IMG/VR virus record: IMGVR_UViG_3300045996_000725 | Location: 1-34,451 of that record | Source of the DNA: a virus | Length of the DNA: 34,451 bases | Reading direction: 5' to 3' (one strand) | Part shown: piece by piece, positions 1 through 34,451 of the stretch | Position numbering within the stretch: position 1 is the first letter of the stretch | Layout: the number at the start of each line of letters is the position of its first letter | Notes under the pieces: model-generated | Databases searched by the model: none | What the model saw: the letters and a program-made list of their open reading frames with translations, nothing else | What the model was told of the DNA's origin: nothing | Program-made: the position numbers and the translations under genes

Positions 1-2
1 CA

Positions 3-641
3 GAACCTGAAAAAGCTGAACGGCAAACTGACAAAGACACCCTCGAAAAGCGTCTTAAGGACACCCAGTCCTGGGCGAATGAAGAACATAAAAGGGCGCT
101 GCGAGCAGAACGAGAATTAAAAGAACTCAAAGAAGCTGTGGTGCGCGTCGAGAAAAAGATTGACGGCACCTATGAACCCCCACAACTCCCTTCCCCCGAA
201 CAGCAAAGCGCCGATGCACAAGTACGAGGACGTATTGAGTCCTCGCACGATGCGGCCGTCAGGCAGTACGGGGAGGAGTATGTCATGCAGACCGTGTGGG
301 CTGAGGACTCGCTCTATCAGAAATTGCAAGCAAATCCTCTGATTCGAGCGAGAGTGATGGAAGCGAAATCCCCAGTGCTGGAAGCCATCGCCGTCGTCAA
401 GGAACACCTAGACGGTGAGAAGTATGGCCGCACTCCTGAGGAGATTCGCAAACGAATTGAAGAAGAACTCAAACCCAAAATTACTCAGGAAATCCTGACT
501 TCCTTGAAACCGAAGCCGGGACCAGTGACGAGCACTCTAGGAAACGTCAGGGGTGATGTGGACCGCACGGCGCAAAAGGCCGATGCCCCCACCCGATTGG
601 ACTTGAAACAAGTCTTTCCATGGGGTGCTTCGCGCACCTGA
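3..641 (+). CDS. Scaffold-like phage protein, N-terminus cut by window
   Basis: The frame is open from the first bases, so the true start lies upstream. The visible 212 residues are highly charged: Lys/Glu/Arg-rich at the start, consistent with a coiled coil, then a Pro/Gln-rich linker and another charged helix-rich stretch. The position directly before the major capsid gene, the charge and the low complexity fit a capsid scaffolding or assembly protein; that assignment is by position and composition, not by a recognised motif. A GTG at 138 could serve as an internal start but the reading frame upstream looks equally coding. Confidence 0.6.
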   Translation, partial: EPEKAERQTDKDTLEKRLKDTQSWANEEHKRALRAERELKELKEAVVRVEKKIDGTYEPPQLPSPEQQSADAQVRGRIESSHDAAVRQYGEEYVMQTVWAEDSLYQKLQANPLIRARVMEAKSPVLEAIAVVKEHLDGEKYGRTPEEIRKRIEEELKPKITQEILTSLKPKPGPVTSTLGNVRGDVDRTAQKADAPTRLDLKQVFPWGASRT

Positions 642-658
642 GTAGAAGGACGTAAACC

Positions 659-1723
659 ATGTCGTACACCGAAGTCCTGACAGGTCACGATCTTACCGCT
701 GAACAGTGGGAGACCGGGATACAGTCAGAATATCTCCAACAGCTCTGGTGGGCGCACATCATGGGCGAAAGCTCAGATATGCCCATTCAGGTCAAGATGG
801 ACCTGAACAAGAAACCAGGCGATGCCATCACGATTGGCATTCGCTCAAAACTCAAAGGCGGTCACGTTACCGGACGCAATAAAGGCGAAGGGAACGAAGG
901 CCGCGTGGACTTCTACGGACAGCGCATCACCATCGACAATGACCGTCAGGTGGTCAAAGTCGAAGATGTGCCGATGACGCAGAAGCGTGTCCCTTGGGAT
1001 GTGCTGATGCAGGTTCGTGAAGCCCTCGTTGACCAATCCAAGCAACAGCTCGAGGACGACATTATGACGGCCATGATTGACACAGGCTCAGGCCGTGTCC
1101 GTGGTCGTTACCTCTATGGGGCTGCGGATTCCAACTGGAACGCGACCCATACAACCGCTCTCGGCAACATCGACAACACCAGCGACAAGCTGACGACTGG
1201 GATGTTGGATATTGCGAAGCGCAAGGCGCTTATTCCGGTCAATGCCACAGCCAGGATTCGCCCGATGAAGGTGCAGGTTGGGCAGTCCTTCCAAGAGTGG
1301 TTCATTTCGGTTCATCACCCGTACAGCATCCGCGACCTCATCACGGACGATGCATCGTGGAAGAACGCACAACTGAACGTGCCTCCGATTCAGGGGAACG
1401 GACATGTGCTCTACACGGGAGCCAGCTTCAAGGGCTCTTGGAACGGCGTGCTGATTTACGAGTGGGATCGGGTGGAGTTGGTGTCCTCGACCATTCAGTG
1501 CGGCCATGGGTTGCTCATGGGAGCGCAGGCCGGTGCGGTGGTCTGGGGTCAAACATCGAAGTTCACGGAAGATACCTCACAGGATTTGGGTCACGACTAT
1601 GTGGCCGAACTCCATGAGATTCGTGGCATCGAGAAGATTGTCTACGGACGCAACTCAGTGAGCGGCGAAAGTGACGAGGACAACGGCGTTGTCCACGTAT
1701 TCGCGGCCGCTGTTGCCGACTAA
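659..1723 (+). CDS. Major capsid protein, N4-gp56/DUF4043 family
   Basis: This 354-residue protein forms the icosahedral shell. It resembles the DUF4043 / N4-gp56 family of HK97-fold capsid proteins: an N-terminal segment with LTAEQWETGIQSEYLQQLWW, a glycine-rich loop with GHVTGRNKGEGNEG, and a helix with VREALVDQSKQQLEDDIM. A ribosome site (AAGGA) precedes ATG 659. Only one cysteine is present (in IQCGHG), as expected for a cytoplasmically assembled shell. It follows the scaffold-like gene by 17 bases and precedes a small putative decoration gene. Family assignment is from memory of conserved motifs; the length fits the family. Confidence 0.85.
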   Translation: MSYTEVLTGHDLTAEQWETGIQSEYLQQLWWAHIMGESSDMPIQVKMDLNKKPGDAITIGIRSKLKGGHVTGRNKGEGNEGRVDFYGQRITIDNDRQVVKVEDVPMTQKRVPWDVLMQVREALVDQSKQQLEDDIMTAMIDTGSGRVRGRYLYGAADSNWNATHTTALGNIDNTSDKLTTGMLDIAKRKALIPVNATARIRPMKVQVGQSFQEWFISVHHPYSIRDLITDDASWKNAQLNVPPIQGNGHVLYTGASFKGSWNGVLIYEWDRVELVSSTIQCGHGLLMGAQAGAVVWGQTSKFTEDTSQDLGHDYVAELHEIRGIEKIVYGRNSVSGESDEDNGVVHVFAAAVAD

Positions 1724-1734
1724 GGAGGTGGACT

Positions 1735-1992
1735 ATGGCAGCTAGTGCATTTGGTCCAGCTCGCGGTGTCGGTCCTAGCGGATTGCTGGGGTTCTACCAC
1801 GGCAATGCTGGGGGGTCGAGTACCACGACAACGGTGACGCTTCCCGCAGGGGAAATCATTACCGATGTGATGGTGTCAGGGTCCACCAGTACGACAGCCG
1901 TGTACGTTGACACGATTTCAGCGAACACGTTTACGGCGACACATGCGAGTGCTGACCGATTCAGCTACATCGCGTTTGTGAAGAAAATATAA
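1735..1992 (+). CDS. Small beta-rich protein, possible capsid decoration protein
   Basis: This 85-residue protein is rich in Gly, Ser, Thr and Val. It has alternating hydrophobic and polar residues typical of a small beta-sandwich and lacks cysteines and a signal peptide. A near-perfect ribosome site (TAAGGAGGTGG) sits before ATG 1735, implying high expression such as that of the capsid protein just upstream. Small genes immediately after a capsid gene are often head decoration or stabilising proteins; this is inference from position and size. A comparable small Val/Thr/Gly protein occurs at 9747-10040. Confidence 0.6.
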   Translation: MAASAFGPARGVGPSGLLGFYHGNAGGSSTTTTVTLPAGEIITDVMVSGSTSTTAVYVDTISANTFTATHASADRFSYIAFVKKI

Positions 1993-1998
1993 CCGTCT

Positions 1999-2036
1999 GG
2001 GCCTCACCGGGGGGCGAAAGCCGGGGCGTGAGGCCC
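1999..2036 (+). terminator. Strong hairpin after the capsid genes (terminator or processing site)
   Basis: A perfect 9-bp stem (1999-2007 GGGCCTCAC with 2028-2036 GTGAGGCCC) encloses a GC-rich loop that itself contains GGC-GAAA-GCC, a GNRA-tetraloop mini-hairpin. It fills most of the gap between 1992 and 2059. No T-run follows, so it is not a classical intrinsic terminator. It could partly terminate transcription or protect the 3' end of the capsid messenger RNA, lowering expression of the genes that follow. Confidence 0.5.
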
Positions 2037-2058
2037 ATACAAAAGAAAGAGACACTAA

Positions 2059-2787
2059 ATGTCAGCAAGCAAAACAGAGTGGTATTTTCAGTTATTCAAC
2101 ACCAGAACTCGCGGCTTCATTGATGACGATTCTGGTGTCTGCAACGTATTAACGGATGGCTCGCCGGCAGAAGCGACCATCTATAGCGATGAAAACGGCA
2201 CATCGGCTTCCAATCCCATGACGTTCACCAATGGCGTCATTCGGTTCTGGACAGCGAACAGCGTGACTTCGCTGGATTTGTCAGTCCTGACGGCAAGCGG
2301 CCATTCGTTCTTCTGCGAATCGGTCACACCGTCCATGCACCGCATTGATGTGGACCCTGACAAGTTCCTCTACAAGCTGGTGGTCCCTTACACCTACTCA
2401 GGCGCTTCTGAAACCGTTGTCAACAGCGGCTTCACGATTTCAGCGGCTATGTTGGTGAAGGACATCGAGCTTGATGTGATTACCGCCATGACGGGAGGCG
2501 TGTTGGACATCGGGACATCTACCGATCCTGACGGCTTTGCTGATGGCGTCTCGGCAGCCACAACTGGCTTCCCGATCACGCTGTTAGAAGAAGCGTTGGT
2601 GTCTACGTCTGGGTTGTTCGGTGCGCTGTTGGCGAATGCGACTGGCACGTATGCACGGAAGAAATACTACCGTGCAAACTCCACGTCTGGGGCCAGCATT
2701 GTGTACCAGAACACGACCAGCTCGAGCACCGCTGGTGCGGGCTACATCTACCTGACATTCGACCGTCTTCCGACGAGGCAGGCGTAA
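2059..2787 (+). CDS. Fibre-like phage structural protein
   Basis: The protein has 242 residues. Its N-terminal part (about residues 5-60) reads like the head-binding or adaptor domain of phage tail fibres, with ATIYSDENGTSASNPMTFTN followed by GVIRFW, the usual 'Y-D ... NP ... G-F' pattern. The rest is Ser/Thr/Gly/Ala-rich and probably beta. There is no signal peptide. The ribosome site is weak (AAAGAAAGAG), behind the 1999-2036 hairpin. It lies at the start of the 12 kb insert of beta-rich genes. A role as a short head fibre or adaptor is inferred; no enzyme motif is visible. Confidence 0.5.
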   Translation: MSASKTEWYFQLFNTRTRGFIDDDSGVCNVLTDGSPAEATIYSDENGTSASNPMTFTNGVIRFWTANSVTSLDLSVLTASGHSFFCESVTPSMHRIDVDPDKFLYKLVVPYTYSGASETVVNSGFTISAAMLVKDIELDVITAMTGGVLDIGTSTDPDGFADGVSAATTGFPITLLEEALVSTSGLFGALLANATGTYARKKYYRANSTSGASIVYQNTTSSSTAGAGYIYLTFDRLPTRQA

Positions 2788-2790
2788 CGA

Positions 2791-4476
2791 ATGAGGTCTG
2801 ACCATGTAGAGGCTGCTATTGCTCCAGCCGCAGCCTATTACATCGGCCGCGTTAAGAGGAAGCTCGCTACGGGTGTCTATAAAACGGAACCTGTAGCGTG
2901 CTTCTGCGGCTCCACTAAAGCCCAGACTGTCACGGAATTTGATCGGTACGGCTTCGACCACAAGATGCGTATGTGCTCGGAGTGCGGGATTCTCTACGCC
3001 AATCCGCGCATGACGGAGGACAGTTACGCACAGTTCTATGAAAAAGAATACCGCCACATTTACGACACGGACGAGGATTCGAACGAAGAGGACTTCGCCC
3101 ATGGACAGCAAATCGCTGAAGCCCTCCGCAATTACTTAGTCGAGCAGTACGAGTTCAAGCCTACCACTGTGTTCGATATTGGCTGCAATGCCGGAGCGTG
3201 GTTGCAACCATTTCTTGATGCCGGCGCACAAGTGCATGGCGTGGATTACGGACCAGAGCGGGTGTCGTTCGGGCGCGAAAGAGGCTTACCTATTGAGGTT
3301 GGTTCGATTGAGACCTTGGAGATTTTGGGCACCAAGGCTGACCTGATTCTGATGAATCATGTGTTGGAACATGCCACCGACATTGAGTCCATGTTGAAGC
3401 GCATACATGGCCTGCTCAGTGACGATGGGATGCTCTACGTGTCGATGCCTGGTCTGTTCGCTTGTGAATTGGACCGCGTATTCCAGAACGCTCACCCGTG
3501 GCAGTTTACCGCCGAGACGCTGATTTACGTGATGGAGTGCTGCGGCTTTGAGGAATTGAGGGCCGATCACTCGATTACGTCATTGTGGAAGAAGGCTGAT
3601 GGCTTCAGGGAGAAATCAAACAGACCGCAGGCACGATTCATCAGAGACATTCAGAATTATCTCTGGAAGAAAGGCACGCTGGTTCTTCCGCATGTACGCG
3701 GCGTCAATAAGTTTCCCTTAGCTGAACGCAAGAGTTTTGTTGCGTACTCGATGTCTCGCAACCTTCCTGACATCGCTGACCTCATTAACAAGCACGCGGG
3801 ACAGGAAGCCATCGTGATTGGCGGTGGCCCGTCAATAGAGACGCAGGTTGAGACGATTCGGGCCAAGCAACAGGCTGGAGGCGTCATGCTCGCCATTGAA
3901 CGCATGTTGCCGTGGTGTACGAAGCATGGGCTTACACCCAACTATGTGGTTGCTCAGGATGCGTCTGATGATGTGGTGGAAGCCTTTGAGACCATTCCTG
4001 ATGGATTGACATACCTTGTGGCTTCGCAGTGCCGGCCGTCAGTGCTGGATGCGCTGAACGGGGAGTCCGTCTACCTCTTCCATAGTTCCAATAAAGGCTT
4101 TACGGACCAGGAGCTTGATGGGGTTTCGCCTTCCAGTAAGAGGGCGCTCATCAACACTGGGGGAAGCGTTGTGCTGTGCTCACTGTCCATCGCGATGATG
4201 CTGGGCTGTAAGCGGCTGCACCTCTTTGGTTTCGATTGTCATGTGACGGCAGGGCATTACGCCAAGGGCATTGCTGGCGTTGGTGAACTGGGTGCTGTGA
4301 TTCCCGTAAAGATTGACGGCCGCAAGTTTACGACGACGATGCACTACGCCGCCTTCGCTCAACAGTTCTTTGAATTGCGGGAAATCGGGAAAGCACTAGG
4401 GTTACTCGATGACATCCGTGTGTACGGGGATTCGTTAGTCATTGCCATGAGTCAGGAGGATCTATGCGGGAAATAG
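2791..4476 (+). CDS. Fusion: SAM methyltransferase + DUF115/MAF-like domain
   Basis: Two domains are visible in 561 residues. Residues about 35-70 carry paired cysteines (ACFCGS and MCSECGILYANPR), a zinc-knuckle often fused to class I methyltransferases. Residues about 120-260 hold the SAM fold: motif I FDIGCNAGAWL, motif II VHGVDYG, and the NHVLEH and DDGMLYVSMPG motifs. From about residue 325 a DUF115 domain (MptE/MAF-like) follows: IVIGGGPSIETQ, LTPNYVVAQDAS, INTGGSVVLCSL and LHLFGFDC. DUF115 proteins include motility-associated factors that add sialic-acid-like sugars to flagellin. The gene sits among virion genes and overlaps the next gene by 13 bases. It may modify a glycan or a virion protein; the substrate is unknown. 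Confidence 0.7.
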   Translation: MRSDHVEAAIAPAAAYYIGRVKRKLATGVYKTEPVACFCGSTKAQTVTEFDRYGFDHKMRMCSECGILYANPRMTEDSYAQFYEKEYRHIYDTDEDSNEEDFAHGQQIAEALRNYLVEQYEFKPTTVFDIGCNAGAWLQPFLDAGAQVHGVDYGPERVSFGRERGLPIEVGSIETLEILGTKADLILMNHVLEHATDIESMLKRIHGLLSDDGMLYVSMPGLFACELDRVFQNAHPWQFTAETLIYVMECCGFEELRADHSITSLWKKADGFREKSNRPQARFIRDIQNYLWKKGTLVLPHVRGVNKFPLAERKSFVAYSMSRNLPDIADLINKHAGQEAIVIGGGPSIETQVETIRAKQQAGGVMLAIERMLPWCTKHGLTPNYVVAQDASDDVVEAFETIPDGLTYLVASQCRPSVLDALNGESVYLFHSSNKGFTDQELDGVSPSSKRALINTGGSVVLCSLSIAMMLGCKRLHLFGFDCHVTAGHYAKGIAGVGELGAVIPVKIDGRKFTTTMHYAAFAQQFFELREIGKALGLLDDIRVYGDSLVIAMSQEDLCGK

Positions 4477-5825
4477 TCTTAGGGGTCCTTCTGGGCCTCA
4501 TCTTAGCTGGTCCGGTTTGGGCCGCTGAGGAATATAAGCCTGTGCATGTGTTTCAGGATGGTGTGTCTGCGACTGCTGACGGAACCGCGCTGTCCGTAGC
4601 TGGGTGGTCAACCATTGGCGTACAGATTGTCATTACCGATACGGCAACCGTGGCATTTCAGGGCACCACCGATGGGTCAAATTGGGTAAGTCTCGCCTGC
4701 ACCTCGATTGCCAGTACAACGGGTGCGCTCGTAACCACGGCGACTGCTAGCGGTCTCTATAAATGCAACGTGGCTGGCATGGCGCAATTTCGCGTGAGGG
4801 TTTCTGCCTACACTGGCGGCACCGTGACGGTCAAAGGGTTGGTGACTGTGGCGAAGGCTGGGACTGGCTCAGGTGGTGGCAGTAGCGGGACCGCTACGGC
4901 TGTTTCCAGCAGCGACACCCTTCCGGCTTCATGCACTGTTGGGGATGTGTATGTGGATACTGATGCAACGAGCGGGTCAAAGCTCTATTACTGCGACACC
5001 ACGGATACGTGGGTGGATGTCCTCACCGCTGAAACACAAACGCTAGACCAAGCCTTCGACCAGGGCAAGACGATTGACGGTGCGAACAGTGTAGCGAACG
5101 CCGTGAGAATTGGTGATGGCACCACGCCAATCTGTCTCTATACCGATGCCACGCTTGGGCCGCAAGTACGGCCATGCACTGACGCTGATACAAAAACCAT
5201 CATTCCAACCAACTTTAATTGGTGTCTCTACGATATTGAGTCCACAAGCTGCATTGAGACGGTAGACCCTGACGGAGCTTCTACATTGGCGATGTGGACC
5301 TACGCCACGGCCTACCGTCCCAAGAAAAGTATTTGGTTCGGTGCAGGGTCACTCTCTGTGGATGGAACGAACTGTGTTGCCCCAGCAGAGGCAACGCCAG
5401 TTGCGAGCGGTCCAAAACTCTGGACCATCATCTGTGCCGATAACGCTAGCTCTACCATCTACGGCTCTGTGCGGATGCCGGATTCGTGGGACGGCGGGAC
5501 GGTTACGTTTACTCAGGTCTATCAGCAAACCGCAGCGGATACCAACATCCTCAACGGAGATATTTCCTGCCAAGCCCGCAGCAATGGTGAAGCGCCAAGC
5601 AGCACCTACGGATCAACAGTCGCGCTTGACGATGCAGCGGTTGTTGGGTCTGGGAGTAACGATATGACGACTTCAGCCGCAGCGACGTGTGCAGGAACGG
5701 GGCTGGCTGGTGGAGACATGCTGTATTGGAAATATGTTGTAGCGACTGAAACCACAACAGCAATGGCGACTCTCCACATTCTCGGTTTCAACATGGAATA
5801 CAGCATCACATCGAGGAGCGACTAG
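4464..5825 (+). CDS. Exported cysteine-rich beta protein with signal peptide
   Basis: The 453-residue protein starts with a clear Sec signal peptide: MREIVLGVLLGLILAG, then PVWA, with cleavage likely after VWA. The mature part is Ser/Thr/Gly/Ala-rich and appears all-beta, with a glycine linker near residue 140. It contains 12 cysteines, an even number that would suit disulfides outside the cytoplasm. The start is fixed by CAGGAGGATCT just before ATG 4464, inside the end of the preceding gene, so translation is coupled. No enzyme motif is recognised. Export of a product from the middle of a virion operon is unusual; it is the first of five such genes. Confidence 0.65.
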   Translation: MREIVLGVLLGLILAGPVWAAEEYKPVHVFQDGVSATADGTALSVAGWSTIGVQIVITDTATVAFQGTTDGSNWVSLACTSIASTTGALVTTATASGLYKCNVAGMAQFRVRVSAYTGGTVTVKGLVTVAKAGTGSGGGSSGTATAVSSSDTLPASCTVGDVYVDTDATSGSKLYYCDTTDTWVDVLTAETQTLDQAFDQGKTIDGANSVANAVRIGDGTTPICLYTDATLGPQVRPCTDADTKTIIPTNFNWCLYDIESTSCIETVDPDGASTLAMWTYATAYRPKKSIWFGAGSLSVDGTNCVAPAEATPVASGPKLWTIICADNASSTIYGSVRMPDSWDGGTVTFTQVYQQTAADTNILNGDISCQARSNGEAPSSTYGSTVALDDAAVVGSGSNDMTTSAAATCAGTGLAGGDMLYWKYVVATETTTAMATLHILGFNMEYSITSRSD

Positions 5826-6500
5826 ATGAAAGCCGCTCTAGCACTATTCCTGGTTCTATGGGTCACTCCATCATGGGCGTTTCCTGATAACGCAGTCCTT
5901 GAAGATTTCACCGGGGCAGACAACACCACGCCGCCGAACGGGAACTGGACCAATGCGCCACTAGTAGGTGCGACATCGGCCAGCATTCGTATTCGTAGTA
6001 ACGGAGGGACGACGGCGAGCAGTTCAGTGGAAGCCGATGCGTACTACAGCGCGGCGAGTTTTAACGCGAACCAAGAAGCCTATTTGACGATGATCCTGGC
6101 GAGCGGCACAGCGACGTATAGCTGCGTGTTTCTCCGTCTCGCCAACATTGGGAGTAGCACGACTGACGGGTATGACGTGTGCTGGTTCAACGGCACCGTT
6201 CGTATTAGCCGCCTCGATAACGGCGTGGAAACGCTCCTAGGGTCCTCCATTGTCCAAGCTGGCGATCCTGACGACGCGATAGGGGCCACCGCTGTTGGCG
6301 ATCAAATATGCGCGTATTTCAACAACGATGCAGCAGGGTGGACTCAAGTGGGGTGCCGAACGGACAGCACTTATTCTGCTGGTGGCTATATCGGCCTTCA
6401 ACTGAACCATACGAGCAACACGGTTGCCGTGATTGACAACTTCGGTGGCGGGAATGTGGCCTCAACGCGGCGGGCCGTGGCCCCTATTCTTTTTCAGTAG
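5826..6500 (+). CDS. Exported LamG-like (concanavalin-fold) protein
   Basis: The 224-residue protein has a signal peptide (MKAALALFLVLWVTPSWA, cleavage before FPDN). The mature sequence has the beta-sandwich look of LamG or concanavalin-like carbohydrate-binding domains: it opens with LEDFTGADNTTPP and ends with GGYIGLQLNHTSNTVAVIDN. Four cysteines (an even number) are present. The ATG directly abuts the previous stop, with GAGGAG upstream. The fold assignment is by pattern and moderately sure; the ligand is unknown, with glycans the usual partner of such domains. Confidence 0.6.
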   Translation: MKAALALFLVLWVTPSWAFPDNAVLEDFTGADNTTPPNGNWTNAPLVGATSASIRIRSNGGTTASSSVEADAYYSAASFNANQEAYLTMILASGTATYSCVFLRLANIGSSTTDGYDVCWFNGTVRISRLDNGVETLLGSSIVQAGDPDDAIGATAVGDQICAYFNNDAAGWTQVGCRTDSTYSAGGYIGLQLNHTSNTVAVIDNFGGGNVASTRRAVAPILFQ

Positions 6501-6507
6501 GAGACGC

Positions 6508-9300
6508 ATGTTAGGAATTATCATTTTATTGCTGGTCCTTCTCGGCACACCGGCATTCGCCACGACCTATTACGTGTCGCCGTCTGGGACTGGAACGAAC
6601 TGTACTGACGCGCAAGATCCAAGCACGCCGCATAACACGATTGCCGAAGGTGTCGCCTGCCTCGCTAACGGATCAGCGGACATCCTCTACCTTCGCTCAG
6701 GCACCTATACAACCAGCATCAATCTCATCACAGGGTCTAAGGCTGGGAGCGGTACGAATTATCTGACCATTGCGGCCTTCCCTGGTGAAACGGCGACGAT
6801 TGCTCCCACCTCGGGAATGCTCATTGTCAGCAGTGTCAACCATCACTTCATTATTGATGGGCTGGTGTTTGACGGTGTGAATCTGAACGCCAACACGTAT
6901 GGCACCTCGAACGGTGGGATTCACTTACAGAACGCCTATGAGTACACCATCAAAAATGTCACCACGAAACGGATGAAGTACAACGGGCTGTACCTGCAAG
7001 GGTTCACCAACGTCAAGATTCAAAATGTCCATAGCCACGATCAAGTGAGCCAGTGTGCTACGACAGGCACGCATCGGTTCTACGGGCTCTATGCGTTCAG
7101 CGGGAGCACCCTCCTAGTTGAGCATTCGACGTTTAACGGCAACCCAGGCGGCGGGATTCACTTGAATACGTCCACTGGTTCAGGCGGTGGCCCGCTTGCT
7201 GGCGTCATTATTCGGCATAACAAAGTCTACGAGAATAACTACTGCGGTGGCACCGTCTCGCCATTCGGCGGCATCATTGCCTATTCAGGGGGCGCATCAG
7301 CGGGAATCACCGGACTCCAGATTTATGAAAACGAAGTCTACGGCAACGGCACCACGAACGAAACGATTGCAGGCGGGATCATTATTAGCAATCTCGTTGC
7401 CAACTCCAAAGTCTTTAATAATACCGTGTATAACAATCGCGGGTACGGCATCGCCATTATGACGGTAGCCAGCAATGGGCATCTCGTCGCCAATAACATT
7501 ACACTGGGCAATCTCAGCAACAATCTGATTCGTGGCGAAGTCGCAGACGCGACCTTCACGACCAATCGGGACACTGGCTCGATTTCTGATTATGTGACGA
7601 ACGCGGCAGCTGGGGATTTCACTCTCAAGGCTGGCTCCGCTGCAATCGGGGCAGGGACGGCGCAAACTGACTTTATCTACAGTGGCACGACAGACCAAGG
7701 AGCGCACGATGCCTGGACCTGCACATCGGCAACCATTGATACCAATGTCATGGACATCAACTGCAACACAAAAGATGTCCCCGTCATTCCATCATCGTCC
7801 ATAACCGGGTTTAGCGTGAATTGCACCGGGACAGGATGCGGTTCTGGATGGACGGTTGTTGCTGAACGGAAAAGCGGCTCCGATGCGGTCATTCGGTTGA
7901 CGATTTCAGGGATCACTGGCAATGCGTGTGCAGCCGGTCAGACCTGGACATGGAGTTATACGCCAGGGAATCTGACTAATAGTGCCTACATTGGCGAGGA
8001 TGATGACCCAGCTAATCAAGGGTTACTTGCGGCCAGTAGTCAGGCCGTTACCAATGTGTGTACTGGCACGCCAACCACGCCGCCAGCCAGCGGGCTTCAT
8101 GTGCATTACAAGATGGATGAAGCAGCCGGTGCTGGCACGGCACAAGATGAAACGGCCAATAACCTTGACGGCACCTGGACGAATAGCCCAAGCGTCACAA
8201 CAGGCAAAACCGGCAATGCCTTGTCCTTCCCCGATGGGTCAACGGAAGTGTACTTGGCAGTGCCGTATGGAAGCGGGCTCAACCCAAGTTCATCATCGCT
8301 CTCCATCTGTCTCGGCGTGCTACCGCATAACGCCGCCGCCGCGCAAAAGATATGGTTCTCCGCAGATAACGGGACGAACCAACGGTTTTACTTCGGACAA
8401 GTTGGCGGGACAATCGGGATCGGGATTCAAAGCACAGGGTTCACCACTGGGAGCGAATTTCCCGTTGTGGCTGAGTGGACGCGGGTTTGCCTCGTTGCTG
8501 ACGCTGGCACCGATACCGCCACGCTCTATGTCAACGGCGTCAAGGGAGCAAGCTCGCAAGTTGTCAAGTCCTATACATCCTTCACCTTGGCCTCAAACTT
8601 CAAGGTAGGCGTTGGTACTTTCAGCGTGAATTATGGCGGGTCCACTGCTGATGACTTGAAAATCTACGCAGCGACTGCCTTGACCGATCAGGAAGTGCTG
8701 GACGATTACACGGCATGGAATCCAGTCACGCCAGATCCAACCGGGACCTATACTCAGGTTGGTCATCAATGGCAGCTGCTGCGGAAGAAAACTGACCTGT
8801 CTGCTGAGAATTACGGTGCAGCCAGCGCCACGATGCCGGTTGTAGTCGGAGGAGCGGTGACACTTGTAACTCAGGTGGACTGTACCACTGGGAACTGCGA
8901 CCCGACAGGGTTGCGCCTCTACTATAGCTGTGCGTCCTGCGATACGGCCGGCGAATGGCTCCCTGTACCTGACTCGGCTGGCAGTGATGGGGTGTCATTT
9001 TACGGTGCCACTGGCGATCAAGATATTGTGTCTGGGACCGTAGAATGTTGCCTGAGTGGGGCACTGACAGAGAACGATGGCAGTACGCAGTTCACGGCAT
9101 CGGCAATTCCGAACGTTGACCTCACGCAAAACTCGTCCTTTGTGCGTAGAAGTGTTCTTCGGTTTACTTCTAGCGTGACGGCCGGCCGCACCTACTGCTT
9201 TCAGGAATATCACCAAACTGGAGTGGCCCTGGCGACACCGACGCCTAGCGGTGGAGCCTGCGTCACTATTTCTTCAATGGCGGCTGGAGTGGGGTTCTAA
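6508..9300 (+). CDS. Exported right-handed beta-helix + LamG protein
   Basis: This is the largest product in the cassette, 930 residues. The start is ATG 6508, preceded by AGGAGAC, giving a signal peptide MLGIIILLLVLLGTPAFA; the frame stays open upstream but that part overlaps the previous gene. Residues about 20-400 form a pectate-lyase-like right-handed beta-helix: an opening YYVSPSGTGTNC and many N/G-rich coils such as HNKVYENNYCG and VFNNTVYNNRGYGI. Residues about 530-740 form a LamG/Laminin_G_3 domain (MDEAAGAGTAQDET to ADDLKIYAAT). A cysteine-rich C-terminal part follows. There are 20 cysteines in all. Such architectures bind or cut polysaccharides; no catalytic triad could be assigned by eye. 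Confidence 0.7.
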   Translation: MLGIIILLLVLLGTPAFATTYYVSPSGTGTNCTDAQDPSTPHNTIAEGVACLANGSADILYLRSGTYTTSINLITGSKAGSGTNYLTIAAFPGETATIAPTSGMLIVSSVNHHFIIDGLVFDGVNLNANTYGTSNGGIHLQNAYEYTIKNVTTKRMKYNGLYLQGFTNVKIQNVHSHDQVSQCATTGTHRFYGLYAFSGSTLLVEHSTFNGNPGGGIHLNTSTGSGGGPLAGVIIRHNKVYENNYCGGTVSPFGGIIAYSGGASAGITGLQIYENEVYGNGTTNETIAGGIIISNLVANSKVFNNTVYNNRGYGIAIMTVASNGHLVANNITLGNLSNNLIRGEVADATFTTNRDTGSISDYVTNAAAGDFTLKAGSAAIGAGTAQTDFIYSGTTDQGAHDAWTCTSATIDTNVMDINCNTKDVPVIPSSSITGFSVNCTGTGCGSGWTVVAERKSGSDAVIRLTISGITGNACAAGQTWTWSYTPGNLTNSAYIGEDDDPANQGLLAASSQAVTNVCTGTPTTPPASGLHVHYKMDEAAGAGTAQDETANNLDGTWTNSPSVTTGKTGNALSFPDGSTEVYLAVPYGSGLNPSSSSLSICLGVLPHNAAAAQKIWFSADNGTNQRFYFGQVGGTIGIGIQSTGFTTGSEFPVVAEWTRVCLVADAGTDTATLYVNGVKGASSQVVKSYTSFTLASNFKVGVGTFSVNYGGSTADDLKIYAATALTDQEVLDDYTAWNPVTPDPTGTYTQVGHQWQLLRKKTDLSAENYGAASATMPVVVGGAVTLVTQVDCTTGNCDPTGLRLYYSCASCDTAGEWLPVPDSAGSDGVSFYGATGDQDIVSGTVECCLSGALTENDGSTQFTASAIPNVDLTQNSSFVRRSVLRFTSSVTAGRTYCFQEYHQTGVALATPTPSGGACVTISSMAAGVGF

Positions 9301-9734
9301 TGCTCATTCTCTTGTTCATGCTGTTACTCGCTGCACCAGTTCAGGCGGCTTCGCTCATCTGGGACCCAACGGCTGATGGGTTTCTGCTCTTGCAGTATAG
9401 CGCGACTGAGGCAGGGCAATTCACGGTATTGAAGGAAATCCCGGCCTATCCACCAAGCTATTCCATTACGGAGTTCGGCTATTACAAACTCACGGTGCCG
9501 AACGGTGGGCCATCGTCCAATGTCGCTCGGTACTTTGCGGATGTGGACACTGGCTGGCAGGACGTAGTAGCGGCACTCGATACGCGGGTCAAGGCGCTGG
9601 AAAGCCCTGTCTCAGTCACCAACATGACGGCCAAACAGATAGATGCTGACCATATTGAGATTATCGGGAACGCCTGTACCTCACTGAGCACCAGCGGCAC
9701 AGGGCTAAAACGTATCATTACGTGTAAGCACTAA
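9300..9734 (+). CDS. Small exported FN3-like protein
   Basis: The 144-residue protein begins with a signal peptide (MLILLFMLLLAAPVQA). The mature N-terminus (SLIWDPTADGFLLLQYS) looks like the first strands of a fibronectin type III domain. A short helix (VVAALDTRVKALE) and a C-terminal segment with two cysteines follow. Start and previous stop overlap as TAATG, so translation is coupled to the beta-helix gene. The function is unknown; FN3 modules usually mediate adhesion or spacing. Confidence 0.6.
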   Translation: MLILLFMLLLAAPVQAASLIWDPTADGFLLLQYSATEAGQFTVLKEIPAYPPSYSITEFGYYKLTVPNGGPSSNVARYFADVDTGWQDVVAALDTRVKALESPVSVTNMTAKQIDADHIEIIGNACTSLSTSGTGLKRIITCKH

Positions 9735-9746
9735 AAGGGGGGCGTG

Positions 9747-10040
9747 ATGGCAGCAATAGCGAAAAGTGCAGAACTCAGGCCCACCATAGGGAAATACACC
9801 CCATTCGCAACCGGCGTGACGGTGATGGCCTCAGGGACCGCCACTGTTGAGTTAGGTAGTAAGTTCAGCGAAGTGTATGGCGCGGTGGGGTCCATTGCGG
9901 ACGCGGTGACTGGAGTCGGACAAACCGTGACGTTCAGTTTCTCAGGGACGACCATGACCATTGAGACGATCTCTGAGGCTGGTGCGTTGACTGGGACTTC
10001 ACTTGTAAGTTGGATTGCATTCGGGAAACCGAGGGCATAA
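9747..10040 (+). CDS. Small non-exported beta-rich protein
   Basis: The 97-residue protein has no signal peptide and no cysteine, although it sits between two exported genes. It is rich in Thr, Val, Gly and Ala, with a pattern like the small protein at 1735-1992. The start is taken as ATG 9747, about four bases after a GGGGGG ribosome site; a GTG one codon earlier is possible. It might be an adaptor or decoration protein. The two small proteins may be distant relatives, but that is a weak visual impression. Confidence 0.5.
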   Translation: MAAIAKSAELRPTIGKYTPFATGVTVMASGTATVELGSKFSEVYGAVGSIADAVTGVGQTVTFSFSGTTMTIETISEAGALTGTSLVSWIAFGKPRA

Positions 10041-10054
10041 AGGGAGACGGTCAC

Positions 10055-11191
10055 ATGAAATTGGCATTTAGGTTCTTAGTGGGCCTCGCACTATTCGGGG
10101 TGACATCTGGTGCGGTAGCGGCGATTGATGAGCGGTATGGCACCCCGCGCTGTTCGTCCGCTGACTGTCCAAGCAGCCTTCCCGCTCACCTGATGCCAGG
10201 AACGTCTGTCACCGACAAGATCAACGCGGCGATCAACTCGCTTCCATCGGGCGTTGGCGGCATTGTGGATGCGACCGGCTTTCCCAATCCAGTCACCCTC
10301 AGCGCCTTTACCATCACGCCTGGAGTCACGGTGATACTTGGCCCCGTCTTTCATACGCTGCTCTGCGGGACAATTACCATCCAGCAAGGCGGGCATCTAA
10401 TCGGGAACGGGCGCAACAGCCCTGGCGGGACCACGATTCGCCACAATGCGAACTGTAATGCCAACACGCCAATGATTAAGTTGATTTCCAGTGCAGGGTC
10501 CTCGAACTGGTGGCATAACGGCACGCTCAGAAACATTCGGTTGGACGGCCAGAAGGCGCAGCAAACGAACGCGAATAACTGTCTCGAAATTTATCAGCAA
10601 GGGGAAACCAGTGTCGTCGAGGAGTTGAGCATCACGGGCTGCAAAGGCAGCGGTATGTATATCTATGGCAGTAATTCCGGCACTGGCACTATTCGCAACA
10701 TTACGGTCAACTCCAATGAGGTGTGCGGGATCAAGCTGGACAGTTTCAATAGCGCAATCTCGATGCTTGGCGTGGGCGGGGATGATAACCCCATCACTAT
10801 GTGCATTATCAACTCAGCCGGTGGCGTCCAAATCACTGATTTCAAGAGCGAGAAAACGACGGTCACAGGACCGGCGATCACTATTGAGGGGGCTGGCCCT
10901 GGCGGAGCGGCACTGAACCTGACGATTGTCGGCGGGAATGCCCTGCAAGCGGGGGTTGCCTCAACTACGTTTCTGGAAATTCTCAACACGGTCACGGTCA
11001 ATCCCGCCATTACCATCATGGGCATGGTCGCAGGGAATAGCTATACCACCTTGATTGACGATAAGGAAAACACCATCACGGAGTCGGCCGACGCCCTGAG
11101 TTATACCAATCTCCTGTCATATGTCGGCGGGAAATCCATTCGGTTTGACAAGGACGGTTTTAAGGTCGATAGGGTGACGGTGCCGCAATGA
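10055..11191 (+). CDS. Exported beta-helix (pectate-lyase-like) protein
   Basis: The 378-residue protein starts at ATG 10055, after AAAGGGAGACGG; it opens with a signal peptide (MKLAFRFLVGLALFGVTSGAVA). The mature part is a right-handed beta-helix: INAAINSLPSGVGGIVDAT is the typical N-terminal cap of pectate-lyase-like tailspikes, and later coils include GCKGSGMYIYGSNSGTGTI and AITIEGAGPGGAALNLTI. The mature protein has eight cysteines. Phage tailspikes with this fold normally lack signal peptides. It may be a surface polysaccharide-binding or depolymerising protein; catalytic residues were not identified. Confidence 0.65.
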   Translation: MKLAFRFLVGLALFGVTSGAVAAIDERYGTPRCSSADCPSSLPAHLMPGTSVTDKINAAINSLPSGVGGIVDATGFPNPVTLSAFTITPGVTVILGPVFHTLLCGTITIQQGGHLIGNGRNSPGGTTIRHNANCNANTPMIKLISSAGSSNWWHNGTLRNIRLDGQKAQQTNANNCLEIYQQGETSVVEELSITGCKGSGMYIYGSNSGTGTIRNITVNSNEVCGIKLDSFNSAISMLGVGGDDNPITMCIINSAGGVQITDFKSEKTTVTGPAITIEGAGPGGAALNLTIVGGNALQAGVASTTFLEILNTVTVNPAITIMGMVAGNSYTTLIDDKENTITESADALSYTNLLSYVGGKSIRFDKDGFKVDRVTVPQ

Positions 11192-11637
11192 GTTGTTTAG
11201 GCAGCATATTATACGATCCTGCGGTAGCCGTGACAAAGGGCTCCGCTGCATCTGCGCTGACAGCCTTCGATACGACCAACGCCAGAATCATGTTTACCGT
11301 ACCTGCCTCTGGTCGTGTCCTGGTGCGGATCGGTTGTGTTGTGCATGGGGCGACAACCTTTTCATCCATTCTTCTCGGGGTGATGGAAGGCGCGACTGTC
11401 AAGGGGCGTGTCTGTCCGATAGGCGGGCTTAAGACCACAGCAGTCGCGACAGCGATGGCAACACAGGAAGCGTCTTTTGTAGTCGGTGGCCTTACACCGG
11501 CAGCGCAGTTGACTTGGGATGCGGCATGGGGGGTTGAGACTTTTGTGGCCAATTCGTTGATTAAGTACGGTGGACCGAATGATGGGACCGCCAACAATGC
11601 GTTTGGGGCGCTCATTTTTGAGATATGGGAGGCTTAG
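11188..11637 (+). CDS. Virion-like beta protein, unknown function
   Basis: This 149-residue protein overlaps the previous stop as ATGA. It has no signal peptide. The sequence (ARIMFTVPASGRVLVRIGCV, later FGALIFEIWEA) has the Val/Gly/Ala beta pattern of small phage appendage or fibre proteins. It marks the return to non-exported products after the cassette. No family was recognised. Confidence 0.5.
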   Translation: MSCLGSILYDPAVAVTKGSAASALTAFDTTNARIMFTVPASGRVLVRIGCVVHGATTFSSILLGVMEGATVKGRVCPIGGLKTTAVATAMATQEASFVVGGLTPAAQLTWDAAWGVETFVANSLIKYGGPNDGTANNAFGALIFEIWEA

Positions 11638-11901
11638 TTGAACAGTATCCTGTTTCGCAGGGTCGCCCAGGAGGGTACAGTGCCTTTGATTCAACTGCCA
11701 ATCCAGTGGGTATCGCCTGGTCCTGTACGCAATGATGTGGTGACTGTTACGTATGACGAAACACAGGTGGTGGACGGCTATCACACGCGCCAGATCACTG
11801 ACATCGTTTGGCCTGCCGATTTCCCTGCGGAGTTAAAGGCATCGTATGAGAAGCCGATCTATCATTCACTGAACAAGGAACGCCAGAAGGTCGTGATCTG
11901 A
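11638..11901 (+). CDS. Small phage protein, start uncertain
   Basis: Two starts are plausible. TTG 11638 directly follows the previous stop with GGGAGG five bases upstream; GTG 11680 has AGGAGG five bases upstream and gives 73 residues (MPLIQLPIQWVSP). GTG is the more common start, so 11680 may be the main one. The body (DEVT-type beta residues, then DFPAELKASYEKPIYHSLNK) has no recognised motif. It overlaps the next gene as TGATG. It belongs to the virion-like run between the exported cassette and the connector genes. Confidence 0.5.
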   Translation: MNSILFRRVAQEGTVPLIQLPIQWVSPGPVRNDVVTVTYDETQVVDGYHTRQITDIVWPADFPAELKASYEKPIYHSLNKERQKVVI

Positions 11902-12716
11902 TGTTAGCGGTAAGTAGAGACATTCAGCACGCCACCTGGCAAAGCAATTTGCCGGCGACCCCCTCCACGGTTTGGGGCACGCGGCTAACAGCCCATGCGA
12001 CCCCGCACGACAAGGGGGCATGGGCCACACTGATGACGACCACGTATGACGTGTACGGTTTCTGGATTGCGACCAACGGCACCAACGCCGCGACGACACA
12101 AACGGACATGATGCTTGATATTGCTATTGGCCCGAACCAGGAAAACATCATTGTGCCTGAGTTCCTGTGCGGCTGGCGGCAGGCCGTCAATGCGGCCAAT
12201 TCTCCCATTTTCTTCCCGATCTTCATCCCGAAAGGCACGCTGGTCTCTGGACGGATTCAAGCCCTGATTACCGTGGATACCGCTGACGTGCTGATGTTCG
12301 CGAACGGCGGGGCGAGTGCGATACCTGGGCCGTTGTTTAGCGGCTGTGATGCCTACGGGACATCCATTTTAGCCTCACAGGGGACAAGCCACACCCCCGG
12401 CAATAGCGGGGCTGAATCAACAGCTGCCGACATTGGGAGTACGACATCCAAACATTATGGCGCGGTCATGCTTGGCATCGGCGGGACACTCGCAGACACC
12501 AATACCACCACTGCTCAATACCACTGGGAATTACAGATCGGCAGCGGGACGATTTGCGAATGGTGGGCCGGAACGAACGGTAACGAATATACCCTGGGTC
12601 CGCTCCCGCCCGTCCCGTTTCAGGTGAGCATTCCCAGCGGGACGCAGTTACAGGTACGGGCCGAATGTAGCACCACAGCGGAAGCGCAAGACGTGGCCTT
12701 CTATTGCTTTTATTAG
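11901..12716 (+). CDS. Virion-like beta protein, unknown function
   Basis: The 271-residue protein is rich in Thr, Ala, Gly and Ile, with a jelly-roll-like pattern (ENIIVPEFLCGWRQA, FFPIFIPKGTLVSGRIQALI, PFQVSIPSGTQLQVRAECS). Aromatic residues appear at strand ends. There is no signal peptide; five cysteines are present. The start overlaps the preceding stop by one base. The repeated 'IPxGTxLxxRxx' pattern occurs twice (about residues 113 and 240), suggesting an internal domain repeat. It is probably a structural or host-recognition component. Confidence 0.5.
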   Translation: MLAVSRDIQHATWQSNLPATPSTVWGTRLTAHATPHDKGAWATLMTTTYDVYGFWIATNGTNAATTQTDMMLDIAIGPNQENIIVPEFLCGWRQAVNAANSPIFFPIFIPKGTLVSGRIQALITVDTADVLMFANGGASAIPGPLFSGCDAYGTSILASQGTSHTPGNSGAESTAADIGSTTSKHYGAVMLGIGGTLADTNTTTAQYHWELQIGSGTICEWWAGTNGNEYTLGPLPPVPFQVSIPSGTQLQVRAECSTTAEAQDVAFYCFY

Positions 12717-12722
12717 GTAATT

Positions 12723-13139
12723 ATGATTACTGAACTCTTTACAGGTACGGAAGCCGTTAGCACCACTGAATGGTCTATGACCACTGACACGGCTGGTCCT
12801 GACGCCGACACGACAGACGGCAACATTCAGATCGTGCTGGATGTGAGCGACATGGTGGCAGGCGACATCTTACAGATTCGGCTCTATGAGAAGTGCCGAT
12901 CCGGTGACACGCAACGGCTGGCCCAGGAGTGGGTCCTGTCAGGGGCGCAAGCCTCTCCGCTCTGGTACTCGCCACAGTTCATGGTAACGCACGGCTGGGA
13001 TGCGACTCTAGACGCCTTGGCCGGCACGATCACGGTGTTGTGGAGCATTCGTGTGGAAATCGTGGATGCCAACATTCAATACGTCAATGACGTGCTTGTG
13101 ACTGGAAATGGACAAGCTGGTACTGAGTGGGGGCCATAA
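12723..13139 (+). CDS. Small virion-like beta protein
   Basis: The 138-residue protein shows an alternating beta pattern (NIQIVLDVSDMVAGDILQIR, TITVLWSIRVEIVD) and no signal peptide or catalytic motif. The ribosome site before ATG 12723 is weak (AGG in TTAGGTAATT). It is followed without a gap by a 46-residue gene. Position suggests a structural protein. Confidence 0.5.
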   Translation: MITELFTGTEAVSTTEWSMTTDTAGPDADTTDGNIQIVLDVSDMVAGDILQIRLYEKCRSGDTQRLAQEWVLSGAQASPLWYSPQFMVTHGWDATLDALAGTITVLWSIRVEIVDANIQYVNDVLVTGNGQAGTEWGP

Positions 13140-13280
13140 ATGGCGAGTAGTTGGGGCGATAGTTGGGGGGATAGCTGGGGGGATTCATGGGGTGCAGTTG
13201 AAGCTGCAACTGTGACCCGCATTATTCAAGGCAACGAGGAAGATGGCTCAGACGATTGGGTGCAGGAGTACGAAGCATAA
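13140..13280 (+). CDS. 46-residue WGDS-repeat protein
   Basis: This very short gene starts at ATG 13140, overlapping no coding base but directly abutting the previous TAA, and ends in TAATG with the next gene. The N-terminus is four copies of a Ser-Trp-Gly-(Asp) unit (residues 4-18), then an acidic tail (NEEDGSDDW). Serine-tryptophan-glycine repeats are seen in small phage virion proteins. The tight coupling on both sides and the in-frame 12-bp repeat support a real gene. Confidence 0.6.
   Translation: MASSWGDSWGDSWGDSWGAVEAATVTRIIQGNEEDGSDDWVQEYEA
13149..13193 (+). repeat. 12-bp tandem repeat encoding SWGD
   Basis: Three full and one partial copies of a 12-bp unit (AGTTGGGGCGAT, AGTTGGGGGGAT, AGCTGGGGGGAT, then TCATGGGGT) encode the Ser-Trp-Gly-Asp repeat. 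Copies differ by one or two bases, with one change synonymous at Ser, which suggests selection for the peptide repeat. Length variation by slippage is possible. Confidence 0.75.
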
Positions 13281-13564
13281 TGGCTAACGATCTTACCATG
13301 AACCCCTGGAAACTTGATACGACTGGGGCGCTAAGTTCTGAGAATGTCCGTATTGAACGGGCTCGATGGGTCGGTGGAACAACGGCGGGGCATACCTGCG
13401 AAGTGAGAGACGGTGCCGGGAAAACCATTGTGGCGTTCGTCGCGACGGGAGCCAACTATAGTGAGGATGTTCCAGTATGGCGTGAAGTGACAGGCGTGAC
13501 GCTTCAGACACTTTCAAGCGGGACGCTCTACCTATCCATTGCAACCAGACCGAAGAGATTTTAA
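13280..13564 (+). CDS. Small virion-like protein
   Basis: The 94-residue protein starts at ATG 13280 inside the previous stop (TAATG). It has a short beta-rich body (AGHTCEVRDGAGKTIVAFVA, VTLQTLSSGTLYLSI), no signal peptide and one cysteine. No motif is recognised. It continues the coupled run of small late genes before the coiled-coil gene. Confidence 0.5.
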   Translation: MANDLTMNPWKLDTTGALSSENVRIERARWVGGTTAGHTCEVRDGAGKTIVAFVATGANYSEDVPVWREVTGVTLQTLSSGTLYLSIATRPKRF

Positions 13565-13573
13565 GGGGGACGT

Positions 13574-13999
13574 ATGGCAACTGTAGATGAATTTAAGGGC
13601 CTGAACATTGTCGTAGAGCAGATGAGCAAGACAATTGAGCGCCTTCGTTCAGAGCAGAAGGCCAAGGAGTCGGCCATCAAGGAACTGAATGAACAGTTGG
13701 TCTTGGTGGAGATGGACTGTAAGGAGAAGATGACGCTGGCAAAGAAAGCCTGTGACGAGGAATTGGCACGGCTGGAGAAGGCCGTGCAACCGCTACGCGA
13801 ATTGAAGCAGGAATGCGATAAGGTACGCGGGGAATTAGTGGCGATGAGCCAGGACAAACTAAATGCCATTGCCGAACTTGCCGCAGCAAAGAATTCGGCT
13901 ATTCGTGAAGCTGATGAGGAACTGAAGAAGCGGGCTTCTAAGCTCGCCGGTATTGAGAGCGCCATTTCAACCTGCAAGGCGAAGGTAGCGAGCCTCTAA
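13574..13999 (+). CDS. Coiled-coil protein before connector genes
   Basis: The 141-residue protein is almost entirely a predicted coiled coil, rich in Lys, Glu, Leu and Ala with heptad spacing (for example SKTIERLRSEQKAKESAIKE and ELKKRASKLAGIESAI). Four cysteines punctuate the helix. AAGGGGGACGT precedes ATG 13574. The stop overlaps the next start (TAATG). Position before the head-tail connector genes suggests an assembly or structural helper; the function is not known. Confidence 0.6.
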   Translation: MATVDEFKGLNIVVEQMSKTIERLRSEQKAKESAIKELNEQLVLVEMDCKEKMTLAKKACDEELARLEKAVQPLRELKQECDKVRGELVAMSQDKLNAIAELAAAKNSAIREADEELKKRASKLAGIESAISTCKAKVASL

Positions 14000-14856
14000 T
14001 GCCTACCAATAACTTCAACGTCACTCGAAACGACCTGATTGATCTGGCCTATAAGGACCTTGGCGTATTGGCCGAAGGGGAAACGCTGTCAGCCGACTTG
14101 CTGAACACAGGGATTAAAAAGCTCAACCTCATCATGCGTGAGCATGACTTGGCCGGCAAACACCTGTGGGCCATTAGCCTAAGCAGCATTACGCTTGTCG
14201 CTAACACCTTCGTCTATACCACCAGCAACGGGCTCTCCAGCAGCGCCTTGAGCATTGTGAGCGCCAGCTATCGGAACACCTCTGGCAATGATGAACCGTT
14301 AGATGTGTTGACCACTGAGCAGTATGAGCAGATTGAGAATAAGACGGAGACAGGAGACCCGCGTTTCGTCTACCTGACGGAGAACACCACAGTTTCTAGC
14401 AAGTCGCTCTATGTGGTGCCGATGCTCTCGAGTGTCAATACTCAGTCGGTAGTCACGGGAACCGATGCAGCGGCCTGGAAGTGCATACGGGCGCATACGG
14501 CCGCTGATGAGAATAAGCCGATTACGGGAGCCAACTATCTCCTGTATTGGGAATCGGGCGGTTCAGGTCCATCAGTGTGGGCATCCGGTACGAGCTATGT
14601 GGCTCCTGAATTGATACGCCTTCAGTTGAAGCGGCCTCTCTATGACTTCGATGCTGCGGCTGATAACCCAGACATGCCACAAGGCTGGTCCCTGTTCCTC
14701 CAGAAGCAGCTCGCCATTGAGTTGGCAGCTGGGCATAACACGCCTATTGAACGGGTGAACTTGCTTCGCAGCCTTAGGAATGAGTCGCACGAAAAGGTCT
14801 TTAGATCGGTGCAGGCACAGACGACCAGCATTCACAACAAGGTTCTCTATTTCTAA
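13999..14856 (+). CDS. Head-tail connector / P22 gp4-like protein
   Basis: This 285-residue protein has the N-terminal helical layout of P22 gp4-like tail accessory factors: FNVTRNDLIDLAYKDLGVLA, then LLNTGIKKLNLIMREHDLAG, followed by a beta-rich insert and a C-terminal helical part (LFLQKQLAIELAAGHNTPIE). gp4-like proteins extend the portal channel and close it after DNA packaging. It directly precedes the gp10-like gene, the usual P22 order. Family assignment is moderate. Confidence 0.65.
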   Translation: MPTNNFNVTRNDLIDLAYKDLGVLAEGETLSADLLNTGIKKLNLIMREHDLAGKHLWAISLSSITLVANTFVYTTSNGLSSSALSIVSASYRNTSGNDEPLDVLTTEQYEQIENKTETGDPRFVYLTENTTVSSKSLYVVPMLSSVNTQSVVTGTDAAAWKCIRAHTAADENKPITGANYLLYWESGGSGPSVWASGTSYVAPELIRLQLKRPLYDFDAAADNPDMPQGWSLFLQKQLAIELAAGHNTPIERVNLLRSLRNESHEKVFRSVQAQTTSIHNKVLYF

Positions 14857-16286
14857 TGGCCTGGAAGGAATTACCCCTTACCGGGGACCCATACGCGAAC
14901 GTGGATGAAGTGGAGCTAGACGGGGTGTCTGCTGCCCTCATTGACGGCTACGTGAATGAGCTAGGCCATACGGTGAAGCGACCAGGGCTTGAGGAGTGGG
15001 GGGACTACGGCACAGACGGATTGGCAGCTACCTTGCCAGCCATCATCGGGCTCTATTGGGATGAGGTCAATAGCATTGTCCTTGCCGTGAACAACGATGG
15101 GACACTGTGGAAGATTGAGCGCGATGGCACAATGACTGACACCTCACAAATAGGTGCCACCCCAACGATTAACAGGGCTTCGTTCGCGACGGATCGAAGC
15201 AACCTGTATGTAGCGCATGGAACGGTTATCCTGCAAACGGACATTACGCCACTAACCACCAATAGCACCGCAAACATGGCCGATGCACAAGCCCCTACGA
15301 CTGTGACGCACCTTGCGACCCTAGATGGCTATTTGATTGCAACCTCCGGTGGACGAGATGCCCAGTTCTCCGACCCGAACGATATGACTTCATGGACCTC
15401 AACGGATACCTTTCGTAAGGCCGGGAGACCCGATGACTTGCTTGGTATTTACGAAGGCTGGTCCGAACTCATGCTTGTCGGAGAGGAATCTGTTGAGATT
15501 TGGTACAACGACGGCGTGACGCCGTTTGTGCGGCGAGTGAACGGCTTAATTCCTACCGGCTGTTCAGCCGTGCAGACATTCAGGCAGGTTGGTAATAACT
15601 GGATGTGGCTGGATAACAAGCGGCGGTTCGTGAAGCTGGACTCCCGCACCCCCACACACATCAGCTTCCCCTATCATAAAGTTATTCAGGGCTTTGATAC
15701 CGTGTCTGATGCCGTTAGCGACAACATTGAAGTCGCAGGCTTCCCGCTCTACGTGACGAGCTTCCCTAATGGTAAGACCACACTCGCCTATAACTACCAA
15801 ACGGGCGGGTGGGCGCAGTGGGGCTATTGGAATACCGCTTCCGCTGAGTATGAAGCCTTCAGGGGTCACTCTTATTGTTACGCCAAGGGATGGAACTTCC
15901 ATCTAGTTGGCGATAGGCAAGACGGCCGTATTTATAAGATCAAGACTGACTGCTACACCGATGACGGGAACCCCATCAGAACGCTCAGGCGTACTGGCTT
16001 CATCAGTCATGGCACCTATAACGAGAAAAAGTCCTCAGAGATTGTATTCCGATTCAAGCGGGGGCGTGGCAATAGCGATGTGTCGGACCCAGTAGTGACG
16101 CTTCGCTGGCGCAACCATAACGGGGCTTGGAGCAACGAACGACAGTTGAGGTTAGGCCAAGTGGGAGACCATTACCTAGAAGCCCGCACACATAAGCTCG
16201 GTGCCTACAAGTTTAGACAGTATGAAATCTGCCATACAGACGCCTGCGAATTTGTGTTGGTAGATGCTCAGGAGAACGTGGAATGA
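14856..16286 (+). CDS. Packaged DNA stabilisation protein, P22 gp10-like
   Basis: The 476-residue protein has the beta-propeller repeats of P22 gp10: FSDPNDMTSWTSTDTFRKAG, LMLVGEESVEIWYNDG, WMWLDNKRRFVKLDSRTP and AYNYQTGGWAQWGYWNT. gp10 binds the end of the gp4 extended connector and prevents loss of packaged DNA. The N-terminus (LPLTGDPYANVDEVELDGVS) is typical of the family. It overlaps the preceding stop by one base and the next start by four. This assignment anchors the phage as having a short P22-type tail. Confidence 0.75.
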   Translation: MAWKELPLTGDPYANVDEVELDGVSAALIDGYVNELGHTVKRPGLEEWGDYGTDGLAATLPAIIGLYWDEVNSIVLAVNNDGTLWKIERDGTMTDTSQIGATPTINRASFATDRSNLYVAHGTVILQTDITPLTTNSTANMADAQAPTTVTHLATLDGYLIATSGGRDAQFSDPNDMTSWTSTDTFRKAGRPDDLLGIYEGWSELMLVGEESVEIWYNDGVTPFVRRVNGLIPTGCSAVQTFRQVGNNWMWLDNKRRFVKLDSRTPTHISFPYHKVIQGFDTVSDAVSDNIEVAGFPLYVTSFPNGKTTLAYNYQTGGWAQWGYWNTASAEYEAFRGHSYCYAKGWNFHLVGDRQDGRIYKIKTDCYTDDGNPIRTLRRTGFISHGTYNEKKSSEIVFRFKRGRGNSDVSDPVVTLRWRNHNGAWSNERQLRLGQVGDHYLEARTHKLGAYKFRQYEICHTDACEFVLVDAQENVE

Positions 16287-16624
16287 GCGAGCGCCTAGGC
16301 AGAACACCGCGCACACCAGACCCAGATGAAATGCTGGATTGGCTCGATGAAGTCTATAGGCACCTGAACTTAGTCGGTTCAGAGGCAGTGGACGTTGGCA
16401 ACATTACGGCTGGCACGATTCAGACCTTTACCATTAACGTGACTGGGGCCAAGCCTGACGAAGGAATGGCGGTCGCGTTGGCTCCTCACAGTTCGATTGA
16501 AGCCGGCTTGATGTGGAGTGCTTTTGTCAGTGCCGATGATCTTGTGACAGTGCGCCTCATGGCCCATACGACTGGTGACGTGAATCCAGGGCTAACGACC
16601 TGGAGTTGCAGGGTGTTTCGATGA
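16283..16624 (+). CDS. Small late protein, unknown function
   Basis: The 113-residue protein has an N-terminal acidic helix (TPDPDEMLDWLDEVYRHLNL) and a C-terminal beta domain (TAGTIQTFTINVTGAKPDEG). Similar small proteins are common after connector genes in phages, but I do not recognise a named family. Starts overlap ATGA with both neighbours, so it is co-translated. No signal peptide. Confidence 0.5.
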   Translation: MSERLGRTPRTPDPDEMLDWLDEVYRHLNLVGSEAVDVGNITAGTIQTFTINVTGAKPDEGMAVALAPHSSIEAGLMWSAFVSADDLVTVRLMAHTTGDVNPGLTTWSCRVFR

Positions 16625-17208
16625 CGCATTTTCAGAAGATCGGTGACGGGGCCAATGTGTGGCGGGTGAAGAACCAGCTAGCTGCACATCCTGAACTATG
16701 GGACCAGCATACCATCCGCAAGACCGCACCGAACACCCCCCATAGCGGCATGTCAGATATTTGGGTGCGCTACAACGATGTGAAGAAGTATGAAGAGAGT
16801 GGCGACTATCGCACCTTTAATGACGCTCATGTGCCGGTCTGGTATCCAGCCTGGGCCGTCATTCCATCGCTCAAGCCTATTGTGCTTGACCTGATGGCCG
16901 CGACGGAAGGGGAGATGCTAGGCGGGGTGCTCATTACCCGCATACCTCCTGGTCATGGCATCGCACCGCATACCGATGACGGATGGCATGTTCAATACTA
17001 CGATAAGTTCTATGTCTGCATTCAGAACGATCCGGGGGCTACCTTCTGGTGCGAGCATGATGGCGTCAAGGAAGGACTTGAGCCGAAGGAAGGTGAGGTG
17101 TGGCTGTTCGATAACCGGAAGCTGCACTGGGTTGAGAATAACAGCGTACGAGACAGAATCACTCTTATTGTCTGCATACGAACGGAGAAGTATGGAAGGG
17201 TTAGTTGA
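16621..17208 (+). CDS. 2OG-Fe(II) dioxygenase, aspartyl/asparaginyl hydroxylase-like
   Basis: The 195-residue protein carries an iron-binding facial triad H117-x-D119 (in APHTDDGW) with H169 (in RKLHWVENN). Arg179 in RDRITLIV is the likely 2-oxoglutarate ligand. The core (ITRIPPGHGIAPHTDD, then GEVWLFDNRKLHW) matches the AspH/asparaginyl hydroxylase branch. It would hydroxylate a protein side chain or small molecule using oxygen. The start at ATG 16621 overlaps the preceding stop. It sits between connector and ejection genes, next to a cupin; the substrate could be a virion protein, but that is a guess. Confidence 0.75.
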   Translation: MTHFQKIGDGANVWRVKNQLAAHPELWDQHTIRKTAPNTPHSGMSDIWVRYNDVKKYEESGDYRTFNDAHVPVWYPAWAVIPSLKPIVLDLMAATEGEMLGGVLITRIPPGHGIAPHTDDGWHVQYYDKFYVCIQNDPGATFWCEHDGVKEGLEPKEGEVWLFDNRKLHWVENNSVRDRITLIVCIRTEKYGRVS

Positions 17209-17488
17209 GAGCATTCAGGAGAATGTAGCTGGTCTTTACTTGCGGTCCGTCCTGCTATTTGAGGGAGTAAAGATTCCTCAGCATGTGCATCCATACGACC
17301 ATGCCACACTGGTAGCGAGTGGGTCTGCACGATTGTATGTGGATGGAGAGAGAGTTGGTGACTATTACGCTGGCACCGCAGTTGAAATTAAAGCGAACCA
17401 TCTACATGAGTTTGAGGCACTGGAAGATAATACACGCTTAGTCTGTGTTCATCATACAGCTAGCGCAGTCGCAGCGATGGAGGTCTAA
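17192..17488 (+). CDS. Small cupin-fold protein
   Basis: The 98-residue protein is a single cupin barrel. The first motif (IPQHVHPYDHATLVASG) has the metal-binding H-x-H spacing but histidine where glutamate is usual; the second (IKANHLHEFEAL) contributes another histidine. The start, ATG 17192, lies 17 bases inside the dioxygenase gene. The pairing with a Fe(II) enzyme is notable: both are small double-stranded beta-helix metal proteins. It may be an enzyme or a metal-bound binding protein; no substrate is evident. Confidence 0.65.
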   Translation: MEGLVESIQENVAGLYLRSVLLFEGVKIPQHVHPYDHATLVASGSARLYVDGERVGDYYAGTAVEIKANHLHEFEALEDNTRLVCVHHTASAVAAMEV

Positions 17489-17489
17489 G

Positions 17490-18494
17490 ATGCCTTGGGG
17501 AATAGCAGCAGCAGCGGTAGTAGGAGCGGGAGCGTCAGTGACAGGCGGTCTCCTGCAAAGTGGAGCGGCCAAGGATGCAGCGGCGGCACAGGAAGATGCT
17601 GCTAGGCTTGGCATCCAGACCACTCAGACTGCGGGGCGTGATGCCTTATCGTACCTAGACCCCTATAGGAATTTTGGCCTCACCGCTGGGTACGCCATGA
17701 CCAATGCGCTGTACTCACCAGAGCAGTTGAAGAACTCAACCGATAGCCAGCGGATAGCGTTAGAGGGTGAGATAGCCCGTCTGAAATCTTCGATTCCTCA
17801 GTGGGACACATACCAGACCTTTACCGGCAAGAATGCCAGCGAACGCCGGCGCGACTCATTCCATGCCGAACTCAGCACGATTCAGACGAAGATTCGTGAG
17901 GCTGAGTCAAAGCTGGCAACCTTTAACAGACAGTCGGAACTGCAATTAAGTCAGGCGCAGCAGATGCAGGGGACGAGACAGGCACAGGCAAAGCAGCCGA
18001 TGGAAGAATCCCCCTGGTATAAGTTCCAGGCTGAGTTGCTCGGCCGAACCATGGACCGGCATTTTGCCGCTCGAGGGTTGAGTGGATCGGGCTTTGAAGC
18101 GGAAGAGAAGCGTAGGGGATTGATTGAACTGGGAGCTGGAGAAACTGAACGCCAGTACGCTCGCATGGTTGCTGAAGATGAACGGCAATGGGGCAGAATG
18201 TCTGGGATGTTTGGGATCGGAGCGAATGCGGCCGCACAAGGTGCAGGCGCTATCACCGGAACCGCTCAAGGTGTCTCCAATCTACAGGTAGGCGCTGGCA
18301 ATGCTCAGGCGCAAGGGTTAATTGGGGCGGGAAACGCTTACGCAAATATGGCCACTGGAATTGGTAACGCAGCAACTGGAGCCATCGGAGCTGGACTGAA
18401 CTACAGTATGTTCAACAATCTGATGAACAGGAACAAACCTAATACCGCTGGGATTGATTGGGAAACAACGCCAACCAATCCCTATGAGTATTAG
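17490..18494 (+). CDS. DNA ejection / internal virion protein (P22 gp7-like)
   Basis: The start is ATG 17490, with GGAGG upstream; the frame is open upstream without a good start. The 334-residue protein begins with an alanine/glycine-rich segment (GIAAAAVVGAGASVTGG) typical of phage DNA-transfer proteins and continues as a long charged helix. A Gly/Ala/Asn-rich C-terminus (GAGNAQAQGLIGAGNAYANM) follows. It contains no cysteine. Ejection proteins leave the virion with the DNA and cross the cell envelope. The gene ends exactly where a reverse-strand gene begins. Confidence 0.65.
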   Translation: MPWGIAAAAVVGAGASVTGGLLQSGAAKDAAAAQEDAARLGIQTTQTAGRDALSYLDPYRNFGLTAGYAMTNALYSPEQLKNSTDSQRIALEGEIARLKSSIPQWDTYQTFTGKNASERRRDSFHAELSTIQTKIREAESKLATFNRQSELQLSQAQQMQGTRQAQAKQPMEESPWYKFQAELLGRTMDRHFAARGLSGSGFEAEEKRRGLIELGAGETERQYARMVAEDERQWGRMSGMFGIGANAAAQGAGAITGTAQGVSNLQVGAGNAQAQGLIGAGNAYANMATGIGNAATGAIGAGLNYSMFNNLMNRNKPNTAGIDWETTPTNPYEY

Positions 18495-18842
18495 TTATCT
18501 GCCAGCTTGAGGAAACGGCATGGCCATAGGTTGGAATACCATCGGCGGTGGAGTCGGCATCGGGCGAAAGCCCTGGTTGATGCCGTTTATCATGGCATTA
18601 CCAGCACCGAATAGTGCCATGCCTCGCGTCTGTTCTTCGGCTAGGGCCATTTGGTTGTCTGTCTGCGGAAGGTACTGTTGCAGGTATTCCATTTCGCGCT
18701 TCGCTTTGTGTTCAGCGGTAAGAAACTGGTTGACGCATTGCATGGGATCTTTCATGGCTTTACAGAAGTTCAGCTCACTCTCGCTCATGGCAAACGCTGG
18801 TGACGCAATCAACAACGCGATGAATGCTAGTAGAGTTCTCAT
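18495..18842 (-). CDS. Exported moron gene product (signal peptide), lone reverse-strand gene
   Basis: The 115-residue protein begins with a textbook signal peptide (MRTLLAFIALLIASPAFA). The mature part has two cysteines (FCKAMKDPMQC), a charged helix and a proline/methionine-rich tail. It is read opposite to all surrounding late genes. It has its own ribosome site (GGAGG seven bases before ATG 18842) and a good promoter (18866-18895). It ends base-to-base with the upstream ejection gene. These traits define a moron, an independently expressed cargo gene. Mature location should be periplasm or outside. Function is unknown; envelope change in the lysogen or superinfection exclusion are options. 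Confidence 0.75.
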   Translation of the reverse strand: MRTLLAFIALLIASPAFAMSESELNFCKAMKDPMQCVNQFLTAEHKAKREMEYLQQYLPQTDNQMALAEEQTRGMALFGAGNAMINGINQGFRPMPTPPPMVFQPMAMPFPQAGR

Positions 18843-18861
18843 GGGCCACCTCCTGTATGTC

Positions 18862-18867
18862 TATAAT
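18862..18867 (+). promoter_or_regulatory. Possible forward -10 box driving the ejection genes
   Basis: A perfect TATAAT occurs on the forward strand inside the divergent gap, 29 bases before ATG 18896. No good -35 lies 17 bases upstream. It may restore transcription of the ejection genes past the moron, or be chance, since it overlaps the reverse-strand promoter. Confidence 0.3.
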
Positions 18868-18895
18868 GGTACGCCCTTACTGAAAGGCTTGTCAA
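18866..18895 (-). promoter_or_regulatory. Promoter of the reverse-strand moron
   Basis: Reading the reverse strand, a perfect -35 TTGACA (18895-18890) is followed after 18 bases by TACCAT (18871-18866), four of six matches to -10. An A/T-rich stretch and GGAGG then lead to ATG 18842. The -35 overlaps the start codon of the forward gene at 18896. Confidence 0.65.
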
Positions 18896-20668
18896 ATGGC
18901 TGAAGTTAAGACCCTTAGCGACTATTGGAACCCCATGCAGACTGGTATGCAGATGCTACAACTGGACCAGAACGCGCAAGCCCTTGAATTGCGTAAGCAA
19001 TCTGAGATGGCACAGCAGGCGCATCAGCAAAGGTTGGAGCAGCTCAATGCCCTGTCTACCACCATGGGACAAGCCCCATTAAGCGACCAGTACCCCATCT
19101 TGAAGCAATACGCTGAAGTGGCCGGCATTCCGATACGCCTTCTGCCTAGCCAGAACGCCTTTATCTCCAATCCTGACCTCTACCAGAAGTTTGTCATGGC
19201 GAAGCCGGGGAGTCAGGAGCAGCAGCAGTATGGGGCTGAACTCAAGAAGATGTCACCTTCGGCGCTAAAAGAATCGGCTGCACTAGCTGCACCAGGAATG
19301 AAGTTGGATGCTGGAAAAGCTCTACGCGGTGCGGCTGGTAGCACTGATGACAACCGTGCGCTTGATATGGCAGTGAGCGAGTTCGGACCAGCGCAAACGC
19401 AAGCATCGCAAGTGGCCTTCCAAACACCATTAGAGAAGGCGAAGGCTGAAGCCATCATCAATCAGGGAGCCATGGTCAAGGTTGAGGGCGAGTATATCAT
19501 TGGCGCAAAGAACGGCGCACGGGCTCAGTTGGAAGAGGCTCGGCCGCTCATGGATGCCTATGAGCAATATAGCTCGACTATAAACCAGCAAGAGCGCACG
19601 AAGATCATGCAGAAGTTTGAGACCATTCCAGGTATGCCTGACTTTGATGAGAAGCGCCTTGCTCAGATTCCCCAGGTCAAGAAAGAGTTGGAGCATTTCA
19701 GAGGGGTGCGCCAAGAGATTGCGACCAACCTTGAGCGGCTGTCACTTGGCCTACCCATGACTGGTGAATTTCAAGGCAAGACACCTGAGATCGTTGACGC
19801 TCAATCGAGAGCATTGAATAGCGTGATTGAACTGAACGAGGTGCGGCTGGAGTTCCTCAAGAATCCGAACAAGGAAACATTTGCACGTTACGCAAATCTC
19901 CAGCAGCGGTTAGAGGACCGGGCCACTTCCTTGCGGCAGACCCACATGAACATTGAGCAGCTACAGTTGGCTGACAAGCAGGGCAAGGAAGCTCGGGAAA
20001 TAGCTGAGAAACAACTGTTAACCACCGCTCAGACGGAATTTGCTCAACGTGCCGCGAAGCTAGGACCAAGCCCCTCCGATTCAGCCCTTATTGGGCTGGC
20101 TGGAGAGATTGCTGGGAAGCACCCAGGCGTTGCGCCACAGCAGCTCATTATCAATCTACACAACAAGGCTGGCGTAGAAATCAAGATGCCAGGAACGATG
20201 GAAGAGGCTGGCAAGGTCTCAATGATTAGCAATGCCGTCAGGAATGTGGACGATGTGTTGACAGCAATTACCAAGAAGGACGGCTCTATTGACCGTGACC
20301 TGGTGTTCCAATCCTTTACCAACCTTCCTTTCTCGGATGGACGCGAAATCAATTCTATGATTGAGGATGCGATTTCAGCCAAGTTGAGGGCTGAAACCGG
20401 AGCGGCGGCAAATGCTGACGAAGTGAAAAGCATTACCCGTAGATTTGGTCTCAATTCGTTCGATAAGGATTCAGTCATTAGAAGCAAGCTCACCCGTTTG
20501 CGGCGGTTCCTGAATGACAGTATGAACGTGAGAGACCCTAGCGGGAAAATACGAGCGACGATAGGCGGTGGAACAGTTGGAACGCCACAGGCCGGCACAG
20601 TACAGGGCGGCTACCGCTTTAAGGGTGGAGACCCATCCAAACAAAGTAACTGGGAGAAGGTGAACTAA
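18896..20668 (+). CDS. DNA ejection protein (P22 gp20-like), coiled coil
   Basis: The 590-residue protein is Gln/Ala/Glu/Lys-rich and helical (ALELRKQSEMAQQAHQQRLE and similar) with no cysteine. It ends in GYRFKGGDPSKQSNWEKVN, a tail common in phage internal and ejection proteins. Such proteins are packaged in the head and injected to form a channel. AAAGG precedes ATG 18896. The end overlaps the next start (TAATG). Assignment rests on composition, tail motif and position among three similar genes. Confidence 0.65.
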   Translation: MAEVKTLSDYWNPMQTGMQMLQLDQNAQALELRKQSEMAQQAHQQRLEQLNALSTTMGQAPLSDQYPILKQYAEVAGIPIRLLPSQNAFISNPDLYQKFVMAKPGSQEQQQYGAELKKMSPSALKESAALAAPGMKLDAGKALRGAAGSTDDNRALDMAVSEFGPAQTQASQVAFQTPLEKAKAEAIINQGAMVKVEGEYIIGAKNGARAQLEEARPLMDAYEQYSSTINQQERTKIMQKFETIPGMPDFDEKRLAQIPQVKKELEHFRGVRQEIATNLERLSLGLPMTGEFQGKTPEIVDAQSRALNSVIELNEVRLEFLKNPNKETFARYANLQQRLEDRATSLRQTHMNIEQLQLADKQGKEAREIAEKQLLTTAQTEFAQRAAKLGPSPSDSALIGLAGEIAGKHPGVAPQQLIINLHNKAGVEIKMPGTMEEAGKVSMISNAVRNVDDVLTAITKKDGSIDRDLVFQSFTNLPFSDGREINSMIEDAISAKLRAETGAAANADEVKSITRRFGLNSFDKDSVIRSKLTRLRRFLNDSMNVRDPSGKIRATIGGGTVGTPQAGTVQGGYRFKGGDPSKQSNWEKVN

Positions 20669-22062
20669 TGGGCGGGCCGTGGGAGAAATACCAGCAGGCA
20701 GAACAGGTCGATGGGCCATGGACGCAGTATCAAACTGGCATACCAGCCGATAGCCCCTCGCGTGTTGGGCTGGACATTGAACAGATTGGCGGTGCAGCGG
20801 CTGGTGTAGCCAAACAAGCGGCACTCCCAACTGCCGGTAGCATTGCGCTCCCAGCCTTGGGTACAGCGATACTTGGCCCTCTGAATGCGCCGTTTGTTCC
20901 ACTCGAGATGGGCATTGGAAGCGGGATCGGTGAAGCCGCAAACCAGGCGCTAGGCATTACAGAGCCAAGCCTGATGCAGATTGGCCTGGCCGCTGGGCTT
21001 CCTCCTGTCGCTGGCTACGGAGCCAATGTGTTGCGTGGTGCGGCCAAATTACCGGGGGGATTAAAAACATTGGCCCCCAATATGGCTAAGGAGCAGGTAG
21101 CTGGTTATCGCGGGGCAGAGTCGGCTAAGGATGTTATGGAAGCGGCGACGAGAGAGGGGCTGACCATTCCGCTTACCGATACGACCAATGTGCTTCAAGA
21201 GATGCGTAATACGATGTTTAACCAGACCCCTGCGGGACAGCGGGCCTTTGAGAAGGTATTAAAGGATACAGGACTGGAGGATCTAGTTACTGGTTCTGGC
21301 AACGTAACCCCAGCCAAGATGCAGGCCCTGTTGCACGACATTGGTAAACTACAGGCTGGTGCGGCAACAGATGAGTCCAGCGGTATATCTAAGGAATACC
21401 TGGGCAAGTTCTTTAAGTCGCTCAATGATGACCTGGACAATAGCGGCTCTGCATTAGGGCAGGCCCGTGACTATTGGAAGCGAGAACAAGTCCTCAACGA
21501 TATCGAAGAACGTATCAACAAGGCCGTATTCACCCCGAAGGGGCAAGGGGCTCAAACAGATTTCAGTCCACAGAAGATCATCAATGAGCTGAACGATACC
21601 AGCGAAGGGATTGGCAAGTGGTTTTCTCAGTCGTTCTCACGGTCAGAACAGGCTGAGATAAAGAGCCTCTTTCAGTTTCTCAATACCATCCCAGGTCTCC
21701 AGCCAGGGGCTGGCCAGAATGCTGGCAGCTTGCGTTTCTGGGAGCGAGTGACCCATGCTGGAGCGGGTGGTGGCATTGGCTACGGAGCTGGCTTGGCTTT
21801 GGGCGGTCCTCCAGGTGCAGCAATAGGTATGGGGCTTGGCATGTTTGCCCCTGAAGCCATGAACGTAGGCGGCATGATTTTGCAAGCCAATAGGATGCCA
21901 GGTGGCAAGCAATTCGTGAGACAGATATTTACCAATGAGGGGGCCATTACCCCTAAGCTCTTAGGTGCGCTATCAGCGTTTGTAGCTAGTGGAATTGCCT
22001 CAAAGAGCCGTGATATAGTAGGCTCAGGAACGATGTTACAGCCCTTTAAGAACGAACAATAA
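20668..22062 (+). CDS. DNA ejection protein (P22 gp16-like)
   Basis: The 464-residue protein opens with tandem WEKYQ/WTQYQ-type motifs (GGPWEKYQQAEQVDGPWTQY) seen at the N-terminus of many phage internal proteins. A hydrophobic Gly/Ala region follows (about residues 40-110), then a helical middle and a second glycine-rich hydrophobic stretch near residue 365 (GAGGGIGYGAGLALGG) that could enter membranes. It has no cysteine. The composition fits the third component of a trans-envelope injection apparatus together with the two preceding genes. Confidence 0.6.
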   Translation: MGGPWEKYQQAEQVDGPWTQYQTGIPADSPSRVGLDIEQIGGAAAGVAKQAALPTAGSIALPALGTAILGPLNAPFVPLEMGIGSGIGEAANQALGITEPSLMQIGLAAGLPPVAGYGANVLRGAAKLPGGLKTLAPNMAKEQVAGYRGAESAKDVMEAATREGLTIPLTDTTNVLQEMRNTMFNQTPAGQRAFEKVLKDTGLEDLVTGSGNVTPAKMQALLHDIGKLQAGAATDESSGISKEYLGKFFKSLNDDLDNSGSALGQARDYWKREQVLNDIEERINKAVFTPKGQGAQTDFSPQKIINELNDTSEGIGKWFSQSFSRSEQAEIKSLFQFLNTIPGLQPGAGQNAGSLRFWERVTHAGAGGGIGYGAGLALGGPPGAAIGMGLGMFAPEAMNVGGMILQANRMPGGKQFVRQIFTNEGAITPKLLGALSAFVASGIASKSRDIVGSGTMLQPFKNEQ

Positions 22063-22106
22063 TTAAGTTTCCCCCGGCCTCCTCACTGCCAAGTGACTCC
22101 CCGGTA

Positions 22107-22120
22107 ACTCCTGAAGGAGT
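22107..22120 (+). promoter_or_regulatory. Hairpin covering the fibre gene ribosome site
   Basis: ACTCC (22107-22111) pairs with GGAGT (22116-22120) around a TGAA loop. The GGAGT arm is the ribosome site for ATG 22124, so the hairpin could limit fibre translation. A second GACTCC at 22095-22100 offers an alternative pairing partner. The gap 22063-22123 holds nothing else. Confidence 0.4.
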
Positions 22121-22123
22121 CGC

Positions 22124-23164
22124 ATGGCAACTAACGCACAATTCAAATCTTTCGGACCGTTTTTCAATTCTTCCGGTACGCTCTACACACTTCAGATTTA
22201 TCACTACGCAGCTGGCACCACGACACTGCAAAACGGCTGGACCACTCGCACGAAATCAGCTACCGTTGCTCAACCGCTCGAGTCTGATTCTGCCGGCATT
22301 GCCTCTGGTTACTGGGATGGGATCTACAAGTTCAGAATTGACGGTTCAACCGATGGCGTCAATTACTCCACGATTTATACCTGGGATAACGTATCCGTCA
22401 CAGATAACTTCCCAAGCGGGGAAGGCACCGCCATTGCGTCAGCGGCAACGCTCACGCTTGGGACTGACGGTGATGTGTTCCACGTTACGGGCTCTACTGG
22501 CCCCATTACGGCCATCAGCGGGACGCAGCCTTACGTCAAGCTGATATTTGATTCGACTCCGACACTCACCCATTCTGCCGGTCTCGTCCTCAGTACCCGC
22601 GCTGACCGTACCGTATCGGCTGACGATATTTTAGAGTTCGTGAATGATGGAAGCGGCGAGTGGAATGAAGTTCCGCGTCGGGCGAACATTGCCCAAAAGA
22701 CGCTGACGGCTTCCACTTCAGGTACTGCCATAAACTTCACCGACATTCAAGCAGGCGTCAGGCGTGTCACCGTGACCTTCGCCGGTGTCTCCACGAACGG
22801 CACTGATGCCATCCTCATTCAACTCGGTGATAGCGGCGGGATTGAGAGCAGCGGCTATCTTGGGTCTAGCAATGCCGTGGTCAACGGTGGGGCCACAGCA
22901 GGAGCCAACTCTACCGCAGGACTCCTCATTTACAGCGTCTTGGCTGCCAACATCATCCATGGCACAGCCACATTTGAACTGGCAGATAAGGCCACATTCG
23001 CCTGGATTGGGCGCGGCACTTTCGGCCTCAGCAATTCGGTTACGAATATCGTCTCAGCCTGTAGCAAGTCGCTCTCAGCTGAACTGACGCAGCTCACCAT
23101 TACCACGACAGGTGGAACCAACACCTTTGATAACGGAACAGTCAACGTCATTTATGAGCGGTAA
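22124..23164 (+). CDS. Tail fibre / receptor-binding protein
   Basis: The 346-residue protein starts with a fibre adaptor-like domain (YTLQIYHYAAGTTTLQ, then ASGYWDGIYKFRI, the common 'AGT...D..G....DG.Y' pattern). Its C-terminal half matches a widespread phage fibre tip domain: GVRRVTVTFAGVSTNG, IQLGDSGGIESSGY and the final GTNTFDNGTVNVIYER. This domain generally ends receptor-binding fibres. A single cysteine and no signal peptide contrast with the exported cassette. It sits between the ejection proteins and the lysis block. Confidence 0.75.
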   Translation: MATNAQFKSFGPFFNSSGTLYTLQIYHYAAGTTTLQNGWTTRTKSATVAQPLESDSAGIASGYWDGIYKFRIDGSTDGVNYSTIYTWDNVSVTDNFPSGEGTAIASAATLTLGTDGDVFHVTGSTGPITAISGTQPYVKLIFDSTPTLTHSAGLVLSTRADRTVSADDILEFVNDGSGEWNEVPRRANIAQKTLTASTSGTAINFTDIQAGVRRVTVTFAGVSTNGTDAILIQLGDSGGIESSGYLGSSNAVVNGGATAGANSTAGLLIYSVLAANIIHGTATFELADKATFAWIGRGTFGLSNSVTNIVSACSKSLSAELTQLTITTTGGTNTFDNGTVNVIYER

Positions 23165-23317
23165 ATGGAACTGACCTGGCTTCTCATCGCGGTGTTGAGC
23201 GTAGTTGGTTCAGGCGGCTTCCTAGGTTGGGGTGTCGAGCATATTGAGAAGAACTGCCATGAGAAAAATGAAATGTTACTCAGTGAACACAAACAAGGCC
23301 CATTGAGGGATTGCTAA
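23165..23317 (+). CDS. 50-residue single-pass membrane protein, lysis region
   Basis: This short gene abuts the fibre stop (TAA then ATG 23165) and overlaps the endolysin start as TAATG. Residues 3-24 form one transmembrane segment (LTWLLIAVLSVVGSGGFLGW), followed by a charged tail with two cysteines. Location before the endolysin suggests a holin-like or spanin-like role, but neither is proven by motif. Confidence 0.55.
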   Translation: MELTWLLIAVLSVVGSGGFLGWGVEHIEKNCHEKNEMLLSEHKQGPLRDC

Positions 23318-23655
23318 TGGAACCAGGCTGGCTCTCACAAAATCTGCATCCGATCCTGAAAAAACATCTAGGCGAATTAGAGAAGCGCATGGGCTTTGCC
23401 CTGACGATTACCAGCGGCTATCGCCATCCTGAGCATAACAAGGATGTGGGCGGGGTGCCGTTTAGTGAGCATACCTACGACCCAGCGGAAGGCGTAGACA
23501 TCCTCTGCAAGCGGTCCGTCACTCGCTACAAGATGGTCAAGGAAGTGTTGGATATGGGGATTCCTCGCATTGGGATCGGGAAAGACTTCGTACACATCGG
23601 CATTGCGGCAGACAAACCCCAGTTGGTCATGTGGGATTACTACCAGGAGAAGTGA
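23317..23655 (+). CDS. Endolysin, peptidase M15 family
   Basis: The 112-residue protein is an M15 peptidase (D-Ala-D-Ala carboxypeptidase / L-Ala-D-Glu endopeptidase fold), cutting peptidoglycan peptides. The zinc-binding pattern is visible: SEHTYDPAEGVDI (H52 and D61) and DFVHIGI (H93), after the typical TSGYRHPEHNKDVGG. H-to-D spacing is two residues longer than the strict SxHxxGxAxD motif, as in several phage enzymes. ATG 23317 overlaps the upstream stop. It has no signal peptide, so release needs a holin. Confidence 0.8.
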   Translation: MEPGWLSQNLHPILKKHLGELEKRMGFALTITSGYRHPEHNKDVGGVPFSEHTYDPAEGVDILCKRSVTRYKMVKEVLDMGIPRIGIGKDFVHIGIAADKPQLVMWDYYQEK

Positions 23656-23656
23656 G

Positions 23657-23881
23657 ATGGACGAGCAAGTTGTTGGCATGATTCGGGATTCACTTGAGCG
23701 GTTGGAAAACACCTGTACTGGCATTCGGGAGGATATGAACGCTCACGCTGAACAGGATGCTACCTACTGGAAAAAGATTGACCAAGTAGAGGGGCAAATC
23801 AGCCTGGTCAAGTGGATCGGTGGCAGCTTGTCCATCTCAGGGCTTGGAGCCTGGTTATTTAGTCACTTCGGCAAACAATAG
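23657..23881 (+). CDS. Coiled coil + transmembrane protein, XhlA/holin-like
   Basis: The 74-residue protein has an N-terminal amphipathic coiled coil (MIRDSLERLENTCTGIRED) and a C-terminal transmembrane segment (WIGGSLSISGLGAWLFSH). This layout matches XhlA-type holin-associated proteins. It follows the endolysin by one base (stop TGA 23653-23655, ATG 23657). It is the best holin-system candidate, together with the next gene. Confidence 0.6.
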   Translation: MDEQVVGMIRDSLERLENTCTGIREDMNAHAEQDATYWKKIDQVEGQISLVKWIGGSLSISGLGAWLFSHFGKQ

Positions 23882-23889
23882 GAGACGTT

Positions 23890-24048
23890 ATGGAACCGCA
23901 ACCGCAGATTATGTATTTGGAAGTCGCAGCTGGTGTCCTGGGGGCCTTATTCGTGCTGAGTGAGGCATTAGCGCAAATCCCCTCTGTCAAAGAGAACAGT
24001 GTCTTTCAGGTGGTCGCAAGCGTGCTGAGGAAGCTGGCCGGCAAGTGA
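23890..24048 (+). CDS. 52-residue membrane protein, holin-like
   Basis: A GGAGACGTT ribosome site precedes ATG 23890. The protein has a single hydrophobic segment (LEVAAGVLGALFVLSEALAQ) and a short basic C-terminus (VLRKLAGK), with IPSVKENSVFQVV between. Small proteins of this pattern recur beside phage lysis genes. A holin or holin-regulator role is inferred. Confidence 0.55.
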   Translation: MEPQPQIMYLEVAAGVLGALFVLSEALAQIPSVKENSVFQVVASVLRKLAGK

Positions 24049-24049
24049 A

Positions 24050-24110
24050 CCCCTGGCCCACCTCCAGGAGTGACCATGAAGGCGATGGGAACGACCCACT
24101 AAGCCAGGGG
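24050..24110 (+). other. Long-range inverted repeat between lysis genes
   Basis: CCCCTGGC (24050-24057) pairs perfectly with GCCAGGGG (24103-24110), closing a 45-base loop in the 75-base gap before ATG 24124. The loop holds an AGGAG and a seven-codon frame (ATG 24075). No T-run follows. It could be a structured leader for the spanin-like genes or an mRNA boundary. Confidence 0.45.
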
Positions 24111-24123
24111 ACACAACTATACC

Positions 24124-24330
24124 ATGATTGACGCCATTGGTCCATTAGCGGTGCTCGCTAACACCATCTTCAAGTACGTCACGGAACCGGACGGCTATCA
24201 CGAATGGTCTACCAATAAGAAACTGGGGAAACTCCATGAAGCCTCACAAAAGGCATTGGCGGATAAGGACTTCGCTGCTCTTGATCTTCTGCTTAGGGAA
24301 TACCGCAGGTTGTCTGATTCCATCGTTTAG
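24124..24330 (+). CDS. Small helical protein, possible inner spanin partner
   Basis: The 68-residue protein has a weakly hydrophobic N-terminus (AIGPLAVLANTIFKYV) and a charged helical body (KLHEASQKALADKDFAALDL). A lipoprotein-like gene is embedded in another frame of its 3' end, the arrangement of Rz/Rz1 spanins. The N-terminal segment is a poor membrane anchor, so the inner-spanin idea is weak. Confidence 0.45.
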   Translation: MIDAIGPLAVLANTIFKYVTEPDGYHEWSTNKKLGKLHEASQKALADKDFAALDLLLREYRRLSDSIV

Positions 24331-24484
24331 TATCCCAGCCACGCTGGATACGACGAACTGCGACCCGCTGAAGTCTGAGCAATGCTGGAGTGTGAGCACT
24401 GGCTTTGTGGAAGCTCGGTTCCTCTTGGAAGATCAGAATATCAGGCTGAAGGAAGCGTTAAAGACTTGCCGCGAAAAGCTGTGA
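24236..24484 (+). CDS. Rz1-like outer spanin lipoprotein candidate
   Basis: The 82-residue protein overlaps the previous gene by 95 bases in another frame. It has a basic N-region (MKPHKRHWRIRT), a hydrophobic stretch (SLLLIFCLGNTAGC) ending in a possible lipobox whose -3 position is Thr rather than Leu, then a short body. The body has C-x7-C (NCDPLKSEQC) and a helix ending in ALKTC, a tail typical of Rz1-type lipoproteins. Such proteins fuse outer and inner membranes at lysis, which implies a Gram-negative host. Confidence 0.55.
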   Translation: MKPHKRHWRIRTSLLLIFCLGNTAGCLIPSFSIPATLDTTNCDPLKSEQCWSVSTGFVEARFLLEDQNIRLKEALKTCREKL

Positions 24485-24575
24485 TTTCTCTAATGCGACG
24501 AACGCCAACAGCCACTAGACAACTCGCAACAATCAGATTGCAGATGAGAACCAACCACATGGCGATAATCTTAGC

Positions 24576-24773
24576 ATGACCGTCTGGATTCTCCTAATTA
24601 CGCTGCACTTTCTTTGGACTGGTGATTCCAAGGAACTACCGTCTATTGACGCGCCGAGCGAGCAATGGTGCAAAGAACAAGGACCGAAGGAGGCTGAACG
24701 CTTTAACCAGGACGGTGTGGAGGCTGACTCCTACTGTGTCGCAGTGTACATTCCTGCGGGGACTCCCGTTTGA
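24576..24773 (+). CDS. Small exported or membrane-anchored protein
   Basis: The 65-residue protein starts with a hydrophobic stretch (MTVWILLITLHFLWTG) and a soluble part with two cysteines (EQWCKEQGPKE, DSYCVAVYI), so a periplasmic location is plausible. No clear ribosome site is seen before ATG 24576. Its stop overlaps the TTG start of the metallophosphoesterase. The 91-base gap before it (24485-24575) shows no convincing feature. Confidence 0.45.
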   Translation: MTVWILLITLHFLWTGDSKELPSIDAPSEQWCKEQGPKEAERFNQDGVEADSYCVAVYIPAGTPV

Positions 24774-25546
24774 GGAAGTTCAAACAATGGGCCAAGGCAC
24801 TCGGCGGTGAACCACTCCAAAAGGTTTTATTTCTACCAGACACGCATTGCCCCTACCACGATAGGAGGGCCTATGATCTTATCGAACGGGTGGCAGAACG
24901 AGTGCGATTCCACCGATGCGTCATTGGAGGAGATTTTCCAGACTTTTATGCAGTGTCATCACACTCCAAAGACCCCGGCCGCAAAGAAACCTTCCTTGAT
25001 GAAGTGCATGAAACCAAAAAGCTGCTTAGGCGGGTGGAATCCTGGGGCTTCAAAGAACTGGACTATATAGAAGGGAACCATGAGAACAGGCTTGATAGAT
25101 ACATTGCCGACAGAGCCGGCGAGCTCCACGGCTGCATCAGTACCGACGAGTTACTTGACCTCTCCGACCACGGCTGGAGAATCACGAAATATAAAGACCA
25201 TACCACCGTGGGAAAAGCGTATGCCACACATGACCTCGGGAAAGCTGGTGATAACGCGGTTAAGGATGCCCTCGCCTCATACCAAGATAACGTGGTCATC
25301 AACCATACTCACCGTATGCAGTTCAGGGTGGAAGGTAACGCCAAAGGGGTTCCGCATGTCGGAGCATCGTTTGGTTGGCTTGGTGACGTTACGAAAGTGG
25401 ATTACATGTATCGGGTGCGGGCCAATCGGGATTGGGCATTAGGCTTTGGTGTCGGCCTGTTACGAGAGAACGGCATTATTTACCTAACACCAGTGCCTAT
25501 TGTGCAGTACACCTGTGCGATTGGGCTGGAACTATATGAGGTCTAA
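24770..25546 (+). CDS. Calcineurin-like metallophosphoesterase
   Basis: The 258-residue protein carries all the family motifs: D24-x-H26 (FLPDTHCPYHD), GGD55FPDF, GNHE (residues 102-105), and histidines in ATHDLG and NHTHR. It should hydrolyse phosphoesters using two metal ions; the substrate (nucleic acid or nucleotide) is not evident. The only start that fits is TTG 24770, overlapping the previous stop as TTGA. Position at the end of the late block is unusual for a nucleic acid enzyme and may reflect a cargo role. Confidence 0.75.
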   Translation: MRKFKQWAKALGGEPLQKVLFLPDTHCPYHDRRAYDLIERVAERVRFHRCVIGGDFPDFYAVSSHSKDPGRKETFLDEVHETKKLLRRVESWGFKELDYIEGNHENRLDRYIADRAGELHGCISTDELLDLSDHGWRITKYKDHTTVGKAYATHDLGKAGDNAVKDALASYQDNVVINHTHRMQFRVEGNAKGVPHVGASFGWLGDVTKVDYMYRVRANRDWALGFGVGLLRENGIIYLTPVPIVQYTCAIGLELYEV

Positions 25547-25730
25547 CTTGGACAAGTATCTACGTGGAGCCATTGAAGAACTGCTGCGCCAATCTCACCG
25601 CTGTTCATCTGATAACTTCGGATTCATCCAGGGCCTTCCCATGAAACAAGTTGCCATGCTCCATAAGCAATTCGATAAGTACCTACGCAAGCATGGCAAG
25701 AGACCTGTTAGGCCAGTAGTCGCAGCCTAA
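25536..25730 (+). CDS. Small basic protein after the phosphoesterase
   Basis: ATG 25536 overlaps the end of the phosphoesterase by 11 bases in another frame. The 64-residue product is basic and helical (DKYLRGAIEELLRQSHRC, LHKQFDKYLRKHGKRP). No family is recognised. It is the last rightward gene; transcription from the integrase side converges 13 bases downstream. Confidence 0.5.
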   Translation: MRSNLDKYLRGAIEELLRQSHRCSSDNFGFIQGLPMKQVAMLHKQFDKYLRKHGKRPVRPVVAA

Positions 25731-25742
25731 GCACCGGCAAGC

Positions 25743-25883
25743 CTAACGGCGTGGCGTGCAGCAATCCTTAAGCCAGTCCACAATCCAGTCCTTGATGTCG
25801 CCAAGAGCCATCCACAGCTCACGGCACAACACCAAGAATATCTGGCCGTTGGTCGGTGGTCTGGTACCACCTGAGTCGTTCAT
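25743..25883 (-). CDS. 46-residue protein, last gene of the integrase operon
   Basis: The gene overlaps its upstream neighbour as ATGA (ATG 25883). The product has an amphipathic, Trp-rich helix (LWMALGDIKDWIVDWLKDCC) and a basic end (TPRR). It ends convergent with the rightward gene at 25730. Tight coupling in a three-gene chain with integrase supports it. Function unknown; membrane association is possible. Confidence 0.55.
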   Translation of the reverse strand: MNDSGGTRPPTNGQIFLVLCRELWMALGDIKDWIVDWLKDCCTPRR

Positions 25884-26023
25884 TGTTGATCTCGCAAGTC
25901 CCGACTCTCCAGCGGCAAGTCGTTCGTCTCAGAAATAAACCAGGCTGTAGCAAGAATGGCTAGGATGAGGCACAGCCCCATCAGTACGCACAGGGTCACA
26001 TCTTTTATGGTTAAGCCTTTCAT
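25880..26023 (-). CDS. 47-residue single-pass membrane protein after integrase
   Basis: ATG 26023 lies inside the integrase stop (ATGA overlap). Residues about 9-30 form one transmembrane helix (TLCVLMGLCLILAILATAWF) with a short charged tail. It is followed by another ATGA overlap. The chain int, membrane peptide and Trp-rich peptide suggests joint expression under integrase control; function is unknown. Confidence 0.6.
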   Translation of the reverse strand: MKGLTIKDVTLCVLMGLCLILAILATAWFISETNDLPLESRDLRDQQ

Positions 26024-26856
26024 GGTTGCACCCCCAGGATTCTACCGGAGTTAGCCTCTAATGCCTTCTGCACAGGTGCGAGGTTCAGCCTAGTGTAGAT
26101 GCCTGTGTTCGCCAGGGTAGTATGGTTCAACACGCCCTTGCTTATCAAGGCGATGTTCTCCCCATGGATAGCCAGCCAGGACGCACAGGTACGCCGTAGA
26201 TCGTGAATGGTAACATCTTTGATACCAGCAGCTCGGCGTATGCTGACCCAGCGTAGGTGCGCTGCACTCTTGCTCCAGTGGCCTCGCTTGCTGGCAAAGA
26301 CGTACTCGTTATGATGGGGGAGGTTCTTGATACGTTCCAACAGGGCTGTTGGGATCGGGATATTGTGCTTTATCCTAGTTTTGGTCTCTCCCTTATGCCA
26401 AACGCCCCGGTGGAAATCAATGTCAGTCCATTTGATGGTCAATCCCTCCATCTTTCGACAGCCCACCAGGAGGCAGAGCAGGAAATAGCACTGCCAATTC
26501 TCAGGCTCAGTATTGAGCACCTTAATGAGCATGGGCATTTCCTCTTCCTGCACAAATCGGTCCCGTTCTTTCCTGGGATACTTTTTCACTCGTTGGCACG
26601 GGTTGTCCCCTTCGTACATCTTCCAGTCCCGCGCCTTATCAAACATGGTGCGAAGAATTGACAGGGACTTATTCGCCTGGGACTGCGAATGCTTCCCGAT
26701 GTTGTGATACCACTTCTCCACGACCAAGGGTGTCACCGCCTCTATTGAATAGGCTTTGAGTGGGCCAAAGTATTTGGCAATGACCCATTCAAACTCTCGG
26801 CGTACCGAGAGATTGGCAACGTGACACTCCTTAAACTCCTGCATCAAAGCGTCCAT
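26020..26856 (-). CDS. int: Tyrosine-recombinase phage integrase
   Basis: The 278-residue protein has the full catalytic set: R134 (LVGCRKMEGL), K159 (KGETKTRIKH), H218-x-x-R221 (IHDLRRTCASW), H245 (GVLNHTTLAN, with LNH for the usual LGH) and nucleophile Y254 (TGIYTR). Residues 1-85 form the N-terminal SAM-like core-binding domain. The start is ATG 26856, chosen because GGAGG lies six bases upstream; the longer frame to 26898 has no ribosome site. It would insert the phage at a host site and, with a partner, excise it. Confidence 0.9.
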   Translation of the reverse strand: MDALMQEFKECHVANLSVRREFEWVIAKYFGPLKAYSIEAVTPLVVEKWYHNIGKHSQSQANKSLSILRTMFDKARDWKMYEGDNPCQRVKKYPRKERDRFVQEEEMPMLIKVLNTEPENWQCYFLLCLLVGCRKMEGLTIKWTDIDFHRGVWHKGETKTRIKHNIPIPTALLERIKNLPHHNEYVFASKRGHWSKSAAHLRWVSIRRAAGIKDVTIHDLRRTCASWLAIHGENIALISKGVLNHTTLANTGIYTRLNLAPVQKALEANSGRILGVQP

Positions 26857-26882
26857 AGTACCTCCGACAAGGTGTAATAATT

Positions 26883-26907
26883 GGGACGCGAAGTACAACA
26901 GCGTCCC
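26883..26907 (-). other. Inverted repeat upstream of integrase (operator or att-core candidate)
   Basis: GGGACGC (26883-26889) and GCGTCCC (26901-26907) form a perfect 7-bp inverted repeat separated by 11 bases, just ahead of the integrase ribosome site. It could be a messenger-RNA hairpin, an operator, or arms of a recombination core. Nothing distinguishes these by eye. Confidence 0.4.
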
Positions 26908-26930
26908 CCTAATGCGGGAGGCTTTGTACC

Positions 26931-26964
26931 CTAGGGGTCTCCCTAGTTGTAATTAGGGCAACTA
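26931..26964 (-). promoter_or_regulatory. Candidate control region of integrase with two switch-like motifs
   Basis: The stretch contains CTAGGG-GTCT-CCCTAG (26931-26946), a perfect inverted repeat, and TAGTTG...CAACTA (26944-26949 with 26959-26964). The 11-mer AGGGGTCTCCC (26933-26943) and the 9-mer ATTAGGGCA (26952-26960) both recur in the divergent switch (28170-28180 and 28226-28234). Co-regulation of integrase with the switch is the inference. The gap 26857-26974 holds no gene. Confidence 0.5.
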
Positions 26965-26974
26965 CGTACATGCT

Positions 26975-27256
26975 CTACGTATTCTCCCTATCATTCTTTT
27001 TCTGTCGCAATTCTTCTACAAGCCGCTCCAGTTCGTCTCTTACGGCGCAGCAATGGTCTAACAGGAGCTTCTGAGCGTGCATACCTTTTCTCAGTCTGTT
27101 GCACCGATCCTTGACTAGCCGCAACTTGGCTCTGAGAGTCAATAAAACCCTGGTTGCCTTTCCCATGATGGCCGGCCTTTCATGGTCTGCCCCAGATTTA
27201 TTTTTGCACGCCCATACTGTCCCTGCACTGTTCAGTAGCAATACGTAGACCATCAT
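26975..27256 (-). CDS. Basic coiled-coil protein in the leftward operon
   Basis: ATG 27256 overlaps the stop of the next gene upstream (ATGA). The 93-residue product is strongly basic with a C-terminal heptad pattern (CAVRDELERLVEELRQKK) and four cysteines. A shorter form could start at the internal ATG 27166 (MGKATRVLLTL). It precedes integrase, a position where excisionases or regulators often lie, but no winged-helix or MerR-like motif is visible. Confidence 0.5.
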   Translation of the reverse strand: MMVYVLLLNSAGTVWACKNKSGADHERPAIMGKATRVLLTLRAKLRLVKDRCNRLRKGMHAQKLLLDHCCAVRDELERLVEELRQKKNDRENT

Positions 27257-27501
27257 GCTTTGACTGACTCGCCGTGAGCTTTGGCAATGAGCTTTTCGAT
27301 CCTCAGCAAAGCAACTTCTAGCACAGGGCTGATGTCATCCCCCAGGCTGAGGTTGATGTCCCTTATCGCCTCTAATGCTTCCCACAATTCCCGATTCTGT
27401 TCCCGCAACGCCAGGTCATGCGTTATCAGCCCTATATATGGATACGGTTCCTTGAGGCACAGCTCGCGGAACTCAGCGACGGTTAAGATTCGTCTCGTCA
27501 C
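27253..27501 (-). CDS. Small leftward-operon protein, unknown function
   Basis: The start is GTG 27501, overlapping the previous stop by one base (TAGTG) with GGGAGGTGG upstream. The 82-residue product is helical (LTVAEFRELCLKEPYPYI, then ALREQNRELWEALEAIRD) and slightly acidic. The LTVAEFREL opening resembles a small helix-turn-helix start but the rest does not confirm it. Confidence 0.55.
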   Translation of the reverse strand: MTRRILTVAEFRELCLKEPYPYIGLITHDLALREQNRELWEALEAIRDINLSLGDDISPVLEVALLRIEKLIAKAHGESVKA

Positions 27502-27671
27502 TATCCACCTCCCAATGTTTTCGAGATCGCTTCTGCTGCGGCAACCTTGAGCGATGGCAATGTCATTTTGACGAAGTAGGGAAGCTCCACGTTGTTGCGT
27601 TCCAGTATGTCCACTAGTGCCATCACATCCTTTGCGACAACTACCAACTCGCTGATGATTGATTGCGCCAT
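27501..27671 (-). CDS. 56-residue helical protein, leftward operon
   Basis: ATG 27671 has an excellent ribosome site (AAGGAGGTGTC). The product is two helices (SIISELVVVAKDVMALVD and SLKVAAAEAISKTLGGG). Stop TAG overlaps the next GTG. It is the first gene of the leftward operon after the repressor-like gene; no family recognised. Confidence 0.6.
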   Translation of the reverse strand: MAQSIISELVVVAKDVMALVDILERNNVELPYFVKMTLPSLKVAAAEAISKTLGGG

Positions 27672-27769
27672 GACACCTCCTTTTCTGAACAGTGCATCAC
27701 GTGCCCACTTTCCCCAATCTTCATATTCACCTTACCGCTCTGGCTGTTTCGACCCACTTTCTTCTCCAT

Positions 27770-27775
27770 TTTATA
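27770..27775 (-). promoter_or_regulatory. Possible -10 box for the leftward operon
   Basis: In the 185-base gap 27672-27856 the reverse strand reads GTATAAAATGG, with TATAAA as a good -10, about 100 bases before ATG 27671. No matching -35 is visible at the right distance, so this is weak. The rest of the gap shows no gene that I can support. Confidence 0.25.
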
Positions 27776-27850
27776 CGGTATACAATGCACTGGACTCGCA
27801 CCGACCACGAAACGTCTCATATACTATCCACTTCCAAAGCCCTAAAGACT

Positions 27851-27902
27851 GCCTACTCAAGCGGCAGGATTCCGTCTCTTGCCGTGGGCTACTCGAGTAG
27901 GC
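27851..27902 (-). terminator. Hairpin over the end of the repressor-like gene
   Basis: GCCTACTC (27851-27858) pairs with GAGTAGGC (27895-27902); within the loop CGGCA pairs with TGCCG. The hairpin covers the last codons and stop of the reverse-strand ribbon-helix-helix gene. It also holds a perfect 12-bp palindrome CTACTCGAGTAG (27889-27900). No T-run follows, so a terminator, an RNA stabiliser or a binding site are all possible. Confidence 0.4.
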
Positions 27903-28072
27903 TGAGGGAAAACACCATACAATGCCCTCAACTGCGGCATGGCAATAATCAATGCCCTTTCCACTAAGGCGCTCTCTGTCAGACGATCAGAGGTCGCTTT
28001 AATCTCCATTAAATCATTCTTCACACTTGCCGGGACATAACCGACAACCTGCATACGCGATTTAGTCGCCAA
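27857..28072 (-). CDS. Ribbon-helix-helix regulator (leftward), repressor candidate
   Basis: The 71-residue protein opens with a beta strand (MQVVGYVPASVKNDL) followed by two helices (MEIKATSDRLTESALVERAL), the ribbon-helix-helix (CopG/Arc/Mnt) pattern. It aligns well with the divergent protein at 28271 (ATKSRMQVVGYVPASVK against PTKLAQIVAYVSPAVK). TTG 28072 is chosen as start: AAGGGGGTG lies six bases upstream and the alignment begins there. An ATG at 28108 would make 83 residues but would be nearly leaderless relative to the promoter. It probably binds the GGCAT sites at its own promoter. Confidence 0.65.
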   Translation of the reverse strand: MATKSRMQVVGYVPASVKNDLMEIKATSDRLTESALVERALIIAMPQLRALYGVFPQPTRVAHGKRRNPAA

Positions 28073-28115
28073 AGGACTCACCCCCTTTCCTGCACAGTAC
28101 AGTTGCATGGCTCAA

Positions 28116-28145
28116 AGTATGGCACTATGCCCTACTACCTGTCAA
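28116..28145 (-). promoter_or_regulatory. Leftward promoter of the switch
   Basis: The reverse strand shows a perfect -35 TTGACA (28145-28140), an 18-base spacer and CATACT as -10 (28121-28116, four of six). Transcription would start near 28109. The inverted TATGGCA/TGCCCTA operator lies in the spacer and -10, ideal for repression. Confidence 0.65.
28118..28134. promoter_or_regulatory. Left operator: inverted TATGGCA / TGCCCTA
   Basis: TATGGCA (28118-28124), CTA spacer and TGCCCTA (28128-28134) form an imperfect inverted repeat of the same GGCA core that is repeated on the right side. It overlaps the leftward promoter. Confidence 0.6.
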
Positions 28146-28169
28146 CAGTCTTAGACATCCCTCTCTAGT

Positions 28170-28180
28170 AGGGGTCTCCC
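28170..28180. promoter_or_regulatory. AGGGGTCTCCC element shared with integrase region
   Basis: This 11-mer, with GGGG-TCT-CCCC symmetry when the next base is included, is identical to 26933-26943 upstream of integrase. It sits midway between the two operators. Regulator unknown. Confidence 0.45.
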
Positions 28181-28227
28181 CACCAAGGAAATATATTTAC
28201 TGTCTACTGGGGAAAGCCCTTGCATAT

Positions 28228-28257
28228 TAGGGCATGATATGGCATAGTAGGGCATAA
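28228..28257. promoter_or_regulatory. Right operator: three 10-bp tandem repeats
   Basis: TAGGGCATGA, TATGGCATAG and TAGGGCATAA follow each other without a gap at exactly 10-bp spacing, one helical turn each, so all face one side of the DNA. This layout is typical of cooperative ribbon-helix-helix operators. It overlaps a weak forward promoter (TTGCAT 28220-28225, 17 bases, CATAGT 28243-28248) and ends 13 bases before ATG 28271. Confidence 0.65.
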
Positions 28258-28270
28258 CAGGAGGAAGCAG

Positions 28271-28426
28271 ATGCCCACCAAATTGGCGCAAATCGTTGCC
28301 TACGTTAGCCCAGCCGTGAAGAAGCGTATTCAGAAAGAGGTAGAGAAAGCCTCTAAGCGTACCACCGTAAGCGCCTTCATTGATGAAGTCCTCCGCAGGC
28401 ATTTCGAGAAGTCACCCTCAAACTAG
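28271..28426 (+). CDS. Ribbon-helix-helix regulator (rightward)
   Basis: The 51-residue protein has a strand (AQIVAYVSPAVKKRI) and two helices (KEVEKASKRTTVSAFIDEVL), the minimal ribbon-helix-helix size. AGGAGG lies before ATG 28271. It is related in sequence to the leftward protein at 27857-28072 and faces it across the operators. By position it resembles Cro as first gene of the early operon. Whether the pair form homo- or heterodimers is open. P22 Arc and Mnt are the known precedent for ribbon-helix-helix phage repressors. Confidence 0.7.
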   Translation: MPTKLAQIVAYVSPAVKKRIQKEVEKASKRTTVSAFIDEVLRRHFEKSPSN

Positions 28427-28437
28427 GAGGTTCTGCC

Positions 28438-28566
28438 ATGAGCAGCTTCTGGTTCGATGTCCTCGTTGTCGCCCCGCTGTTCTGGTCCGGTCTCATCGGG
28501 TTCTTTGCTTACATAATGGTGTCAGGCATGAAAGGGGGGAACCATGACCGATTACGCCACCGATAA
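28438..28566 (+). CDS. 42-residue membrane protein, early operon
   Basis: TAGGAGG overlaps the preceding stop and serves ATG 28438. Residues 5-30 form a transmembrane segment (VLVVAPLFWSGLIGFFAYIM) followed by a basic tail (DRLRHR). It overlaps the next gene by 23 bases. Function unknown. Confidence 0.55.
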   Translation: MSSFWFDVLVVAPLFWSGLIGFFAYIMVSGMKGGNHDRLRHR

Positions 28567-28687
28567 GCGTACCAAGTGGATTCAGGAAGCTCAGGAGATG
28601 TCCTGGGTGGAGGTGATTGAGGCTAAGGATTTCTTCTACATTCTCATTCTGCTCAATTTGATCTTGGCGATTCTGATACTGGCATGA
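28544..28687 (+). CDS. 47-residue tail-anchored membrane protein
   Basis: GGGGGG before ATG 28544 is a strong ribosome site. A polar N-terminus (TDKRTKWIQEAQEMSWVE) is followed by a C-terminal transmembrane helix (FFYILILLNLILAILILA) that ends the protein. It is co-translated with the preceding membrane gene. Function unknown; the paired arrangement suggests they act together. Confidence 0.6.
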   Translation: MTDYATDKRTKWIQEAQEMSWVEVIEAKDFFYILILLNLILAILILA

Positions 28688-28696
28688 GACACGGTT

Positions 28697-28739
28697 GGTG
28701 CTTATCCGCTGAAAGCACCTCGCTGTCCGACAGCAGCGA
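28697..28739 (+). ncRNA. Two adjacent hairpins in an early leader
   Basis: GGTGCTT (28697-28703) pairs with AAGCACC (28713-28719), and immediately after TCGCTG (28720-28725) pairs with CAGCGA (28734-28739); an alternative CTGTC/GACAG exists in the second. They lie in the 134-base gap 28688-28821, which has no gene. A structured leader or small RNA is possible; it is not a tRNA. Confidence 0.35.
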
Positions 28740-28821
28740 TCAGGAGAGGTCACGGCTTCTTAGTGTTACCTCACCCGGTCCATTAAGGAGCCGTACCTTC
28801 TAGGGAGTGGGAGTTGTTGCT

Positions 28822-28992
28822 ATGAGCGTGTGGGAACCGAGTATCAGAGTTATCACTGGCTATCAAGGGAGCGAGCAGCGCGGCATCGTGCTTGAGCCGA
28901 TGGAAGATTTCCCAGAGACATGGAGGGAAGTGCGTTACATCCCGAACGAACCGGAAGCCTTCTTCATGCAGATTCAGCGTGTGAAGCAGTGA
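28822..28992 (+). CDS. Small early protein, unknown
   Basis: The 56-residue product begins at ATG 28822, ten bases after GGGAG; GTG 28807 could add five residues. It reads as a small beta protein (IRVITGYQGSEQRGIVLEP). The stop overlaps the next GTG start. No family recognised. Confidence 0.5.
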   Translation: MSVWEPSIRVITGYQGSEQRGIVLEPMEDFPETWREVRYIPNEPEAFFMQIQRVKQ

Positions 28993-29111
28993 GTGAGAAG
29001 CCTGTCACTGACCGCAAGTACAGACAAGCGCGACGGCGTAGTGCTCGCAAGAATGCCATGAATAAGTTAGCCAGAAACGTGTGGAAGAAGTTGGAGGTGA
29101 AGAAGCCATGA
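28989..29111 (+). CDS. 40-residue basic protein
   Basis: Start GTG 28989 overlaps the previous stop (GTGA), and the end overlaps the next ATG (ATGA). The product is very basic (YRQARRRSARKNAMNKLARN), which suggests nucleic acid binding. Coupling on both sides is the main support. Confidence 0.5.
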   Translation: MSEKPVTDRKYRQARRRSARKNAMNKLARNVWKKLEVKKP

Positions 29112-29488
29112 GTGATGCAATGGGGTTCCTATTCGCAGCTGTTATCGTGCTGTTCCTCATCGTTGGTGGGTGTTTCGGCTATCCGCAATACAACGTCTAT
29201 CAGCAGCGCCTTGCGGGTGAGGCTGAGCTTGAGAAGCAGAAGTATGAAAAGCAGGTGGCTGTTCAGGGTGCAATGGCTAAGAAGGAGTCGGCGTCATTGC
29301 TTGCCGATGCAGAGGTGCTACGGGCTGATGGTGTGGCGAAGGCGAACAAGATCATTGGTGACTCGCTCAAGAATAACGAGAGCTATCTCCGCTGGCTATG
29401 GATTGAACACATGGCCGACAGCAAGAAGGAAACTATCTACATCCCAACTGAAGCAGGCTTGCCAATTCTTGAAGCTGGCAAACGCTAA
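29108..29488 (+). CDS. SPFH/stomatin-derived membrane protein
   Basis: The 126-residue protein has one N-terminal membrane segment (GFLFAAVIVLFLIVGGCFGY) and then the C-terminal half of an SPFH/Band7-type protein: YNVYQQRLAGEAELEKQKYE, an Ala/Glu/Lys coiled coil, and TIYIPTEAGLPILEAGKR. The SPFH core domain itself is absent. Similar short forms occur in other phages; they may organise membrane complexes during infection. ATG 29108 overlaps the previous stop. Confidence 0.65.
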   Translation: MSDAMGFLFAAVIVLFLIVGGCFGYPQYNVYQQRLAGEAELEKQKYEKQVAVQGAMAKKESASLLADAEVLRADGVAKANKIIGDSLKNNESYLRWLWIEHMADSKKETIYIPTEAGLPILEAGKR

Positions 29489-29497
29489 GGAGAAGCC

Positions 29498-29677
29498 ATG
29501 AAAGACTACGAAATGCATTATGTCGACGGCAAGCTCCTGATTCATACCTACAAACAGATTACCTGCCGCAAGTGTCGGTCTGGGCATTACTTCTTTGAAA
29601 ATTACCATGGTCAAACGGTCTGCGTGGCCTGTAGGGGCGAAGAGGAAGGGAGGAGGAAACGTGAGCGCCTTAGCTAA
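29498..29677 (+). CDS. Small zinc-ribbon protein
   Basis: AAGGAGAAGCC precedes ATG 29498. The 59-residue product has two CxxC pairs (ITCRKCRSGH and VCVACRGEE) spaced for a single zinc ribbon, and a basic tail. The end overlaps the next gene by 17 bases. Probably a nucleic acid-binding or regulatory adaptor. Confidence 0.6.
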   Translation: MKDYEMHYVDGKLLIHTYKQITCRKCRSGHYFFENYHGQTVCVACRGEEEGRRKRERLS

Positions 29678-29759
29678 AGCGAGATTGCTGGTCATTTTAT
29701 TACTCCTGGGCTGGTTGTTCTCTGTGCTCTACGCCTTGCTCTACATGGGGGTGCGCTAA
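29661..29759 (+). CDS. 32-residue membrane peptide
   Basis: GTG 29661 follows GGGAGGAGGAAAC, a very strong ribosome site. The peptide is one transmembrane helix (LLVILLLLGWLFSVLYALLY) with short ends. The stop overlaps the next ATG (TAATG). Both coupling and the ribosome site support it despite its size. Confidence 0.55.
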   Translation: MSALAKARLLVILLLLGWLFSVLYALLYMGVR

Positions 29760-29968
29760 TGCAACGAGCATCAAGAACCTGTTGGGATGAACGCCTCTAT
29801 CCTGCCATGCAGAAGTTCGCTGAGAGAACCCATGCTGAAATGTTTGCCGCAGCGAGGCGGCCAGTGGATTCACTGACCCCTGAGCATGTGGAGTGGTTGA
29901 GGGAACAGATGGTCATACAGAACCGCCTGTACCGAGAGATTAAGTCGCACCATGACGACAGGGGATGA
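29759..29968 (+). CDS. Small helical early protein
   Basis: The 69-residue product is helical and charged (YPAMQKFAERTHAEMFAAAR, HVEWLREQMVIQNRLY). ATG overlaps the preceding stop. No motif recognised. Confidence 0.5.
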   Translation: MQRASRTCWDERLYPAMQKFAERTHAEMFAAARRPVDSLTPEHVEWLREQMVIQNRLYREIKSHHDDRG

Positions 29969-30086
29969 CGACGAATTATGTCAGATTTGGCATAAACCAG
30001 GATGTGACTGTGATGAATGCCGTGAATGGTTCAGGGAGCGAGAGGATGAATGGGCAGAACATGACGCCAGAGAAAAAGACCTATGA
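29952..30086 (+). CDS. 44-residue Cys-rich acidic protein
   Basis: Start ATG 29952 lies 17 bases inside the previous gene. The product has C-x7-C-x-C-x2-C (LCQIWHKPGCDCDECREWF), a possible metal site, and an acidic, Trp-containing helix. A competing frame from ATG 29965 overlaps most of it but reads like a shadow in this stretch. Confidence is limited by the competing frame. Confidence 0.45.
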   Translation: MTTGDDDELCQIWHKPGCDCDECREWFREREDEWAEHDAREKDL

Positions 30087-30234
30087 ACTCAAGAAGCTCT
30101 ACCGCACGTTGGCCTGTCATGACGACGACTGCGACCAAGAGCACAACGACGATGGCAGTAGCTACAGCACGGGCCATCATTATGGCTGTCTCTGTCAACG
30201 CTGCGCCCTGTTCTATTACATGAGGTTGAAATGA
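30061..30234 (+). CDS. 57-residue Cys/His-rich early protein
   Basis: The start is taken as ATG 30061; the frame is open to ATG 29965, which would give 89 residues. The body is convincing: KTYELKKLYRTLACHDDDCD, a His/Asp-rich middle (GHHYGCLCQRCALF) with C-x-C-x2-C, and a coupled end (ATGA). A zinc-binding protein is likely. Confidence 0.5.
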   Translation: MTPEKKTYELKKLYRTLACHDDDCDQEHNDDGSSYSTGHHYGCLCQRCALFYYMRLK

Positions 30235-30416
30235 AGCCTTACGTCTTAAAGCGGATGCACTGGGAAGGCGATGCAGAAACCTTAGCCCGTCTCCAGTGGC
30301 TGATGGACTGGAATCTACGAGTCGAGAGCGAAATGGTGCAAGCGTTACAGAAGTCAGGAAGTTATGGCAATCACGGAGGGAGAAAGAATGACGACAGCAG
30401 TAACGACAACAAATGA
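30231..30416 (+). CDS. Small early protein, unknown
   Basis: The 61-residue product starts at ATG 30231, overlapping the previous stop. It has an amphipathic helix (AETLARLQWLMDWNLRVE) and a polar Asn/Asp/Lys tail that overlaps the RecT-like gene by 29 bases. No family recognised. Confidence 0.5.
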   Translation: MKPYVLKRMHWEGDAETLARLQWLMDWNLRVESEMVQALQKSGSYGNHGGRKNDDSSNDNK

Positions 30417-31179
30417 CCGCGTACAAGTGCCAGCAGATTTACAGGAGAAGGCGTTATTAGGTGGGGATCTATCGAAGCTCTCATCTAGTGAACGCCTCTC
30501 ATTCTATAACTCAGTATGCAATAGCCTTGGCCTGAATCCCTTAACCCGCCCCTTCGAGTACATCCAACTGAACGGCAAGCTCACGTTGTATGCACGGAAG
30601 GATTGCACTGAGCAGTTACGGACTAATCGCACAATCAGCGTTGAGATTTCCTCAAGGGAGGTTGTGGATGGCGTCTACGTTGTTACCGCGAAGGCTTACG
30701 AAGGCAGAGAGAAAATCTCTGCTCGATGCGATGAAAGCATTGGAGCAGTACCAATCCAGAATCTCCAAGGTGAAGCCAAAGCGAACGCCATGATGAAGGC
30801 TGAGACGAAGGCGAAACGTAGGGTCACGCTCTCAATCTGCGGCTTAGGCATGTTGGATGAAACGGAGATTGAAACCATACCGGGAGCGAAGGTGGTCATA
30901 GACAAGCCAGAGAACGGACCTGTAACGCAGCTGCCTCCTGCTGCCGTTGCCCCTCCACAAGCACAGGATAGCTCTGGCCCTATTATTTGGAACGCTGGCA
31001 AGGCACCACATAGAGGTAAGGACATTCGAGAAGTAGATGGTAGCTACCTGGAATGGTACGAGAAGCAGGGCCCACAGGATACCTACAGGGAACTGGCTAA
31101 GATGGAGTTAGACCGCCGTGATGCACAAGCACAATTTGAGATGGAGGCTGACAATGCTGGACAAATGCCCGCGTTGTAA
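30388..31179 (+). CDS. RecT-like single-strand annealing protein with DUF3820-like tail
   Basis: Start ATG 30388 is chosen for the GGAGGG site seven to ten bases upstream; ATG 30364 is an alternative. Residues about 30-170 carry SSERLSFYNSVCNSLGLNPL, FEYIQLNGKLTLYARKDCTE and MMKAETKAKRRVTLSICGLG, a pattern common in phage RecT/Redbeta-type annealing proteins. A Pro/Gln linker follows, then a C-terminal module (HRGKDIREVDGSYLEWYEKQ) similar to DUF3820-type tails found on phage recombination enzymes. It probably pairs single-stranded DNA during replication. A named exonuclease partner is not visible in this window. Confidence 0.6.
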   Translation: MTTAVTTTNDRVQVPADLQEKALLGGDLSKLSSSERLSFYNSVCNSLGLNPLTRPFEYIQLNGKLTLYARKDCTEQLRTNRTISVEISSREVVDGVYVVTAKAYEGREKISARCDESIGAVPIQNLQGEAKANAMMKAETKAKRRVTLSICGLGMLDETEIETIPGAKVVIDKPENGPVTQLPPAAVAPPQAQDSSGPIIWNAGKAPHRGKDIREVDGSYLEWYEKQGPQDTYRELAKMELDRRDAQAQFEMEADNAGQMPAL

Positions 31180-31399
31180 CAACATCATCATTCTCAACCA
31201 CGATGAGTACGTTTGTTATTGCTGTTCATATCGGCCGGCAAATGACATCAGGCCCGAAGTGAGAGAGCGCACCCGTTGCTACTATTGCGGCCGTCGTCCT
31301 CCCAACATTGAACGCAGCAACCTTGCTTGCAATGTATGTCTGGACCGCCAAGCCAACTACAAGCGCAAGAAATTGGTGGGGGTAAGTGATGTGGACTAA
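31154..31399 (+). CDS. Double zinc-ribbon protein
   Basis: ATG 31154 has GGAGG seven bases upstream. The 81-residue product has four pairs of cysteines: CPRC, CYCC, CYYC and CNVC, forming two zinc ribbons, and a basic end (NYKRKKLVG). Overlap with the RecT-like gene is 26 bases. It likely binds nucleic acid or a replication partner. Confidence 0.65.
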   Translation: MLDKCPRCNNIIILNHDEYVCYCCSYRPANDIRPEVRERTRCYYCGRRPPNIERSNLACNVCLDRQANYKRKKLVGVSDVD

Positions 31400-31583
31400 T
31401 GAGAAGCCGACTATACCAGGTTGGTACTGGTGGCGAGGCAGCGAAGAGAAGGCATGTGAGATTGCGTACTTCATCGGACCTCGGATGCTCATGGCGTGCG
31501 GTGATGGTCGCCTAATAAATGAAGATGTGATGTTTGGACATGGTACTGGCCAATGGGCCGGTCCACTGGAGCAACCACAATGA
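31389..31583 (+). CDS. Small Trp-rich early protein (DUF551-like)
   Basis: The 64-residue product (TNEKPTIPGWYWWRGSEEKA ... GQWAGPLEQP) has the 'PGWYWWR ... W.GP' pattern of small phage proteins. ATG 31389 has GGTGGGGGTAAG upstream; GTG 31386 is one codon earlier. It overlaps both neighbours. Function unknown. Confidence 0.5.
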   Translation: MWTNEKPTIPGWYWWRGSEEKACEIAYFIGPRMLMACGDGRLINEDVMFGHGTGQWAGPLEQPQ

Positions 31584-31963
31584 CGTTTAAGCTCATGGGC
31601 CAGCTCCCTTCAGGAAAGAATAGAATCATAGTGACGCGAACAGGAAAGCGTTTCCCAGACCCTAAAAGCAGGTTCCCTGGCTGGCGAGACGATGTGATGA
31701 AGCAGATAGCTGAGCAAATGAGTTGGATTCCCAATCTGGGGATCGGCTATTGGCCCGTTACTGAGAAGTGCGGGTTGGTAGTGGACTACACGCCAGGAGA
31801 CCGCATTGTGCGCGATGTGCCTGGATTATTGGATGCGTTGTGCCATGTCCTAGAGAGGTCTGGAGTGGTGAAGAATGACGGCCTAATCCGAGACTGCCAA
31901 TGGCATGAGTTCCCCATGGACCGTGAGCATCCTATGGCGATGGTGACGGTGAAGAGATTATGA
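31580..31963 (+). CDS. rusA: RusA-type Holliday-junction resolvase
   Basis: The 127-residue protein shows the RusA pattern: a start with MGQLPSGKNR, then DRIVRDVPGLLDALCHVLER and SGVVKNDGLIRDCQWHE, where the acidic residues replace the classical D-x-D-N / D pattern of the active site. Typical RusA length is about 120 residues. It cleaves four-way junctions in recombination or packaging intermediates. The DN of the usual D-x-DN is DV here, so activity should be confirmed. ATG 31580 overlaps the previous stop. Confidence 0.7.
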   Translation: MTFKLMGQLPSGKNRIIVTRTGKRFPDPKSRFPGWRDDVMKQIAEQMSWIPNLGIGYWPVTEKCGLVVDYTPGDRIVRDVPGLLDALCHVLERSGVVKNDGLIRDCQWHEFPMDREHPMAMVTVKRL

Positions 31964-32103
31964 CTGGCAATACATTAATGAAAGTCCTGCTGGTGTTCTA
32001 CGTGGTGATTGCCTGCGTTTTTGTCTACGAACGGAACTATGCAAAGGCGTGGTACTGGCTAGCGGCTGCACAGATAACCGGAAGCGTATTGGTGATGAAA
32101 TGA
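31960..32103 (+). CDS. 47-residue two-pass membrane protein
   Basis: ATG 31960 overlaps the RusA stop (ATGA) and the end overlaps the next start (ATGA). Residues about 6-23 (LMKVLLVFYVVIACVFVY) and 30-46 (AWYWLAAAQITGSVLVM) are membrane helices. Function unknown; it joins the several tiny membrane genes of this operon. Confidence 0.6.
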   Translation: MTGNTLMKVLLVFYVVIACVFVYERNYAKAWYWLAAAQITGSVLVMK

Positions 32104-32492
32104 AGCGAGTCTATCACCACTACGAGAAGTGGGAAGAGATCAAGTCTGGCATGTGGCGCAATGTGCCAGTTGGTGAACGTCAACAGTACGTAGACCAAGC
32201 CGCTGCACTGATGAAGGATGCTGATGCATTCTTCCTCGCTATGCAACGGGCCACTATCGAGTGGCCTCACTCCTGCGAACATCATTTAACCGGCACATTC
32301 AACCGGCAAGCCTGGATGGGGCATGCCGGCTGCTGTATTGCAGTGAACTCCCCAGAGGATTTGACCCGCCTCGCATGGCATACTCTTACGCAAGATGAAC
32401 AGGACAAGGCTAATCGTGCGGCTGACCGTGCGATTGCTGAATGGGAGCGCAAACATCTTGCACTGGAGGCACCATGCCAAAGCGAGGGCTAG
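32100..32492 (+). CDS. Early phage protein, unknown
   Basis: Start ATG 32100 (coupled). The 130-residue protein has an alpha-helical body with a distinctive Cys/His middle (WPHSCEHHLTGTFNRQAWMG, then AGCCIAVNSPEDLTRLAW). A metal site is possible. The end overlaps the next gene by 19 bases. No family recognised. Confidence 0.55.
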   Translation: MKRVYHHYEKWEEIKSGMWRNVPVGERQQYVDQAAALMKDADAFFLAMQRATIEWPHSCEHHLTGTFNRQAWMGHAGCCIAVNSPEDLTRLAWHTLTQDEQDKANRAADRAIAEWERKHLALEAPCQSEG

Positions 32493-33697
32493 GGATAGAT
32501 GTACTGACCGCTTCACGCGAGCGGATTAGCTGGTCGTTCGATACCTTCAAGCGGCTCTATATTTCATTCAGTGGGGGCAAGGATAGCACTGTGCTTCTCC
32601 ACCTCGTTATGGAGGAAGCGCAGAAACGGCAGCGCAAGGTGGGTGTGCTGTTCATTGATTGGGAATGCCAGTTCACCATGACGATAGATCACATCCGAGC
32701 CATGTACCAACTCTACAGCGAATGGATCGAACCGTACTGGGTCGCTATTCCGATCAGAACATGGAACGGATGCAGCCAGTTTGAACCGGAGTGGACCGCA
32801 TGGGATGAGACCAAGCAAAGCCTCTGGGTACGGGAGAAAGAACTGTTCTCCATTCAAGACAAAGCCTATTTCCCGTTCTACTACCAGAACATGCTGTTTG
32901 AAGAGTTCACACCTCTCTTCGGCAAGTGGTACAGCCAGAACGAATCATGTGGCTGCTTTGTTGGAATACGCACCGATGAAAGCTTGAACCGATACCGCAC
33001 AGTTGCGAGAGAAAAGCCAAAGATGGAAGGGCGAGCCTGGACCACGAACGTAGTGGATAACGTCTGGAACATCTACCCCATTTACGACTGGCAGACCAAG
33101 GATGATTGGATTTACTGCGGCAAGTTTAGGAAGCCATACAACAAGCTCTACGACATGATGTATCAGGCCGGAATGTCCATTCATCAGATGCGAATAGATG
33201 AACCGTTTGGCGATACCCAGCGGCAAGGACTCTGGCTGTATCAGGTTATTGAGCCTCAGCTATGGGCCAAGATGTCACTCAGGGTAGCCGGCGCAAATAC
33301 CGGGGCAATCTATTCCAACGAGAGAGGCAATGTACTGGGGCTGCATACGGTAGAGTTACCTAAGGGCTATACATGGCAATCCTTCTCGATGCTGCTGCTT
33401 AACACCATGCCTCCGCATACCTCTGAGCATTACAAAAACAAGATAGCCAAATATCTCAAGTGGTATTCAACTAGGGGCTATCCCGATGGCATCCCAGACT
33501 GTGCCGATCATGTACTGGAAGGCAAAGGTTTAATGCCAAGCTGGAGGCGTCTCTGTAAAGCCTTACTGCGTAACGATTTCTGGTGCAAGACCATTGGCTT
33601 TAGTCCCACCAAAAGCAGTGCTTACAACAAATACATGGACCTTATGCGGAAGCGTCGGAAGGAATGGGGATTGCTGAGTGATGAGGTGAGCCAATGA
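32474..33697 (+). CDS. ibrA: PAPS-reductase-like protein, DUF3440 / IbrA (YbdN) type
   Basis: The 407-residue protein has the PP-loop SGGKDS at residues 33-38 (ISFSGGKDSTVLLHLV), FIDWECQF, a GIRTDESLNRYRT motif and a DUF3440-like C-terminal half (YTWQSFSMLLLNTMPPHTSE). PP-loop enzymes activate substrates with ATP; family members include YbdN and the phage regulator IbrA. ATG 32474 has GGAGG just upstream. It overlaps a ParB-like gene by four bases, the known IbrA-IbrB order. Its biochemical substrate is not established; relation to sulfur-based DNA modification is speculative. Confidence 0.75.
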   Translation: MPKRGLGIDVLTASRERISWSFDTFKRLYISFSGGKDSTVLLHLVMEEAQKRQRKVGVLFIDWECQFTMTIDHIRAMYQLYSEWIEPYWVAIPIRTWNGCSQFEPEWTAWDETKQSLWVREKELFSIQDKAYFPFYYQNMLFEEFTPLFGKWYSQNESCGCFVGIRTDESLNRYRTVAREKPKMEGRAWTTNVVDNVWNIYPIYDWQTKDDWIYCGKFRKPYNKLYDMMYQAGMSIHQMRIDEPFGDTQRQGLWLYQVIEPQLWAKMSLRVAGANTGAIYSNERGNVLGLHTVELPKGYTWQSFSMLLLNTMPPHTSEHYKNKIAKYLKWYSTRGYPDGIPDCADHVLEGKGLMPSWRRLCKALLRNDFWCKTIGFSPTKSSAYNKYMDLMRKRRKEWGLLSDEVSQ

Positions 33698-34368
33698 CAC
33701 AGAAGGACATTATTCTCTTCAATATTCAATCGCACCTTAAGCTACTAGACACGCTGCCGACACCGGAAAAAATAGAGGCAATTAACGAGATTAAATTAGC
33801 TATCCATTCACAGAGTCCATTCAAATCAGAGCCAGTTGATTGCGTGCTCTGGGTGCCGGCCGATGCTGTCACGGCCAACGATTACAACCCTAACTCAGTA
33901 GCACCGCCAGAAATGCAGCTGCTAGAGCATTCCATCATGGAAGATGGCTATACACAGCCAATTGTGACGTTTCTCCGTGAGGATGTGAGAGAGGTGGTTG
34001 ATGGATTCCATCGAAACAGAGTCGGGAAGGAAAGTGCGCCGGTTCGATTGCGAGTGCAAGGATATTTGCCTGTTGTCACGATCAATCAAGAACGAACAGA
34101 CAAAGCCGACAGAATTGCTGCAACCATTCGACATAACCGAGCCAGGGGCAAGCATCGGATTGATGCGATGTCGAGCATTGTCGTCGAACTCAAACGAAGA
34201 AACTGGACAGATAAGAAGATTGCTCGCGAGCTTGGTATGGATGCCGATGAAGTCTTAAGACTCTATCAAATCTCTGGGCTGGCTGAAATGTTCGCTAATC
34301 AGGAGTTCTCTGAAGCCTGGGAAGCGGAGTCATTTGCTGAAGCACCAGAGCGAATAGAAGAGGAATAA
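33694..34368 (+). CDS. ibrB: ParB-like protein, IbrB (YbdM) type
   Basis: The 224-residue protein has a ParB/Srx fold: WVPADAVTANDYNPNSVAPP, HSIMEDGYTQPIVTF and the catalytic-loop-like EVVDGFHRNRV (about residues 50-115). A C-terminal helix-turn-helix follows (RRNWTDKKIARELGMDADEV). It is coupled to the PAPS-reductase-like gene by ATGA overlap. The pair was described in E. coli as IbrA-IbrB, affecting expression of immunoglobulin-binding proteins; in phages its role is unclear. Nucleotide hydrolysis, DNA binding or partition could be its activity. Confidence 0.7.
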   Translation: MTQKDIILFNIQSHLKLLDTLPTPEKIEAINEIKLAIHSQSPFKSEPVDCVLWVPADAVTANDYNPNSVAPPEMQLLEHSIMEDGYTQPIVTFLREDVREVVDGFHRNRVGKESAPVRLRVQGYLPVVTINQERTDKADRIAATIRHNRARGKHRIDAMSSIVVELKRRNWTDKKIARELGMDADEVLRLYQISGLAEMFANQEFSEAWEAESFAEAPERIEEE

Positions 34369-34451
34369 TGGCACAACGATTCCTGTCACTCCGTAACTTC
34401 GAGAAATACCAGTCCATGAAGTATTCCACGGCTCCATGGTTCAAGGTACAG
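34368..34451 (+). CDS. Start of a replication/DNA-binding gene, cut by window end
   Basis: ATG 34368 overlaps the preceding stop (TAATG) and the frame stays open to the window end, 28 residues. The sequence (FLSLRNFEKYQSMKYSTAPW) resembles the N-terminal 'NFEKFQHYKDRxPPW' motif of phage replication or winged-helix proteins. The rest is outside the window, so the identification is tentative. Confidence 0.4.
   Translation, partial: MAQRFLSLRNFEKYQSMKYSTAPWFKVQ

Follow-up and report, generated by a model that had tools for sequence, protein, structure and literature searches.

Genome Organization around the Gene Set

The window analyzed in this study, i.e., the whole stretch of DNA of 34,451 nucleotides, is a linear virus record of IMG/VR (IMGVR_UViG_3300045996_000725). 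It belongs to a P22/Pam-like podovirus, which is probably temperate given the presence of a tyrosine integrase gene. Five genes encoding proteins with a predicted signal peptide, named SP1 to SP5, were found between the genes of the major capsid protein and the putative tail adaptor, which are the borders of a variable region. The features of the window are the following:

659..1723, + strand: major capsid protein (PF13252), upstream border of the variable region
2791..4476, + strand: fusion of a methyltransferase and an MptE-like protein (DUF115), without signal, overlapped by the start of SP1
4464..5825, + strand: SP1; signal at residues 1-20, YomS/XepA-C-like beta-sandwich at about 27-128, linker, C-terminal jelly-roll at about 250-453; 12 mature cysteines
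4464..4523, + strand: predicted Sec signal of SP1, MREIVLGVLLGLILAGPVWA, followed by AEEY
5826..6500, + strand: SP2; signal at residues 1-18, body of about 200 aa, LamG/jelly-roll-like by appearance; 4 mature cysteines
6468-6497: conserved C-terminal tail of SP2, RRAVAPILFQ
6508..9300, + strand: SP3; signal at residues 1-18, right-handed beta-helix (PF13229) and more beta-sandwich domains; 20 mature cysteines
9300..9734, + strand: SP4; signal at residues 1-16, small, FN3-like by appearance; 2 mature cysteines
9747..10040, + strand: small protein inside the cassette, without signal or cysteines
10055..11191, + strand: SP5; signal at residues 1-22, beta-helix-like repeats by appearance only; 8 mature cysteines
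13999..14856, + strand: putative tail adaptor, by position (phrog_12985), downstream border of the variable region
14856..16286, + strand: head-closure Hc3/nozzle protein
17490: ejection protein
22124..23164, + strand: candidate conventional tail fibre/spike, by position; no signal, 1 cysteine, no family match
23311: endolysin
26020..26898, - strand: tyrosine integrase (PF00589)

The interval from capsid to adaptor spans about 12 kb in the window and comprises 1-3 small genes in Pam1, Pam5, and Pan3, which are cultured phages of the same capsid family. The SP cassette is absent from the cultured capsid relatives Pam5, Pan3, KLEP18-1, CBW1004C-Prop1, and Pam1.

Other traits of this group of phages must be noted. 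Glycan genes were found in capsid relatives, namely NeuB (L010 and L030), a cytidylyltransferase (L010 and L004), and a class IV aminotransferase (L004), at L010:14019-15616, L030:923-1741, and L004:305-2701. Together with the MptE-like fusion (2791-4476 in the window), they likely constitute a phage-borne nonulosonic-acid glycan pathway. The late operon also includes an aspartyl/asparaginyl beta-hydroxylase (PF05118, 16621-17208), the L013 copy of which is 97% identical. A 115-aa gene product with a Sec signal is encoded on the opposite strand amid the ejection-protein genes (18495-18842, - strand), and phage CBW1004C-Prop1 carries a reversed "putative exported protein" in a comparable place (L020:22069-22422). 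In addition, a small protein that resembles a lipoprotein and bears an NCDP motif (24236-24484), possibly an outer-membrane spanin, apparently occurs also in L049 (L049:15257-15439), an unrelated carrier of the cassette.

Predicted Signal Peptides and Translational Coupling

In agreement with the preliminary description of this DNA, the five ORFs starting at 4464, 5826, 6508, 9300, and 10055 were all present, with ATG as the start codon and canonical type I Sec signals at the N-termini of their products. The n-regions are short and positive or neutral, the h-regions are short, with a mean hydrophobicity of 2.8-4.1 (Kyte-Doolittle), and the sites are of the AxA type. Cleavage is predicted after MKAALALFLVLWVTPSWA in SP2 (then FPDN), MLGIIILLLVLLGTPAFA in SP3 (then TTYY), MLILLFMLLLAAPVQA in SP4 (then ASLI), and MKLAFRFLVGLALFGVTSGAVA in SP5 (then AIDE). 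Neither a lipobox nor any other membrane anchor was found in SP1-SP5, in which the +1 residues are A, F, T, A, and A.

Signals were called with a rule-based scanner written for this analysis. As a background, it was applied to the late regions of 80 other environmental phages, where it called 3 signals among 631 genes (0.5%), none of them in consecutive genes. This background and the conservation of the signals ruled out a chance clustering of five signals within about 10 genes. Wrong start codons were likewise ruled out, since 5 of 5 are ATG and a clear Shine-Dalgarno-like motif is present in 4 of 5.

The proposed translational coupling was also borne out, as SP1 overlaps the preceding stop by 13 nt, SP2 starts directly after a stop, SP3 7 nt after, and SP4 with an overlap of 1 nt. 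No promoter-like site was found on the + strand of the cassette, and its terminator-like sites are few, fewer than in shuffles.

Parity of the Cysteines

The number of cysteines was determined in 59 cassette proteins from 20 contigs after removal of the predicted signal. It was even in the mature part of 56 of them (p = 6e-14) and in 43 of 59 when the signal was included. The cysteine number within the signal is odd in 17 of these proteins, 15 of which also have an odd total. As a control, proteins without signal and with at least two cysteines were counted in the same loci; 50 of 103 had an even number, which corresponds to chance. When orthologues were collapsed to distinct family-by-count states, 26 of 29 were even (p = 8e-6). 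Fixed cuts at residues 18, 20, and 22 each gave 56/59, and a cut at residue 24 gave 55/59. In addition, cysteine pairs are gained or lost jointly: C304 and C324 are both missing in L004 only, C254 and C263 are concordant, and in the window C371 and C414 are displaced as a pair.

Given that the counts are even only after removal of the signal and that the controls lie at chance, it is probable that the signals are cleaved and that the mature cysteines pair in an oxidizing compartment. The simplest cause of the parity would be cleaved signals and disulfide-bonded mature proteins, i.e., periplasmic folding. In this regard, it must be considered whether the hydrophobic N-termini are instead uncleaved membrane anchors or virion-assembly elements of proteins that remain on the cytoplasmic side, as the existence of homologues of the SP1 domain without any signal could suggest. 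We regard this as very improbable in view of the AxA sites, the short h-regions, the co-variation of the cysteine pairs, and a parity that emerges only once the signal is removed.

Variation among Close Relatives

SP1-SP2-SP3-SP4 were found in identical order in the close relatives L003/L014, L004, and L013. With respect to the window, the capsid, adaptor, and Hc3 proteins of these relatives are 93-98% identical (where sequence covers them), while the identity is 57-75% for SP1 and 36-40% for SP3. Despite this divergence, all their SP genes retain a signal, the letters of which differ each time; the scanner does not detect that of SP2 in L013, MKRLLLTLTVLCVLFVTEQAQA, which carries a polar Q-E insertion. 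A homologue of SP5 with a signal (72% identity) is present in L012, in which the SP3 homologue likewise begins with a signal. The cassette is hypervariable yet signal-retaining. Other signal-bearing genes lie far upstream of the capsid gene in more distant capsid relatives (L040:995-2782 and L039:2960-3481), and the product of the latter also ends in IMLLQ.

High variability is a property of receptor-facing genes, and the SP proteins could accordingly be surface decoys or receptor blockers, i.e., late exported adhesins that cover the host receptor, exclude superinfection, and stop progeny from re-adsorbing to debris. Llp of T5/BF23 is such a protein: it is exported, encoded beside the receptor-binding gene, and blocks the receptor, and it is presumed to shield progeny from cell debris (PMC4728585). 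The likeness of the SP set to Llp lies in the predicted export; however, Llp is a single lipoprotein, whereas the SP set consists of 3-5 predicted soluble proteins with type I signals, which lack a lipobox or other membrane anchor. Moreover, the cassette does not adjoin the candidate tail fibre gene, and large multi-domain beta-helix proteins exceed the needs of a blocker. A decoy function is therefore improbable in our opinion.

Recurrence in Other Phage Backbones

Other carriers were found by searching with the SP1 alignment, and the SP1-SP2-SP3 order, with signals, was found again in eight contigs (L015, L025, L026, L027, L049, L053, L055, and L059). Family searches indicated that the carriers of the trio represent several different backbones. 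In L026, a siphovirus, the trio is inserted amid tail genes (DUF2460, baseplate-hub, and BR0599). In L027 and L053, it follows the gene of a large cysteine-free protein, which in L027 has a DarB-like match, and precedes the lysis genes. L049 combines the trio with another capsid family, and L059, a phage unrelated to that of the window, has an internal virion protein gene and a cassette closed by an SP4 homologue (40% identical). Ten of the records brought in by this search, including some fragments, gave no match to the capsid family of the window. Three consecutive signal genes also occur in a similar arrangement in L045, from a Pseudomonadota MAG; as L045 may be a phage contig binned by mistake, we assign no host.

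Two other explanations were ruled out by these data. A peculiarity of one contig was discarded because SP1 with a signal occurs in at least 17 contigs, and a decoration cluster tied to the capsid-adaptor interval because the trio is located elsewhere in L026, L027, and L059. Among GenBank phages, single searches with SP3, SP5, and SP2 of L027 gave no matches, and the C-terminal domain of SP1 gave a weak match only, which led to gp74. Since the trio recurs in order across several unrelated backbones, SP1-SP2-SP3 is, on the evidence of gene content and order, a portable late-operon cassette, the full set of which has 3-5 genes.

The bodies of the SP2 proteins belong to several unrelated families, with Laminin_G_3 in L015. 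Most of them nevertheless end in, or near, a common tail of the type RRPIxPIxFQ, and a similar motif terminates 26 of 4594 background ORFs. Across unrelated backbones, the C-terminal tails of both SP1 and SP2 persist, whereas the bodies are exchanged. The SP2 tail may serve as a docking strand or mark a recombination border. Phages whose virions are unrelated have this tail in common, which makes a partner within the module or in the host envelope more likely than one on the virion.

Predicted Folds and Relatives of SP1 and SP3

Structure prediction was run on SP1 (pLDDT 79) and SP3 (pLDDT 71) and yielded a beta-sandwich plus a CBM-like jelly-roll and a beta-helix, respectively; the matches of both are fold-level only, with low whole-chain TM-scores. 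Regarding the fold labels of the preliminary description, the beta-helix of SP3 was confirmed (PF13229, 6e-12), while those of SP5 (beta-helix), SP2 (LamG/jelly-roll), and SP4 (FN3) rest on appearance, as these proteins gave no Pfam or PHROG match.

The N-terminal half of SP1 resembles the C-domain of YomS/XepA (6i5o, TMt 0.68 over 100 residues, rmsd 2.7, 22% identity; also 6i56), a relation that is marginal by sequence alone (E 0.094). YomS (SPbeta) and XepA (PBSX) are proteins of prophage lytic cassettes. XepA, from a Bacillus prophage, is a two-domain dumbbell, whereas SP1 has one YomS-type domain only, its second half being the CBM-like jelly-roll, and lacks the N-terminal domain of XepA. 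Unlike XepA, SP1 has a signal peptide and inferred paired cysteines and does not adjoin lysis genes. XepA, a cytotoxic protein, reportedly appears late, is exported beyond the cytoplasmic membrane, and is missing from mature particles (PMC6834076). The YomS/XepA discs are pentameric and their proposed location is the capsid vertices (PMC6834076), and YomS, the part of XepA resembling SP1, is not cytotoxic by itself.

The fold nearest to the SP3 beta-helix is that of rhamnogalacturonan lyase, and the phage tailspike TSP2 was also matched (5olr, 6w4q). The right-handed beta-helix is common to SP3, these lyases, and tailspike depolymerases such as CBA120 TSP2; however, tailspikes have no signal and attach to the virion by their N-terminus, which in SP3 is a signal peptide. 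The SP3 model also gave Foldseek matches to lectin-like receptor-binding domains (TM about 0.15), which we dismissed as noise at the level of folds.

The C-terminal domain of SP1, of about 180 aa, is homologous to the gp74 family of EBPR siphovirus 2, as revealed by HMM cross-matches (E<1e-5). By structure, Foldseek matched it to BFVD F8TV94, a 388-aa protein presumed to be gp74 (E 3e-12). This family consists of uncharacterized phage jelly-roll proteins, and the gp74 gene sits among the tail genes of its phage. Gp74-type proteins have no N-terminal signal and are cysteine-poor, while SP1-type proteins have a signal and many cysteines (0.50 vs. 2.58 cysteines per 100 aa, p = 3e-11). In a maximum-likelihood tree, 19 signal-bearing rows formed one clade with support 100/100, although both sets were fetched by different peptide patterns and intermediates could be missing; one of the 19, L063, has a hydrophobic stretch without a standard start codon.

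These relatives raise the alternative that the SP proteins are exported, periplasm-oxidized virion appendages (head or tail fibres) that attach to completed virions once lysis opens the inner membrane. The homology to a protein encoded among tail genes, the fibre repeats that SP1 of L027 has in common with cyanophage structural proteins, the place of the cassette in the window right after the capsid gene, where Pam1 and Pam5 have decoration genes, and the proposed vertex location of the YomS/XepA discs all point in this direction. On the other hand, the conservation of C-terminal tails across unrelated virions would not be predicted by a virion-specific docking site, the window also has a candidate conventional tail-fibre gene without signal (22124), and XepA itself is reported to be absent from virions. 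We thus consider appendages unlikely, and the virion appendage built by an unusual route that the preliminary description had put forward is weakened by tails common to phages with unrelated virion proteins. Equally doubtful is its broader form, in which tailed phages would build a virion part outside the cytoplasm by means of a portable fibre cassette, Sec export, periplasmic disulfides, and mounting at lysis via the C-terminal tails; it would be categorically new if the SP proteins reached the virion.

A Putative Secreted Module of the Late Phase

The reading that we favour, and hold to be reasonably probable, is that a portable late-operon cassette encodes adhesins and beta-helix proteins of virion type that are exported as a secreted oxidized module acting around lysis. 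We have high confidence in its first steps, in which the SP proteins would be made together with the late virion genes, would cross the inner membrane via Sec with loss of their signal peptides, and would fold in the oxidizing periplasm, where practically all their cysteines would form pairs. We are moderately confident that SP1, SP2, and SP3 act jointly as a set independent of the virion type, because the trio and both tails (SP1 and SP2) persist in unrelated backbones, whereas the bodies are exchanged. Our confidence is lower for the last steps: the proteins may build up in the periplasm or on the surface and, at about the time of lysis, target glycans of the envelope or outside the cell, the CBM/LamG-like folds binding and the beta-helix cutting them, so that the exit and dispersal of the progeny would be helped, or trapping on debris avoided.

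The reported late, exported, and non-virion character of XepA, which has the YomS-type domain seen in SP1, counts in favour of the secreted module. Against it count the lack of cytotoxicity of YomS by itself and the kinship of SP1 with virion-type proteins, which fits appendages equally well. The export previously proposed is strongly backed by the cysteine parity, the retention of signals through heavy divergence, the unexported homologues without signal and poor in cysteines, and the recurrence of the cassette. Binding or cutting of polysaccharide by the cargo is suggested by folds (CBM-like, LamG, and a beta-helix resembling rhamnogalacturonan lyase and tailspike). As for the earlier remark that no described system of the kind was known, we found no description of such a multi-gene cassette in the open-licence literature searched, although single exported late proteins, XepA and Llp, were already known and are its nearest precedents.

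It is assumed that tail-fibre-type proteins fold in the cytoplasm and act from there and, to our knowledge, tail-type phage proteins are not known to be exported and disulfide cross-linked. The parity of the cysteines provides a cheap test, applicable to any phage genome, for finding exported, disulfide-bonded phage proteins, and the SP proteins may be of use as stable glycan-binding or glycan-cutting tools. If the proposed reading is true, this exported, oxidized, and transferable set would be a secreted arm of the late phase of tailed phages, which would bear on lysis, on the escape from glycan-rich surroundings, and on host range.
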